DNA of 64,000 nt from Acinetobacter wuhouensis (GTDB lineage: Bacteria; Pseudomonadota; Gammaproteobacteria; Pseudomonadales; Moraxellaceae): positions 186,001-250,000 of the forward strand of contig NZ_CP031716.1 in the NCBI RefSeq assembly GCF_001696605.3. Direction: 5' to 3'. Numbering within the stretch: the first letter of the stretch is position 1; the number at the start of each line of letters is the position of its first letter. A program made the translations under genes and the position numbers. Positions 1 to 64,000 of the stretch are shown one piece after another. The notes beneath the pieces are model-generated. The model saw only the letters and a program-made list of their open reading frames with translations. It did not search any database and was not told where the DNA came from.

Positions 1-1661
1 CAGAAATTCCAGCTTTTGATGCATCGACAAAACGCATTTTTGTAGTCAATGCCAAAAAAGGTTTGGTCGATGTCTTGGATGCTACGAAACCTGAAGCGCC
101 CGTACATATCGGTGAACTCTCAGCACGGGATCAACTTGCTGATTCTGAAGTAAATTCTGTTGCAGTGAAAAACGGTATTGTTGCTTTAGCGGTTCAAGCA
201 AAAACCAAAACAGATAAAGGTATCGTGGCATTTTTTAGTGCCAAAGATTTGAAATTTATCAGCAAAGTAGAAGTTGGTGCATTGCCTGACATGCTCACGT
301 TCAGCCCAGATGCAAAGACGGTTTTGGTTGCGAATGAGGCTGAACCCAATAATGACTATAGTGTCGATCCAGAAGGTTCAATCAGCATTATTAATGTATC
401 AGACATCACCAAACCGACCGCAGTTGTTGCAGACTTTAAAGCGTGGAATGATAAAAAGGCAGCTTTGATTCAATCAGGTGTGCGAATTTTTGGACCAAAT
501 GCGACAGTTGCTCAAGATTTAGAGCCTGAATACATTACTATTAGTGATGATGGTAAGACTGCATGGGTAAGCTTACAAGAAAATAATGCGATTGCTAAAA
601 TTGATATTGGTGCAAAAAAAGTGACCGATATTTTTGCATTAGGCTATAAAGATCATGGCCTTGCAAATAATGCCTTGGATGTGAGTGATAAAGATAAGAA
701 AATCAATATCCAAGCATGGCAAGGTGTGCAGGGCATGTATCAGCCTGATGCAATTTCACATTATCAAGCCAATGGTTCAACGTATTTAGTCACAGCCAAT
801 GAAGGTGATTCACGTGAATGGTTGGCAGATGAAACTGCTTATTTTGCAGGAAATAGCAGTAAAGGCTATGTCGAAGCCATTCGCATGAAGCACTTATTTA
901 ACGTCAAAGGTTTTAATAGCAAGGGTGATTATCCTGCACATTTACAACAAATTGCCATCGGTGCAAAAGGTGCGAAACTGGATCCAACTGTATTTGCATA
1001 TTGTGGTGCGACAGCAACCGATCCAGCATTATGCCGTGATGATGCGCAACTTGGACGTTTAAATATTGCATGGAATATGGGGTATGAAACCAATGCAGAT
1101 GGTTCTCCTAAATTGGATGCCAATGGTTTACTGACGTATAACAAGCTTTATGCCTATGGTGCACGATCATTTAGCATTTGGGATGCGCAAGGAAAATTGG
1201 TCTGGGACTCTGGCAGTGAACTAGAACGTAAAGTTGCTGAATTATTCCCAAATTATTTTAACAGCGACCATGAAGCACCAGCTTTGGATGATCGTAGTGA
1301 TAATAAAGGACCTGAGCCTGAGGGAATCACCATTGGTAAAATTGGCAAAAAAACCTTTGTATTTATTGGTTTAGAGCGTCAAAGTGGCATCATGGTTTAT
1401 GATATTAGCAACCCTCAAAAACCGACGTTTATTCAATATTTTAATGACCGTACTTTTAAGCAAGATCAGGTCTATACCGATGCCAAAGGGCAACCAATTT
1501 TGGATAAAGATGGGAAGCAGCGCTTAATCGAAAAGAGTGATTTGGGTCCAGAAGGCTTAACTTTTGTTGCTGCCAAAGATTCGCCAAATGCGAAGCCCTT
1601 GCTGATTGTCGGAAATGAAGTTAGTGGTACAACAGCAGTCTATCAAGTGAATATTAGATAA
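1..1661 (+). CDS. choice-of-anchor I family beta-propeller protein (5' truncated by window edge)
   Basis: The reading frame is open from base 3 to the stop, so the true start lies outside the window; a TTG at 63 is internal. The 553 visible residues are rich in short beta-strand repeats of the kind seen in YVTN/phytase-like propellers. They include an SVDPEGSISIINV segment, a DLEPEYITISDDG repeat and a GPEPEGITIG repeat near the end, which match the choice-of-anchor I family. Members are usually exported or surface-bound and poorly characterised; some are annotated as alkaline-phosphatase-like. No C-terminal membrane anchor is seen here. The substrate is unknown. A terminator follows directly, so it ends its transcription unit. 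Confidence 0.8.
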   Translation, partial: EIPAFDASTKRIFVVNAKKGLVDVLDATKPEAPVHIGELSARDQLADSEVNSVAVKNGIVALAVQAKTKTDKGIVAFFSAKDLKFISKVEVGALPDMLTFSPDAKTVLVANEAEPNNDYSVDPEGSISIINVSDITKPTAVVADFKAWNDKKAALIQSGVRIFGPNATVAQDLEPEYITISDDGKTAWVSLQENNAIAKIDIGAKKVTDIFALGYKDHGLANNALDVSDKDKKINIQAWQGVQGMYQPDAISHYQANGSTYLVTANEGDSREWLADETAYFAGNSSKGYVEAIRMKHLFNVKGFNSKGDYPAHLQQIAIGAKGAKLDPTVFAYCGATATDPALCRDDAQLGRLNIAWNMGYETNADGSPKLDANGLLTYNKLYAYGARSFSIWDAQGKLVWDSGSELERKVAELFPNYFNSDHEAPALDDRSDNKGPEPEGITIGKIGKKTFVFIGLERQSGIMVYDISNPQKPTFIQYFNDRTFKQDQVYTDAKGQPILDKDGKQRLIEKSDLGPEGLTFVAAKDSPNAKPLLIVGNEVSGTTAVYQVNIR

Positions 1662-1719
1662 GTGGTTGAAGCAAAAAGATCTGTTTAAAGAATAATTTTT
1701 ATTCATTTATCAAATATTT

Positions 1720-1748
1720 AACAGGAGTCCAATGTGACTCCTGTTTTT
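1720..1748 (+). terminator. rho-independent terminator
   Basis: A 10-bp stem AACAGGAGTC/GACTCCTGTT with a 6-base loop is followed by a T run. It lies 60 bases after the choice-of-anchor I stop codon. Confidence 0.85.
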
Positions 1749-1864
1749 AATTTTACAGGATATGAATAATTAAACATGTTTAAAATATGAAAAGTGGAAT
1801 AATATCGCACACTTTATCTAATGAAAGACGGCTTTTTTATGTGTCTAAATAGAGGTTTGGCATC

Positions 1865-2830
1865 ATGAGCATTGATGTTTTAATGATCATTGGCTTCTGT
1901 CTAGCTGCTTATTCTATTGTGGGTAATGATGTTCCACAGACTTTAGGAACTTTTATTTCTTCCAATGCACATCGCCCTTGGTGGATGCTTTGGCTGTACA
2001 CCAGTACCATTTTAACAGTTGTCCTAATGTATGGTTGGTGGGTATCAGGCGTGGGTGACGCATCCTATGGTCGTCTAGAAACTATTCCATTTCCCAAAGA
2101 AGGAATGACTTGGTTATATGTGATCCCGCCACTGATTCTGCTGTTTTTGACACGCTATGGTATTCCTGTCAGTACCACGTTCTTAGTGCTCACGATTTTC
2201 TCTCCGAGTAGCTTGAGCGCAATGCTGACCAAGTCAATGATGGGTTACGCGGTTGCATTTATCGCAGCGATCATTATTTATCGTTTTGTGGTCAAAAAAG
2301 TCACGATTTATTTTAGTGAAACACGGCATCAGCCGACACCGAAAGCATGGATTGCCATCCAATGGGTGGCGACAGGTTTTTTATGGAGTCAGTGGCTGAT
2401 TCAAGATCTTGCTAATATCTTTGTTTATGTTCCTCGCGCCGTGCCTTTATGGTTTATGCTTTTTGCGATCAGCGTATTTGTGATTTTATTGGGTGTGGTT
2501 TTTTATCAGCGTGGTGGTGCGATTCAAAATATTATTGATACTAAAACTGGGGTGCAAGATGTCCGCTCAGCCACAATTATTGACTTCATGTACGCGACGA
2601 TTTTATTGGTATTTAAAGAGCTCAGTAATATTCCGATGAGTACCACTTGGGTGTTCTTAGGCTTATTGGCAGGGCGTGAATTTGCTATGGCGATGCATTT
2701 GAATGAAGTGAATAAATATCGAACTTCTCGTAATGTTAGTAAAGACGCGATGAAATTGATGTTCGGTTTAGCCGTCAGTATTCTGCTTGCAACAGCTTTA
2801 CCTTGGTTATATCAACTGATTTCGGGTTAA
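1865..2830 (+). CDS. PiT-like inorganic phosphate transporter family membrane protein
   Basis: The 321-residue protein is almost entirely hydrophobic, with about eight to ten membrane spans. Two halves carry the marks of PiT phosphate permeases: a GND motif at residues 20-22 with a related QDLANIF at about 180-186, and the paired GIPVSTT (99-105) and NIPMSTT (255-261) motifs. In PiT proteins the equivalent GANDVANA and PVSTTH motifs line the ion path. The protein is shorter than usual PiT carriers (about 400-500 residues), and the second motif of each pair is degenerate, so phosphate transport is an inference. The gene stands alone, with terminators on both sides. Confidence 0.6.
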   Translation: MSIDVLMIIGFCLAAYSIVGNDVPQTLGTFISSNAHRPWWMLWLYTSTILTVVLMYGWWVSGVGDASYGRLETIPFPKEGMTWLYVIPPLILLFLTRYGIPVSTTFLVLTIFSPSSLSAMLTKSMMGYAVAFIAAIIIYRFVVKKVTIYFSETRHQPTPKAWIAIQWVATGFLWSQWLIQDLANIFVYVPRAVPLWFMLFAISVFVILLGVVFYQRGGAIQNIIDTKTGVQDVRSATIIDFMYATILLVFKELSNIPMSTTWVFLGLLAGREFAMAMHLNEVNKYRTSRNVSKDAMKLMFGLAVSILLATALPWLYQLISG

Positions 2831-2841
2831 TTATTTTCATG

Positions 2842-2877
2842 AAATATCATCAAAAAGGGTTTGGTGATATTTTATTT
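2842..2877 (+). terminator. rho-independent terminator
   Basis: A stem AAATATCATCAAA/TTTGGTGATATTT (one G-T pair) with a 5-base loop is followed by TTATTTT, just after the PiT-like gene. Confidence 0.75.
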
Positions 2878-2977
2878 TGACAACGTTAAAGTCATTATTT
2901 AAGAATTAAAAAGTTAAATTTATATGCTAATTTTAGCTTCATCCACATAATGCAAAAATGATAAAGGTGAGCGGAGT

Positions 2978-3331
2978 ATGATTGGCAATATACTAATCGG
3001 ATTCATAGCAGTGCTACACATTTACTTCTTGGTTCTAGAGATGTTTCTGTGGGACAAACCGATGGGAATGAAAGCTTTTGGTAATAGTTTGGAAAAAGCC
3101 AAATTGACCAAAGTCTTGGCACAAAACCAAGGTTTATATAATGGTTTTCTAGCAGCAGGTTTAATTTGGTCTTTGTGTGCATCTGCACCGTTTGCTATTC
3201 AATTGGCGAATTTCTTTTTAGGCTGTGTATTGGTCGCTGGGATTTATGGTGCTGTGACAGCCAGTAAAAAGATTTTATATATTCAGGCATTACCTGCTTT
3301 GGTTGCCTTATTGGTTGTGAATTTATTGTAA
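2978..3331 (+). CDS. DUF1304 family small membrane protein
   Basis: This 117-residue protein has four predicted membrane spans. The N-terminal HIYFLVLEMFLW segment and the following QNQGLYNGFLAAGLIW segment are hallmarks of the DUF1304 (YqjF-like) family. Function is unknown in the family. The ATG is preceded by GGTGAGCGGAG, a reasonable ribosome binding site. It runs convergently into tenA, with a shared hairpin between. Confidence 0.85.
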   Translation: MIGNILIGFIAVLHIYFLVLEMFLWDKPMGMKAFGNSLEKAKLTKVLAQNQGLYNGFLAAGLIWSLCASAPFAIQLANFFLGCVLVAGIYGAVTASKKILYIQALPALVALLVVNLL

Positions 3332-3349
3332 TTCTTACATTTTACTTAC

Positions 3350-3385
3350 CCTCTCAATCTTCTGTTTGATAAGAAGATTGAGAGG
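3350..3385. terminator. bidirectional hairpin between convergent genes
   Basis: A perfect 14-bp inverted repeat CCTCTCAATCTTCT/AGAAGATTGAGAGG with an 8-base loop lies between the DUF1304 and tenA stops. T runs are short on both sides, so it may act as a terminator for both genes. Confidence 0.6.
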
Positions 3386-3392
3386 ATTTAGA

Positions 3393-4064
3393 TTATTGAT
3401 CTAAACCTAACCATTGTCTTTGGTTATACGCACCATCCCAGAATAACCATTCCAGTTCAGCACCTTTGGTATAAGCCTTGTGCATTTTCTCAATCGTGTC
3501 TGCATCACAACGTTCCGCGATACGATCAATCGTCGCTAAAACATTTTTCACCGCTTCATTAAATTCTTCACCTGAGTAGGTATCGACCCATGCTTGGTAA
3601 GGATTATTGGCAACTGATTTGCTGACAATATCTTTGCCCACTTCTGCATAAATCCAAAAACATGGAAGCAATGAAGCCAGTACCACAGGGTAACTTTCAG
3701 ACCATGCTGTTGCAGTTAAAAATGACGTGTAATGATGGCATGCCAAAGTTAAAGGCGTATTTTCAAAATCATCTTTACTGATGCCAAAATCTTTCATGAA
3801 ACCATCATGTAGACTACGTTCAACCACAATGGCTTCTTTAGCACCTTGGGTGAATTGAATAATATCATCCGCTTCAAAGGCTTTTGCGCCACAGACGGCT
3901 AAAGCACGTCCATAAGCCACCAAATAATGTGCATCTTGAATCACGTAGTGACAAAAAGCTTCTTTGCTTAATGAACCATTGGCAAGTTCCTGATTAAATG
4001 GTAGGGCGAGGGTTTTTTGGTATAAGGCAAGATTACGTTGCCAAACGTCTTGAGAAAAAGACAT
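3393..4064 (-). CDS. tenA: thiaminase II / aminopyrimidine aminohydrolase TenA
   Basis: TenA hydrolyses 4-amino-5-aminomethyl-2-methylpyrimidine, or thiamin itself, for thiamin salvage in the cytoplasm. The 223-residue length is typical. The catalytic set known from Bacillus subtilis TenA is present at the same residue numbers: Asp44, Tyr47, Tyr112, Cys135 (in LLPCFWIY), Tyr139, Tyr163 and Glu205 (GAELEW). It therefore looks like an active class with the nucleophilic Cys. No thiamin-pyrophosphate riboswitch was recognised upstream, and no other thi gene is adjacent. The Shine-Dalgarno sequence is weak. Confidence 0.92.
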   Translation of the reverse strand: MSFSQDVWQRNLALYQKTLALPFNQELANGSLSKEAFCHYVIQDAHYLVAYGRALAVCGAKAFEADDIIQFTQGAKEAIVVERSLHDGFMKDFGISKDDFENTPLTLACHHYTSFLTATAWSESYPVVLASLLPCFWIYAEVGKDIVSKSVANNPYQAWVDTYSGEEFNEAVKNVLATIDRIAERCDADTIEKMHKAYTKGAELEWLFWDGAYNQRQWLGLDQ

Positions 4065-4284
4065 AGAAGAGATCCAATCACAATAAAATTCTGTCGTGAA
4101 GAGAATATAGCAATAGATTGAGGCACAAGATATGAAAAGAAATTTGGATAAAAATGATAATTCAAAAAATCATACGAAGTGTTTTGGAAAAGTGTGAAAA
4201 AGTCGTCATAATGAGCGCATTAAAAACTCAATTTTTATTTCAGTTTGATCGATTTAAACAACTATTTTCCGTAGGTTAATTCTC

Positions 4285-5370
4285 ATGATGAAACATTTTG
4301 GTTTCTCAATCATATTTTCAATCATATGCTTAGGGCTTGCCGCATATTGGGGCTTTGCACATCATCCTGAAGCAGGTATCCAAGCGATGATTACAGCGCT
4401 TACCATTACAGCGATTCTCGCAGTCATGGAAGTGTCTTTATCTTTTGACAATGCTGTTGTGAATGCATCTGTACTACGTAACTGGGATCATTTTTGGAAA
4501 ATGATCTTTTTAACAGTGGGTATTCTTATCGCTGTTTTTGGTATGCGTTTGGTTTTCCCTGTCGTGATCGTGGCTGTAACAGCAGACATGGGCATGATGG
4601 ACGTTGTGCGCATGGCATTGAATAATCCAATTGAATATTCAGCCAAGTTAATGGCACACCATGCTGAAATCGCCGCTTTCGGTGGTTCATTCTTACTATT
4701 GGTATTCTTAAACTTCTTCTTGGATGAAGGTAAAGATACGCACTGGTTTAGATGGTTGGAAAAGCGTTTGGCAAATCTTGCAAACGTTCCTGCAATGTCA
4801 GTCTTCCTTGCTTTGATTGGATTGTTGATCATGGCTGCAAATATTGCAGAAGAAAGCCGTTTGGTTGTCGTGATGGCAGGAATCTGGGGCATCGTGGTCT
4901 ATGTAGGTGTACAAGTACTGAGTCACATGTTGGGTGGTGAGCCTGAGGTGGATGAAAATGGTAATGCAGTCGGGCATGATGCCAATGGCGCACCGACAGG
5001 TATTATTAAAGCGGGTATTGGTGGTTTTATTTACCTCGAAGTGCTCGATGCATCATTTAGTTTTGATGGGGTAATTGGTGCTTTTGCGATTACTTCCGAT
5101 GTTGTGATCATCATGCTGGGTTTAGCGATTGGTGCGATGTTTGTTCGTTCGATGACGATTTATCTTGTCGATAAAGGTACATTGGATGCTTATATCTATC
5201 TAGAACATGGTGCGCATTATGCGATTGGTGCTTTGGCATTTATCATGCTTGCAAGTGGTACTGGTCTACATGTACCAGAAGTTGTGACAGGTTTGATCGG
5301 TGTGGCATTTATTGTTTGGGCAGTGATTGCTTCGATTCAATATAACAAACGCATTGAACAGAAAGGCTAG
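4285..5370 (+). CDS. DUF475 / TerC-like integral membrane protein
   Basis: This 361-residue polytopic protein carries EVSLSFDNAVVNA at residues 49-61 and a mirror motif, LDASFSFDGVIGA, at about 254-266. The paired acidic motifs in membrane segments define the TerC/DUF475 family, which is linked to metal-ion (often manganese) export or metalation of exported proteins. A direct substrate cannot be read from sequence. Two ATG codons occur in tandem at 4285 and 4288 with a weak ribosome binding site. I looked for, and did not see, a yybP-ykoY manganese riboswitch in the 220-base upstream gap. The gene is monocistronic, with a terminator after it. Confidence 0.88.
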   Translation: MMKHFGFSIIFSIICLGLAAYWGFAHHPEAGIQAMITALTITAILAVMEVSLSFDNAVVNASVLRNWDHFWKMIFLTVGILIAVFGMRLVFPVVIVAVTADMGMMDVVRMALNNPIEYSAKLMAHHAEIAAFGGSFLLLVFLNFFLDEGKDTHWFRWLEKRLANLANVPAMSVFLALIGLLIMAANIAEESRLVVVMAGIWGIVVYVGVQVLSHMLGGEPEVDENGNAVGHDANGAPTGIIKAGIGGFIYLEVLDASFSFDGVIGAFAITSDVVIIMLGLAIGAMFVRSMTIYLVDKGTLDAYIYLEHGAHYAIGALAFIMLASGTGLHVPEVVTGLIGVAFIVWAVIASIQYNKRIEQKG

Positions 5371-5433
5371 GATTAGCACGATTATTTTTCAGAAATAGGA
5401 TTCATCCATTTTTAAGAAAAATGATTACAATAG

Positions 5434-5459
5434 AGAGCACTTTGAAAGTGCTCTTTTTT
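5434..5459 (+). terminator. rho-independent terminator
   Basis: A stem AGAGCACTTT/AAAGTGCTCT is followed by TTTTTTA, after the DUF475 gene. Confidence 0.85.
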
Positions 5460-5542
5460 ATGCTCAATGTTTTCACAAAGTTGCCACAATATGCGATGAT
5501 GTGGCTAAAGATTAGCTCGCCAGTTTTGATAAGCCAGTAGAT

Positions 5543-6907
5543 ATGATGAATCCTTTAGAACGCCGCTCGACCTTTGCTTTAAGTAGTATTTTTGCTTTAC
5601 GCATGTTGGGGTTGTTCATGATTATTCCTGTCTTTGCTGTAGCAGGGCAGTCGTATCAATATGCTACACCTGCCTTAATCGGTTTGGCTGTTGGTGTTTA
5701 TGGTTTAAGCCAAGCCATTTTGCAAATTCCATTTAGTCTTTGGGCAGACCGTTTTAGCCGTAAACCGCTGATCGTCTTTGGCTTAGTGCTATTTGCTTTA
5801 GGTGGTGCAATCGCGGCAATGTCGGAAACCATTTATGGTGTCATCATTGGTCGTGCAATTGCAGGGGCAGGGGCTGTATCCGCAGTGGTGATGGCGCTTC
5901 TCGCTGATGTCACCCGTGAAGAAAACCGAACCAAAGCCATGGCAGTCATGGGCATGAGTATTGGTTTATCTTTTACGGTTGCTTTTAGCTTAGGACCTTG
6001 GCTCACCAGTTTAGTAGGCATCTCAGGATTATTCTGGGTAACGACCATCATGGGCTTATTGGCGATTGTAAGCTTATTCCTCGTGCCGAAAACCACACGT
6101 CACCATAAGAATTTTAATCAAGGTTATCTCAACCAACTCAAGCAAGTCTTGAAAATGGGGGATCTAAATCGTCTGCATGTGTCGGTATTTTCATTGCATT
6201 TATTGCTGACTGCGATGTTTGTCTATGTCCCATCACAATTGATTAATTTTGCAGGTATTCCACTATCAAAACACGGTATTGTGTATTTGCCCTTATTAGT
6301 GATCAGTCTGTTTTTTGCATTCCCAAGTATTATTCTTGCTGAAAAATATCGCAAAATGCGCAGTATTTTCCTGACTGCGATTGCAGGAATCATTGTCGGT
6401 TTAATCATTTTAATTTTTGGTTATGAATCTAAATATATCTTATTGTTAGGATTAGGTTTATTTTTCATTGCCTTTAACGTGATGGAAGCATTATTGCCAT
6501 CTTGGTTGTCTAAAGCTGCACCGATTCAATCCAAGGCAACAGCAATGGGTGTCAATGCAAGTGCTCAATTCTTAGGTGCTTTTTTCGGTGGAACACTCGG
6601 TGGGCAATTAATTTTGCTTAATAATACAACAATGGGTTGGAGTGTTTTATCAGCAATTGCTATAATTTGGCTGCTCATTAGTTTTGGGCTGGCTCAACCA
6701 CGATATTTAACATCAATCGTGTTGCGATTACCTGAGGATAAACAAACCGATGATTGGACTTCTCAGTTATTAGCAATTCGTGGTATTGAAGAGGTCGTGG
6801 TCATGTCTGAACAGCAAGTGGCTTATATAAAGGTTGATAAACAGCAAATAGATGATGCTGGGCGACAACATTTAACGCACTTGTTCGGGAAAGAGGTAGC
6901 CATTTAA
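5543..6907 (+). CDS. yajR: YajR-type MFS transporter with C-terminal YAM-like domain
   Basis: This 454-residue major facilitator protein has twelve membrane spans over about residues 15-390. The N-terminus (ERRSTF..SSIFALRMLGLF) and the loop WADRFSRKP, the conserved MFS motif between helices 2 and 3, closely match Escherichia coli YajR. The soluble tail at about 395-454 (LLAIRGIEEVVVMSEQQ) fits the ferredoxin-like YAM domain of YajR. The exported substrate is not known. It lies 51 bases upstream of ssb on the same strand with no terminator between, so the two may be co-transcribed. Confidence 0.85.
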   Translation: MMNPLERRSTFALSSIFALRMLGLFMIIPVFAVAGQSYQYATPALIGLAVGVYGLSQAILQIPFSLWADRFSRKPLIVFGLVLFALGGAIAAMSETIYGVIIGRAIAGAGAVSAVVMALLADVTREENRTKAMAVMGMSIGLSFTVAFSLGPWLTSLVGISGLFWVTTIMGLLAIVSLFLVPKTTRHHKNFNQGYLNQLKQVLKMGDLNRLHVSVFSLHLLLTAMFVYVPSQLINFAGIPLSKHGIVYLPLLVISLFFAFPSIILAEKYRKMRSIFLTAIAGIIVGLIILIFGYESKYILLLGLGLFFIAFNVMEALLPSWLSKAAPIQSKATAMGVNASAQFLGAFFGGTLGGQLILLNNTTMGWSVLSAIAIIWLLISFGLAQPRYLTSIVLRLPEDKQTDDWTSQLLAIRGIEEVVVMSEQQVAYIKVDKQQIDDAGRQHLTHLFGKEVAI

Positions 6908-6958
6908 ACATAACTCTTATAAAGTAAAACATAGAATCGAATAGGAAGATAACGTCTA

Positions 6959-7534
6959 ATGCGTGGTGTAAATAAAGTTATTTTAGTTGGTACTTTAGGT
7001 CGTGATCCTGAAACTAAAACTTTCCCGAATGGGGGCTCTCTCACTCAATTTTCAATTGCAACAAGTGAATCTTGGACAGATAAAAATACGGGCGAAAGAA
7101 AAGAACAAACAGAATGGCACCGTATTGTGTTACACAACCGTTTAGGTGAAATTGCACAGCAATATCTACGTAAAGGCTCGAAAGTGTATATCGAAGGTTC
7201 TTTACGTACTCGCCAATGGACTGACCAAAATGGTCAAGAGCGTTACACCACAGAAATTCGTGGTGAACAAATGCAAATGTTAGACTCGAACCGTCAGCAA
7301 GGTGGCGAGGGTGGTGAAAACGGTGGTTATAACCAACCGCGTTTCAACAACAATAATCAAGGCAACCAAGGCGGTTATGGCAATCAGGGTGGAAACCAAG
7401 GTGGCTATGGAAATAACAACCAAGGTGGTTATGGCAATGCTGGAAACAATGTCAATCAAGGTTTCCAATCGCCTAAACCAGCGCCTGCTCCAGCGGCAGC
7501 ACCAGCAGATTTAGATGATGACCTTCCCTTTTAA
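6959..7534 (+). CDS. ssb: single-stranded DNA-binding protein
   Basis: Ssb coats single-stranded DNA in replication, repair and recombination. The 191-residue protein has an OB fold at residues 1-110 starting [19 protein letters not shown] low-complexity linker rich in Gly, Asn and Gln covers about 115-170, followed by an Ala/Pro stretch. The acidic tip DLDDDLPF binds partner proteins. The linker is built of GGYGN/NQGG repeats. ATG at 6959 has AGGAAG about 11 bases upstream. A terminator follows. Confidence 0.97.
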
Positions 7535-7562
7535 TTTGAATTAAAACGGTAGATCGTCATCC

Positions 7563-7594
7563 AAAACCCTTTGTGAACGCAGAGGGTTTTTTTA
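7563..7594 (+). terminator. rho-independent terminator after ssb
   Basis: An AAAACCCTTTG/CAGAGGGTTTT stem (one wobble) with a 6-base loop ends in a run of seven or more T. Confidence 0.85.
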
Positions 7595-7682
7595 TTGGTT
7601 CAATTAACCAAAAGAAAAACAAGCGGTTACTCAAGATTTAGTATATAACGAATAAATAAAAATATTTTAATGGGGATAAGTC

Positions 7683-8132
7683 ATGTTGAAGCAAGCTATG
7701 GGCGTTGTACTATTGTGTGTTTCTGCCTATGCAACAGCTGAGCCGAAAACGAAGCAACAGGCACAGACACCGAAAAAATCATCACCGTGGGTGCTGATTC
7801 ATCAGGGTGAATATGGCAAAACATTGATACAACGCTTTATTGGAAATGAAGCTATTTCAGCTGAATACCCGCAAGTAAAAAGGTTTGCTTATAAATATGT
7901 TTATACCTATGGTGTACCCTCTTTGAAAATTGAACCCAAAGGTTATATTCAAGCTATACATTTAATCAATTGTGCTGAGCAGACCCGTGCTTATGAGATG
8001 AGTCAGCGCTTTAAGCCAAATGGTATTGCCATTGATCAAGATGGAACTATGCCTGTTTATTTTGAGCCGATGAATTTAGAAACTCCAGAAGACAAGGCAC
8101 TGTATCAATACATCTGTGAAGCAAAATATTAA
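7683..8132 (+). CDS. hypothetical exported protein
   Basis: I do not recognise this 149-residue protein. It starts with a clear signal peptide (MLKQAMGVVLLCVSAYATA, probable cleavage after ATA), followed by a short Lys/Gln/Pro linker. The remaining roughly 115 residues are compact and mildly basic, with two cysteines (LINCAEQT and YICEAKY) that could form a disulphide in the periplasm. The start codon is supported by GGGGATAAG just upstream. It lies alone between the ssb terminator and a convergent hairpin. Confidence 0.7.
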   Translation: MLKQAMGVVLLCVSAYATAEPKTKQQAQTPKKSSPWVLIHQGEYGKTLIQRFIGNEAISAEYPQVKRFAYKYVYTYGVPSLKIEPKGYIQAIHLINCAEQTRAYEMSQRFKPNGIAIDQDGTMPVYFEPMNLETPEDKALYQYICEAKY

Positions 8133-8148
8133 ATCATTTTATGATGAG

Positions 8149-8173
8149 TGCGCATACATGATGCGTATGCGCA
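8149..8173. terminator. hairpin between convergent genes
   Basis: A 9-bp perfect inverted repeat TGCGCATAC/GTATGCGCA with a 7-base loop separates two convergent genes. There is no long T run, so terminator activity is uncertain. Confidence 0.45.
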
Positions 8174-8198
8174 TCTGTTTTATTGTGCTAATTATTTC

Positions 8199-8669
8199 CT
8201 ATTTTTTGGGTTTCGCTGACACCCACATCGTGATCACCGCTCTGAACACGGTTTCATTGGCTGTATCTTTGACATCAACATTGACCAAATAATCACTGCC
8301 TTCCGACCATTGAAAATCAGCATTTACAGGCGTGGCAATCGCCACCAAATCAGTTTCTGCTTTCTTTAAATATTCCACGGTCATGCCTTTTGGAATCCAA
8401 CGATGCGATGATGGCACGGTTGCATCGGTCATGGTTCCACCTGCAAGCTCTGCCATATTACACATTGCAATCGCATGCACTGTTCCAATGTGATTCAGCA
8501 CAGCGCGGTGTTTTTTGATTTTAATTTCACAATAATTTTCTTTCAGTTGCTCAAAGACAGGCGAAATACTGTTGAAGTATGGCGCTTTAAAACAAATTAA
8601 TTTTGAAAATGTCCATTTTCCTGCGGGTTTATTTTTAAAACTGTTCCATAATTTTAGTGCTTGGCTCAT
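8199..8669 (-). CDS. DUF4442 hotdog-fold protein (thioesterase-like)
   Basis: The 156-residue protein resembles DUF4442 proteins, a hotdog-fold group related to acyl-CoA thioesterases (LNHIGTVHAIAMCNMAELAG core). I chose the ATG at 8669 over an ATG 22 codons upstream because GGAAAG sits 5 bases before it and because upstream residues would run through the palindromic operator. It is transcribed away from a TetR gene, with the shared promoter region carrying two palindromes, so it is the likely target of that repressor. A role in acyl-CoA or fatty-acid metabolism is inferred. Confidence 0.75.
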   Translation of the reverse strand: MSQALKLWNSFKNKPAGKWTFSKLICFKAPYFNSISPVFEQLKENYCEIKIKKHRAVLNHIGTVHAIAMCNMAELAGGTMTDATVPSSHRWIPKGMTVEYLKKAETDLVAIATPVNADFQWSEGSDYLVNVDVKDTANETVFRAVITMWVSAKPKK

Positions 8670-8693
8670 TGTTCTTTCCTGTTTGAATAAATC

Positions 8694-8725
8694 AGAATAT
8701 AATTCTAATACAGAATAATATTCTG
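8694..8725. promoter_or_regulatory. probable TetR operator pair
   Basis: Two palindromes lie in the divergent promoter: AGAATATAATTCT (8694-8706) and CAGAATAATATTCTG (8711-8725, perfect 7-bp arms around one base). Both carry AGAAT/ATTCT half-sites, and their starts are 17 bases apart. They sit between the DUF4442 gene and a tetR gene, the usual arrangement for a TetR autoregulated switch. Confidence 0.6.
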
Positions 8726-8804
8726 TTAATGGCAAAAGAATGATGTTCTTTGTACTTGAGAGTCAATCGAAGGCATTTATGGATGAAAATACACGGGTTG
8801 AATC

Positions 8805-9434
8805 ATGAATAATTTGGTGTTGTTAGAACGCATTTACACTGGTCGCCGTGCTGAATTAAAGCGTATTATTTTGAATGAAGCACTGGATTGTTTTTTAAAT
8901 CATGGCATTGAAACGACCAATATCGAGATGATCCGTGAGCGTGCAGAGACCAGTATTGGAGCGATCTATCATCATTTTAAAAATAAAGAGGGCATTGTTC
9001 AGGCATTGTATTTTTCTGCCTTAGATGATCAAGCGCAACGCCGTGAACAGGCTTTACTGGAAGTCCAGTCCTTAGAGGATGCGATGAAAGCCATTGTGCA
9101 TAGTTATATTGACTGGGTGACGGATTTTCCTGATTTTGCGCGGTTTTTATATCTATCGAGTGCGATGGTAAAACGTCAGGACGATGTATCTGAACTAAAG
9201 CAAAAGAATCAACAACGTAATCATTATTTAATGAAGCTGGTTCAAAAATTTTATGACCATCAAAACCTACAAAATATTCCCAATGAATTGTTGCTGTCCT
9301 TAGTGATTGGTGCGACAGAAAGTTATTGCCGCGCATGGTTATCGCATCAGGTTAAAACCTCTCCACAGCATTATAAAACGGCATTGGCAGATTCGGCATG
9401 GCGAAGCTTGGTGGAATTTCCGAGTGTGGAATGA
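8805..9434 (+). CDS. TetR/AcrR family transcriptional regulator
   Basis: The 209-residue protein has a TetR helix-turn-helix at about residues 17-62 (ALDCFLNHGIETTNIEMIRERAETSIGAIYHHFKNKEGI in outline; the SIGAIYHHFKNKEG recognition helix is diagnostic). The C-terminal ligand-binding half is unlike any I can assign. It is divergent from the DUF4442 gene, with two AGAAT-type palindromes between, so it probably represses that gene and itself. The ligand may be an acyl-CoA or fatty acid, by analogy with neighbours only. Confidence 0.9.
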   Translation: MNNLVLLERIYTGRRAELKRIILNEALDCFLNHGIETTNIEMIRERAETSIGAIYHHFKNKEGIVQALYFSALDDQAQRREQALLEVQSLEDAMKAIVHSYIDWVTDFPDFARFLYLSSAMVKRQDDVSELKQKNQQRNHYLMKLVQKFYDHQNLQNIPNELLLSLVIGATESYCRAWLSHQVKTSPQHYKTALADSAWRSLVEFPSVE

Positions 9435-9514
9435 TCGGCATCATCAATTGAAAAGTAAAAGTTAAAAGAATTTACAAATCTATTTTTTCGATTGATTTTA
9501 TAAAAAACTACTGT

Positions 9515-9543
9515 TTTACCAATTTTAAAGAGTTTCGTATTCT
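9515..9543 (+). promoter_or_regulatory. candidate sigma-70 promoter of ahpC
   Basis: TTTACC (9515-9520) and TATTCT (9538-9543) are separated by 17 bases, 46 bases upstream of the ahpC start. I saw no clear OxyR site. Confidence 0.4.
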
Positions 9544-9589
9544 AGTTTCACAGATAAGCAATCCCTGAAACGAATTGAAGGAATACCAA

Positions 9590-10153
9590 ATGAGTTTAAT
9601 CAATACTGAAGTCAAACCGTTTAATGCAACAGCGTACAAAAATGGTGAATTTATCGAAGTGTCTGAAAAAGACATGACAGGTAAATGGTCAGTTATATTT
9701 TTCTATCCTGCTGATTTTACATTTGTTTGCCCAACTGAATTAGGCGATCTTGCAGACAACTATGCTGAATTTCAGAAAATGGGTGTAGAAATTTATTCAG
9801 TGTCTACGGATACTCATTTCACTCATAAAGCATGGCATGATAGTTCTGAAGAAATCAAAAAGATTCAGTACACCATGGTTGGCGATCCAACTTGGACACT
9901 GGCAAAAAACTTTGAAGTGCTGATTGAAGATGAAGGTTTAGCAGATCGTGGAACTTTCGTGATTGACCCAGAAGGTAAAATCCAGATCATTGAAATCAAT
10001 GCAGGCGGTATTGGTCGTGATGCACAGGAACTACTACGTAAGGTTAAAGCTGCACAATATGTCCATGCACATCCAGGTGAAGTTTGTCCTGCAAAATGGA
10101 AAGAAGGTGATGCGACACTTGCCCCATCCATTGACCTGATCGGTAAAATCTAA
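9590..10153 (+). CDS. ahpC: alkyl hydroperoxide reductase subunit C (peroxiredoxin)
   Basis: AhpC reduces hydrogen peroxide and organic hydroperoxides. The 187-residue protein has the peroxidatic Cys47 in FVCPTE and the resolving Cys166 in GEVCPAKW, so it is a typical 2-Cys peroxiredoxin. I start at ATG 9590 ([11 protein letters not shown]), with GAAGGA 7 bases upstream; a longer in-frame TTG start runs through that ribosome binding site. No ahpF follows, so the electron donor is encoded elsewhere. It is monocistronic, with a strong terminator. Confidence 0.96.
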
Positions 10154-10176
10154 GTTTAGATTGACAGATGTAAAAG

Positions 10177-10208
10177 AAAAATCCAGAACTCAGTTTCTGG
10201 ATTTTTTT
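10177..10208 (+). terminator. rho-independent terminator after ahpC
   Basis: A 12-bp stem AAAAATCCAGAA/TTCTGGATTTTT with a 6-base loop runs into a T tract. Confidence 0.9.
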
Positions 10209-10341
10209 GTTTAAATTCAGCATACATTTCAATGCTCATTATCCTATTAATAGAAAGCACAGTATCAACTTAGACCCTTATTAAATAGCTTAAAACAGCT
10301 AAGATATAAATAAGTTAAAACTTCGTGATCGGAGAGAAATA

Positions 10342-11220
10342 ATGAAAAAAGTTGTAGGTGTATATCGCAATCAACAGATGCACTGGGTTGGTGATGGTTT
10401 TCCTGTGAAAAATCTATTTTCTTATGATCGTTTAGGGCAAACCATTAGTCCATTTTTACTGTTGGACTATGCAGCACCTTATCATTTTGACCCTACCACA
10501 GCACAACATGGTGTAGGTTCACATCCACATCGTGGTTTTGAAACAGTGACCATTGCCTATAAAGGTGAAGTGACACACAAAGACTCACATGGTGGTGGTG
10601 GCACAATCAAAACAGGTGATGTGCAATGGATGACGGCAGGTTCAGGTTTAGTTCATGAAGAATTCCATTCAAGTGAATTTGCTGAACAGGGTGGATTGTT
10701 TGAAATGGTACAGCTGTGGGTCAACCTGCCTGCAAGTGATAAAATGACTGCACCGAAGTATCAAGCCATTGAGGCGATACAAATCCCAGTGATTAAATTT
10801 GATGATGAGGCTGGTTATCTACGTGTAATTGCAGGGGAATATGCTGAACAGCAAGGTCCAGCAAACACTTTCAGCCCAATCAATGTGTGGGATGTTGTGC
10901 TCAAAGCAGGTCATCAAGCTCATTTTCATGTTCCAATTGATCACACCAGTTTGATCGTTTTATTGGAAGGTGAGTTATTGCTGAACGGTACTCAACAGGT
11001 GCTAGATCATTCGGTCGTCATTTTTGGCAAAGATGGTGAAGCACATGTACAAGTCGAAGCGGTACAAAATGCCAAGTTCCTTGTGCTTACAGGTAAACCA
11101 CTAAATGAACCAATCCAAGGTTATGGTCCATTTGTGATGAATAGCAAAGATGAAATCATTCAAGCTTTTGATGATTTTAATAATGGAAAGTTTGGTGAAA
11201 TTGCCGTAGAGGTTGAGTAA
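10342..11220 (+). CDS. pirin family protein (cupin dioxygenase-like)
   Basis: This 292-residue bicupin has the pirin N-terminal core SHPHRGFETVTI. The usual metal ligands are visible as His61, His63, His105 and Glu107 (VHEEFHS). Bacterial pirins have been reported as quercetinases or as modulators of metabolic enzymes; the reaction here cannot be told. Start ATG 10342 follows GGAGAG. Downstream lies a long non-coding region with two hairpin terminators that read best on the opposite strand. Confidence 0.9.
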   Translation: MKKVVGVYRNQQMHWVGDGFPVKNLFSYDRLGQTISPFLLLDYAAPYHFDPTTAQHGVGSHPHRGFETVTIAYKGEVTHKDSHGGGGTIKTGDVQWMTAGSGLVHEEFHSSEFAEQGGLFEMVQLWVNLPASDKMTAPKYQAIEAIQIPVIKFDDEAGYLRVIAGEYAEQQGPANTFSPINVWDVVLKAGHQAHFHVPIDHTSLIVLLEGELLLNGTQQVLDHSVVIFGKDGEAHVQVEAVQNAKFLVLTGKPLNEPIQGYGPFVMNSKDEIIQAFDDFNNGKFGEIAVEVE

Positions 11221-11283
11221 TTTTATTGATTACAGAGTATCCAGTATTATTTGCTAAATAACATCAGTGAATGTTTTGGTCAT

Positions 11284-11378
11284 AAAAAAAAGAGCCTCTA
11301 TCCCACACGATAGAGGCTCTTTATTCGCTGTAGTTCTAGTTTTATAGATGATATTCTTGTGATCTAGTTATCGTTTGT
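11284..11378 (-). ncRNA. candidate small RNA, copy 1 of a tandem pair
   Basis: On the minus strand a near-consensus promoter (see 11385-11413) is followed about 95 bases later by a perfect 14-bp terminator stem (11289-11302 with 11309-11322, loop GTGTGG) and eight T residues. No open reading frame fits. A related unit lies about 240 bases upstream with the same loop, the same AACTACAGC box just before the stem, and compensating stem changes. I do not recognise the RNA. Confidence 0.6.
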
Positions 11379-11384
11379 GGATGC

Positions 11385-11413
11385 ATAATAGTGAATTAGA
11401 AATGTGATGTAAA
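11385..11413 (-). promoter_or_regulatory. promoter for candidate small RNA 1
   Basis: Read on the minus strand, TTTACA (11408-11413) and TATTAT (11385-11390) are separated by exactly 17 bases. The expected start is near 11378. Confidence 0.6.
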
Positions 11414-11524
11414 GCACGTAATTATTTTTATGGTTAATTTATATACATTAATTATAAAAAGTTTTTTAAATATTATGCATTTAAAAATATGTAATTTTTT
11501 TATGTTTCAATGAGGTTTCAAAGT

Positions 11525-11611
11525 AAAAAAAGGGATCTCTATTCCACACAATAGAGATCCCTTTTATGCTGTAGTTAATGTTATTGTTCATATTGTTATA
11601 ATTTAATGTTT
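11525..11611 (-). ncRNA. candidate small RNA, copy 2 of a tandem pair
   Basis: On the minus strand a perfect 16-bp stem (11528-11543 with 11550-11565), again with loop GTGTGG, ends in seven T residues. It is preceded by AACTACAGC as in copy 1. A CATAAT -10-like box (11618-11623) lies at the position matching the TATTAT box of copy 1, but no good -35 is present, so the copy may be weaker or activator-dependent. Confidence 0.5.
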
Positions 11612-11938
11612 TTGTTTATTATGTGATTTAATTCTCATTTTTATGGTTTGAATAATAAATAAGAAACTAACCTTTGTAAATAGCTTTTTTAAAAAATAGT
11701 TAATTTATCCTGCTGTTTTTAACAGAATTTTTTATATAGATAGAAATAAAACTGAAATATAGGAACTACAGAAAGCACTTAATTAGAATAAAAGCTCGGA
11801 AATATAAACGTTACAGCCAATTTGCAATTTTGACCAAAAAAATTCAACAAAAAAAAGTTAAAACTGGAACTTTTTAATACCGTGATTTATTCGGCTATAG
11901 CTCATAATAAAAAAAATGGTTACGCACGGATAATAACT

Positions 11939-13237
11939 TTGAATATTGCAGTGATTGGTAGTGGTATGGCGGGACTGGCGACCGCAAGAATTTTGAAAGA
12001 TGCGGGTCATAACATTACCATCTTCGAAGCATTACCTGGTCGTGGTATGGATAGTCATAGTATCGCATTTGAAGGTGGGTTGATTGATGCACCACTGCGT
12101 GTGATGAATCCACATTTATGGAAAAATACCTTAAGCCTAGCGACTCATCTTGGAATCAAAACTTTTCCAGTGCGTACTTTCATGGCATGTAGTTGGTTGT
12201 TTGAAGATAAAACTGAAACGTGGTTAACGACCTCTCGTACACGTATTGGAAACTTTCCGATCATCAATAACCGTAAAGGGATTAAACAATACGGTTGGCG
12301 TTTAGTGAAAGGGATGTTGCAGTTAAAAACTGCGATTCATCAATATTTTAAGTCAAAAAATCAAGATATTACCCTTGCTGATTTTATAAATAATAATGAA
12401 ATTGAAGAAGTATTTTGGCATGGTGCAGTGATGCCTGTACTTTATACAATCTGTACTTGTGATCCAAAAACTATCGGTGAATGGCCTGCAAAACCACTTT
12501 TAATTTTCCTTAGACAATTGACAGATGGTGATGCGCTGTTACGTCTACACGGTGGCACACCTGCATTTGTCGATAAATTAGTTGAAGGAATCGATATTCA
12601 TAGTGGTTCGGAAATTATTAAGGTTGAAGAACAAGGTGAAGGTGTATTGGTTGAAAATGCACAAGGTGAAACATTCCAGTTTGACCGTGTGGTTGTTGCT
12701 ACACCAACCAATAAATTAGATCAGTTTTTAAATAAAGATCAATTTGCTGAAGATATTACGTTATTGCAAAAGTTTAAATTCGAGCAAGGTGAATTGGTGA
12801 TGCACACTGATTCAACCGTGATGCCACCAAATCGTAAGGATTGGGCGGTACTGAGCTATATGATGGATCGTAAATTTACCAAGCAACAATTTACAGTGTG
12901 GTTGAATTCGATCGAACCAAGTCTAGTGGGTAAATCACCAGTCTTCCAAACTTGGCGGCCTGTGACTGAAATTGATCCGAAAAAAGTGATTTCTACTGTT
13001 TCATTAACTCGTGCGGTGGTTGATCGTGAAACTGTTGCTTTAAATAAAGAGTTGCAGCAACGTCATAAGGCACCAAATCGTAAAGTGTTTTATTGTGGTT
13101 CATGGTCGTGTGATGGTTTACCAATCCTTGAATCAGCGGTAACTTCTGCAATGCATATTGCTGAGATTTTTGGTGCACCACTACCTTTCGTAGGAATGAA
13201 ACCAAATGTTGAAGTTGCACCACAGTTAGGGTATTAA
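11939..13237 (+). CDS. FAD-dependent amine oxidase-like oxidoreductase (COG2907-like)
   Basis: The 432-residue protein begins with a dinucleotide-binding fold (MNIAVIGSGMAGLATARIL; GSGMAG at 7-12, acidic end of strand 2 at TIFEA). It ends with a second FAD-contact region, VFYCGSWSCDGLPILESA. The pattern fits the flavin amine-oxidase/desaturase group often found next to lipid-modifying genes. I chose the TTG at 11939, giving MNIAVIGSG, with CGGA 8 bases upstream; a GTG at 11882 would add 19 unlikely residues. It is followed 32 bases later by a methyltransferase gene, probably one operon. The substrate is unknown; lipid modification is inferred from family context. Confidence 0.75.
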   Translation: MNIAVIGSGMAGLATARILKDAGHNITIFEALPGRGMDSHSIAFEGGLIDAPLRVMNPHLWKNTLSLATHLGIKTFPVRTFMACSWLFEDKTETWLTTSRTRIGNFPIINNRKGIKQYGWRLVKGMLQLKTAIHQYFKSKNQDITLADFINNNEIEEVFWHGAVMPVLYTICTCDPKTIGEWPAKPLLIFLRQLTDGDALLRLHGGTPAFVDKLVEGIDIHSGSEIIKVEEQGEGVLVENAQGETFQFDRVVVATPTNKLDQFLNKDQFAEDITLLQKFKFEQGELVMHTDSTVMPPNRKDWAVLSYMMDRKFTKQQFTVWLNSIEPSLVGKSPVFQTWRPVTEIDPKKVISTVSLTRAVVDRETVALNKELQQRHKAPNRKVFYCGSWSCDGLPILESAVTSAMHIAEIFGAPLPFVGMKPNVEVAPQLGY

Positions 13238-13269
13238 GAAAATACCTTAATGATCTCTTCTGAAAAAAC

Positions 13270-14085
13270 ATGAAATGGATTCGAGCACTTCAGCAAAAAC
13301 TGCCACAACATAAATATGCAATCAATGCAAAAATGTTGGGTGATGATGCTGAATGTGCTTGGACGAATTTAGGATATTGGGATGATGCGACGTCATTCTA
13401 TCCACAAGCCTGTATGCAACTGGCGGAGCATTTGGCGCAATCACTACAATTAAATGCCAATGACCGAGTTTTAGATTTGGGTTGTGGACAGGGTGCAAGT
13501 CTACAATACTGGTTTGAGCATTATCAGGTTCAAGATTTAGAAGCAGTCGAATTACAACAACAATGTATTTCAAATATTCAAAAAATACTTCCGCAAATCA
13601 CAGCAATTCATCATCAATCATTTTTAAATTTAAATGAAATTTTGTTTAGGCAGTCTTTTGATGTCGTGATGTGTATAGATGCTGCATATCACAGCGATTT
13701 AAATTCATTTCTACATTCAGTACACCCTGTTTTAAATTCAAAAGGACGTTTAGGTTTTCATTATCTAATGTGGTCAGATCACGTTTTAAATTCAAAACAA
13801 AAGTTAAAATATCGGGGCTTACTAAAAGCCGCAGATGTAAAATTTGAAAATTTAAAAAACCAAACTCACTTGCAACAATTGATTGAGCAATCGGGTTTTG
13901 AGCAAGTGCAAATTCAGGATTTTTCAGTAAATGTCTTGGCTGGTTTTAGTCGTTATATTGCTTCACGGCCAAAAGGGAAGCGTGGACTGGATCAATTCAA
14001 AATCGCAATGACTGCAAAATTATGTCAAGCCTTGATTGATGATGGTTTGGTGAAATATGTTCAAATCAGTGCAGTGAAAATATAG
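13270..14085 (+). CDS. class I SAM-dependent methyltransferase
   Basis: The 271-residue protein has motif I VLDLGCGQG at residues 67-75, followed by a Rossmann-like fold and a FDVVMCIDAAYH motif (motif II region). The N-terminal NLGYWDDATSFYPQA is typical of small-molecule methyltransferases of the sterol/tocopherol/EryG type rather than of cyclopropane synthases. It follows the FAD oxidoreductase and probably acts in the same pathway on a lipid or isoprenoid, which is inference only. Confidence 0.8.
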   Translation: MKWIRALQQKLPQHKYAINAKMLGDDAECAWTNLGYWDDATSFYPQACMQLAEHLAQSLQLNANDRVLDLGCGQGASLQYWFEHYQVQDLEAVELQQQCISNIQKILPQITAIHHQSFLNLNEILFRQSFDVVMCIDAAYHSDLNSFLHSVHPVLNSKGRLGFHYLMWSDHVLNSKQKLKYRGLLKAADVKFENLKNQTHLQQLIEQSGFEQVQIQDFSVNVLAGFSRYIASRPKGKRGLDQFKIAMTAKLCQALIDDGLVKYVQISAVKI

Positions 14086-14144
14086 CTTCATCTTTATTCT
14101 TTAAATCAGTTTTTGAAACCTTATATTATTCAAATCATAGGCAT

Positions 14145-14178
14145 TAAAAACAACAAAGCCTCACTAAAAAGCGAGGCT
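14145..14178 (-). terminator. terminator downstream of tRNA-Thr
   Basis: On the minus strand the stem AGCCTCGCT/AGTGAGGCT (one wobble) is followed by TTGTTGTTTTT. It lies just past the 3' end of the tRNA gene and also faces the methyltransferase gene convergently. Confidence 0.7.
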
Positions 14179-14188
14179 AAGTATAAAA

Positions 14189-14264
<76 letters not shown>

Positions 14265-14266
14265 AA

Positions 14267-14609
14267 CGTGGCGAGAATTTTACAGAATTTTTGTAAGTTT
14301 GCAAGCCAAAAAATAAGCAATTAAATTTTCTTTATTATTTATTGATGTTATGCACTTCAAAAAGAAAAGTATCTTTTAAAATTGTTTTGAAGCTTGCTAG
14401 GTGGAGTCTTACATTAACTTGTATATCTTGCACCATGACTGGTTCGTGCCGCAAACTGTTGCGGATGACTTTTTCGCGTATCCATATTCTTCAAGATTTA
14501 GAGTGTGATTTTATTATTGCACAACATCTGTTATTCATTGCTATCATTAAAATTACAGAATAAAAAGTGAGTGATTAACTGGAGGTTTTAATCACTCACA
14601 AAAATGAAA
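14267..14609. other. intergenic gap, no supported gene
   Basis: A 73-codon frame exists at 14342-14563, but it is Cys/Leu/Ile-biased, lacks a convincing ribosome binding site and matches no family I know. It could hide a gene remnant beside the tRNA. I see no repeat ends or integrase. The tRNA promoter must lie at its left end. Confidence 0.5.
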
Positions 14610-15122
14610 TTAGTTTTTCAAAGCCACTTGAGCTAGCGTATTACCTTGATTGGCTGCATGTTTAAACCATTCTTGTGCTTTTACTTGATCTTGTGCAACA
14701 CCTGTGCCAGTTTGGTAAGCATCTGCAACTTTGTACTGTGCTTTGGTATAGCCTTGATTCGCAGCTTTTAAGTACCAGTTAAATGCTTCAGTGGCATTCT
14801 TTGTGCTGTGAATCCCCATCTCTGCAACCATCGCTAAACGATATTGTGCTTTGATATTATTTTGCTGTGCAGCAGAAGTTAGCCATTGCATCGCTAGAGC
14901 GTGATCTTGTTTAACTTGGTCACCATTGAAGTACATCATGCCTAAATCATATTGTGCTTCAATATTTCCTTTTTGAGCTGCTTCTAGATTCCATGCAAAT
15001 GTGTGGCAGTCTGCTGAACTGGCTTGAGCCGCTGTTGAAGTTTCTGCAAAGCTTGAAACTGAAAAAAAAGCACCGTTTGCAAAAATTAAAGCTCCGAATA
15101 GTATTTTATGTAAATTTTTCAT
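14610..15122 (-). CDS. exported Sel1-like repeat protein
   Basis: The 170-residue protein starts with a signal peptide (about residues 1-27, ending SSFA). Three full Sel1/TPR-like repeats of about 36 residues follow: AQYDLGMMYFNGDQV..., AQYRLAMVAEMG... and AQYKVADAYQTGTGV..., each ending in a WLTSAAQQ/WYLKAANQG/WFKHAANQG helix. Such proteins act as periplasmic scaffolds; the partner is not known. A short TETSTAAQ linker contains the only cysteine, so it is not a lipoprotein. Confidence 0.88.
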   Translation of the reverse strand: MKNLHKILFGALIFANGAFFSVSSFAETSTAAQASSADCHTFAWNLEAAQKGNIEAQYDLGMMYFNGDQVKQDHALAMQWLTSAAQQNNIKAQYRLAMVAEMGIHSTKNATEAFNWYLKAANQGYTKAQYKVADAYQTGTGVAQDQVKAQEWFKHAANQGNTLAQVALKN

Positions 15123-15450
15123 AATATTTTTTCTTAATGTGACTTTGTATGCATTATTTTTATCAAAGTTGGAATGATGTGTAAATAGATAAATTCAAAT
15201 TATTTTTAAAAAATGTGATTATTTTCTCATTTTTTATTTGTTATTAATTAAACATTTGATTTATATTGATTTTGTATTATTAATATATATTAAATAAAGT
15301 CTATTTAAGATTAATTTATTTTAATTAATTCACTTTGTTTTAGATTGATTAACATAAGGATTAAGTTTAATTTAAACAAATATGAGTTTACTTTTGGATC
15401 AGCAATAAATTTTCATGACGATATTAAAAATGTTTGAACAGTATTTTCAT
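15123..15450. other. very AT-rich intergenic region
   Basis: The stretch is dominated by A/T with many TTAATTAA-like words and holds no reading frame with a ribosome binding site. It carries the promoter for the Sel1 gene on the minus strand. The composition is what H-NS-type proteins bind, and an H-NS gene lies elsewhere in the window; binding here is not shown. Confidence 0.5.
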
Positions 15451-15478
15451 TAAAAAGGCTTACCTAAAAGTAAGCCTT
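15451..15478 (-). terminator. terminator of the small gene at 15541-15768
   Basis: Read on the minus strand, AAGGCTTAC/GTAAGCCTT with a 6-base loop is followed by five T residues. Confidence 0.7.
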
Positions 15479-15540
15479 GTGTTGGTATTTTAAATGTATG
15501 AGTTTATATGAAGTGCGAACTTTTCACGTCAGAAGAAAAT

Positions 15541-15768
15541 CTATTTACTCCTTAAAATAAGATCTAAATCTTGCGCGCATTCTTCTAAGGTAATCGCCAT
15601 ATCAATTTGCATTTGGGGTTTAAGTTCATCTGCGAGTTTTCTCCATTGCTCAATTAACCGGATCGCTTTTTGAATTTTATGTTTATTTACATCCTTGGCA
15701 ATTGTAGGGGTGTATCCACCACGTTTAGCATTTTTCACTTGTCTTACATAATTGGTGCTGTTATTCAT
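15541..15768 (-). CDS. hypothetical small cytoplasmic protein
   Basis: The 75-residue protein (MNNSTNYVRQVKNAKRGG...) is unrecognised. It has a basic N-terminal third and a helical remainder (KIQKAIRLIEQWRKLADEL, then ALTLEECAQDLDLIL-like), with no signal peptide. The ATG at 15768 has CGGGAG 5 bases upstream; a GTG two codons earlier is also possible. A terminator follows. It is probably a real small gene, perhaps nucleic-acid or partner-protein binding, which is a guess from charge only. Confidence 0.6.
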   Translation of the reverse strand: MNNSTNYVRQVKNAKRGGYTPTIAKDVNKHKIQKAIRLIEQWRKLADELKPQMQIDMAITLEECAQDLDLILRSK

Positions 15769-16064
15769 TGTCACTCCCGAATAGCAGTTTTATGCTCTTA
15801 ACTTGCTTGAGTCGCGAATTGATATTGCTTGATTATTTTGTTGAGTGAATATTTCATCTATATGTATTTGATTATTATTTTATGTTTAATTTCCTCCTTG
15901 CTAATGGCTGGAAGTTTCTTTTCTCTTGATACTAATTCAAGAAAGTTTGAATTGAAATAGTCACTTGCAATTTATGATCTGTGGAGATGTATCTATTTAC
16001 TTCAAAAAATATTGGGAATGTCGTATAAAGATGAACTGAAAAGAACAAGATTGAAGAATGACAA

Positions 16065-16418
16065 ATGTTGAGAATCATAAGTACGAGTATTTTATTTTTG
16101 TTGATTTCTTTCGTCCATGCAGAAACTCCGAAAGCATGTCAGTTGGTTGATGATACTTCTGAAACACTGATACAGCTGAGACAAAGTGGTTTATCTCTAG
16201 ATGATATTGATCTCAATCCAGAAGCGTTAACTGAGCAAGAAGCTCAGTTATTAAAAGCAATGATTGAAGATGCAAAGCGTGTTCCAATTTATAAGATTCC
16301 GTTATCACGACAAAAAGCGATTGAAGATTTTAAAGTGAAATGGCAACGCAATTGTTTATCTGAGAATCGTGATTTGAAGAAGGAAAGTAAGGCAATTTTA
16401 AAAGAATGGGATGATTGA
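16065..16418 (+). CDS. hypothetical exported protein
   Basis: The 117-residue protein has a signal peptide (MLRIISTSILFLLISFVHA, cleavage before ETPKAC). The mature part is short, charged and helical, with two Cys (KACQLVDD and RNCLSEN) suited to a disulphide. ATG 16065 is preceded by GAAGAATGA. No family was recognised. Confidence 0.65.
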   Translation: MLRIISTSILFLLISFVHAETPKACQLVDDTSETLIQLRQSGLSLDDIDLNPEALTEQEAQLLKAMIEDAKRVPIYKIPLSRQKAIEDFKVKWQRNCLSENRDLKKESKAILKEWDD

Positions 16419-16540
16419 AAATATAATTGATAATCGTGTTTTTAATGAGTCATTTTGATCATCATCTGCGAGCAGATACCGTCAAATGTGCCGCCAAAAA
16501 TATGAGAAGATTATGAGATTGCTTCATAACATGTAGGCGT

Positions 16541-16575
16541 AAAAAAAGGCTTAAACCCTTTAGATTTAAGCCTTT
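16541..16575 (-). terminator. terminator downstream of tRNA-Ser
   Basis: Read on the minus strand, AAAGGCTTAAA/TTTAAGCCTTT with a 9-base loop is followed by a run of seven T residues. Confidence 0.85.
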
Positions 16576-16608
16576 CGTACTACGGTACAGTCCCGTAGAA
16601 AACAATCT

Positions 16609-16698
16609 TGGCGGTGAGAGAGGGATTCGAACCCTCGAAACGCGCAAACGTTTACACACTTTCCAGGCGTGCTCCTTCAGCCACTCGGACACCTCACC
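16609..16698 (-). tRNA. tRNA-Ser (anticodon GGA)
   Basis: A 90-base minus-strand gene has a long variable arm and an encoded CCA; anticodon loop CTGGAAA. It starts GGTGAGGTGTCCGAGTGG, typical of bacterial tRNA-Ser. Confidence 0.96.
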
Positions 16699-16817
16699 AA
16701 GGCGTGGGATGATAACCAAAAAAAGGATTTATGCCAAGCAACAATTGATTTAAAGCAAATTTTTTTTTTCGGTGATATGATTCGCCAAAATAATGTCTAA
16801 TATTTGAAGACGAATTT

Positions 16818-18698
16818 ATGCAAAGTACTGCAAAAAAAGCTGCGCTTCCTGCGATTACGCTCGCAGCACTCGGGGTTGTATTTGGAGATATTGGTACAAG
16901 TCCATTGTACGCACTTCGACAATGCTTCCTCGCCGCACATATTGCCATAACAGAAGCGACAGTACTCGGAGTGCTGTCGCTCATTTTTTGGTGCATGATG
17001 CTGACGATTAGCTTCAAATACGTCACCATGATCATGCGTGCAGATAACAATGGTGAAGGTGGGATCATGTCATTGCTGGCATTGAACCTCCGTTCAACAC
17101 GAATAGCAGACAATAAAAAAATATTCCTGATCGCCATTGGTTTCATAGGTGCATCATTATTCTTTGGTGACGGAATCATTACCCCAGCGATTTCAGTTCT
17201 TTCGGCAATTGAAGGTCTCAGCATTGCCACGCCGATGTTTAATAAATGGATCGTACCCTTAGCCATTGGAATACTTACAGCATTATTCCTCGTACAACGT
17301 CATGGAACAGGAACAATGGGGAAACTCTTTGGTCCAATTACGTTAACGTGGTTTATTTCAATTGGTTTGATTGGTATTCATAGTATTAGCCAGACCCCTT
17401 ATATCTTGATGATGCTGAGTCCCCATTGGGCGATTAACTTTATTTTTCATCAACCATTGGTTGCCTTTTTGACCATGGGGGCGGTGATTCTAACAGTCAC
17501 AGGTGGGGAAGCACTCTATGCAGATATGGGACATTTTGGACGACCGCCAATCCGTCTGGCTTGGTTCACCATCGTATTGCCAAGTTTGGTTTTAAACTAT
17601 GCGGGGCAGGGTGCTTTACTACTTCGCAACCCAAATGCCATCGAAAACCCATTCTTTTTATTGGTTCCACAATGGGCGCTGTATCCTGTGATTGCATTGG
17701 CAACTATGGCTGCGGTGATTGCTTCGCAAGCGGTGATTTCAGGCGTATTTTCAATGGCGAATCAAGCCATTCAATTACGCTATTTACCACGCTTAACAGT
17801 GCATCATACTTCTGATGTGGAGCAAGGGCAGATCTATATCCCGTTTATTAACTGGATCTTGTATGTTTCGATTCTACTGTTGATTTTGATTTTCCAAAAC
17901 AGTGCTAATCTTGCCAATGCTTATGGTGTTGCTGTAACCATGACTATGCTTTGTGACACGATTTTGATTGCTTTTTTGGCATATGGTTTCTGGCGTTGGC
18001 CAAAATGGAAATTGGCACTTTTCGCGATTCCGTTCTTATTCATCGACTTGGTATTTATTGCATCTACATCGCTTAAAATTTTCTCGGGTGGTTGGGTACC
18101 AATGTTGATTGGTGGCATCGCATTTACGGTGCTGATGACATGGCGTACTGGGCGAGAGATAGTATCCAATCGTTTGGAAAAAGATGCGTTGCCGTTGGAT
18201 TTATTTATTAAGAGTGTCAGTTTGAGTGATGAAACTCAATTCGTTCCAGGACAAGCGATATTCTTAACAGGTAATTCAAATATTGTACCGCATGCTATGT
18301 TGCATAATATTAAACATAACAAGGTTTTGCATGAGCGTAACATTCTGGTGACGGTGGTGACCCGTGATGTTCCTTATGTGTCGGATCAAGAACGTATACG
18401 GGTTGAAATTCTAGACAATCGCTTCCAACGTGTCTTTGTTTATTATGGCTTTAAAGATCAGCCTGATATTCCAAATGCCTTAGAACTGGCATATAAACAG
18501 CTCGATGTTGAATTTGACATGATGCATATCAGCTTCTTTATTTCCCGAGATCGCTTGATTCATACCGTTGGTGATGGCATGGCGCCGTGGCGTGAAAAAC
18601 TGTTTATATCGATGCAACGCAATACCAGTCCCGTCAGTGATTTCTACCAAATTCCACCAAATCGTGTGGTGGAAATGGGGAGTCAGATTGAAATTTAA
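16818..18698 (+). CDS. kup: low-affinity potassium uptake protein Kup
   Basis: Kup is a proton-coupled K+ importer of the inner membrane. The 626-residue length is typical. The N-terminal [18 protein letters not shown] signature is diagnostic, twelve membrane spans cover residues 15-430, and the cytosolic tail covers about 440-626. The gene is monocistronic: a tRNA-Ser gene is divergent upstream and a terminator follows. Confidence 0.96.
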
Positions 18699-18712
18699 GA
18701 TGTGAATATGTG

Positions 18713-18741
18713 AAAAAGCCAGAATTGATTCTGGCTTTTTT
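18713..18741 (+). terminator. rho-independent terminator after kup
   Basis: A 13-bp stem AAAAAGCCAGAAT/ATTCTGGCTTTTT ends in a T run. Confidence 0.9.
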
Positions 18742-19067
18742 ATGTCTGTTGGAAATGTTCAGTGTAAAAACATGTTTAGAACGACGAAATGTGTCGTACA
18801 TGGGTCGAGATGCTTTATTTTAAATGACATAATCAAGGATGTTCTGACAAGGGATATTTTGAAAATTGCCATTCTATTCTGAATAAATAAGGTTTTATGC
18901 CTAAATTTGAGCTGTAGTGTTGTTTTACTACACAGAAGTTGTCGAAGCTTTATTCAGTTGAATATTCACACAATATCTTTCAAGGTGTTCGCTTGTTAAG
19001 CTGTTTATATTCAAAAATGATTTTGAATACTTATTTGTTGTACTGCATGGTTTGATGTAGCTTGGGA
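18742..19067. other. intergenic gap upstream of the nuclease gene
   Basis: No supported gene. A small hairpin GTAGT/ACTAC occurs near 18915-18932. A 46-codon frame beginning inside the kup terminator has no ribosome binding site. The promoter of the nuclease gene is expected here but I could not pick a clear one. Confidence 0.4.
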
Positions 19068-20129
19068 ATGTCTTCGTTGAAAAATTCAATCGTTAAAATA
19101 GTATTAGGTGTGGTAGCTACAGGTAGCTTTGCGATTGCATTTGGACAAGAAAAAATATCTCAACTAATCCCTTTTACACAAGGTAGCAGCAATAACTCGG
19201 AATGTTTAAATCAGTTCTATCGTGATGAACCCCCAATACTCACTAAAGACAGTTTAAAGAAAAATAGTTATCCGTTGTGCTTCAATGGTTTTAATGTGAT
19301 GTACTCAGGCGTTTCAAAAACACCTTTGTGGACTGCAGAATATTTATCGCCAAGTCGTTTAAGTCAAAAAATCAAACGTGAAGACAATTTTCATGAGGAA
19401 GGGCGTGTAAGTTCAAATCATCGTGCATTGTTATCTGACTATCGTGGTTCAGGTTATGACCGTGGGCACATGTCACCCAATGCAGATATGTCAAATACAG
19501 CATCACAGTTTGATAGTTTTTCTTTAGCCAATATGGTGCCGCAAGCGCCCAAAAATAATCAACAAGTATGGCGTGAATTAGAAGAAGCCACTCGGGCAAT
19601 GGTGACTAAACAGAAAAAAGACGTTTATGTCGTTACTGGCCCTGTATTTTCAGGGAAAAAGTTAAAAACTATTGGTAATGGTGTGATTGTTCCAACAGCT
19701 GTATTTAAAGCGATCTATATTCCTAAACATGGCATTATCGGGGCGTACTATGCACCGAATGACAATTCATTAAAGGTAAAAGTCGTCAGCGTTTGTTATT
19801 TAGAAGAACAGCTGGGAATCAATTTATTTCCACAGCTGACCGAGGAGCAAAAGCGTAATACCTATAAATTGCCTTTAACTGCCAATCAAGTTAAAGCGAA
19901 TAAAGATATTGAATATGCACATTGGGATGCAGAAAGCCAATGTGCTGAAACTGTGCCTACTGCACAAATTAAGGCACTACAAAAGCAATTCCAACCCGAT
20001 GGAAAGGGAAATGCTTCATCATCGACAACGGGTTTGCAAATTCCGAAAGTAGATGAAGAAACCAAAGATGCTTTAGTTAAACAATTGGTCGAGGCATTAT
20101 TACAATATATTTTACAATTTTTGAAATAA
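19068..20129 (+). CDS. exported DNA/RNA non-specific endonuclease (NucA/EndA type)
   Basis: The 353-residue protein has an N-terminal hydrophobic export signal (about residues 8-27). The catalytic motif GYDRGHMSPNADM places the general-base His at about residue 134, and the metal-binding Asn/Gln set is in LANMVPQAPKNNQQVW. This is the beta-beta-alpha metal nuclease family that degrades DNA and RNA outside the cytoplasm. The tail after about 300 is helical and low in complexity. Start choice is uncertain: TTG 19062, ATG 19068 or TTG 19077. An exported nuclease could serve nutrient or DNA uptake, or defence against free DNA; none is shown. Confidence 0.85.
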   Translation: MSSLKNSIVKIVLGVVATGSFAIAFGQEKISQLIPFTQGSSNNSECLNQFYRDEPPILTKDSLKKNSYPLCFNGFNVMYSGVSKTPLWTAEYLSPSRLSQKIKREDNFHEEGRVSSNHRALLSDYRGSGYDRGHMSPNADMSNTASQFDSFSLANMVPQAPKNNQQVWRELEEATRAMVTKQKKDVYVVTGPVFSGKKLKTIGNGVIVPTAVFKAIYIPKHGIIGAYYAPNDNSLKVKVVSVCYLEEQLGINLFPQLTEEQKRNTYKLPLTANQVKANKDIEYAHWDAESQCAETVPTAQIKALQKQFQPDGKGNASSSTTGLQIPKVDEETKDALVKQLVEALLQYILQFLK

Positions 20130-20205
20130 ATACAGTGGATGACGTGCAGTATATTTCAACAAAGGATTTATACTGTCCCAATATAGAAAAATCGAGATAA
20201 TTAAA

Positions 20206-20451
20206 ATGTTTAAACCATTTGAAAATGGAACAGAGTCACATTCGATTCATGATTTAACTTTAGAAAATCAGTTAGACTGTGTCAGTATTTATGGGAATTT
20301 ACAGATCAGTAAAGACCAACAAGGATTGAAGTCAGCCAAGGCATTGCAAGCTTATTTAAATGACATCGTTGCACATCTAGAGAAGCAATCGAATTTACCT
20401 GAACAGATTGAACGCCAAACTGAAGGTGAAATAGAGAATCCTTTTCTGTAG
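20206..20451 (+). CDS. conserved small hypothetical protein
   Basis: The 81-residue acidic protein (MFKPFENGTESHSIHDLTLENQLDC...) has no signal peptide. Its middle is helical (GLKSAKALQAYLNDIVAHLEK). It lies 76 bases after the nuclease gene on the same strand and before a bidirectional terminator, so it may be co-transcribed with the nuclease. Function is unknown. Confidence 0.65.
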   Translation: MFKPFENGTESHSIHDLTLENQLDCVSIYGNLQISKDQQGLKSAKALQAYLNDIVAHLEKQSNLPEQIERQTEGEIENPFL

Positions 20452-20525
20452 CATTTCATTGTTCTTCAAGATGCAAATGATCGTATGTGGTTGATGTTAA
20501 ATCGTTCACGCTTTAGATTTTCTAT

Positions 20526-20550
20526 AAAAAACCTGCCGAAGCAGGTTTTT
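20526..20550. terminator. bidirectional terminator between convergent genes
   Basis: AAAAACCTGC/GCAGGTTTTT with a CGAA tetraloop gives T runs on both strands, serving the small gene at 20206-20451 and aqpZ. Confidence 0.9.
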
Positions 20551-20582
20551 GATTTTGTAAATAAATGTTTGTTTATCAACAA

Positions 20583-21275
20583 TTAATTTTGTGATTCACC
20601 ACCAACAATTTTGTAGATCACAGCACCAATCACAGCACCTACAATCGGTGCGACCCAGAAAAGCCACAATTGTCCCAATGCTGCCGTTTCAGCAAATATT
20701 GCAACAGCAGTACTTCGTGCAGGATTTACAGATGTATTGGTGACAGGAATACTAATCAAATGAATCAGTGTAAGTGCTAGACCAATTGCGATCGGTGCAA
20801 AGCCTGCAGGAGCACGCTTATCCGTTGAACCTAAAATTACAATCAAAAATATAGCCGTCAGTACAATTTCAATAATGAGCGCGGAAACAAGTGAATATTT
20901 TCCTGGTGATAAATCACCATAACCATTGGTAGCGAATCCCCCTGTACCTGTAAATCCAGCTTGCCCTTGAACAATCAAATACAAAATAAAGGCAGCAACA
21001 ATACCTCCGACAACTTGTGCAATGATATAAGGGGCAAGATCTTTGGCGTCAAAGCGACCACCAACCCATAATCCTACACTTACCGCGGGATTAAAGTGCC
21101 CACCTGAAATATGTCCAAAAGCATACGCACCTGTGAGTACAGTTAAACCAAATGCTAAAGCAACTCCAGCAAAACCAATGCCGAGTTCAGGGAATGCGGC
21201 AGCTAAGACTGCGCTACCACATCCACCAAAAACAAGCCAAAAAGTTCCGAGAAATTCTGCTAAATATCTATTCAT
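20583..21275 (-). CDS. aqpZ: aquaporin Z
   Basis: AqpZ is a water channel of the inner membrane. The 230-residue protein has six membrane spans and the two pore motifs HFNPAVS (Asn62) and SVNPARS (Asn183, Arg186), plus the His at about 171 of the narrow filter. That is the water-selective rather than the glycerol-type pattern. I start at ATG 21275 ([10 protein letters not shown]), with TAGGAA upstream; the open frame extends 49 codons further but lacks support. Confidence 0.95.
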
Positions 21276-21535
21276 GAGTATTCCTATTTTTTTTATTGCG
21301 GAATGAAGCTGTGCCACATTTAAATTGGCGTCAGCCGTGAGAGTTTGTGAATCTTTATTCTGGCGCCTAAATAATAAGCTAAAATAGAAAAATAAAACTA
21401 GAAAACTATTTCTGTTACACAAAAAACTATTGAATTAGTTCACTAAAATAGAGATGACATAGTCCATACATTGATTGCTATCATTCAGAGTCTGTATGAA
21501 CTGATGAGCTTTTGCTGATATTTTAGTATTTCATT

Positions 21536-22555
21536 TTATGCCTTAATTTCGGCATTTCGATGCTGTATTCGCCATTGTTGTGGGGTCATTCCAGTCCACT
21601 GTTTAAATGCACGCTGAAAGGCGCTTTGTTCTGAATAACTCAGTAATAAAGCAATTTCATGCAGACCAAGGAATGGATCTTGCAAATATTGAAGCGCGAG
21701 AATCTTTCTGATTTCTTGGACGCGCTGTTGATAGGTTGTACCTTGGTTTTGTAAATGGCGTTGAAGCTGTCTTACAGACATATTGAGCTGTTGTGCAATA
21801 TGCTCAATTTGATAATGGTTTTTCTGCAGACCTAATAAGATATATTGCTGTAATCGTTGATCTAATTGTGTTGAATTTGGCAAATCATCCAATAAAGCTT
21901 GTGCTTGCTGCATTAATAGTTTTTGTAGAGTTTGATCACCTTGATTGAGTGGGGTGTTTAATGCTTGAAGAGGAAAGACCAATTCAGGATTGGCTTGTTT
22001 AAACAGCACAGGGCATTGGAAAAAATCTTCATAAATTGCCACATTGCTAGGCTTTTCATGGGTGAAATTGATTTGATGAATTTTGGTGTGGTGTGAAGAT
22101 AAAAAATGTCTTAAAAATTGCACCATGATGGCAATCGCAATTTCATCCGTGATTTGTGTTGTTAAGTGAGATGGCAAAGTATCCCAGCGAATAATAATAT
22201 TATCGTTATCAAAGGGTTCAACTTTGAGTGGGCTTCCATCATAAACCAAGCGGTGAAAGTCAAAATAGCGCGTTAATGCCTCACCCATGGTGTCACAAGA
22301 TTGGGCGATATACGCAATAATACCAATATGCTTGGGCTGCAAATGTTTTGCAATTTCTACACCTAAAGCAGGGCTTTGTACTTGCGTTTGAATATCATCT
22401 AAAAGTTCACGCCATAGATTAAAGTCAAAACGTTCTTGTGTTTGAACTTGACGTAATTTCTCTGAAATATTTAGATGATTCGCTTCGGCGTATGCGAGTA
22501 ATAATTGTCCGAGTCCACCATAGACTGAGCCTACATAATCCTTGAGTAGTTGCAT
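21536..22555 (-). CDS. AraC family transcriptional regulator (Arabinose_bd-like N-domain)
   Basis: The 339-residue protein has an OruR/ArgR-type N-terminal sensing half (residues about 20-200) and a C-terminal double helix-turn-helix (about 240-330: HIAQQLNMSVRQLQRHLQNQG and the second IALLLSYSEQSAFQRAFKQW). It is divergent from the fatty-acid-hydroxylase-like gene, and the region between holds a direct repeat TTGTCAAT. It probably activates that gene. The ligand is unknown. Confidence 0.88.
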   Translation of the reverse strand: MQLLKDYVGSVYGGLGQLLLAYAEANHLNISEKLRQVQTQERFDFNLWRELLDDIQTQVQSPALGVEIAKHLQPKHIGIIAYIAQSCDTMGEALTRYFDFHRLVYDGSPLKVEPFDNDNIIIRWDTLPSHLTTQITDEIAIAIMVQFLRHFLSSHHTKIHQINFTHEKPSNVAIYEDFFQCPVLFKQANPELVFPLQALNTPLNQGDQTLQKLLMQQAQALLDDLPNSTQLDQRLQQYILLGLQKNHYQIEHIAQQLNMSVRQLQRHLQNQGTTYQQRVQEIRKILALQYLQDPFLGLHEIALLLSYSEQSAFQRAFKQWTGMTPQQWRIQHRNAEIKA

Positions 22556-22702
22556 ATGTATCGTCTTTTTTATTACAAAAATATTATTTTAAAAACGAGC
22601 TTATTCTAATCAGAATTAAGTAAGACAAACAAGTTAAAACTGTTCGCTGACGTATTGAAAATGAGTTGAGACGAAGTACGAGATTGGAAAATATGTCGTA
22701 AT

Positions 22703-22732
22703 TTGTCAATGCAAAAGACTTTTCTTGTCAAT
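22703..22732 (+). promoter_or_regulatory. candidate AraC operator (direct repeat)
   Basis: TTGTCAAT occurs at 22703-22710 and 22725-22732, 22 bases apart, about two helical turns, as expected for AraC-type regulators. It lies 55-84 bases upstream of the hydroxylase-like start. Confidence 0.4.
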
Positions 22733-22786
22733 ATTAAATGATTATTACGCTTTATATTAAAAATATGAGAAGAATAGGAGAGAGCC

Positions 22787-23407
22787 ATGCTAAAAGGCTT
22801 TGTTGTAGGATTAGTTGTTGCAAATGGTTTTGAATGGGTTGCACATAAGTTCATTTTACATGGAGCTCATCGTAAAGGTCAGCCTCGTTATAGCCCCGTG
22901 CCGGACAGTATGAAATCTCATTGGGAGCATCATAGAGAGGTACGTAAGCAAGGTTTTCATGACGATGGTTATGTTGAAGGGATCTCAAACTGGCGTACAA
23001 AAAATGAAATCGTTTCCTTGGCGGTCGTTGCAAGTGCGGCGAGTCTAATTTTTTATCCGATTTCAAAAGGTATGGTGGCAGCATCTTTATATAGTGCATG
23101 TAATTATTACTATATTCACCGTCGTGCACATTTAGAGCCAGATTGGGCGAAGAAAAAAATTCCTTGGCATTATGACCATCATATGAATTCTAACCAAGAT
23201 GCGAACTGGTGTGTGACAAAACCATGGTTTGATTATTTGATGGGAACACGTGTGGTTTCATCAGCAGATTTAAAAGAACAGAATCCTTTGGGTGTGGCAT
23301 TGCCTGAACCTGTTGCACGATGGTTATCTGCCAAAGTGGAACAGTTCTTTCCTGCAAAATGGGTGGAAAAAGCACCGAAAGTGTTTCGGAAAAGCTGTGG
23401 TTTCTGA
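22787..23407 (+). CDS. fatty acid hydroxylase / sterol desaturase superfamily-like protein
   Basis: The 206-residue membrane protein carries histidine clusters like those of the di-iron fatty-acid hydroxylase superfamily: HKFILH (20-25), HWEHH (45-49), HRRAH (111-115) and HYDHH (128-132). Hydrophobic segments lie between. The clusters suggest an oxygen-dependent hydroxylase or desaturase of lipids, but it is shorter than typical members, and the substrate is not known. ATG 22787 follows GGAGAG. It is divergent from an AraC regulator that probably controls it. Confidence 0.75.
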   Translation: MLKGFVVGLVVANGFEWVAHKFILHGAHRKGQPRYSPVPDSMKSHWEHHREVRKQGFHDDGYVEGISNWRTKNEIVSLAVVASAASLIFYPISKGMVAASLYSACNYYYIHRRAHLEPDWAKKKIPWHYDHHMNSNQDANWCVTKPWFDYLMGTRVVSSADLKEQNPLGVALPEPVARWLSAKVEQFFPAKWVEKAPKVFRKSCGF

Positions 23408-23414
23408 AGTTTAT

Positions 23415-23439
23415 AGGAGTCTCCAAGACTCCTTTTTTT
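23415..23439 (+). terminator. rho-independent terminator
   Basis: AGGAGTC/GACTCCT stem with a 5-base loop and seven T residues, directly after the hydroxylase-like gene. Confidence 0.85.
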
Positions 23440-23459
23440 ATGGCTGTAGAAAAGTGAAA

Positions 23460-23873
23460 GTAAAAAAATCCCCAAATGTATGGAGATTTTTGTGATAAAA
23501 GCGTATGGGGAACTTTGAGGTTTGTCTTCTTTCGGAATATATTCCTCAGGGCAGAGCAATGTTCTAGACAAAAGAAAAGCCCCAATTCAGGAGCTTTTCA
23601 AATGTTTGCCTACGCGTTTCGCTTGTCTTGCAGAAAAATAAGGCAAAAAAGAATTTCTAGATGTATGGAGATTCTTTTCAATTAAAGCCTACGCACATCT
23701 TCGATGTTTGTCTTGCGTAAAAAGAAAGCGTTGCTTTCTAAATTACACCCGAAGCATAGCTTCGGGTCTTGCGCAAGGGCGGAGCAGTGCTCCGCTTATC
23801 CTTTGCACTCAGGCATAGCCTTCGCCTTCTTGCGGAATATATTCCTCAGGGTGGAGCGTTGCTCCACTGATCC
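23460..23873. repeat. mosaic of degenerate intergenic hairpin repeats
   Basis: Roughly 410 bases between convergent genes are built from degenerate units. One unit type is a hairpin (for example around GTATGGAGAT at 23478 and 23665) followed by GCCTACGC and TGTCTTGC words, with about three diverged copies from 23465, 23577 and 23649. A second motif, CGGAATATATTCCTCAGGG followed by a GAGC hairpin, occurs near 23533 and again near 23833. Several hairpins share a GC-N3-GC top, such as CGGAGCAGTGCTCCG and GTGGAGCGTTGCTCCAC. Small reading frames here are not credible genes. The repeats run up to the 3' end of yggX. Confidence 0.65.
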
Positions 23874-24143
23874 TCACTCAGGCTTTAGTCCTTCAGCTTT
23901 TTCCAACGACTCATCATTATTGAAGAATTTTTCACGTTGTTCTTCAAGGAACTTCTTCGCATCAGGTTCAAACACATTTAAACGTTTTTCATTGATCAAC
24001 GTGGTTTGGTGTTTGAGCCATTCTTGCCAAGCTTGCTTAGAGATCGTGTCAAATAATTCTTGACCTTTTGCACCAGGGAAAGGTGCAAAGTCTAAAGCAT
24101 CCATTTCTTTTTGATATTTACGGCAAAAAACTTGTCGAGACAT
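23874..24143 (-). CDS. yggX: Fe(2+)-trafficking / oxidative damage protection protein YggX
   Basis: The 89-residue protein starts [17 protein letters not shown] and ends with EQREKFFNN, the standard YggX signature; Cys7 is the conserved cysteine. YggX protects iron-sulphur clusters and DNA from oxidative damage in the cytoplasm. It follows argH on the same strand after 41 bases, so it may be read through from argH. Confidence 0.95.
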
Positions 24144-24184
24144 ATCAATACTCCAAATTTAATCTGATAATTAAACTTAAAAAA

Positions 24185-25615
24185 TTAAGCGTAAAGTTTT
24201 TCTAAGCGTACATAAGCACGTTGAATTGCAGCTTCAACTTGAGCAGGTGCAGTACCACCGATATGGTTACGTGCATTCACTGATGCTTCTAAAGTCAGTG
24301 CTTTTTCAAACACATCTGCTTGAATCAAGTCAGAGAACTGTTGAAGTTGCTCAAGTGTGAGTTCAGATAAATCTTTCGATTCTTCAACACCTAAAGCAAC
24401 CGCTTTACCGACGATTTCATGTGCATCACGGAACGCCACACCATTTTTAACAAGGTAATCTGCTAAATCTGTTGCTGTAGAAAAGCCACGAAGTGCAGCT
24501 TCACGCATGATTTCAATATTTGGAACCAATGCAGGAATCATATCTGCAAATGCCATGAGTGAACCACGAACGGTATCAATCGCATCAAACAAAGGTTCTT
24601 TGTCTTCTTGGTTGTCTTTGTTGTATGCCAACGGTTGACCTTTCATGAGTGTTAATAAACTCATTAAGTCACCATAGACACGACCTGTTTTACCACGGAT
24701 CAACTCAGGAACATCTGGGTTTTTCTTCTGTGGCATGATCGAAGAACCTGTGCAGAAACGGTCAGGAATATTCACAAATTTAAATTGTGCAGAAGTCCAT
24801 AGAATCATTTCTTCTGACATACGTGATAAATGCATCATGATCAAAGATGCAGCAGCATTAAACTCAATCCCGAAGTCACGGTCAGAAACAGCGTCAAGTG
24901 AGTTTTCAGCAACAGCTTCAAAACCTAACAATTCTGCAGTATAGGCGCGGTCAATTGGATAGGTTGTTCCTGCAAGTGCAGCAGAACCTAAAGGCATGCG
25001 GTTGACACGTTTACGACAGTCGATTAGGCGTTCCGAGTCACGCACCAACATTTCAAACCACGCCATTAAGTGGTGACCAAAAGTCACAGGCTGTGCGGTT
25101 TGTAAATGGGTAAAACCTGGCATGATGGTATTGGTATTTTTGGCAGCAAGACCCAAAATACCTTTTTGTAATTTTTCCAATAATTTTAAAATGGCATCAA
25201 TTTCATCACGCACATATAAACGGATGTCTGTTGCCACTTGGTCGTTACGGCTACGACCTGTATGTAATTTCTTACCTGTAATACCGATACGCTGAGTGAG
25301 GCGTGATTCGATGTTCATGTGTACATCTTCTAAGTCGATGCGCCACTCGAAGTTACCCGCTTCAATTTCAGCTTTAATTGTGTTCAAACCGTTGGTGATG
25401 TCATCACGTTCTTGTTCAGTCAAGACCCCAACTTTTGCTAACATGGTTGCATGTGCAATAGAGCCTGCAATATCTTGTTTATAAAAGCGTTGGTCAAATT
25501 GAACAGATGCAGTAAATTCAGCAACAAAGGCATCAGTAGCTTCGGAGAAACGACCGCCCCACATGCCTGAAGTTTGGGCTTGTGACGGATTAGAGGAATT
25601 AGAAGATGTGGTCAT
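24185..25615 (-). CDS. argH: argininosuccinate lyase
   Basis: ArgH splits argininosuccinate into arginine and fumarate, the last step of arginine synthesis. The 476-residue protein has the fumarase/aspartase-family signature [12 protein letters not shown] near residue 290 and [12 protein letters not shown] near 120. It has a short Ser/Asn-rich N-terminal extension before MWGGRFSE. Its start region overlaps the start of the divergent histidine kinase gene by 10 bases if both annotated starts are right. Confidence 0.96.
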
Positions 25616-26766
25616 ATCGGCTCAATAAGAAAAAAAGCAGTAAAACTGAAGCTAGTATAGCAAATTCAGTCTCTCTTGCCGAAAGAAAGCGTAATCATTC
25701 GTCAATAAAATCGAGAACACATTTTCATCAATCTTATTTTTTTAGCAAAATGGGACATGGGCAATATTTATTGGAACTGTTTATAGCCAGTAATGTATTG
25801 GCATTTTTATTGGCATTGGCAGAGGCACAATCTTGGTCGAATCTTAATTTTGGACACGTTTTAGCTTATATTTTATATATTAATTGGATATTACTGGCAT
25901 TTGCTGCTTTTCAAGATATCTTCCAAAAACGCCTCTCAGAATATAGCTATTTTTCAGCAGCGATATTTAGTTTTATTTTGCTACAAACGATCGTGTTTTG
26001 TACCAGTGTTGTTTTAAATCTTCTTGGATTTATCGGTTCACATATTTCATTACAAAATATAAGCGTCGATCAACTCTTTCATAATGTGATCCTACATTTG
26101 AGTTATGGGGTGTTATTGGGCGCATTTTGTTTGCGTTATATGTATATTCGAGAGCAATCTGTTTTACAACAAAACAGCGAGTTGAATGCACGGGTTCAAG
26201 CGATGCAGGCACGGATTCACCCTCATTTTTTATTTAATAGTTTAAATAGTGTGGTGAGTTTAATTGCCATAGATCCAGATAAAGCTGAACAAATGCTGAT
26301 TGATTTATCAAAGTTATTTAGAGCAAGCTTACAAGAATTAAAACTGGTGACTTTAAAAGAAGAAGTGGAACTGTCTAAGCAATATATTGCAATTGAACAA
26401 ATTCGTTTAGGAGAACGATTAAAAGTGGAGTGGAATATTCCGCATCCAGAACTATTAGGGCAAGTTAAAATACCTTTACTCACTTTGCAGCCACTTATTG
26501 AAAATAGTATTTTTCATGGTGTTGAGAAAAAGATCATCGACGCTAAAATTGGAATACTGGTTGAAATATTGCAAAATCAAGTCAATATAGTCATTACTAA
26601 CCCATTTTTACAAGATAGAATAAAAGTTAGAGAAGGGCATGGAATTGCTTTAGAAAATGTAAAACAGCGTTTAAAAGCACATTTTGGTGATTCTGTTTAT
26701 TTTCGAAATTATGCGGGAAATGGATTATTTACTACTGTTATTCAATATCAGTATAAAAATAGATGA
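25606..26766 (+). CDS. algZ: AlgZ/FimS-like sensor histidine kinase (LytS-type)
   Basis: The 386-residue protein has a 48-residue polar N-terminus, four hydrophobic segments (about 52-180), and a His-kinase core with H-box [14 protein letters not shown] (phospho-His about 205), N-box-like [10 protein letters not shown], and a shortened ATPase end. The G-boxes are weak, as in FimS/AlgZ-type kinases, which may signal mainly with their LytTR partner. ATG 25606 has GAGGA 8 bases upstream but lies inside the antisense start of argH; an internal Met at 25750 is the alternative. It is followed 49 bases later by its response regulator. Confidence 0.85.
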
Positions 26767-26815
26767 CTGAGAAATTTATTAAAATAAGTATTAGGGATTT
26801 GGGCAAGGAGGTGTA

Positions 26816-27553
26816 ATGGACATCCTGATTTGTGATGATGAACCACTTGCGGTGGAACGGCTATCACGATTGGTGGCGCAATTGGGGCATCAGGTTGTAG
26901 CGACAGCACAACATGGCAAACAAGCTTTGGAAATGGTTCAGCAGTTTGAGCCAGATGTAGTCTTGTTAGATATTCAAATGCCAGAAATGGATGGCTTGAC
27001 TTGTGCACAGCATTTGGCACATTTTAATCCCATGCCTGCTATTATTTTTTGTACAGCGTTTGATGAGCACGCTTTACAAGCAATTCAGTCTCAAGCAAAA
27101 GGATATTTGTTGAAGCCAATTGCAAAAGCTGAGTTAGAAACAGTTTTGGAGAATGTGACCAAACTGACGCAAGCTCAATTAACTAACTTAGAACAAAAAG
27201 AACTCATGGAAGAAAAAGTGCAAAGACAGCAAATTGCTGCAAAAACCTATCGAGGTTTGGAGTTGATTCCTGTTGAAAATATTTATTATTTTTTGGCAGA
27301 TCAAAAATATGTCACGGTACGTCATAAAAATGGCAGTGTATTGATAGATGAAACATTAAAGGATTTGGAAACGGAATTTTCTGATCGCTTTATTCGAATT
27401 CATCGCAATGCGCTCATTTCATTGGACTATTTGGATGGTCTGGAAATGGTTGCGTCAGGGCAGTATCAAGCACGTTGTCGTGAACTCGAAGAGCGACTTG
27501 CTGTGAGTCGTCGTCATTTACCATTGCTAAGAGAGCGCATGCAAAATTTATAA
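26816..27553 (+). CDS. algR: LytTR-family response regulator (AlgR-like)
   Basis: The 245-residue protein has a receiver domain (Asp7, Asp8, phosphorylated Asp52 in LLDIQMPEMDG, Lys in LLKPI). A LytTR DNA-binding domain covers about 145-245 (FIRIHRNALISLDYLDG). ATG 26816 follows a strong AAGGAGGTG. In Pseudomonas the orthologous pair AlgZ/AlgR controls type IV pili and exopolysaccharide and sits next to argH and hemC exactly as here; the regulon in this genus is inferred. Confidence 0.92.
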   Translation: MDILICDDEPLAVERLSRLVAQLGHQVVATAQHGKQALEMVQQFEPDVVLLDIQMPEMDGLTCAQHLAHFNPMPAIIFCTAFDEHALQAIQSQAKGYLLKPIAKAELETVLENVTKLTQAQLTNLEQKELMEEKVQRQQIAAKTYRGLELIPVENIYYFLADQKYVTVRHKNGSVLIDETLKDLETEFSDRFIRIHRNALISLDYLDGLEMVASGQYQARCRELEERLAVSRRHLPLLRERMQNL

Positions 27554-27657
27554 TTTTGTAGGAAATTAACGTTTGCCTTTAAATCATTTGATAATTTACT
27601 TGCAATTTTATGATTGCAGGGTAAGTTTAGGGTGTTTAAAAATTTGGCTAAGCTGAC

Positions 27658-28584
27658 ATGATCAAAACCTTGAAAATAGCAACTCGTCAAAGCCCGCTTG
27701 CAATGTGGCAAGCTGAGCATATTCGTGACCGACTAGAGCAACTACACACGCATGTAAAAGTGGAGTTGGTAACTTTCGTGACTCAAGGCGACAAAATTTT
27801 AGATACGCCTTTGGCGAAAATCGGTGGTAAAGGTTTATTTGTTAAAGAACTAGAAGCAGCTTTGCTTGATGGTCGTGCCGATTTAGCGGTTCATTCGATG
27901 AAAGATGTACCGATGCAACTACCAGAAGGTTTAGAGCTTGCTGTGATTTGCGAGCGTGAAGATCCTTTCGATGCTTTCGTGTCTAATCAATATGAAAAGT
28001 TTGAAGATTTGCCACAAGGTGCAAAATTGGGAACTTCAAGCTTACGCCGTAAAAGTCAGATTTTAAAACAGCGTCCTGATCTTGATGTGATTGATTTACG
28101 TGGCAATGTGGGGACACGTTTATCAAAACTTGATGCGGGGCAGTACGATGCCATTATTCTTGCCAGTGCAGGTCTAAAGCGTTTAGAACTTTCAGAGCGT
28201 ATTCGTCACACTTTACCAGCAGAAGTGAGCTTACCTGCGGTCGGTCAAGGTGCTTTGGGTTTAGAGTGTCGTGCAAATGATCAGGAAATTTTAGATTTGA
28301 TCTTACCTTTGATGCATGCTGAAACAAATGCATGTGTTCGTGCAGAACGCGCATTTAATGCTTATTTGGAAGGTGGTTGTCAGGTCCCTATCGCTGGCTT
28401 TGCAACATTAGATCATGAAACATTATCAGTGGAAGGTCGTGTCGGTAGTCCCGATGGACAAACGCTTTTGCGTAGCCAAGTGACTGGTACAGTTGATCAA
28501 GCTGAGCAATTGGGTGTGCAATTGGCACAAAATTTACTTGAACTCGGTGCTGGAGAACTTCTCAAAGCACTTTATCAAGATTGA
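27658..28584 (+). CDS. hemC: porphobilinogen deaminase (hydroxymethylbilane synthase)
   Basis: HemC joins four porphobilinogens into hydroxymethylbilane in haem synthesis. The 308-residue protein has [15 protein letters not shown] at the start, AVHSMKDVP, and the cofactor-binding Cys at about residue 241 in GGCQVPIAG. It is first in a hemC-hemD-hemX-hemY operon with short gaps and overlaps. Confidence 0.97.
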
Positions 28585-28597
28585 TTGTTTAACCACA

Positions 28598-29377
28598 ATG
28601 TTATTTATCAATACCCGTCCAGTTGATCGTGCTCAAGCATTGACGCAATGTTTGAGCAAAGCGGGTTTTGATGTGGTTGATCTTCCATTATTGGTATTAA
28701 CACCCCGTCCTTATGCTGTCGAATTAGAACAACTTTATTTACAACTTCTCGAAACTCAAGTGATCGTTGTGGTGAGTCCGACTGCTGTAGAGCTTGGCAT
28801 GCAGTATTTGGAAAAAGCGGGGCTTTCTCTTGAGCAAATTCGACATATTCACTGGATTGCAGTGGGAAAAAGGACGGCTCAGGTCTTAAGTCGGTTTGGT
28901 ATAGTCGCTGACGTCCCTGAAGTTGAAACCTCAGAAGGTATGCTGAGTCTACCTATTTTTAATACATTCACAGGTTTAAAAAAAATTGCTTTTTGGCGAG
29001 GTGAGGGTGGGCGTCAGTTTATGATGCAACAATGCCAAGCTCGCCAAATTCAAGTGTTAAACTTTGTTTTGTATGAGCGTCATTGCCCCGAACAAACACC
29101 GCAATTATTCTCTGATTTTTTTGATCAAGTTGATCAACCAAAACCATATTGGAACTGTATAAGCAGTGAAGCAAGCTGGCGTAATTGGTTGGCGTTAACT
29201 CAGACTCATGCCAGTATAGTCAATGATTGCCATTATTTAGTTTTGGGTGAGCGTTTGTATCAATTATTGCAACATGATAAAAATGTCACTCAAAAGTGTT
29301 TTAATATTACTCAGGTTCAAGATTTAGAGCCAAATACAATTCTACAAAGTATCATGCAGTTGCAAAGGAAGTTATGA
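28598..29377 (+). CDS. hemD: uroporphyrinogen-III synthase
   Basis: HemD cyclises hydroxymethylbilane to uroporphyrinogen III. The 259-residue protein starts MLFINTRPVDRAQALT, with a two-lobed Rossmann-like pattern and a conserved VVVSPTAVELG segment; such proteins are poorly conserved. I start at ATG 28598, 13 bases after hemC; the longer open frame overlaps hemC and is not credible. Its stop overlaps the hemX start by 4 bases. Confidence 0.9.
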   Translation: MLFINTRPVDRAQALTQCLSKAGFDVVDLPLLVLTPRPYAVELEQLYLQLLETQVIVVVSPTAVELGMQYLEKAGLSLEQIRHIHWIAVGKRTAQVLSRFGIVADVPEVETSEGMLSLPIFNTFTGLKKIAFWRGEGGRQFMMQQCQARQIQVLNFVLYERHCPEQTPQLFSDFFDQVDQPKPYWNCISSEASWRNWLALTQTHASIVNDCHYLVLGERLYQLLQHDKNVTQKCFNITQVQDLEPNTILQSIMQLQRKL

Positions 29378-30207
29378 AGAAGTTTATCTATATCTTATTG
29401 TTGATCGCTTTAGGATGGCTCATTAAATTGAGTTATGACTTCTATCATGTTTCGCAACAGCTCACAGAGATTCAGCAAAGTTTGCATAAAAGTGAGCAAA
29501 AAAATGCCAGTTTGAATGATCAATTGGTTGCTGTTCAACGTCAAAGTGATGAGCCTATAAAAAAAGAAACAGCTCAAAAAGTCGTATCAGCACCTGAACA
29601 AATTGTGGGTATTAGCCCGAGTGTGGTGATTAAACAAAAATTAGAATTGGTACAGTTTGCTCTACAGCAACAGCAATTTGTTTATGCAATTGAGCATTTA
29701 ACTGAGCTGAATCAATCCTTGGATCATTACGCTTTAGCGGATGCAGTGCAGCAAAGTCTACACCAAGCCATTGCACAAGATATGCAAAGCATTCAGCAGT
29801 TTGTGATTGATCGCAATGCGCAACAAGATCAATTAAATATCCTCATCAAACAAATTGACCAAAGTTTGCAAAAAGAGTTAAAGAATAATCAACTTAGTGT
29901 GCCTCAAGACCATCCAAAGCATTTTTGGGAGAAGTGGCTTAGTGTTGATATTGTTGAGCCAGATTCAGCAGCTTTGGCAAATCGCAAATTTATTTTAAAA
30001 GAAGCACAGCTTAGATTATTACTTGCACAACAGCTTTTGAGCAAAGGGCAAAGCACTGAATATCAAGAGATGTTGAATCAAGTTGTGCAATTATTAGATA
30101 CCTTACCTGATGCGACGAGTCAGAAACTGAAGCAACAGATTTTAAAGCTTAAGCAGATTACACAAGCACCTATACCCAAGCTCAGTAGCTTGGCTGTTTT
30201 GGGGTAG
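29374..30207 (+). CDS. hemX: HemX-like membrane protein
   Basis: The 277-residue protein has one N-terminal membrane anchor (about residues 4-23) followed by a Gln/Lys-rich coiled coil (about 30-75) and a helical periplasmic body. This fits the HemX family, which is found between hemD and hemY and was once misnamed a uroporphyrinogen methyltransferase; no methyltransferase motifs are present. It overlaps hemD by ATGA, implying coupled translation. Confidence 0.85.
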   Translation: MKKFIYILLLIALGWLIKLSYDFYHVSQQLTEIQQSLHKSEQKNASLNDQLVAVQRQSDEPIKKETAQKVVSAPEQIVGISPSVVIKQKLELVQFALQQQQFVYAIEHLTELNQSLDHYALADAVQQSLHQAIAQDMQSIQQFVIDRNAQQDQLNILIKQIDQSLQKELKNNQLSVPQDHPKHFWEKWLSVDIVEPDSAALANRKFILKEAQLRLLLAQQLLSKGQSTEYQEMLNQVVQLLDTLPDATSQKLKQQILKLKQITQAPIPKLSSLAVLG

Positions 30208-30211
30208 TTGA

Positions 30212-31405
30212 ATGAAGCATATATTTTTAATCTATGCCCTGATTAGCCTGATTATTTTTGCTGTTCTCAGTGTGTTGAGTTATAGCGCAGGCGCAGGCTA
30301 TGTTTATGTGCTATGGCATAATATTCAGATCCAAACCAATCTATGGGTGTTGTTGTTTTTTGGTGTGTGGGTAAGTTTTTTCATGCACCTTGCATGGTAT
30401 TTGATAAAACGTTATTTAAATCGTGAAAAAAGAAAATTAGAACAGATTTTAAGTTTTAATAATTTACATCCCTTTGAAAAATTAGGGGTATTGTGGTTGT
30501 TGGATGGCGAAGAAGAGCAAGAACAGGTCATTCGTAATATCTTTGATCAATCTGGTTTGCTCAAATCAATTATTCACGCACAGTTATTATTCAAAAAAGC
30601 TCAGTGTGTTGAAGCATTACAGATACTGGAGAATAGTCCACCTTCAGCATTTGAACTTGCAGAAATTTTGCGAATTGAAATTTATTTAGCACAGCAAGAT
30701 CAACAACAAGCTTTGACTCATTTAGAGTTTCTAAATGGACATGATTTATCACCTTGGTTAGGTGAACTCGCAGAAAGTTATAAATTGCGTCTACAAAAGT
30801 TATGGGGGCAATTTGCAATTCAATTTCCATGGCAATACTTACATGGCACTCAGTTTGGTCAACTGGAAATAGCAACAAAGCAACAATGGCTCATGCAACT
30901 TTTGGGTTGTTATGATCAAGCAAGTTTCGAAGACTTGGAATTGTTACAGCAAAAATTCTTTGAAATACAACCACAATTAGATCAAATGCCTTATGAAACT
31001 AAGATTTTATGGTTAAAACTCATTATGCGTTTGCCGGAATTGGCACAGCAACAGCAACAACTGGCGATTCAAATACTCGATGAAAAATTTGATCAAGATG
31101 TCTTTTATTTGTGGTTCCAACATCAACTTTTGCGTCAAAACCCTGATTATGAGCAATTAGAGCAACAAATTATAAAACTAGAAACCAAGTATATGAATAT
31201 TCCTGTATTTAGTTTTGCAATGTGGCATATATATACAGCGACACAACGAGATAATGAAGCAGATCAACTTTTAACATTATATCCAAATGATGTTTTGATG
31301 AACTATTTGAGAATTAAAGCGACATTGAATGGTAATGAGGCATTAATTCAGCAATTGAATTCAATTTTTGAAAAAGACAGCAATTATATTCAATTTAAAA
31401 TCTGA
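30212..31405 (+). CDS. hemY: HemY-like membrane protein (HemY N-terminal family)
   Basis: The 397-residue protein has two N-terminal membrane spans (about 4-22 and 42-66) and a TPR-like helical body, matching gammaproteobacterial HemY of the hemCDXY operon. It is not the protoporphyrinogen oxidase HemY of Gram-positives; no FAD motif is seen. A role in late haem synthesis or assembly is inferred from context. It starts 4 bases after hemX. Confidence 0.85.
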   Translation: MKHIFLIYALISLIIFAVLSVLSYSAGAGYVYVLWHNIQIQTNLWVLLFFGVWVSFFMHLAWYLIKRYLNREKRKLEQILSFNNLHPFEKLGVLWLLDGEEEQEQVIRNIFDQSGLLKSIIHAQLLFKKAQCVEALQILENSPPSAFELAEILRIEIYLAQQDQQQALTHLEFLNGHDLSPWLGELAESYKLRLQKLWGQFAIQFPWQYLHGTQFGQLEIATKQQWLMQLLGCYDQASFEDLELLQQKFFEIQPQLDQMPYETKILWLKLIMRLPELAQQQQQLAIQILDEKFDQDVFYLWFQHQLLRQNPDYEQLEQQIIKLETKYMNIPVFSFAMWHIYTATQRDNEADQLLTLYPNDVLMNYLRIKATLNGNEALIQQLNSIFEKDSNYIQFKI

Positions 31406-31412
31406 GAAAATT

Positions 31413-31847
31413 ATGAACAATGATTTAGTGAAATTCCCTGTAGTTTATGAGCAAAAAGTCGCTTGGGGAGATATGGATGCTTTTGGTCATGTAAATAACG
31501 TGATGTATTATCGCTATATCGAAAGTGCACGTATCGCATATTTTGATCGCCTAAATGTATTTGAACAAGATGTTTTAACCGTTGTATCTTCGAGTCAGTG
31601 TAAATATTTAAAGCCTGTATTTTATCCCGATGTATTAGAAGTTGGTGCACGTATTGAAGAAATGCGCAATAGCGCGATTCGAATGTATTATGTTTTATTT
31701 AGTCAACAACAACAGCAGATCGTTGCTGAAGGCGATGCTGTGATTGTATTTGTTGATAAAGATGAAATGAAAAAAACTTTGATTCCTGAGCATTTACGTA
31801 AAGTTATTATTGATTTAGAAGCGACCGTAGAAAATAGCCTTGCTTAA
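31413..31847 (+). CDS. acyl-CoA thioesterase (4HBT hotdog family)
   Basis: The 144-residue protein has the family signature WGDMDAFGHVNNVMYYRY, with an active-site Asp in GDMD. It is likely to hydrolyse acyl-CoA. I start at ATG 31413, 7 bases after hemY; a start 15 codons earlier would overlap hemY. It may be the last gene of the hem operon or an independent one. Confidence 0.88.
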   Translation: MNNDLVKFPVVYEQKVAWGDMDAFGHVNNVMYYRYIESARIAYFDRLNVFEQDVLTVVSSSQCKYLKPVFYPDVLEVGARIEEMRNSAIRMYYVLFSQQQQQIVAEGDAVIVFVDKDEMKKTLIPEHLRKVIIDLEATVENSLA

Positions 31848-32064
31848 TGGGAGTGAAAACTGAAATATATTTTAAATAGCGAAGTGTAGCTAAATCACAT
31901 ATATATTATTTAAGGTGATATATAATGATTTAGCTAATAATCTATTTTTTGTTTTTTTATGTATTAATAAGTAAAGCTATCTATTGCTAATTGAGTTAAA
32001 TAAAAATACTCTTGCTGAGAAATTATTTTAAATAATTATTATGAATTTAAGTGGAGAGTTAATG

Positions 32065-32388
32065 ATGCCTGATATTAGTAATTTATCGGTCGAAGAGTTA
32101 AGGAAATTAACAGCTGAAGCAGAAGCATTAATTGAATCTAAAAAAGATCAAGCTGTTGAAGACGCATATAATCAAATTATTAAAATTGCAGAGTCTGCTG
32201 GTTTGACTTTAGAGCAGTTCATTGAGTATGGCTCGCAAAAACGCAAAAAAACGACGCGTAAAGTTGTAGAGCCACGTTACCGTAATAAAAATAACGCTGC
32301 AGATACTTGGACGGGTCGTGGTAAACAACCACGCTGGTTAGTTGCAGAAATTGAAAAAGGTGCAAAATTAGAAGATTTCTTGATCTAA
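32065..32388 (+). CDS. hns: H-NS family nucleoid-associated protein
   Basis: The 107-residue protein has an N-terminal oligomerisation coiled coil (MPDISNLSVEELRKLTAEAEALI) and the C-terminal DNA-binding motif TWTGRGKQPRWL, so it is an H-NS-type silencer of AT-rich DNA. ATG 32065 is 6 bases after GGAGAG; ATG 32062 and 32041 are less likely. The unit is monocistronic. Confidence 0.92.
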   Translation: MPDISNLSVEELRKLTAEAEALIESKKDQAVEDAYNQIIKIAESAGLTLEQFIEYGSQKRKKTTRKVVEPRYRNKNNAADTWTGRGKQPRWLVAEIEKGAKLEDFLI

Positions 32389-32427
32389 TCTTCATCGAAG
32401 TGTCATTCAAGACCCATAAAATGAAAG

Positions 32428-32454
32428 AACCAAGCAAAACAGCTTGGTTTTTTT
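32428..32454 (+). terminator. rho-independent terminator after hns
   Basis: AACCAAGC/GCTTGGTT stem with a 6-base loop and a T run. Confidence 0.9.
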
Positions 32455-32552
32455 ATAAGAGTGAATTGGCGATGTGAAAAAATTATGCATAATGTATAGA
32501 GAAAGAGGGCATCATCTCGCACGGAAGAATAAATGAATTATGGTAAAGCTGG

Positions 32553-33296
32553 ATGAATAAAAAATCAAAACAGATCACTTGGTGGATTACTGGGGTTATC
32601 ACTTTTTTAATTTTTGTACTTTTACAAGTCCCTGCAACATGGCTAATTTCTAAATTTTATAAAAATAATCAGACATTACAGAATGTCAGTGGCAATATTT
32701 GGCAGGGTCAAGCAGATTGGCATAAAGGTAATTTACGAGGTTCAGTCACTTGGCGTACACGTCCTTGGGATTTGCTTTTACTACGTGTCGGTGCCAATGT
32801 TGAAGTACATAGCGGTCAAACTCAACTGAATGGGGTAGTTGGTTATGGCTTTGGGAAAAAGATTATTATCAATAAGATGCAGGGGCAAATTGCACCAGAG
32901 ACATTAAAAAATGTTGCCAATTGGCAGTGGCCAGCCAATTCAATTCAAATTTCAGATATGACACTTCGATTTAAAAAAGATACAGGCTTTAGTGATACTG
33001 AAGGTAAATTACAATGGGGTGGTGGTGAACTTCGTTATACCTTTGGGCAACGTCAAGATCAGATGAATATCCCATCCTTGAATGGTCAGCTCAAAGATGA
33101 AGCAGGTAAATTGATTTTTGATATTCAAGATCAACGTAGTCAGAAGATGGCAAATATTAGCCTAGATCCGAGCATGATGCTTGATGTGCAGTTAACACAG
33201 CGCATGTTATTGAATGTACCATCTTATGATGGGAAAGCAGGACTAGACACTTACGTGATCAGTACTAGACAACCCCTGATTCAAGGTGGTTTCTAA
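32553..33296 (+). CDS. gspN: type II secretion system protein N
   Basis: The 247-residue protein has one N-terminal membrane span (about 10-32) and a beta-rich periplasmic part (GNIWQGQADW, LRGSVTWRTRPWDLLL), matching GspN. It overlaps gspC by ATGA and starts a gspN-C-D operon. The rest of the type II secretion genes are not in the window, as is usual in Acinetobacter, where they are scattered. Confidence 0.9.
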   Translation: MNKKSKQITWWITGVITFLIFVLLQVPATWLISKFYKNNQTLQNVSGNIWQGQADWHKGNLRGSVTWRTRPWDLLLLRVGANVEVHSGQTQLNGVVGYGFGKKIIINKMQGQIAPETLKNVANWQWPANSIQISDMTLRFKKDTGFSDTEGKLQWGGGELRYTFGQRQDQMNIPSLNGQLKDEAGKLIFDIQDQRSQKMANISLDPSMMLDVQLTQRMLLNVPSYDGKAGLDTYVISTRQPLIQGGF

Positions 33297-34159
33297 TGAA
33301 TTTAAGACAACAATTTGAAAATATCTCGTGGAAGAAAACGGATCAACTTGCTCCAGTTGTATTATTCATATTAATTTTGGCGCTGTGTTGGAAGTTGGCA
33401 TCTATTTTCTGGTGGGTGGTTGCCCCGCCACAAGTGATGCAGCCTGAACAAGTGAGTTTGGGGTCACAACAAGTTCAGGTGCCGAATATTTCAGGATTTT
33501 CATTGTTTAATGAAGTGGGTTCTAATGCTGCGGCTGATGACAGTATTCCGATGCAGTTGCAAGGTGTTATGGTTGCTTATCCTTCGCGCGCTTCTTCGGC
33601 AGTGATTAAAGTTAAAGAGGTTGCAGACCGTTATGCGGTGGGGGATACGCTTGAGGGAACAAGTTATCAACTGTCAGAAGTCTATTGGGATCATGTTGTT
33701 TTAAGTCAGAATGGTAATAACTCTAAGGAATTACGTTTTAATAAATTAGATAGTTTGTATCAACCCATACCGCAGAATGCCGATGGACAGAATCAAAACT
33801 CATCTATGCCTTCACCATCCAGTAATCCTGAATCAACGCCACAAGTACCGCAAAATTCGAGTCAAAATGCTTTAGGGCAGGCCATTGATCGAATGAATGA
33901 AAATAGGGAACAATACCTAAAGAACATGGGGGTAAGCACCAGTGGCGGTCAAGGCTACGAAGTGACAGATCAAACCCCCGCAGCGCTTCGGAATAAATTG
34001 GGGCTTCGCTCAGGCGATCGTATTCTTTCGCTGAATGGTCAGGCTGTTGGGCAAGGACAGAGTGATGTTCAACTCTTAGAACAAGCCAAACGTGAAGGCA
34101 AAGTTAAAATTGAAATTAAGCGTGGTGATCAGGTGATGACCATACAGCAAAGTTTGTAA
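33296..34159 (+). CDS. gspC: type II secretion system protein C
   Basis: GspC links the inner-membrane platform to the secretin. The 287-residue protein has a short cytoplasmic N-terminus, one membrane span (about 20-42), a homology region (about 80-160) and a Pro/Ser/Asn linker (about 165-195). A C-terminal PDZ domain (about 205-287, with LRSGDRILSLNGQAV) follows. gspD follows after 41 bases. Confidence 0.92.
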   Translation: MNLRQQFENISWKKTDQLAPVVLFILILALCWKLASIFWWVVAPPQVMQPEQVSLGSQQVQVPNISGFSLFNEVGSNAAADDSIPMQLQGVMVAYPSRASSAVIKVKEVADRYAVGDTLEGTSYQLSEVYWDHVVLSQNGNNSKELRFNKLDSLYQPIPQNADGQNQNSSMPSPSSNPESTPQVPQNSSQNALGQAIDRMNENREQYLKNMGVSTSGGQGYEVTDQTPAALRNKLGLRSGDRILSLNGQAVGQGQSDVQLLEQAKREGKVKIEIKRGDQVMTIQQSL

Positions 34160-34200
34160 GTGGCTAGGACTACAAATAAAATTAGGATAGATAATAAGTT

Positions 34201-36474
34201 ATGGCTTTTTTGAATCACAATCGACCACTTTGGGCTTTAGTCGCTGCTACACCGATGATGATGGCGGTGAGCACTGCATCACATGCACAAACGTGGAAAA
34301 TCAACTTACGCGATGCTGATCTCACTGCTTTTATTAATGAAGTTGCAGACATTACAGGTAAAAACTTTGCGGTTGATCCACGTGTACGTGGCAACGTTAC
34401 GGTTATTTCAAATAAACCGCTTAATAAAAATGAAGTTTATGATTTGTTCTTAGGGGTTTTAAATGTCAATGGTGTGGTGGCTGTGCCATCAGGGAATACC
34501 ATTCGCCTTGTACCTGACAGCAATGTGAAAAACTCAGGTGTGCCATACGATCCACGTAATAATGCACGAGGTGATCAAGTCGTCACTCGTGTGATTTGGT
34601 TGGAAAATACCAATCCAAATGATTTGATTCCTGCTTTACGTCCCTTGATGCCACAATTTGCACACCTTGCTGCAATCCAAGGGACAAATGCTTTAATTGT
34701 GTCTGATCGTGCTGCCAATATTTATCAGCTTGAAACTATTATCCGTAATTTAGATGGTACAGGTCAGAATGATATTGAAGCTGTGCCATTACAACAAAGC
34801 CAAGCTGAAGAGATTATTAAACAGCTTGAAGCAATGAGTGCGACAGGGGCTTCAAAAGATTATGCAGGTGCACGAGTGCGTATCGTTGCGGATGCACGTA
34901 CCAATCGTATTCTCATCAAAGGTGATACGGGTTCTCGTAAGCGCATTCGTAACATGATTGAAATGTTGGATGTGCCATCGGCAGATCGTTTGGGTGGATT
35001 AAAAGTATTTAAACTTAAATATGCCAGTGCGAAAAACTTATCTGAAATTTTACAAGGCTTGGTTACAGGACAAGCGGTGAATTCAAGTGCTAATAATTCA
35101 TCGAATAGTTCATCAAGCAATAGCTCAAGTAGCCTCAATAATTTTAATAACTCAAATAATTCAAATAACAGCAGTTCATCAAGTTCAGGCAGTAGTATTT
35201 CAACACCAGGTATTAATCTTGGTGGAAACTCAAATAACAACAATCAAAACAATGTCTCTAGTTTTAATGCTAACGGGGTCAGCATTATTGCGGACAGTAC
35301 TCAGAATGCATTGATCGTCAAAGCTGAGCCACAGTTGATGCGAGAAATTGACGCAGCAGTTCAGCAATTAGACATCCGTCGTCAACAAGTGTTGATTGAA
35401 GCCACCATTATTGAAGTTGAAGGAAATGATGCAGATCAACTCGGTGTGCAATGGGCAATGGGTGATTTAAGTAGTGGTGTCGGCTTGATGAGTTTTGATA
35501 ATGTCGGGTCAAGTTTGGCGAGTATCGCAGCAGGCTATTTAACAGGCGGTGCAGCAGGTGCGGCATCTAAATTAACACCTTCAGGAACTTCACTGGTTTT
35601 AGGTGATTATAAAGAAGGTGCAAATGGTTCAAGACGCTTGTATGGTGCTTTGATTCAAGCACTCAAAGAACGTACTAAGTCGAATCTATTGTCTACACCG
35701 TCGATTTTGACGATGGACAATGAAGAAGCCTATATCGTGGTGGGTCAGAACGTTCCTTTTGTTACGGGTTCAGTCAGTACGGGCACAGGTGGGACGGTTA
35801 ATCCTTATACCTCGATTGAGCGTAAAGATGTCGGTGTGACCTTAAAAGTTGTTCCACATATTGGTGAGGGTGGTTCGATTCGTCTAGAAGTGGAACAAGA
35901 AGTTTCTGCGGTAACTGACAATAAGGGGCAGGCGCAGGATTTAGTCACTAAAAAACGTTCGATTAAAACATCGGTGTTGGCTGATCATGGGCAGACTGTG
36001 GTCTTAGGTGGATTGATTTCAGATGATTCTGAGCATACGCGCCAGTCAGTACCATTATTGGGTGATATTCCAGGTCTTGGTCGCTTATTTAGAGCTGATG
36101 GAAAGTCGAACAAAAAGCGCAATTTACTTGTATTTATTCACCCAACGATTGTAGCAGATAACAACGAAATGCGTCGTCTTTCACAGGGACGTTATGATCA
36201 ATTGTATAGCTTGCAATTGGCACTTGATAAAGAGGGTAACTTTGCCAAACTTCCAGCTAGTGTCGATGATGTATTCCAACAGCGTTTACCAATCGAAACC
36301 CCTAAAAGTTCACAAGCAATTATTCAAACACCCGCGCAACCTGCACAGCAACCAAGCCAGTATCAGAAAGTACCATCAGGTGGTGTGACAAAATCAACAC
36401 CTCAAGGGGCTATCACCACACCTGTTGCTGAAGAACCGAGCAATATTATTAGGCAACAATCAAAAGGTTCATAA
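34201..36474 (+). CDS. gspD: type II secretion secretin GspD
   Basis: GspD forms the outer-membrane pore. The 757-residue protein has a signal peptide (residues 1-29), N0-N1-N2 domains (about 30-260), an N3 domain interrupted by a long Ser/Asn-only insert (about 290-352), and the secretin core (about 390-640, with VPLLGDIPGLGRLFR and LLVFIHPTIV). A Gln/Pro-rich tail follows. The insert is made largely of AGC/TCA and AAT/AAC codons. Confidence 0.95.
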   Translation: MAFLNHNRPLWALVAATPMMMAVSTASHAQTWKINLRDADLTAFINEVADITGKNFAVDPRVRGNVTVISNKPLNKNEVYDLFLGVLNVNGVVAVPSGNTIRLVPDSNVKNSGVPYDPRNNARGDQVVTRVIWLENTNPNDLIPALRPLMPQFAHLAAIQGTNALIVSDRAANIYQLETIIRNLDGTGQNDIEAVPLQQSQAEEIIKQLEAMSATGASKDYAGARVRIVADARTNRILIKGDTGSRKRIRNMIEMLDVPSADRLGGLKVFKLKYASAKNLSEILQGLVTGQAVNSSANNSSNSSSSNSSSSLNNFNNSNNSNNSSSSSSGSSISTPGINLGGNSNNNNQNNVSSFNANGVSIIADSTQNALIVKAEPQLMREIDAAVQQLDIRRQQVLIEATIIEVEGNDADQLGVQWAMGDLSSGVGLMSFDNVGSSLASIAAGYLTGGAAGAASKLTPSGTSLVLGDYKEGANGSRRLYGALIQALKERTKSNLLSTPSILTMDNEEAYIVVGQNVPFVTGSVSTGTGGTVNPYTSIERKDVGVTLKVVPHIGEGGSIRLEVEQEVSAVTDNKGQAQDLVTKKRSIKTSVLADHGQTVVLGGLISDDSEHTRQSVPLLGDIPGLGRLFRADGKSNKKRNLLVFIHPTIVADNNEMRRLSQGRYDQLYSLQLALDKEGNFAKLPASVDDVFQQRLPIETPKSSQAIIQTPAQPAQQPSQYQKVPSGGVTKSTPQGAITTPVAEEPSNIIRQQSKGS

Positions 36475-36617
36475 TGGGCTTAACTCTCAAGCGGTGTAGC
36501 TTTTTACTATTTACAAATAAAGCTCCAGACTATGTGATGCGTATTATTTGACCCTAGACAGTGGACGGATGAATGCGTCGTGCTAAACTAGAAATGAATT
36601 GGAAATGAGAAAATATC

Positions 36618-37337
36618 ATGACTTGGAAACTACAAGCGATTACAGGTGAACTTGAAGGGCAGGAAGTTACGGTTGACCGTGATATGTTGGTTGGACGTCA
36701 CCAAGATGCCGATCTTCAATTACAAGCTGCTGAAATTTCACGTCGTCATGCTGCATTTTTGCTTAAAGACAAGGCGCTTTGGGTTCAAGATTTAAAATCA
36801 TCCAATGGTACTTTTGTGAACGATATTCGTATCGATCAAGATAAGCTGTTGATGGATGGTGATATTGTTCAATTTGCCAGTATTAAATTTAGTGTGCTTG
36901 CTCCTGCAAAACCTGTTGAAAATATTGTAGGAACAGAAGTACCAGAGATTGAAGTCGAGCCAGTTTCGACACCAATTGAACAGTCAATTCAACAGCCGTC
37001 AGAAGCGATTGCAACCGCTGAGGTTCAACAAGCACCTGTTGAAAAAACACCTGCTCAACAAATGAATGAGCAAGGTATGCCAGAACTTTCTGCACGTGAT
37101 GCTAATGTGCAAGTTTCAAAAGACGGAATGCCAACAGGTATGGGGGTGCCAAAACCAGCACCAATCCCTGCGAATGTTGATATTCATGCTGCGCCAGTAC
37201 CAGAAGCATGTGATATTAAAACTTCAGATGAATGTGCAAAAGAAGAAGTGACTACCCAAAAAAATGCAATGTTGGGTTTATATACCATTATTGCCTTGGT
37301 TATTTTGGCAATTATTGCATGGCTATTCTTTAAATAA
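36618..37337 (+). CDS. FHA domain protein with C-terminal membrane anchor
   Basis: The 239-residue protein has an FHA phosphothreonine-binding domain (about 1-95: VGRHQDADLQL, SRRHA, SSNGTFVN). A Pro/Glu/Val-rich linker follows, and a single C-terminal span (MLGLYTIIALVILAIIAWLFF) makes it a tail-anchored cytosolic FHA sensor. It lies 143 bases after gspD; a link to secretion or to a Ser/Thr kinase is inferred from position and family only. A hairpin terminator follows. Confidence 0.9.
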   Translation: MTWKLQAITGELEGQEVTVDRDMLVGRHQDADLQLQAAEISRRHAAFLLKDKALWVQDLKSSNGTFVNDIRIDQDKLLMDGDIVQFASIKFSVLAPAKPVENIVGTEVPEIEVEPVSTPIEQSIQQPSEAIATAEVQQAPVEKTPAQQMNEQGMPELSARDANVQVSKDGMPTGMGVPKPAPIPANVDIHAAPVPEACDIKTSDECAKEEVTTQKNAMLGLYTIIALVILAIIAWLFFK

Positions 37338-37357
37338 GTTTTGAATGCGATACACTC

Positions 37358-37380
37358 AAGGCATGCAATCGCATGCCTTT
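37358..37380 (+). terminator. hairpin after FHA gene
   Basis: AAGGCATGC/GCATGCCTT with an AATC loop and a short T run. Confidence 0.6.
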
Positions 37381-37431
37381 GTTGTCTGTACTTTGATTTT
37401 TTTGAATGTGAATAAATACGGGGTGTAAATC

Positions 37432-38100
37432 ATGAATGTAGCAAAATTGGCCCAACGCGACTTAATTTTATTTGATTTGGATGGAACATTGGTCGATTCT
37501 GCTTTTGATTTATATCGTGCGATGAATTTGAGTCTAGCGCGTTTAGATTTACCTTTGGTCACAGAAGCACAAGTGCGTGTTTGGATTGGTAAAGGCACCT
37601 CATTATTTTGTGAAAGTACCTTGAAGTATTTAAAAGGTGAGGTTGATCCAGTTTTACATCAACAGCTCTTAGATACTTTTTTAGAAATTTACAATGCTGA
37701 ACCTTGTGTAGATACCCGTCCATTTGATGGGATTTTAGAATTCTTGGATTGGGGAATTCAAAATAATAAAAAATTAATCTGTGTGACCAATAAGCCAGAA
37801 CAGCCTGCTCGAAAAATTCTAGAAGTTTTAAACATGGATCACTATTTTGTCGATGTGATTGGTGGTGATCGTTTTGAAAAGCGTAAACCTGACCCGATTC
37901 AGTTGAACTATTGTGTAGAGCATTATCAATCGAGCAAAGAAAAAACCCTCATGGTGGGTGATTCAAGTAATGATGTTGAGGCAGCGCGCCGTGCAGAGGT
38001 TGATTGTATTGTGGTCAGCTATGGTTATAATCATGGTGAAGACATTCATTTATGCCAACCGCAGCAAGTGGTCGATAATTTGACTGAACTTTTGGCTTGA
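37432..38100 (+). CDS. gph: phosphoglycolate phosphatase
   Basis: Gph removes 2-phosphoglycolate made in DNA repair. The 222-residue HAD hydrolase has nucleophile motif FDLDGTLVDSA (about 14-24), motif II VTNK, motif III KRKPDP and motif IV GDSSNDVEAA. In this family trpE is often the next gene, as here. Other HAD substrates cannot be excluded. Confidence 0.9.
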   Translation: MNVAKLAQRDLILFDLDGTLVDSAFDLYRAMNLSLARLDLPLVTEAQVRVWIGKGTSLFCESTLKYLKGEVDPVLHQQLLDTFLEIYNAEPCVDTRPFDGILEFLDWGIQNNKKLICVTNKPEQPARKILEVLNMDHYFVDVIGGDRFEKRKPDPIQLNYCVEHYQSSKEKTLMVGDSSNDVEAARRAEVDCIVVSYGYNHGEDIHLCQPQQVVDNLTELLA

Positions 38101-38159
38101 ATTGGCTGTGTAAATTGATTTTTGAATTAAGTTTTTAAATAAGTTGTGAGAAAAGGAAA

Positions 38160-38253
38160 GAGGAATGAACAGCAAAACTGCTTTTCGATGGCGTCACTAA
38201 GTTAGATCTATCGCAATCAAACTTAGTAATATCGAAAATAGAGAGAATTCCTC
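38160..38253 (+). promoter_or_regulatory. structured trpE leader
   Basis: Three nested complementary pairs fold the region just upstream of trpE: 38160-38166 GAGGAAT with 38247-38253 ATTCCTC, 38182-38189 TTTTCGAT with 38231-38238 ATCGAAAA, and 38196-38203 ACTAAGTT with 38220-38227 AACTTAGT. The outermost pair holds the trpE start region and the leader-peptide start together. There is no T run, so it is not a classic attenuator terminator; control of translation or Rho-dependent control is possible. Confidence 0.6.
38165..38200 (+). CDS. putative trp leader peptide
   Basis: An 11-codon frame MNSKTAFRWRH starts at ATG 38165 with AAGGA 7 bases upstream. It has one Trp codon (38189-38191) at the junction of the hairpins, between two Arg codons. 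Its stop lies inside the upper stem. It is too short to be sure of without expression data. Confidence 0.5.
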   Translation: MNSKTAFRWRH

Positions 38254-39747
38254 ATGACAACTTTAGCGCAATTTGAACAATTAAAATCTGCTGGCTATAA
38301 CTTAATTCCAGTCTATCGCCAGCGATTGGCAGATACAGATACACCATTATCTGTATTTGCACGATTGAAAGAACATCAACAAGCTTATTTATTTGAATCA
38401 GTTGAAGGTGGGGAAAATTGGGCGCGCTATTCTATTATTGGATTGGGCGAATCAACGGTTTTCTCGTGTAATGCTGGGCAGCTTACCATTCAATCACCAG
38501 ATGGACAGGTTGCAACACAGGATTGTAGTGACCCATTTCAGTTCATTCGTGATTTCCAAGCGCAGTTTAAAGTACCTACACAAGCAGATTTACCAGCATT
38601 ACCAAGCTTTACAGGTGGTTTGGTGGGCTACTTTGGTTATGACTCGGTACGTTATATCGAGCCACGTCTAAAAAATGTGCCTGAAGCTGATCCTGTGGGC
38701 TTACCAGATTTATGGATGATGCTGTCTAAAACAGTAATCGTTTTTGATAATTTAAAAGATACGCTATTTCTTATCGTGCATGCGGATATTCAAGATTCAG
38801 ATGCTTATGCAAAAGCACAGCAACAATTAGATCAAATTGAAGCCCTGTTGGCGACTCCAATCAGCTTGGTGGCACAGAAGCATACAGCGCCACATTTTGA
38901 ATCTTTGACAGGTAAAGAAAATTACCTTGCCTCAATTGAAACGGTGAAAGAATACATTCGTGCGGGCGATGTGATGCAAGTCGTGCCAGGGCATCGTATG
39001 GTATCTGATTTTGATGGTGAGCCATTACAGGTCTATCGTGCCTTACGCCACCTCAATCCATCGCCTTATTTATTCTTGGTGCAAGGTCAAACCATTTCAG
39101 ATCAGAAACCTTTCCATATTGTAGGCTCATCACCAGAGATTCTTTCCCGTCTGGAAAATGGTATTGCAACTGTGCGTCCGCTTGCAGGCACGCGCCCGCG
39201 TGGGAAAACCAAAGAAGAAGATTTAGCACTTGAAAAAGATTTGCTTTCTGATGAAAAAGAAATTGCAGAGCATTTAATGTTGATTGACTTAGGTCGAAAT
39301 GATGTCGGTCGCATCTCAAAAATTGGTAAAGTTCAAGTGACTGATCAAATGGTGATCGAACGTTATTCGCATGTCATGCATATTGTGTCCAATGTGCAAG
39401 GTGAAGTGCGTGATGATGTCGATGCTTTGGATGTTTTTAAAGCAACATTCCCAGCAGGAACACTTTCTGGCGCACCTAAAATCCGTGCGATGGAAATTAT
39501 TGACGAAGTCGAGCCTGTAAAACGTGGAATCTTTGGAGGTGCTGTCGGTTATTTAGGCTGGCATGGTGAAATGGACATGTCGATTGCGATTCGTACCTGT
39601 GTCATTCGTGAAAATAAAGTCTATGTACAGGCTGGTGCAGGGCTTGTTGCTGACTCAAATCCTGAATCAGAGTGGAATGAAACCCAAATAAAAGCTCGCG
39701 CAGTGATCAAAGCGGTTGAATTATCGTCAAACGGATTGATTTTATGA
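38254..39747 (+). CDS. trpE: anthranilate synthase component I
   Basis: TrpE converts chorismate to anthranilate with TrpG. The 497-residue protein has the N-terminal Trp-binding part (LPVYR-like NLIPVYRQRLADTDTP) and the chorismate-binding core (GDVMQVVPGHR; LAGTRPRG; ATFPAGTLSGAPKIRA). The first binding segment suggests feedback inhibition by Trp. trpG is not adjacent. It probably responds to the leader just upstream. Confidence 0.96.
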   Translation: MTTLAQFEQLKSAGYNLIPVYRQRLADTDTPLSVFARLKEHQQAYLFESVEGGENWARYSIIGLGESTVFSCNAGQLTIQSPDGQVATQDCSDPFQFIRDFQAQFKVPTQADLPALPSFTGGLVGYFGYDSVRYIEPRLKNVPEADPVGLPDLWMMLSKTVIVFDNLKDTLFLIVHADIQDSDAYAKAQQQLDQIEALLATPISLVAQKHTAPHFESLTGKENYLASIETVKEYIRAGDVMQVVPGHRMVSDFDGEPLQVYRALRHLNPSPYLFLVQGQTISDQKPFHIVGSSPEILSRLENGIATVRPLAGTRPRGKTKEEDLALEKDLLSDEKEIAEHLMLIDLGRNDVGRISKIGKVQVTDQMVIERYSHVMHIVSNVQGEVRDDVDALDVFKATFPAGTLSGAPKIRAMEIIDEVEPVKRGIFGGAVGYLGWHGEMDMSIAIRTCVIRENKVYVQAGAGLVADSNPESEWNETQIKARAVIKAVELSSNGLIL

Positions 39748-39776
39748 GTTTTTGACAGTTTTTTTAAAAAAAACAC

Positions 39777-39804
39777 TTGCAAGGATTCTGAGTTTTGCTA
39801 AACT
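39777..39804 (+). promoter_or_regulatory. promoter of the tRNA-tuf operon
   Basis: TTGCAA (39777-39782) and TAAACT (39799-39804) with a 16-base spacer lie about 40 bases before the first tRNA. A GC-containing stretch follows the -10. Confidence 0.5.
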
Positions 39805-39844
39805 GCACACCGTTCCGATACGAAACGTACGAAACAAAAGAAAC

Positions 39845-39920
<76 letters not shown>

Positions 39921-39973
39921 TCTTAAAGTTTCAAGCGTGTAGTAAAAGAACAACACTGAAAGTAAGTGTAAAT

Positions 39974-40057
39974 GGTGAGATTCCCGAGCGGTCAAAGGGA
40001 GCAGACTGTAACTCTGCCACGAAAGTTTCGAAGGTTCGAATCCTTCTCTCACCACCA
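39974..40057 (+). tRNA. tRNA-Tyr (anticodon GTA)
   Basis: A long-variable-arm tRNA beginning GGTGAGATTCCCGAGCGG with anticodon loop CTGTAAC and encoded CCA. Confidence 0.96.
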
Positions 40058-40094
40058 TTACTTCACTTCGATAAGTGGTAATTACCAACATTAA

Positions 40095-40170
40095 GCGGGA
40101 GTAGCTCAGTTGGTAGAGCGGTAGCCTTCCAAGCTACATGTCGCGAGTTCGACCCTCGTCTCCCGCTCCA
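40095..40170 (+). tRNA. tRNA-Gly (anticodon TCC)
   Basis: A 76-base gene beginning GCGGGAGTAGCTCAG, anticodon loop CTTCCAA, encoded CCA. Confidence 0.97.
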
Positions 40171-40184
40171 TCGAAGATGATTTT

Positions 40185-40259
<75 letters not shown>

Positions 40260-40293
40260 GATTACAGTTTAGCGATTATTCGCAGAAGATTCC

Positions 40294-40319
40294 AAAAGCA
40301 GGCTTATTAGTCTGCTTTT
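40294..40319 (+). promoter_or_regulatory. hairpin in tuf leader
   Basis: AAAAGCAG/CTGCTTTT (8 bp) lies in the 142-base spacer between the last tRNA and tuf. There is no T run, so it is more likely an RNA-processing or stability element than a terminator. Confidence 0.4.
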
Positions 40320-40401
40320 CAAGTATTAGGTGTCTAGTTTTTTAGACGACTGTCGATGCTGAGTTGTTTAACTCGTGTTCGACATAAACGAGGAAGAACA
40401 A

Positions 40402-41592
40402 ATGGCTAAGGCTAAGTTTGAACGTAATAAACCACACGTAAACGTGGGTACAATTGGTCACGTCGACCATGGTAAAACAACTTTAACAGCTGCGATTGCA
40501 ACTGTATGTGCAAAAACTTTTGGTGGCGAAGCGAAAGACTACGCTGCAATTGACTCTGCACCTGAAGAAAAAGCACGTGGTATTACAATTAATACTTCTC
40601 ACGTAGAGTACGATTCTCCAATCCGTCACTACGCTCACGTAGACTGCCCAGGACACGCCGATTATGTTAAAAACATGATCACTGGTGCTGCTCAGATGGA
40701 TGGTGCAATCCTTGTTTGTTCAGCGACTGATGGTCCTATGCCACAAACTCGTGAACACATCCTTCTTTCTCGCCAAGTAGGTGTTCCTTACATTCTTGTT
40801 TTCTTAAACAAATGTGACATCGTTGATGACGAAGAGTTAATCGAATTAGTAGAAATGGAAGTTCGTGAACTTCTTTCTACTTATAACTTCCCTGGTGATG
40901 ACACTCCAGTAATCCGTGGTTCAGCTCTTGCTGCACTTAACGGTGAAGACAACCAGTACGGTGTTCCAGCTGTTCTTGCTCTTGTTGAAGCGCTTGACAC
41001 TTACATCCCAGAACCAGAACGTGCGATCGATAAAGCATTCTTGATGCCAATCGAAGACGTATTCTCTATCTCTGGTCGTGGTACAGTTGTAACAGGTCGT
41101 GTTGAAGCTGGTATCGTAAAAGTTGGTGAAGAAGTTGAAATCGTTGGTATTAAAGATACAGTTAAAACAACTGTAACTGGCGTAGAAATGTTCCGTAAAC
41201 TTCTTGACGAAGGTCGTGCGGGCGAGAACTGTGGTGTTCTTCTACGTGGTACTAAACGTGAAGACGTTCAACGTGGTCAAGTACTTGCTAAACCAGGTAC
41301 AATCAAGCCACACACTAAATTCGACGCAGAAGTATACGTACTTTCTAAAGAAGAAGGTGGTCGTCATACTCCATTCCTTAACGGTTACCGTCCACAGTTC
41401 TATTTCCGTACAACTGACGTAACTGGCGCTATCGCTCTTCAAGACGGCGTAGAAATGGTTATGCCTGGTGACAACGTAGAAATGTCAGTAGAATTAATCC
41501 ACCCAATCGCAATGGACCCAGGTCTACGTTTTGCGATCCGTGAAGGTGGTCGTACAGTTGGTGCTGGTGTAGTTGCTAAAGTAACTGCATAA
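40402..41592 (+). CDS. tuf: translation elongation factor Tu
   Basis: EF-Tu carries aminoacyl-tRNA to the ribosome. The 396-residue protein has G motifs GHVDHGKT (18-25), DCPGH and NKCD. ATG 40402 follows GAGGAAGAAC; a longer frame from 40375 is not used. Codon use is strongly biased, as in highly expressed genes. A hairpin follows, before tRNA-Trp. Confidence 0.98.
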
Positions 41593-41610
41593 TTACATAA
41601 TGAAATTTGA

Positions 41611-41636
41611 ACCGAGAGTTTAGACTCTCGGTTTAT
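41611..41636 (+). terminator. hairpin after tuf
   Basis: ACCGAGAGT/ACTCTCGGT with a 4-base loop and a broken T run; it may be a partial terminator before tRNA-Trp. Confidence 0.6.
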
Positions 41637-41640
41637 TTAT

Positions 41641-41716
41641 AGGTCAGTAGTTCAATTGGTAGAGCGTCGGTCTCCAAAACCGAATGTTGGCGGTTCGATC
41701 CCGTCCTGACCTGCCA
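41641..41716 (+). tRNA. tRNA-Trp (anticodon CCA)
   Basis: A 76-base gene beginning AGGTCAGTAGTTCAATTGG with anticodon loop CTCCAAA and encoded CCA, in the conserved place between tuf and secE. Confidence 0.97.
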
Positions 41717-41790
41717 GTTTTTAAATAAAAAACTTGATGTCGGCTAAACTGGTCATATAATAAGTCGCGAAACCTACGACGAGTACAAAA

Positions 41791-42231
41791 ATGTCGAATG
41801 ATAAATCACGTGACGCAAATGGCGGCGCGGCAATTCCTCAAAGCAACAATTCAGCTGAAATGGTGAAGTCAGGTTCTCCATTTGATTTTATTTTGTGGAT
41901 CATTGCATTGGCTCTATTGGGCGGTGCGTTGATGACAAATCAATATCTTCCAGCATATTGGGCACCAGCAAATAATGTGTGGGTGCGCGTTGGGGTAATT
42001 TTAGCTTGTATCATCGTAGCTTTAGGTTTATTATACGCCACCCATCAAGGCAAAGGCTTTGTTCGTTTGCTCAAAGATTCGCGCATCGAATTGCGTCGAG
42101 TGACTTGGCCGACGAAGCATGAAACAGTAACCACTTCATGGCAGGTTCTGCTCGTTGTTGTAGTTGCCGCAATTATTTTGTGGTGTTTTGACTATATCAT
42201 CGGTTGGTTTATGAAGTTTATTATCGGGTAA
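41791..42231 (+). CDS. secE: protein translocase subunit SecE
   Basis: SecE clamps SecY in the inner-membrane export channel. The 146-residue protein has three spans and the conserved amphipathic [19 protein letters not shown] before the last one. It is directly upstream of nusG, as expected. Confidence 0.96.
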
Positions 42232-42238
42232 GAGAGCT

Positions 42239-42772
42239 ATGAAACGTTGGTACATTATTCATGCCTATTCAGGCTATGAAAAACAAGTGATGCGTTCACT
42301 TAATGATCGAATCCAGCGTAGCGCTGTTGCTGATAGTTTTGGTGAAGTCCTTGTTCCTACCGAAGAAGTGGTAGAAATGAAGGATGGTAAGAAACGTAAG
42401 TCAGAGCGTAAATTCTTTCCAGGCTATGTATTGGTCGAAATGGAAATGAATGATGAAACTTGGCACATTGTTAAAGAATGTCCGAAAGTTTTAGGTTTTA
42501 TTGGCGGTACGGCTGAAAAACCTGCACCAATTACGCAAAAAGAAGCTGATGCGATTCTTGCACGTGTACACAATAAAGGTGAAGCACCTCGTCCTAAGAC
42601 GATGTTCGAGCCGGGTGAAGAATTATTGGTTACGGATGGTCCATTCACAGACTTTAAAGGTGTGGTGGAAGAAGTTCAGTACGAAAAATCGCGTTTAACG
42701 TTGACGATTAACGTATTTAACCGTCCAACGCAGGTTGAATTGGAATTTCGCCAAGTCGAAAAAACAATTTAA
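42239..42772 (+). CDS. nusG: transcription termination/antitermination factor NusG
   Basis: The 177-residue protein has an N-terminal NGN domain ([17 protein letters not shown]) and a C-terminal KOW domain ([16 protein letters not shown]). It links RNA polymerase to Rho and ribosomes. It starts 7 bases after secE. Confidence 0.97.
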
Positions 42773-42790
42773 TCTAAATCGTTTTAAAGC

Positions 42791-42813
42791 GCCCGATTTG
42801 TTATGGATCGGGC
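42791..42813 (+). promoter_or_regulatory. hairpin in rplK leader
   Basis: GCCCGAT/ATCGGGC with a 9-base loop lies in the nusG-rplK spacer; it may be a weak terminator or part of an L1-responsive leader, which I could not confirm. Confidence 0.4.
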
Positions 42814-42889
42814 ATTGTTGTTGTAACGGTATCGTTACTTAAAAACTTGGGGAGCTCTAAAAGGCGTTTGTACCCAGAGGTAATTTGAA

Positions 42890-43318
42890 ATGGCTAAGAA
42901 GATTGACGGCTATATCAAGCTGCAAGTTCCAGCTGGTAAAGCGAATCCATCTCCACCGATTGGTCCTGCACTAGGTCAACGTGGTGTTAACATCATGGCA
43001 TTCTGTAAAGAATTCAATGCTGCTACACAAAAAGTTGAAGCTGGTCTTCCAATTCCTGTAGTGATTACTGTGTACAACGATAAGTCGTTCACATTCATCA
43101 TGAAAACTCCACCTGCTGCGATTCTTCTTAAGAAAGCTGCTGGTATCCAAAAGGGTTCAGCTGTACCTAACAAAACTAAAGTTGGTAAGTTGACTCGTGC
43201 TCAATTGGAAGAAATTGCGACTACTAAAGAACCAGATTTAACTGGTGCTGATTTAGACGCACGTGTACGTACCATTGCTGGTTCTGCGCGTTCTATGGGC
43301 TTGGAAGTGGAGCTATAA
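42890..43318 (+). CDS. rplK: 50S ribosomal protein L11
   Basis: The 142-residue protein with [20 protein letters not shown] is L11, part of the GTPase-associated centre. It is separated from rplA by 3 bases. Confidence 0.98.
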
Positions 43319-43321
43319 GAC

Positions 43322-44017
43322 ATGGCTAAATTAACTAAACGTCAAAAAGCCATTGCTGCTGCTGTTGAAGCAAACAAAGTTTACACTTTGGAAGAAGCAG
43401 TACAAGTTCTTAGCAGCCTACCTGCTGCAAAATTCAAAGAATCTTTGGATGTTGCGGTAAACCTAGGTGTTGATCCTCGTAAATCTGACCAAGTTGTTCG
43501 TGGCGCGACTACACTTCCTGCAGGTACTGGTAAAACTGTACGTGTTGCTGTGTTTGCTCAAGGCGCTGCTGCTGAAGCTGCTAAAGCTGAAGGCGCGGAC
43601 GTTGTTGGTTTTGATGATCTTGCTGAAAGCATCCAAGCGGGTAACCTTGACTTTGATGTCGTGATTGCTGCACCAGACGCTATGCGTGTTGTGGGTAAAT
43701 TAGGTACGATCCTTGGTCCACGTGGCTTAATGCCAAACCCTAAAGTGGGTACTGTAACTCCTGACGTAGCAACTGCAGTTAAAAATGCAAAAGCTGGTCA
43801 AGCACGTTACCGTGTAGACAAAGCGGGTATCATCCACGCTGCGATCGGTCAAGTAGGCTTTACTGCTGAAGCTGTTCGTTCAAACGTTGAAGCACTTGTT
43901 GCTGACCTTAAGAAAGCAAAACCTGCAACTTCTAAAGGTATCTACATTCAAAAGATCACTTTGAGCTCAACTATGGGTCCTGGTCTTGTTGTAGACGTAC
44001 AGAACGTTACTAAATAA
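43322..44017 (+). CDS. rplA: 50S ribosomal protein L1
   Basis: The 231-residue L1 protein has the conserved [11 protein letters not shown] motif. L1 also represses the rplKA mRNA in Escherichia coli. Confidence 0.98.
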
Positions 44018-44330
44018 GTTTTATTACTTATTAAAAGAATTTTAAAGCCCTGAGCAAGTTTTAAAGCATTGCTTTAAAACTTGCGCAAGAAACGCTCAGT
44101 CGTATTTTGCAGACTCAGGCAAACTTTGAATTGATAAATGAATGTTTATCAGCGTCAAAGACCTCAGGCGAGGGGAGTTTTCGGACTCGCTTCTTAAAAG
44201 TCCAGTCTGAGTAGACGCGGTGGTGTGATTTTTCCTCCTCCGCGTGTAAGTCCCAATGTTGCAAAACATGAGGCTTACGAATTGGGAGTGCATTCGGTTG
44301 AATGCATAAATTACCGCTAGGAGGTTTTCA
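44018..44330 (+). promoter_or_regulatory. L10(L7/L12)-responsive leader and promoter region of rplJL-rpoBC
   Basis: A 313-base non-coding spacer holds a large hairpin near 44060-44085 (AAGTTTTAAAGC/GCTTTAAAACTT) and further paired stretches ending near GCTAGGAGG before rplJ. By position this is the L10 leader, where L10-L12 binds its own mRNA. Fine structure was not modelled. Confidence 0.6.
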
Positions 44331-44837
44331 ATGGCTCTTCTTATCGAAGACAAAAAACAGATCGTAGCAGAAGTAACTGAAGTTGCTGCTACTGCGTTCG
44401 CTGCTGTTGTTGCTGACTATCAAGGTTTAACCGTTGAGCAGTTAACTACTCTACGTGTTGAAGCTCGTAAACTAGGTGTTAAAACACGTATCGTGCGTAA
44501 CACTTTGGCTAAACGTGCACTTCAAGATACTCAATTCAATATCTTGAATGATGACCTTGTTGGTCCAACAATCTTAGCTTTCTCTACTTCTGAAGACGAC
44601 ATGGGCGCATCTGCTCGCTTGTTTGAAGAATTTGCTAAAACGAACAAAGCATTTGAACTTAAAGCTGCTGCATTTGACGGCAAACTTTATAAAGGTGCTG
44701 AAGTTAGCGTTATTGCAAATCTTCCAAACCAAGAAAAAGCACTTACTATGCTTGCCAATGTTCTTCAAGCTCCTATTTCGAAATTGGGTCGCCTTATTAC
44801 AGCACTCAAAGAGAAAAACGAGTCAGAAGCAGCTTAA
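44331..44837 (+). CDS. rplJ: 50S ribosomal protein L10
   Basis: The 168-residue L10 anchors L7/L12 on the ribosome stalk; the start MALLIEDKKQIVAEV is typical. It has a strong AGGAGG upstream. Confidence 0.98.
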   Translation: MALLIEDKKQIVAEVTEVAATAFAAVVADYQGLTVEQLTTLRVEARKLGVKTRIVRNTLAKRALQDTQFNILNDDLVGPTILAFSTSEDDMGASARLFEEFAKTNKAFELKAAAFDGKLYKGAEVSVIANLPNQEKALTMLANVLQAPISKLGRLITALKEKNESEAA

Positions 44838-44885
44838 GCTTAAAAAATTTTACACACCATTCAATTTCCATTTGGAGTTATTCTC

Positions 44886-45257
44886 ATGGCTTTAACAAAC
44901 GAAGAAATCTTAAACGCAGTTGCTGAAAAAACTGTTCTTGAACTTGTTGAACTTATTTCTGCATTCGAAGAAAAATTCAACGTATCTGCTGCTGCTGTAG
45001 CTGTTGCTGCTGCTCCTGGCGCTGGCGCTGCTGCTGCTGAAGAACAATCTGAATTCAACGTTGAGTTGACTTCTTTCGGTGCTAACAAAGTTGCTGTAAT
45101 TAAAGCAGTTCGTGAAGCGACTGGCCTTGGTCTTAAAGAAGCTAAAGATTTAGTTGAAGGCGCTCCTTCAGTAATCAAAGAAGCTGTTTCTAAAGAAGAA
45201 GGCGAAGAACTTAAGAAAAAACTTGAAGAAGCTGGTGCTACAGTTACACTTAAGTAA
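44886..45257 (+). CDS. rplL: 50S ribosomal protein L7/L12
   Basis: The 123-residue stalk protein has the Ala/Gly-rich hinge ([18 protein letters not shown]) and the C-terminal [15 protein letters not shown] domain. Confidence 0.98.
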
Positions 45258-45265
45258 TCTTAAGG

Positions 45266-45331
45266 GGAGTCGATTATTTAAAAATCGACTCCACAAATTG
45301 GCTGATGGCTCTTGGGTCATCAGCCTTTTTG
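45266..45331 (+). terminator. attenuator between rplL and rpoB
   Basis: A hairpin GGAGTCGATT/AATCGACTCC (45266-45292) is followed by a second, GGCTGATG/CATCAGCC (45300-45325), ending in TTTTT. This matches the partial terminator that lowers rpoBC transcription relative to ribosomal genes. The following 230 bases before rpoB hold no gene. Confidence 0.75.
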
Positions 45332-45564
45332 CGTTACAATAATCGGCTCGATTTTAGATTGTTTGATGTAAAAATCATCAATTTTAAAAATAAATAAACA
45401 CAATCAAACGCTTACCAATATTTTTCCATTTTAAAAATATTGTTAAGCGTTTTGTACCACTGAAATTTGCAGCATTTGTATAAAAGTGGTGGTCATATCG
45501 ACCTGCGTAATTTCTTCTAAGTTCGTTCTGCAGGCGGACTTAGTTTACTTTCCGAGGACTCCAG

Positions 45565-48500
45565 ATGGCATACTCATATACCGAAAAGAAACGGATCCGT
45601 AAGAATTTTGGTAAATTGCCCCAAGTCATGCATACTCCGTACTTGCTCGCGATTCAAGTCGACTCGTACAGAACATTTTTGCAAGATGGCAAAACTCCAA
45701 AAAATCGCGAAGATATCGGTCTCCAAGCGGCATTTCGTTCAGTTTTTCCTATAGAAAGTTATTCGGGCAATGCTGCTTTAGAATTCGTTGAGTATAGTCT
45801 TGGTAAACCAGAGTTCGATGTTCGCGAATGTATTCTTCGTGGCTCAACTTTTGCGGCACCAATGCGCGTAAAAATTCGTTTGATCATCAAAGATCGTGAA
45901 ACGAAATCAATCAAAGACGTTCGTGAGCAAGAAGTGTACATGGGTGAAATGCCACTCATGACTGAGAACGGTACCTTTGTGATCAACGGTACTGAGCGTG
46001 TAATCGTTTCTCAGTTACACCGTTCACCAGGCGTGTTCTTCGATCATGACAAAGGTAAGACACACTCAAGTGGTAAAGTGCTTTATTCAGCACGTATCAT
46101 TCCTTACCGTGGTTCATGGTTAGATTTTGAATTCGATGCGAAAGATTTAGTTTACGTTCGTATTGACCGTCGTCGTAAATTACTTGCGACTGTTGTATTG
46201 CGCGCACTGAATTTCAGCAATGAACAAATCTTGAATATGTTCTATGAAAAAGTGCCTGTATATCTTGATATGGGTAGCTACCAAATCGACTTAGTACCAG
46301 AACGTCTACGTGGCGAAATGGCACAATTCGATATCGTGGATAACGATGGTAAAGCAATCGTAGAACAAGGTAAACGTATCAATGCACGTCATGTACGTCA
46401 AATGGAAGCTGCTGGTTTAACAAAACTTTCAGTTCCAGATGAATACTTGTATGAACGTATTACAGCGGAAGATATTGCTTTACGTGATGGTGAAGTGATT
46501 GCTGCCAATACAGTGCTTAGCCATGAAATCTTGGTGAAAATTGCTGAAGGCGGTGTTAAACAATTTAACATTCTATTCACCAATGACATCGACCGTGGTT
46601 CATTCGTTGCAGACACTTTACGTGCAGATACTACAACAGGTCGTGAAGAAGCGCTTGTTGAAATCTATAAAGTGATGCGTCCAGGCGAGCCACCAACAAA
46701 AGAAGCTGCTGAAAACTTATTCAATAACTTATTCTTCTCTACAGAGCGTTATGACTTGTCTCCTGTAGGTCGTATGAAGTTTAACCGTCGTTTGGGTCGT
46801 CCTTACGAAGTAGGTACAGATCAGAAGTCTCGTGAAGTTGAAGGCATCCTTTCTAACGACGACATCATTGATGTATTAAAAACATTGGTTGAAATCCGTA
46901 ACGGTAAAGGTGAAGTCGATGATATCGACCACTTGGGTAACCGTCGCGTACGTTCTGTTGGTGAAATGACAGAAAACCAATTCCGTGTAGGTCTAGTTCG
47001 TGTTGAACGTGCTGTTAAAGAACGTTTGAACCAAGCTGAAACAGATAACTTGTCTCCACAAGATTTGATCAATGCGAAACCTGTTGCTGCTGCAATCAAA
47101 GAATTCTTTGGTTCAAGCCAATTGTCTCAGTTCATGGATCAAAACAACCCATTGTCTGAAATTACACACAAACGTCGTGTATCAGCGCTCGGTCCTGGTG
47201 GTTTGACTCGTGAACGTGCAGGCTTTGAGGTACGTGACGTACATCAAACTCACTATGGTCGTGTGTGTCCTATTGAAACGCCTGAAGGTCCAAACATTGG
47301 TTTGATCAACTCGCTTTCAGTTTATGCGAAATGTAATAACTTCGGTTTCTTGGAAACACCTTACCGTAAAGTTGTTGATGGTCGTGTAACGGATGATGTT
47401 GAATATTTATCTGCGATTGAAGAAGTGGGTACTGTGATTGCACAGGCCGATTCGATTGTTGATAAAGACGGTAACTTACAAGAAGAATTCGTATCTGTAC
47501 GTCATCAAGGTGACTTCGTACGTATGCCTCCTGAAAAAGTAACGCATATGGATGTATCTGCTCAGCAGGTTGTATCTGTTGCTGCGTCACTGATTCCGTT
47601 CCTTGAACACGATGATGCCAACCGTGCATTGATGGGTTCAAACATGCAACGTCAGGCTGTTCCTACTTTGCTTGCTGACAAACCACTTGTTGGTACAGGT
47701 ATGGAAGCAAACGTAGCACATGACTCTGGTGTATGTGTGATCGCAAAACGTGGTGGACGTATTGAGTTTGTTGATGCTTCTCGTGTGGTTATTCGTGTCA
47801 ATGAAGACGAAATGATCGCGGGTGAAGCTGGTGTAGATATCTACAACCTTATCAAATATACACGTTCGAACCAAAACACTTGTATCAACCAAAAAGTGCT
47901 TGTAAGCCTTGGTGATAAAGTGGGTCGTGGTGACGTTCTTGCTGATGGTCCTTCTACCGATGGTGGTGAACTAGCGCTTGGTCAAAACATGCGCGTAGCG
48001 TTCATGACTTGGAATGGTTATAACTACGAAGACTCGATCTTACTTTCTGAGCGTGTACTTCAAGAAGACCGTTTAACATCGATTCATATTCAAGAATTGT
48101 CATGTGTTGCGCGTGATACTAAGTTAGGTGCAGAAGAAATTACTGCTGATATTCCTAACGTAGGTGAAGCTGCACTGTCTAAACTTGACGAATCAGGTAT
48201 CGTTTATATCGGTGCTGAAGTTGCTGCTGGTGACATCCTTGTAGGTAAAGTAACGCCTAAAGGTGAAACGCAATTAACTCCTGAAGAAAAATTGCTTCGC
48301 GCAATCTTCGGTGAAAAAGCGGCTGACGTGAAAGACTCATCTTTACGTGTTTCTTCAAGCGTAAAAGGTACAGTCATTGACGTTCAAGTGTTTACACGTG
48401 ATGGTATTGAAAAAGACGAACGTGCTCAAGCAATTGAAAAAGCGCAGTTAGATGCTTACCGTAAAGACTTGAAAGAAGAATTCAAAATCTTCGAAGAAGC

Positions 48501-49653
48501 AGCGCGTGAACGTATTGTTCGCTTGTTGAAAGGTCAAGAGTCTAACGGTGGTGGTACAACTAAACGTGGTGACAAACTTTCTGAAGAATTGTTATCTGGT
48601 TTAGAGCTTGTTGAACTTCTTGAAATCCAACCCGTAGACGAAGCAATCGCTGAGCGTTTAACTCAAATTCAAGTATTCTTGAAAGAGAAGAGCCAAGAGA
48701 TTGACGAGAAATTTGCTGAGAAAAAACGCAAACTTTCTACAGGTGATGAGCTTACAACTGGCGTATTGAAAGTTGTTAAAGTGTACTTAGCTGTTAAACG
48801 TCGCATCCAACCGGGTGATAAGATGGCGGGTCGTCATGGTAACAAGGGTGTTGTATCTAACATTTTACCAGTAGAAGACATGCCGCATGACATCCACGGT
48901 GTTCCTGTTGATGTGGTACTTAACCCTCTAGGTGTACCATCTCGTATGAACGTGGGTCAGATTCTTGAAACTCACTTGGGTATGGCTGCGAAAGGTCTTG
49001 GCGATAAGATCGACAAGATGATGAAAGAACAACGTACAGTTCTTGAACTTCGTGAATTCTTAGACAAGATTTATAACAAAGTTGGTGGCGAGCAAGAAGA
49101 TCTTGATAGCTTAACTGATGAAGAAATCTTGGTATTGTCAGGTAACTTGCGTAAAGGTGTTCCTTTAGCAACGCCAGTATTTGATGGTGCAGAAGAAAGT
49201 CAAATCAAAGAGTTACTTGAACTTGGTGGTATTTCACGTACAGGTCAAACAGTATTGTATGACGGACGTACAGGTGAACGTTTCGACCGTCCAGTAACTG
49301 TTGGTTATATGTACATGTTGAAATTGAACCACTTGGTTGATGACAAGATGCACGCGCGTTCTACAGGTTCTTATTCTCTTGTTACGCAACAACCATTGGG
49401 TGGTAAAGCTCAATTCGGTGGTCAGCGTTTCGGTGAGATGGAGGTCTGGGCACTTGAAGCTTATGGTGCTGCTTATACACTTCAAGAAATGCTTACTGTG
49501 AAGTCGGATGACGTTGAAGGTCGTACTCGCATCTATAAGAACATTGTAGATGGTAACCATTATATGGATCCGGGTATGCCTGAATCGTTCAACGTATTGA
49601 CCAAAGAGATCCGTTCTTTAGGTATCAACATTGAACTGAAAAATGGTGACTAA
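45565..49653 (+). CDS. rpoB: RNA polymerase beta subunit
   Basis: The 1362-residue beta subunit starts [16 protein letters not shown]. The rifampicin region ([20 protein letters not shown].. then [10 protein letters not shown]) shows the usual sensitive residues at the classic resistance positions (Asp516, His526 and Ser531 by Escherichia coli number). Confidence 0.99.
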
Positions 49654-49665
49654 TTAGTTCCATTG

Positions 49666-49722
49666 AATCTCCTTTGCGAAGCAATGCTTCTCACCTCTTG
49701 ATAAAGAGGGGCAAGGGGGATT
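49666..49722 (+). repeat. structured repeat element in the rpoB-rpoC spacer
   Basis: An outer 12-bp stem (AATCTCCTTTGC 49666-49677 with GCAAGGGGGATT 49711-49722, two wobbles) encloses two hairpins: GAAGC/GCTTC (loop AAT) and CCTCTT/AAGAGG (loop GATA). The three-way fold and its CCTCTT..AAGAGGGG core look like a dispersed Acinetobacter repeat rather than part of either gene. Confidence 0.55.
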
Positions 49723-49792
49723 TCTCAGTGAAAAAACAATATTTGTGACCCAGTTGTAGAGTGAAAATCTCCACAACACACGGAGAAAAAAA

Positions 49793-52700
49793 TTGAAAGA
49801 CTTGCTCGATATCATGCGCAAAAAGACGGACTCAGACGGTCATGCTCCAGTAGAGTTTGATCGCATCCGTATTGGTCTTGCGTCACCAGAAATGATTAAG
49901 TCATGGTCTCACGGTGAAGTTAAAAAGCCAGAAACCATTAACTACCGTACGTTTAAACCTGAACGTGATGGTTTATTCTGTGCCAAAATCTTTGGTCCAG
50001 TAAAAGATTACGAATGCTTGTGTGGTAAATACAAGCGTATGAAATACAAAGGCGTCATTTGTGAAAAATGTGGCGTTGAAGTAACAACTGCGAAAGTTCG
50101 TCGTGAACGTATGGGTCACATCGAATTGGCTTCTCCAGTTGCGCATATTTGGTTCTTGAAATCATTACCAAGCCGTATTGGTTTACTCCTTGATATGACT
50201 TTACGTGATATCGAACGTGTATTGTATTTCGAATCTTATGTGGTTACAGACCCTGGCATGACGCCAATGGAGAAATACCAACTTCTTAACGATGAAGAAT
50301 ACTTCACTGCTTTAGAAGAACATGGTGATGAATTCAGCGCGAAAATGGGTGCAGAAGCTGTTCAAGACTTGTTGAAAGACATCGATCTTGAAGCTGAAAT
50401 TTCTCGTTTACGTGAAGAAATTCCAAATACAACTTCAGAAACGAAGCTTAAAAAAGCATCTAAACGTTTGAAGTTGATGGAAGCGTTCAAAGAGTCGAAC
50501 AACAAACCAGAATGGATGGTGATGAATGTACTTCCTGTACTTCCACCAGATCTTCGTCCGTTAGTTCCGCTCGAAGGTGGTCGTTTTGCGACTTCTGACT
50601 TGAACGATCTTTACCGTCGTGTGATCAACCGTAACAACCGTTTAAAACGTCTTCTTGACCTTGCGGCTCCAGATATTATCGTACGTAACGAAAAACGTAT
50701 GTTACAAGAATCTGTAGATGCATTGCTTGATAACGGTCGTCGTGGTCGTGCAATTACCGGTTCGAACAAACGTCCGCTTAAATCTTTGGCAGATATGATC
50801 AAAGGTAAACAAGGTCGTTTCCGTCAAAACTTACTTGGTAAGCGTGTTGACTATTCTGGACGTTCGGTAATTACTGTAGGTCCATCATTACGTTTACATC
50901 AATGTGGTCTTCCGAAGAAAATGGCTCTTGAATTATTCAAACCATTTATCTTTGCGAAATTACAAGCATCTGGTCAAGCAACAACCATTAAAGCTGCGAA
51001 GAAAATGGTTGAGCGCGAAACGCCAGAAGTTTGGGACGTTCTAGCATCTGTAATTCGCCAACATCCAGTGATGTTGAACCGTGCACCAACACTTCACCGT
51101 TTAGGTCTTCAAGCATTTGAACCTATTCTAATTGAAGGTAAAGCGATTCGTCTTCACCCACTCGTTTGTGCTGCGTTCAACGCCGACTTCGATGGTGACC
51201 AAATGGCGGTTCACGTACCATTAACACTAGAAGCTCAGTTAGAAGCTCGTGCGTTAATGATGTCGACCAACAACATCTTGTCACCTGCGAATGGTGAGCC
51301 AATCATCGTTCCTTCTCAGGACGTTGTCTTGGGCTTGTATTACATCACACGTGATGCAATCAATGCCAAAGGTGAAGGCATGGTGTTCGCGGATACTCAC
51401 GAAGTAAACCGTGCATTGGCAACAGGTCAAGTTGATTTACACGCTCGCGTTAAAGCACGTGTACACCAAACTGTAATTGATGAAAATGGTAACCGTGAGC
51501 AACAAACCATTGTTGTAGATACAACTCCAGGTCGTTGCTTACTTTGGGAAGTTGTTCCTGAAGGTATGGATTTCCAACAAATCAACGTTGAGATGACTAA
51601 AAAGAACATCTCTAAATTGATTAACTCTTGCTACCGTAAATTAGGTTTGAAAGATACCGTTATCTTTGCTGACCAATTGATGTACTTGGGCTTCCGTCAA
51701 GCAACACGTTCAGGTGTTTCTGTTGGTATGGAAGACATGTTGATTCCACCACAAAAACAAGCAATTATCGAAAAAGCTGAAGTTGAAGTTCGTGAAATCG
51801 AACAACAATTTGAACAAGGTTTCGTAACTGCAGGTGAGCGTTATAACAAAGTTGTCGATATTTGGGCGCGTACAAACGACCAAGTAGCGAAAGCGATGAT
51901 GGATAACTTGTCATTCACAACTGTTAAAAACAAACAGGGTGAAGACGAGAAACAAAAATCATTCAACTCAATCTACATGATGTCTGACTCTGGTGCCCGT
52001 GGTTCGGCAGCTCAGATTCGTCAGCTTGCAGGTATGCGTGGTTTGATGGCGAAACCAGATGGTTCGATCATTGAAACACCAATTAAAGCAAACTTCCGTG
52101 AAGGTTTGACCGTACTTCAGTACTTCATTTCAACACATGGTGCGCGTAAAGGTTTGGCCGATACAGCACTTAAAACTGCGAACTCTGGTTACTTGACTCG
52201 TCGTCTTGTTGACGTAGCGCAAGATTTGGTTATTACTGAGCCAGATTGTGGTACTTTTGACGGTCTTGTTATGACACCGTTCATTCAAGGTGGCGATGTA
52301 ATCGAGAACTTAGGTGCTCGAGTATTAGGTCGTGTACTTGCTGAAGATGCGAAAAAACCTGGTTCAGATGATGTTATTCTTCCACGTAACACACTCATCG
52401 ACGAAAAACTTGCGAACTATTTAGAAGAGCAAGGTGTCGATGAAGTGAAAGTACGTTCAGTTGTAAACTGTGCGTCTACTTTCGGTGTATGTGCGAAATG
52501 TTATGGTCGTGACTTGGCTCGTGGTCACTTGGTGAATCCAGGTGAATCTGTCGGTGTAATGGCTGCACAATCAATTGGTGAACCTGGTACACAGTTAACC
52601 ATGCGTACATTCCACGTGGGTGGTGCTGCAAGCCGAACTTCTGCTGCTAATAGCGTTCAAGTTCGTAACAAAGGTACAGTTCGTTTCCATAACGTTAAAA

Positions 52701-53986
52701 CTGTACAACATGCTAAAGGTCACTTGGTATCTGTTTCACGTTCTGGTGAAATCGGTATTGCAGATGACATCGGTCGTGAACGTGAACGTTATAAACTTCC
52801 ATACGGTGCGTCTATCTTAATCAAAGATGGCGAAGCTGTAGAAGGCGGCGGTATTGTTGCAACTTGGGATCCGCATACACATCCATTGGTTACAGAAGTT
52901 GCTGGTAAAGCACGTTTCAGCCAAATCGCTGATGGCGTAACTGCAACATCGAAGACTGATGATGCTACTGGTATGACGACTGTAGAAATCTTACCTGTAA
53001 CAGCACGTCCTGCGTCTGGTAAAGATATGCGTCCTGCAATCGTGTTGGATACAGCAGATGGCGGTGAGCAATTCTACTTCTTGCCACAAAATACGATCGT
53101 AACTGTTCGTGATGGTGAAACAATCGGTGTCGGTGACGTTATCGGTCGTGTACCACAAGAATCTTCACGTACTCGTGATATTACCGGTGGTTTACCACGT
53201 GTAGCTGACTTATTCGAAGCGCGTAAACCGAAGGAACATGCAATTCTTGCAGAAGTTTCTGGTGTTGTTAGTTTTGGTAAAGAAACTAAAGGTAAAAACC
53301 GTTTGGTGATCACGCCTGATGATGGTTCTGAGATTTACGAAGAATTGATTCCAAAATGGCGTCAAATCAACGTGTTCGAAGGTGAGCATGTGAACCGTGG
53401 TGAAACCATTTCTGATGGTCCACAAAACCCACATGACATCTTACGTCTGAAAGGTGAAGTTGCATTAACTAACTACATCGTGAACGAAGTTCAAGACGTT
53501 TACCGTCTCCAAGGTGTAAAAATCAACGATAAACACATTGAAGTCATCGTACGTCAAATGTTGCGTAAAGTTGATATCACTGATGGCGGTGATACAAGCT
53601 TCATCAAAGGCGAACAAGTGGATTACATCCGCGTTGTGGGCGAAAACCAAGCTGTCTTGGCTCAAAACAAGTTCCCTGCGAAGTTTGAACGTCAATTGAT
53701 GGGTATCACGAAAGCATCGCTTTCTACTGACTCGTTCATCTCTGCTGCATCGTTCCAGGAAACAACACGTGTGTTAACTGAAGCTGCTGTAACAGGTAAA
53801 GAAGATGATTTACGTGGTTTGAAAGAAAACGTTGTAGTAGGTCGCTTGATCCCAGCAGGTACTGGTCTTGCATACCACTTAGAACGTCGTCGTCAAGAAG
53901 CGGAAGCTGCTGAGCATGAATTGGTGAATGACTTCTCTGAAGTTGACCAAGCATTCTCTCAAGCTTTAAATGAAGATTCTTTCTAA
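49793..53986 (+). CDS. rpoC: RNA polymerase beta' subunit
   Basis: The 1397-residue beta' subunit has the zinc motif [20 protein letters not shown] (about 70-90) and the catalytic [12 protein letters not shown]. It starts with TTG ([10 protein letters not shown]), placed by CGGAG 7 bases upstream; no in-frame ATG near the start fits the conserved N-terminus. Its terminator is at 54013-54037. Confidence 0.99.
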
Positions 53987-54002
53987 GAACGCATTTAGAT
54001 TT

Positions 54003-54041
54003 TGAAATGAAGAAGACGCCTTAGGGCGTCTTTTTTTGTAT
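54003..54041 (+). repeat. rpoC terminator, left copy of a 39-bp direct repeat
   Basis: The stem AAGACGCC/GGCGTCTT plus seven T forms the rpoC terminator within a 39-base segment (starting TGAAATGAAGAAGACGCC). The same 39 bases recur with one mismatch at 56317-56355. Confidence 0.9.
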
Positions 54042-54082
54042 ACTTCATTTAAAATTAAATACTTATTTTAAGTGAGGGGAAA

Positions 54083-56302
54083 ATGGAGTTAATAGAAGCA
54101 GAAGAGCTGTTTAATCAAGCATTGGAAGCAGAGAAGAATAACGAGATTGACAGAGCAATTGAATTATTGTCCCAGATTATAAAATCTTCCGATGAGCTTA
54201 AAATAATTTATGCAAAAGCACAATTTAATCGGGGACTTTTATTAAACAAGCAAAATAAATTTGCAGAAGCTGAGGAAGCTTATAAAAAGGTTTTAAGAGA
54301 AGATAATGCTAAAGTATATGTTAAAGCACAATATAGTTTAGGTTTATTATTAAGTTATTTAAAAAGATATGAAGCAGCTGAGGAAGCTTATGGAAACATA
54401 ATAAGAGAAGATAATAAGCAAATTTATGCGGGTACGCAGTTAAATTTAGGACTTTTATTAAACAAGCAAAATAAATTTGCAGAAGCTGAGGAAGCTTATA
54501 AAAAGGTTTTAAGAGAAGATAATGCTGAAGCATATGTTAAAGCACAGTTTAGATTAGGTTTATTGTTAAATTATTTAAAAAGATATGAAGCAGCTGAAGA
54601 AGCGTATAGAAAGGTTTTAAGAGAAGATAGTGCTGAAATATATGCTAAAGCACAGTTTAGTTTAGGTTTATTGTTAAATTATTTAAAAAGATATGAAGAA
54701 ACTGAGGAAGCTTATAAAAAGGTTTTAAGAGAAGATAATGCAGAAGCATATGCTAAAGCACAGTTTAAATTAGGTTTATTATTAAATTATTTAGAGCAAT
54801 TTAAAGAAGCAGAGAAAGCATTTAAAAAAGTTTTAAGAAAAGATAATCCTATAATATATGCAAGCGCTCAACTGAATTTAGGTTTTTTCTACCATAAAAA
54901 AGATCAAAGTCAATTATGTTTACAGCATCTAAGAAAAGTAAAAAGAATAGATTCTTGTTTTGCATATGCATATGCACAATATGCTCTATGGTTAAAAACT
55001 AACAATAAGATTTATTTAAAACATGTCTTGAAAACAGATGATGAAGAACAATTCTATAGTGCACAATTTCACTTAGGTGAATTGGAGTATATATCTAATA
55101 AATCTAAATTATCTCAGATATTAGATTATTGGAATAATATTTCAGAAAAGTCTGAATGGTATCCTAAGATATATTATAAAAAGCATTTAATAGAGAAAGT
55201 ATTAAGTATTAAGAGCATTGAATCTTCGGCGCTATTGGATATATTTAAAAAAGTTGATTTACTTTTAAACTCATTAGTTATTAAAAATGAAAATGAAGAT
55301 TTAATCGCGCATTACACTTCTCCTTTTGTTGCAAAATTATTGGTTGCTAAAGAGATTTGTGGATTTAAAGAAAATTCAAATATAAGGTTAAATACGATTG
55401 ATTTGATGAATGATCCAACCGAAGGAGAAATTCTAAATCATTACTTAAATATTTCATCCGATTTGATTTCAACGAATGATCAGGCATTTATGGGTTGTTT
55501 TACTTTACATCATGATTCATTAAATCAATTTCGTCTTTATGGTAAGGAAGATCAAAAAGAGGGTAGCGGATTGAGTTTGATTTTATCAAATCTATTTTTT
55601 GAGCAAGAGAATAGTTTTTCTAATATCAGACTTCAAAATACCAGTAATTCAATTTCTGAAAGTAATGGTGTTACAGAAAATGATGATTCGGAAAGTGATC
55701 TTGATATTAGCTCTATAACGGAAAGTTTGAATGAAAAAATTATTCAAAAATTGCCTTTATATCGTTGTATTTATATTGATCCAGACTCAAAGCTTATTGA
55801 AATATCACACCGAGAAGAATGGACGTTTTGTAGAGAAGCAAAAAGTTCAAAGAGTGATAAATGGGATAATTATTCAAAGGATATAAAAGAATTACGTGAT
55901 GGAGTAAGAGAAGAGTTTCAAAACTTGGAAAATTTAATACAACCTTTGTATCAAAAAATTTCTAAAAATATAAAAAAATACTTGAATGAAGCTGAACTTT
56001 TAGCCGAAATTTTATTACCACTTAGATTCCTGGTTAAACACATGGCATTCAAAGAAGAACAAGAGTGCCGTGTTGTTTATGTAACTCAATGGGATGATCA
56101 TTTTGTTCAGTATGATCAAGATAGGAATCGTTTCTATATAGATTATGGTCAAGATGTTGTTACCCATTTGAAAAAAATTTATTTAGGTCCTCATGCAGTA
56201 CATGAAAAAAATATGTTTGAGTATTTATGTGCTCATGCAAAGCAAAATAATCGAACAGAACATGAGGTGAAGATTAAAACTTCACATAATCCTTTAAGAT
56301 AA
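54083..56302 (+). CDS. TPR repeat protein with C-terminal DUF2971-like domain
   Basis: The 739-residue protein has six to seven near-identical 36-residue TPR units at about residues 39-290. A C-terminal domain from about 406 matches DUF2971: HYTS (410-413), an LNTIDLMNDPTEGEI motif, FMGCFTLHHDSLNQFRLYG, and KHMAFKEEQECRVVY with KIYLGPHA near the end. TPR arrays usually sense or bind partners, and DUF2971 proteins are uncharacterised and often sit in variable gene spots. The gene has a strong GAGGGG ribosome binding site, is AT-rich relative to its neighbours and is bounded by copies of the rpoC terminator. It could be a phage-defence or stress gene, an inference from context. An enzymatic activity, possibly ADP-ribosyltransferase-like from the HYT start, is a weak guess. 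Confidence 0.8.
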   Translation: MELIEAEELFNQALEAEKNNEIDRAIELLSQIIKSSDELKIIYAKAQFNRGLLLNKQNKFAEAEEAYKKVLREDNAKVYVKAQYSLGLLLSYLKRYEAAEEAYGNIIREDNKQIYAGTQLNLGLLLNKQNKFAEAEEAYKKVLREDNAEAYVKAQFRLGLLLNYLKRYEAAEEAYRKVLREDSAEIYAKAQFSLGLLLNYLKRYEETEEAYKKVLREDNAEAYAKAQFKLGLLLNYLEQFKEAEKAFKKVLRKDNPIIYASAQLNLGFFYHKKDQSQLCLQHLRKVKRIDSCFAYAYAQYALWLKTNNKIYLKHVLKTDDEEQFYSAQFHLGELEYISNKSKLSQILDYWNNISEKSEWYPKIYYKKHLIEKVLSIKSIESSALLDIFKKVDLLLNSLVIKNENEDLIAHYTSPFVAKLLVAKEICGFKENSNIRLNTIDLMNDPTEGEILNHYLNISSDLISTNDQAFMGCFTLHHDSLNQFRLYGKEDQKEGSGLSLILSNLFFEQENSFSNIRLQNTSNSISESNGVTENDDSESDLDISSITESLNEKIIQKLPLYRCIYIDPDSKLIEISHREEWTFCREAKSSKSDKWDNYSKDIKELRDGVREEFQNLENLIQPLYQKISKNIKKYLNEAELLAEILLPLRFLVKHMAFKEEQECRVVYVTQWDDHFVQYDQDRNRFYIDYGQDVVTHLKKIYLGPHAVHEKNMFEYLCAHAKQNNRTEHEVKIKTSHNPLR

Positions 56303-56316
56303 GTGATAAAAAATAA

Positions 56317-56355
56317 TGAAATGAAAAAGACGCCTTAGGGCGTCTTTTTTTGTAT
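56317..56355 (+). repeat. duplicated terminator, right copy of a 39-bp direct repeat
   Basis: Matches 54003-54041 in 38 of 39 bases, and serves as terminator of the TPR gene. The two copies bracket exactly the TPR-DUF2971 gene and its promoter region. Confidence 0.9.
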
Positions 56356-56727
56356 TTGGATTGAAGTAAATAAAAGACCTTATGATTGTGTAACACTGAC
56401 TACGGTCTTGCTGAAATGATTGGTTTTGCTTATTTCTGCACGATGGGTGAATTATCTTAAAAATCAATGATAGGCTTGAAAATTTTCAATTCATATTGAT
56501 TACTGAATCAAGGTAAAGATGTATGAAAAGCTTATATTTTTCAATTTTGAATACTGAAATATAGTGTCTTATTAACACGAATGTTCTTTTAATTATAAAA
56601 TTCATCTTTGATAATAAATCATTACAAATGGCTACATGAGCATGCAATTTAATTCATAAATTGGTGTTTTCATTTAATGAGTAGAACTCAAACGCATTTG
56701 TAAGTTTAGACAAAAAGGATGAATGAC
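56356..56727. other. AT-rich intergenic region
   Basis: No supported gene. It should carry the promoter for the lipoprotein gene; I could not choose one, and no long hairpin is seen. Confidence 0.4.
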
Positions 56728-57084
56728 ATGAAAAAGACAGTAATGATCATGATGTGCGCAAGCTTACCGTTAATGATGTTGACTGGTTGTGAAAACATGT
56801 CTGCAAACGACAAGCGTATCGCTTCTGCTGCACTTGGTGGTGCAGTGGGCGGTGGTGTAGGTAATCACGCGGGTAATGGTGTCGGCGCTGCAGTCGGTGC
56901 TGGTGGTGGTGCGGCTGTCGGTAGCAAGGCTAATAATGGCTCAAACCGTAATGCAACATATAGCGGTGTAGGTGCAGGTATCGGTGCTGTGCTTGGTAAA
57001 GGTATCTTCGGTGGAGATACTGGTGCCGCAATTGGTGGTGCAATTGGTGGTGGTGCTGGTTCTGCAATTGAAACTAAGAAGTAA
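56728..57084 (+). CDS. glycine-zipper lipoprotein
   Basis: The 118-residue protein has a lipoprotein signal with lipobox LMMLTGC (lipidated Cys about residue 21). Glycine-zipper repeats follow (GGAVGGGVGNHAG, GAAVGAGGGAAVG, GAAIGGAIGGGAGSA) that form membrane-inserting hairpins. I start at ATG 56728 (MKKTVMIMM) with AAGGA 8 bases upstream. It is similar to outer-membrane SlyB/Pcp-like proteins; function unknown. Confidence 0.85.
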   Translation: MKKTVMIMMCASLPLMMLTGCENMSANDKRIASAALGGAVGGGVGNHAGNGVGAAVGAGGGAAVGSKANNGSNRNATYSGVGAGIGAVLGKGIFGGDTGAAIGGAIGGGAGSAIETKK

Positions 57085-57113
57085 TTTAATATAGAAATTA
57101 TGTACTTGAGATA

Positions 57114-57142
57114 AAATAAGCGCAAATTGCGCTTATTTTTTT
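57114..57142 (+). terminator. rho-independent terminator
   Basis: The inverted repeat AATAAGCGCAA/TTGCGCTTATT runs into seven T. Confidence 0.85.
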
Positions 57143-57235
57143 GTGTATAAATGATAGGTGCTTAATCGAATAATGATGATTATAAGAATAGACTTAAAAA
57201 AATATTTGGAGAGCGGATGCGTTTAGAAAGCGATT

Positions 57236-57724
57236 TTAGCGTTTAAATGGCTTTGATTTTTTTCTACGGATATATACAGTCTTTTGAACTTCTGCGATTC
57301 TTAGTCCAGAATCATCAAAAATATTTAAAGTGTAATTTCGATAAACGGGTTGGTAATTATCAGCCAGTTTTTTGATGTGATCTATTTCATTTAAATCTAA
57401 GCGAATATCTGCATAGACCGTACTTCGTCCTGGTGAGAGAAAATTAATGGTTGCCGCTTTGTCCCAAACGATATATTTAGGTCCAAGATGATGCATCAAA
57501 ATCAACATATAGAATGGATCAACCATCGAATATAGGCTACCGCCAAAATGTACGCCGACAACATTCTGATTGCGCTGAGTTAAAGGCATTTTGACACGAA
57601 CATGGAAATTTTTGAGATCAATTTTATCAATCTCGATACCAGCACCCTTGTAGGGTGAATAGTGATTCAACATAAACTTAGAGACAAAGGGGATTGTCTG
57701 TAGTTTCTTGATTAGTGAATTCAT
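57236..57724 (-). CDS. DUF4442 hotdog-fold protein
   Basis: The 162-residue protein has the DUF4442 pattern QNVVGVHFGGSLYSMVDPFYMLILMHHLG. It is a second hotdog protein, unlike the one at 8199-8669 beyond the family level. I start at ATG 57724 rather than the TTG 57730; the ribosome binding site is weak. Thioesterase-like activity is inferred from fold. Confidence 0.8.
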   Translation of the reverse strand: MNSLIKKLQTIPFVSKFMLNHYSPYKGAGIEIDKIDLKNFHVRVKMPLTQRNQNVVGVHFGGSLYSMVDPFYMLILMHHLGPKYIVWDKAATINFLSPGRSTVYADIRLDLNEIDHIKKLADNYQPVYRNYTLNIFDDSGLRIAEVQKTVYIRRKKSKPFKR

Positions 57725-57843
57725 GGTCAATTCTAGTTATCTATTTTTCAACCATAATAAAGAACAGAATGGAAAGAGGCATTGATCGAAATGCCCTATA
57801 CCATAAAATCATAGTCAATGGTTAAAACAATAAAGGTGAGTCG

Positions 57844-58716
57844 ATGCAAGCGCAAAGTTATTGGATTTCCACTCAAGATCAACAAAAACTATATGCAAAA
57901 ACATGGGGCAATGTTGAAAAACCGGCTTTAGTCTTGGTACATGGTTATCCCGATAATCAGGAAGTTTGGGAACCGATCATTGAAAATTTAATTCATGATT
58001 TTTATATCGTGACTTATGATGTGCGTGGTGCAGGTGAGTCGAGTGTACCAAAGCGTATTCGTGATTATGCATTACCGCGTTTGTCTTTAGACTTAGAGTG
58101 TGTGGTCAATGCGCTTTTACCAAATCGTAGCTTTCACTTAGCTGCACATGATTGGGGTTCTATTCAGTCATGGGAATCAGCCACTGAAGCAAAATTTAAA
58201 GATCGTATGTTGTCTTATACGACGATTTCTGGTCCATGTTTAGATCATGCTGCTTTCTGGATGCGCGATCAATTTGCCAATCAAAAAAGTAAATTTTTCA
58301 AACAATTATTTAAGTCTTGGTACATTGTTGCATTTCAACTGCCGATCCTAGCACCTACAGTTTGGCATTTCTTTAATCCTGAGCGTTGGGGCATGGTACT
58401 GAGTCAGTTGGAGAAAACCAAAGGCTTACCATTAAATCAAAATATTTCTAAAGATGGTGAACATGGGATTAGTTTATATCGAGCGAACTTTATTCCTCGT
58501 TTAACACGACCACGTCAGCGTCATGCAATATGCCCTGTACAGGCAGTCGTGTTAAAGCGTGATAAGTTTGTCAGCCCAGAATTGATCGATGAAATGCCAA
58601 AATGGGTCGAAAAATTTGAACGTGTGGAAGTAGATGCAAACCATTGGGCAGTATTGAGTCGTCCACAAGAAATTGCAGGATATATTGCTCAGTTCGCCCA
58701 TAAAAACCAAAATTAA
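57844..58716 (+). CDS. alpha/beta hydrolase (epoxide hydrolase/dehalogenase type)
   Basis: The 290-residue protein has the oxyanion motif VHGYPDN and the nucleophile region AAHDWGSIQS, where Asp replaces the usual Ser, typical of epoxide hydrolases and haloalkane dehalogenases. The catalytic His is in ANHWAVL. The natural substrate is unknown. A hairpin terminator follows. Confidence 0.85.
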   Translation: MQAQSYWISTQDQQKLYAKTWGNVEKPALVLVHGYPDNQEVWEPIIENLIHDFYIVTYDVRGAGESSVPKRIRDYALPRLSLDLECVVNALLPNRSFHLAAHDWGSIQSWESATEAKFKDRMLSYTTISGPCLDHAAFWMRDQFANQKSKFFKQLFKSWYIVAFQLPILAPTVWHFFNPERWGMVLSQLEKTKGLPLNQNISKDGEHGISLYRANFIPRLTRPRQRHAICPVQAVVLKRDKFVSPELIDEMPKWVEKFERVEVDANHWAVLSRPQEIAGYIAQFAHKNQN

Positions 58717-58737
58717 TAAGTTCACGAATAACTCGAT

Positions 58738-58783
58738 AAAAGGGGCAGTTTTACACAGATTCTCTGCTAAAATGCCCCTTTTT
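58738..58783 (+). terminator. hairpin abutting the antiporter start
   Basis: AAAAGGGGCA plus TTTTA pairs with TAAAA plus TGCCCCTTTT (one bulge), ending in five T only 16 bases before the next start codon. It ends the hydrolase unit, but its closeness to the next ATG is unusual. Confidence 0.75.
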
Positions 58784-58799
58784 CTATTCATCTCATCTT

Positions 58800-60167
58800 A
58801 TGATCGCAATTATTGCTGCTATTGTAGTCATGTTTGGACTATCTCTAGCTCGTGTACCTGTAGTTTTTGCTCTAATTATTGGGGCAATGACAGGCGGATT
58901 AATGGCAGGGCTAGGGTTACACGGAACTTTAGAAGCTTTTAATAATGGTTTGGGCGGTGGTGCAAAAATTGCACTGGCTTATGGGGTATTGGGTGCTTTT
59001 GCAGTGGCTTTGGCAAAATCAGGCTTACCCGATTTATTGGCGTACAAACTCATTAAAATGTTAAAAGCTGATGCGAATGTGTCCGCTCAGAAAACAGTAA
59101 AGTATGTAATTTTCTTGACGATTGCTTTAGCTGCAATTTCTTCACAAAACTTAATACCTGTACATATTGCATTTATTCCTGTGCTCATTCCACCATTACT
59201 GAGTGTGTTTAATCATTTGAATTTAGACCGTAGAGCTGTTGTATGTTTGCTCACCTTTGGTCTATGTGCGACTTATATGTTAGTCCCAGTAGGTTTTGGT
59301 GCAATTTTCTTGAATGATATATTGGGTCAAAATATCAATACCTTTGGTAAGCCTTATGGTTTTGCGATTAGTTATGATCAAATTCCGAAGGCAATGGCAA
59401 TCCCAGTATTGGGGATGTTTGTTGGCTTATTATTTGCCTTATTTGTGAGCTATCGTAAGCCAAGACATTATCAAGACATTCAAGTTGAAAATAAATCACA
59501 GCAAATCTCGAATGAAGTTAAAGCAGGAGAGGATGGAAAGCCACAAGTTGCGACTTTTACATTGATTATGGCTGCAGTTGCTGTCGCCATGACTTTGTTA
59601 GTACAAGTAAAATCTGATTCGATGATTTTGGCTGGTTTAGTTGGTGTTGCAATCTTAAGTTGTGCAGGTATTTTTAAATGGAAAGAAGCTGATGATGTGA
59701 TTGTCAGTGGGATGCGAATGATGGCATTGGTTGGCTTTATCATGATCTCTGCGCAAGGTTTTGCATCGGTGATTGAGGCAACCAATCAAGTACCAGCTTT
59801 GGTGCAAGCATCGGTCGAGTGGATCGGCAATAGTAAGGCTTTAGCTGCATTTTTAATGCTTTTGATTGGCTTGTTGATCACTTTAGGAATTGGTTCTTCA
59901 TTCTCTACTGTGCCAATTTTAGCGATTATCTACGTGCCTTTATGTATTCAATTTGGTTTTAGCCCTATGGCAACCATTACCATTATTGGTACTGCCGCAG
60001 CTTTGGGTGATGCGGGTTCACCAGCTTCAGACTCTACATTAGGTCCGACTGCGGGTCTGAATATGGATGGTCAACATGATCATATGAAGGACAGTGTTGT
60101 TCCAACCTTTATTCACTTTAATATTCCATTATTAATTTTTGGTTGGATTGCAGCAATGGTGTTGTAA
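58800..60167 (+). CDS. Na+/H+ antiporter family protein (NhaC/YuiF-like)
   Basis: The 455-residue protein has about eleven membrane spans and the family features GGGAKIALAYGVLGAF, SSQNLIPVHIAFIP and LGDAGSPASDSTLGPTAGLN. Related YuiF-type proteins move Na+, H+ or amino acids; the substrate here is not known. There is no visible Shine-Dalgarno sequence, and the start lies 16 bases after a terminator-like hairpin. Confidence 0.82.
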   Translation: MIAIIAAIVVMFGLSLARVPVVFALIIGAMTGGLMAGLGLHGTLEAFNNGLGGGAKIALAYGVLGAFAVALAKSGLPDLLAYKLIKMLKADANVSAQKTVKYVIFLTIALAAISSQNLIPVHIAFIPVLIPPLLSVFNHLNLDRRAVVCLLTFGLCATYMLVPVGFGAIFLNDILGQNINTFGKPYGFAISYDQIPKAMAIPVLGMFVGLLFALFVSYRKPRHYQDIQVENKSQQISNEVKAGEDGKPQVATFTLIMAAVAVAMTLLVQVKSDSMILAGLVGVAILSCAGIFKWKEADDVIVSGMRMMALVGFIMISAQGFASVIEATNQVPALVQASVEWIGNSKALAAFLMLLIGLLITLGIGSSFSTVPILAIIYVPLCIQFGFSPMATITIIGTAAALGDAGSPASDSTLGPTAGLNMDGQHDHMKDSVVPTFIHFNIPLLIFGWIAAMVL

Positions 60168-60186
60168 TATATCCAATTTATAGATT

Positions 60187-60222
60187 AAAGCTATTCATCA
60201 AGTGATTGAGAATAGCTTTTTT
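60187..60222 (+). terminator. rho-independent terminator
   Basis: AAAGCTATTC/GAATAGCTTT followed by T residues. Confidence 0.85.
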
Positions 60223-60539
60223 GTATTTGGTCTGAAATATTGGCTAGTTATGAGAAATATCGCTTAATTTTATTAAATATACTTTTTTATAATAATTCTA
60301 TTTATTAGAATATCTAATTAATTTTTTGATAAAAGTCTATTAAAATGATTGGTTTTATTTAAAAATAAAATCATATTAATTAAGTTGGTATTAAAACCAA
60401 CCTTAAAGCTATGATTAAAATAAATTTACTTATATAACAATTATTTAAAAATAATAATATTATTAAAACTTAAATAGATATTGCAAGATTATTAATACCT
60501 GTGTTTAATGCGATTAATAACAACGATGGGGTATTAATA
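60223..60539. other. very AT-rich region upstream of the first OmpW gene
   Basis: No gene; a long run of TTATTA/AAATAA words. It may carry regulated promoter sites for ompW, and H-NS binding is conceivable from composition. Confidence 0.4.
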
Positions 60540-61169
60540 ATGTTGAAACAAGTCGCGATTATTGCATTAATGGGAATGTCTGCTTCTGCTTCTGCTTCTG
60601 CTATGGCAGGTCAATGGCAAGTGAAAGTAGGTGGTTCTGTAATTGCACCGACTACAGATAGTGATGTTGCTGGTGTAGGTACAGTAAAAGCTGATCATGA
60701 ATTTGCATTTACGCCATCTGTTGAATATTTCTTTAATGATAATATTTCGACTGAATTGCTTTTAGCTGCACCTATTAATCATGATGTTTCTATTGATGGT
60801 GCGGACGCTGTAAAAATTAAACACTTACCACCAACAGTAACTTTTAAATATAATCTTAAAAACTCAACCCGTTTTACCCCTTATATCGGTGTAGGTGGTA
60901 CAGCATTTGTTGCTTGGGATGAAAAAACTAAAGGTGATTTAGCTGATTTAGGCGCTAAAGTTAAAGTGAAAGAAGATTTCGGTTTTGCAGGGCAAATCGG
61001 TTTTAACTTCCAACCTGCTGATGCAAAAAATTGGGGTGTATTCTTTGATGCACGTTATGCTCAGTTAAGCCCAGAAGTTAAAGTAAAAGTAGGTAAAGAC
61101 ACAATTGCTAAATTCGATCTAGACATCGACCCAATGGTTTATACTCTTGGTTATAGCTATAAATTCTAA
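60540..61169 (+). CDS. OmpW family outer-membrane protein (copy 1)
   Basis: OmpW forms a small eight-strand outer-membrane barrel. The 209-residue protein has a signal peptide (to about residue 22), GQWQVKVGGSVIAPTTD at the barrel start and the end YTLGYSYKF with a terminal Phe. I start at ATG 60540 with GATGGGG upstream. A paralog follows. Confidence 0.93.
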   Translation: MLKQVAIIALMGMSASASASAMAGQWQVKVGGSVIAPTTDSDVAGVGTVKADHEFAFTPSVEYFFNDNISTELLLAAPINHDVSIDGADAVKIKHLPPTVTFKYNLKNSTRFTPYIGVGGTAFVAWDEKTKGDLADLGAKVKVKEDFGFAGQIGFNFQPADAKNWGVFFDARYAQLSPEVKVKVGKDTIAKFDLDIDPMVYTLGYSYKF

Positions 61170-61196
61170 GTTTTAGTTCTTAAAATTTAGTTTAGA

Positions 61197-61223
61197 AAAC
61201 TCGGCAGTTTGCCGAGTTTTTTT
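61197..61223 (+). terminator. rho-independent terminator
   Basis: AAACTCGGCA/TGCCGAGTTT stem, GTT loop and a T tract after OmpW copy 1. Confidence 0.9.
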
Positions 61224-61427
61224 ATTGAATAAAAGATCAGACAGAAATATAGAAACTGAATTTACTTAGCATTTTTTATTTAAAAAATTTATTTCGATAT
61301 AGAAACCTAGAATTATTATTTTTTAATTCTTTTTGATGCATTTACATTGGTAGCTGTTCAGATCAAATGATGATCAGCACACACTTATTTAAAAGACCAT
61401 AGAAAAGAATCAAAGAGGTTAAAATAT

Positions 61428-62048
61428 ATGTTTAAAAGATCAACAATACAAAAATCACTTTTCGTTGTTGCACTGAGTTTTTGTGCAGTTTCAACGAGTT
61501 TTGCATCGAATTGGCAATTAAAAGTCGGTGGAAGTTTATTAGCGCCTGCCAGTAATAATGGCACACTTGCTGGTGCAAAAGCCGATGTGAGCTATGAATA
61601 TAACTTAACCCCTTCTGTTGAATACTTTTTTGGTGATTCACCTTTTTCGGCAGAGCTACTTCTCGCTGTTGCACCCTTCAAGCATGACATTAAATTAGAT
61701 GGCGCTGAAGCTGCGACATTTAAGCATTTACCACCAACAATCACTGCAAAATATCATTTAAAAAATAGTACTCGCTTCACGCCATATATAGGTGTTGGGT
61801 TGACAGTTGCAGTACCTTGGGATGAGAAGTTAAGAGGAAGTAACTCAAAACTTGAAGCCGATGTGACTTATGGTGTCGCAGGGCAATTGGGCTTTAATTT
61901 CCAACCTGCTGATGCCAAGAACTGGGGCGTATTTGCAGATGTACGTTATGCGCAAGTTGAAAGCGATGTGAAACTAGATGGTAAAGACATCGGCACTTTA
62001 GAGGTGAATCCTTTGGTGTATACCTTAGGTTATAGTTACAGGTTCTAA
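61428..62048 (+). CDS. OmpW family outer-membrane protein (copy 2)
   Basis: The 206-residue protein is a clear tandem paralog of the upstream gene: shared SNWQLKVGGSLLAP start, FNFQPADAKNWGVF block and YTLGYSYRF end. It has its own signal peptide and ribosome binding site (AGAGG) and sits behind a terminator, so the two are expressed separately. Loop sequences differ, which suggests different use. Confidence 0.92.
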   Translation: MFKRSTIQKSLFVVALSFCAVSTSFASNWQLKVGGSLLAPASNNGTLAGAKADVSYEYNLTPSVEYFFGDSPFSAELLLAVAPFKHDIKLDGAEAATFKHLPPTITAKYHLKNSTRFTPYIGVGLTVAVPWDEKLRGSNSKLEADVTYGVAGQLGFNFQPADAKNWGVFADVRYAQVESDVKLDGKDIGTLEVNPLVYTLGYSYRF

Positions 62049-62057
62049 AGTTGAAAA

Positions 62058-62096
62058 TGTATATAAAACCTTGGTCTAGCTCAGGTTTTATATACA
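62058..62096 (+). terminator. hairpin after OmpW copy 2
   Basis: A perfect 14-bp inverted repeat TGTATATAAAACCT/AGGTTTTATATACA with an 11-base loop; there is no clear T tract, so termination is uncertain. Confidence 0.45.
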
Positions 62097-62185
62097 ATAA
62101 TATTCAAAAATGATGCTTTTTGTACTGGTTGAAAATGTAGATTTTAATTATTCTGTAGCTTATTCATTGTTGTTGTCGAAGACTT

Positions 62186-62527
62186 ATGAAAGCTTTGATT
62201 TTCATTCTATTAGGCTTATTGAGTGGTATATCTATCAGCCATGCCGCCAGTTTTAATTGTGAGCGCGCACAGACTCAAACTGAACATACGGTATGTGAAC
62301 AATTGAGTTTGAATGATGCCGATGTAAAAATGGCAACGACCTATAATATTATTCGTAAACTTGTCCCGATGGGGACGCGTGGTGTCATTCAAGATCAACA
62401 AGTGAAATGGTTACAGCTTCGAGATCAATGCCAAGACAATGTGAATTGCTTAACCGAAGTCTATAAAATGCGCCAGCAGAAGTTGGATATTTATATGAAC
62501 AATATTTATAAACAGGGACCATTTTAA
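62186..62527 (+). CDS. LprI-like / DUF1311 exported protein
   Basis: The 113-residue protein has a signal peptide (to about residue 20). A four-Cys mature part (SFNCERAQTQTEHTVCEQLSL and DQCQDNVNCLTEVYKMRQQKL) follows, matching the LprI-like lysozyme-inhibitor family (DUF1311). Lysozyme inhibition is known for LprI itself; here it is an inference. Confidence 0.8.
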   Translation: MKALIFILLGLLSGISISHAASFNCERAQTQTEHTVCEQLSLNDADVKMATTYNIIRKLVPMGTRGVIQDQQVKWLQLRDQCQDNVNCLTEVYKMRQQKLDIYMNNIYKQGPF

Positions 62528-62609
62528 TTTTTGGCGAAACCTTGAAAATCAATAAAATCACTCCATTCATATAGCAATTGATTTTTAGTTTGCGTGAAAG
62601 GAGTGAAGA

Positions 62610-64000
62610 ATGAGCGAACAAACAACACAAAAACATAGCTTCCAAGCGGAAGTGGCTCAACTTTTACATTTGGTGACCCATTCTCTTTATTCAAATCCTG
62701 AAATTTTCCTCCGTGAATTGATTTCCAATGCGTCAGACGCATGTGACAAATTACGTTTTGAAGGGATCAATCATCCTGAATACTATGAAAATGATCCTGA
62801 CCTGCATGTCCGTGTTAGCTTAGACAAAGATGCGAAAACCATTACCATTTCAGACAATGGGATTGGCTTAACTCAACAAGAGGCGATTGATAACCTCGGT
62901 ACGATTGCCAAATCGGGCACCAAAGACTTTATGTCGAAATTATCTGGTGATCAAAAAGCTGATGCGCAATTGATTGGTCAGTTCGGTGTAGGTTTCTATT
63001 CAGGCTTTATTGTGGCTGAGAAAATTACGGTTGAATCACGCCGTGCGGGTGAACCTGAGTCTGATGGTGTGCGTTGGATCAGTGGCGGTACGGGTGATTT
63101 CGAAGTTGAAGTGATCAACAAGGCTTCACGTGGAACAGATATTATTTTGCATTTACGTGATGATGCACTTGAGTATTTAGAGTCTTATAAAGTTAAACAA
63201 ATCATCAATAAATATTCTGATCACATCAGCTTGCCAATCGAAATGCAAAAAGAAGTATGGCAGGAAGAAGAAGTTGCTGAGGGTGAAGAGCCTAAAGGCG
63301 GTCAGTATGTGAAAACTGATGAGTGGGAAGCAATTAACTCTGCAAGTGCTTTGTGGACACGCAATAAATCAGAAGTGACTGAAGAGCAATATGTTGAGTT
63401 CTATAAGAATTTAACCCATGACTTCGAAGCACCGTTGGCTTGGACACATAACCGTGTCGAGGGTAGCACTGAATATACCCAATTGCTTTATATTCCAAGC
63501 AAAGCAGCGAGCAATATTTTCACGCGTGAAGCCAAAGCAGGCATCAAACTCTATGTGAAACGTGTATTCATCATGGATGAAGCGGATAATTTAATTCCAA
63601 ATTATTTACGTTTCGTACAAGGTGTGGTGGACAGTGCTGATTTACCATTAAATGTCAGCCGTGAATTATTGCAAGAAAGCCGTGATGTGAAAACCATTCG
63701 TGAGGGCAATACCCGCCGTGTTTTGACTACTTTGGATGGCTTGGCAAAATCTGAAGATGCAGCAGACCAAGAGAAATTCAAAACTTTCTATGCTGAATTT
63801 GGTTCAGTGATCAAGGAAGGTTTGGGCGAGGACATGGGTAACCGTGACCGTATTCTTAAACTTTTACGCTTCTCTACTTCGACCAATGATGAAGTTTCAA
63901 CGTCACTTGAAGCCTACAAAGCACGTATGAAAGACGGGCAAAAAGCCATTTACTACGTGACTGCGGACAGCTTGGCAGCAGCGAAAAACTCACCACAACT
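62610..64000 (+). CDS. htpG: molecular chaperone HtpG (Hsp90), cut by window end
   Basis: The start ATG 62610 has AAAGGAG 6 bases upstream and the frame is open to the window edge (about 463 residues visible of roughly 640). The ATP-binding part has [16 protein letters not shown] and GQFGVGFYS. The Hsp90 middle domain follows and the C-terminal dimer domain lies outside the window. Confidence 0.97.

Follow-up and report, generated by a model that had tools for sequence, protein, structure and literature searches.

The 3' end of rpoC is a variable slot in the genus Acinetobacter, and the gene found there in A. wuhouensis, coding for a TPR protein with a DUF2971-like C-terminal domain, is probably an exchangeable single-gene occupant that would have acquired its double terminator via recombination. 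The window, i.e., the whole stretch of DNA that was analysed, is 64,000 bases long and contains the following features at this locus.

49793..53986, plus strand: rpoC, RNA polymerase beta' subunit (open reading frame; named by reading, not by family search)
54003..54041, plus strand: terminator copy 1, the rpoC terminator, 39 bases (repeat comparison, folding)
54042..54082, plus strand: leader of 41 bases, 5' of the gene (read from the sequence)
54083..56302, plus strand: gene for the TPR plus DUF2971-like protein, 739 aa, 28.2% GC (open reading frame, Pfam, model)
54209..54940, plus strand: 108-base tandem repeats coding for 36-aa TPR units (5 registers, 67-82% to reference)
55175..56299, plus strand: C-terminal DUF2971-like domain, possible ADP-ribosyltransferase-like fold (Pfam, fold comparison)
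56317..56355, plus strand: terminator copy 2 (repeat comparison, folding, genome-wide stem count)
56719..57084, plus strand: gene for a YMGG-like glycine-zipper protein, the downstream anchor of the slot (PF13441)

The terminator repeat and the enclosed gene

The two terminator copies form a direct repeat with 38 of 39 bases identical, TGAAATGAA[G/A]AAGACGCCTTAGGGCGTCTTTTTTTGTAT, where G/A marks the mismatch, exactly as the initial annotation had described it. The sole AT-rich gene that it had placed between them was likewise confirmed: a single open reading frame of at least 80 aa (54083-56302) separates the repeats, with a GC content of 28.2% compared with 38.8% for the window and 43.0% for rpoC. 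The 39-base repeat match was obtained in none of 100 shuffled windows and, among the five direct-repeat families of at least 30 bases reported in the window, the terminator repeat alone exceeds 90% identity. Both copies fold into a common hairpin of 12 pairs (−17.3 and −17.2 kcal/mol), and the palindromic terminator itself (I2) is the sole inverted pair listed at the repeat borders. The 16-base stem, GACGCCTTAGGGCGTC, has two sites in the 3.96 Mb genome, both flanking this gene, which rules out a terminator that is common in the genome. A TATACT motif straddles the end of copy 1 and the leader and may act as promoter of the gene; the promoter scan listed none on the plus strand in the leader. 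Further along the window, two tandem paralogs (60501-61169 and 61428-62048), OmpW-like by eye, share an 83-base stretch that is 81% identical.

Variation behind rpoC across Acinetobacter

A search for the rpoC tail succeeded in 170 of 175 Acinetobacter genomes, giving two matches to the query in six of them (G000, G067, G068, G082, G108 and G111), and downstream DNA with an identifiable rpoC end was available for 149. A glycine-zipper homolog lies downstream of rpoC in 128 of these 149 fetched regions, and the distance from the rpoC stop to this gene ranges from 156 to 5518 bases among the 128 species. Thirty of the 128 intervals are shorter than 300 bases, supplying the relatives with one terminator and no gene that had been proposed as support for an insertion. 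For the longer intervals, open reading frames of at least 60 aa were clustered and their product labels read by eye from the sequences. The cargo comprises a periplasmic-looking protein of ~180 aa (42 open reading frames), a glycine-zipper paralog (30), an alpha/beta-hydrolase-like protein on the opposite strand (13), a permease-like protein (6), a small membrane protein (5) and the TPR gene (4, in 3 species); other cargo at the same place, which had also been anticipated, is thus present in many longer intervals. G031 and G059, close species that share the window's downstream gene order, have a single terminator with a small membrane protein gene behind it, joined in the G059 slot by a permease-like gene. 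In a phylogeny of the terminal 999 bases of rpoC, given without support values, the window groups with empty-slot species. A literature search on rpoC hotspots and excision between terminator repeats found no paper.

The rpoC terminators differ in sequence between species, ruling out that all Acinetobacter terminators look alike. Copy 1 is identical to the single rpoC terminator of G031 at 38 of 39 positions and to that of G120 at 28 of 39; the rpoC tail of the window is G120-like, but its terminator is G031-like rather than G120-like. One base is common to both window copies and missing in G031 and G059, and copy 2 therefore comes from a copy of the window's own lineage or a close one. In five genomes (G120, G065, G152, G024 and G088; loci L070, L072, L074, L077, L078 and L294-L298), the genes found behind the glycine-zipper gene of the window occupy another part of the genome, at about 110-126 kb from rpoC when on the same contig. 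This downstream rearrangement was rejected as an explanation because its break lies 3' of the glycine-zipper gene and not at the terminator. As a separate observation, L182 (G124) and L147 (G092) show an A. brisouii-group leader after rpoC followed by different sequence, and what seems to be left of the DUF2971-like gene in L182 is its final codons, as if one cargo had replaced another.

For 98 of the 128 species, the 80 bases directly behind rpoC were then checked for matches in the remainder of the interval; the other 30 intervals were too short. Against a null that reached 26, the best scores belonged to A. tianfuensis (24.5) and G111 (18.5), both among the six species with the gene or a remnant, followed by a looser match at 16.0 (L100); the window scored 36.5 in a similar direct-repeat test. 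A second terminator copy is present in 3 of 7 gene-or-remnant intervals versus 0 of 92 others (Fisher p 2.2e-4), where L182, with seemingly only its last codons left, was placed among the 92. When the terminators of all 98 species were crossed with the intervals, 80 of 9506 pairs scored at least 18.5, and 79 of them involved the A. tianfuensis or G111 intervals; once these two intervals were removed, one pair of 9312 did so (20.5). The high cross-species scores thus stem from the A. tianfuensis and G111 intervals themselves. No second copy was seen in the other four gene-or-remnant intervals (A. brisouii, MB5, G012 and G108), nor within the first 700 bases of the G154 slot. A hairpin after the gene in G156 was not counted, as the aligned downstream DNA starts beyond it; rpoC was not found in this assembly.

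In A. tianfuensis, the stem pattern occurs at two genome sites only, one on each side of the gene, and the DNA 3' of copy 2 aligns with the DNA 3' of the single terminator in G114. Similarly, the DNA 3' of copy 2 in G111 aligns with G162 and G102 past their single terminator. The outer copy therefore marks the place of the old terminator, with the gene before it. From these alignments, a position of the gene in front of the old terminator is well supported in A. tianfuensis and G111, and it is likely in the window, where no relative shows the DNA directly behind copy 2 and where, compared with G031, just the final stretch before the glycine-zipper gene aligns well (80% over 160 bases). The insertion proposed in the initial annotation thus withstands the objection that look-alike terminators merely coincide, since terminators differ between species and two other species duplicate their own. 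What stands of that model is a variable slot with two more species showing terminator, gene or remnant, and terminator; each case may, but need not, be a fresh insertion. The precise excision products that it had envisaged were not seen among the species compared. The 11 relatives compared are 89-92% identical at rpoB, so that no empty site of the same species was seen. In a direct-repeat screen of 57 family loci including the window, with a null maximum of 18, the window (36.5) and A. tianfuensis (24.5) ranked first; next came three Neisseriaceae loci (L220, L243 and L282, with scores of 22, 18 and 15) with TTCAGGCTGCCTGAA-like flanking repeats, which we take to be possible DNA uptake signals.

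Routes to the double terminator

In the reading we favour, a terminator-plus-gene unit would enter upstream of the resident terminator via homologous recombination anchored in the rpoC end, with natural transformation, a likely DNA route in Acinetobacter, as the likely means of entry. Entry would leave one terminator on either side of the gene, and the repeat would permit deletion of the gene by recombination or slippage, restoring one intact terminator. As the repeat restores an intact terminator, rpoC need not suffer read-through on gain or loss; if this is true, a lone gene devoid of a recombinase could come and go next to an essential operon and do it no harm, and the locus would offer a way into a little-studied protein family located behind core genes in several genera.

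To place this proposal, we compared it with known systems. Acinetobacter is among the species with homology-facilitated illegitimate recombination. This process is known in naturally competent bacteria and combines homology at one end, here rpoC, with joining at the other end without homology (PMC3240628). In contrast, the resident terminator recurs as a 39-base repeat at the far end of our locus, where the joining step is putative. A test for this process suggested a recombinant tract on the left, with two of eight controls positive too. Integron gene cassettes are single genes with attC hairpins and resemble our case in that a hairpin recurs on both sides of a single inserted gene; however, no integrase lies between the repeats here, and the hairpin is the transcription terminator of a host gene. 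Chromosomal hotspots hold variable genes between conserved neighbours and exchange them through homologous recombination of the flanking DNA. The rpoC slot also varies in content between conserved neighbours, although it often contains one gene, and the duplicated terminator accompanies only one gene family.

The tract was located by a maximum chi-square analysis of the rpoB-rpoC stretch (8422 bases), in which the last ~940 bases of rpoC look recombinant. Versus G120, the window breaks at base 7482 (about position 53047 of the window), ~940 bases before the rpoC stop, with G120 alleles making up 23% before and 61% after the break (scan-corrected permutation p 2e-4). The comparisons with G065 and G088 gave p values of 0.007 (base 7602) and 0.005 (base 6381), and those with G152 and G024 gave 0.11 and 0.06. 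The two controls with p below 0.05 were G081 (0.003, base 7944) and G110 (0.011, base 1370); as G081 breaks at the rpoC 3' end yet does not carry the gene, the tract may be a property of the slot rather than of the gene. In A. tianfuensis, four of eight tests gave p below 0.05, all of them with breaks in rpoB (bases 652 to 2153), and one test placed a break at 8247 with p 0.14, leaving no significant break at the rpoC end. These patterns suggest exchange at the border of the slot, without linking it to this gene in particular.

The history of the gene was followed in a midpoint-rooted tree of the C-terminal domain, which includes five slot genes (the window, A. tianfuensis, A. brisouii and fragments of MB5 and G156). 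These five form one clade, whose joining node is given without a support value, together with Acinetobacter database proteins of unplaced loci, whereas members of the family from elsewhere in Acinetobacter genomes group with those of other genera or stand apart, so that lineages seem to keep their site. This single slot clade is a point against the favoured explanation, as it would not be required of a freely moving cassette; the slot cases with one terminator and the G120-like rpoC tail next to a G031-like terminator also speak against it. Because the tested slot genes are one clade, repeated insertion has a rival in long residence combined with losses and exchange. The slot may have been colonised once, long ago, with the terminators kept alike by gene conversion and the empty slots left by later repeat-mediated losses, an account we consider possible but rather improbable. 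It would fit the clade, outside which G134, G149, G096 and A. haemolyticus fall, as well as the many Psychrobacter species that likewise keep one site for the same gene type. However, most species of the genus must then have lost the gene. The window protein is also only 45% identical to that of A. tianfuensis and 42% to that of A. brisouii, although the rpoC proteins of these species are 95-97% identical to that of the window, and the base shared by the window copies and absent in G031 and G059 would demand recent conversion.

Two further accounts concern the repeat itself, and we regard both as very improbable. Copy 2 could be the gene's own terminator, rpoC-like through convergence; similar terminators do recur in the genus, with GCCACCYTCGGGTGGC occurring away from rpoC in G013, G119, G108, G111 and G114, but the match in the window spans 39 bases, past the hairpin on both sides, and its stem is unique to the locus. 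Alternatively, a transposon or integrase could have inserted the gene and made a target duplication, in favour of which stands the clean direct repeat around a single gene. Against this, the repeats enclose no further open reading frame of at least 80 aa and no recombinase gene, the domain has no matching plasmid or phage record, and 39 bases is long for a transposon target duplication. We retain exchange through recombination anchored in the rpoC end as the probable origin of the double terminator.

The protein and its family

Pfam assigned the TPR part of the protein at 112.4 bits (TPR_1, cut-off 27.8), and the predicted structure shows helical repeats across about residues 1-350. Some homologs measure 739, 703, 667 and 631 aa, differing in steps of 36 aa, i.e., one TPR unit, in line with the 108-base tandem repeats. 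The TPR half of the earlier TPR-DUF2971 identification is thereby confirmed, but the other half is not: the C-terminal piece scored 16.6 bits against DUF2971 (PF11185), below the gathering score of 22, and a Pfam scan of the whole protein did not list DUF2971. Since four of ten relatives scanned pass this cut-off (23.6-24.5 bits), we call the domain DUF2971-like. Among the listed folds, the best structural neighbours of the C-terminal model are DarT and Tpt1/KptA, which is only suggestive; the likeness includes an invariant HY on an early strand and an E-x-E motif preceding a late one. Comparison of the domain with the DarT profile gave no similarity, the PDB contained no sequence relatives at E up to 1, and a full-length fold search retrieved mostly TPR and other helical-repeat proteins. 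The modelled domain is at most suggestive of an ADP-ribosyltransferase fold; in the whole protein, a TPR sensor is probably fused to an enzyme domain. This possible fold makes the function directly testable. A role in phage defence, as had been put forward initially, was not directly supported: the protein matched none of the PADLOC-DB 2.0.0 families at E up to 1, and few of 49 neighbour proteins of family loci match defence models. The domain matched no plasmid or phage record, and 43 pattern matches in viral contigs yielded one confirmed locus.

With the C-terminal domain profile, the family was found in 13 of the 175 genomes, whereas a whole-protein search matched 17, of which G005, G021, G029 and G148 match within the TPR part only. 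Nine of the 13 have it at the rpoC slot: the window, A. tianfuensis (G165), A. brisouii (G013) and strain MB5 (G119, split), remnants in G012, G108, G111 and G154, and G156, which was placed by its downstream genes as its contig starts inside the gene. The other four are off the slot or unplaced, namely G134, where the gene follows an S1-domain, tex-like one, G149, where its predecessor was read as glnS, G096, where it lies behind an AAA_15 ATPase gene, and A. haemolyticus (G034), where the locus is at the end of a contig. An A. johnsonii-named protein cluster has 51 member sequences, while no A. johnsonii locus occurs among the 80 listed of 92 loci from a one-genome-per-species collection, a contrast that hints at presence and absence within a species.

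The family is often located behind core genes (ligA, hrpA, smc, recB), which was the least expected pattern. Among named genomes, the rpoC location accounts for 3 of the 80 listed loci (of 92), all in Acinetobacter. In most Psychrobacter loci the gene starts 0-6 bases after ligA (e.g., L216, L219), and of 29 newly fetched loci, 23 contain a ligA end, all of them among the 24 loci of the genus coded g15, presumably Psychrobacter. Isolated cases lie behind hrpA in two genomes of Haemophilus parainfluenzae, behind smc in M. oblonga, behind recB in one Neisseriaceae assembly and behind a tex-like gene in C. valvarum. Gene and upstream neighbour share a strand in 58 of 69 loci, a count that serves as a lead only, because many loci are one inherited site.

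It is tempting to speculate, though we hold this with little confidence, that the gene is a recombinase-free cassette whose lineages each settle behind their own core nucleic-acid gene (rpoC, ligA, hrpA, smc, recB, tex-like). At rpoC, the host terminator would provide both arms, so that swaps by ordinary recombination would never leave the core operon unterminated, and the effector might serve in phage defence as an ADP-ribosyltransferase that targets nucleic acid or its machinery.

A different arrangement was observed in L211 (1712-5405) and L213, from G096 and G119, the latter as a second copy in the same setting, where an AAA_15 (OLD-like) ATPase gene lies directly 5' of the DUF2971-like gene; the pair is a possible two-gene system.
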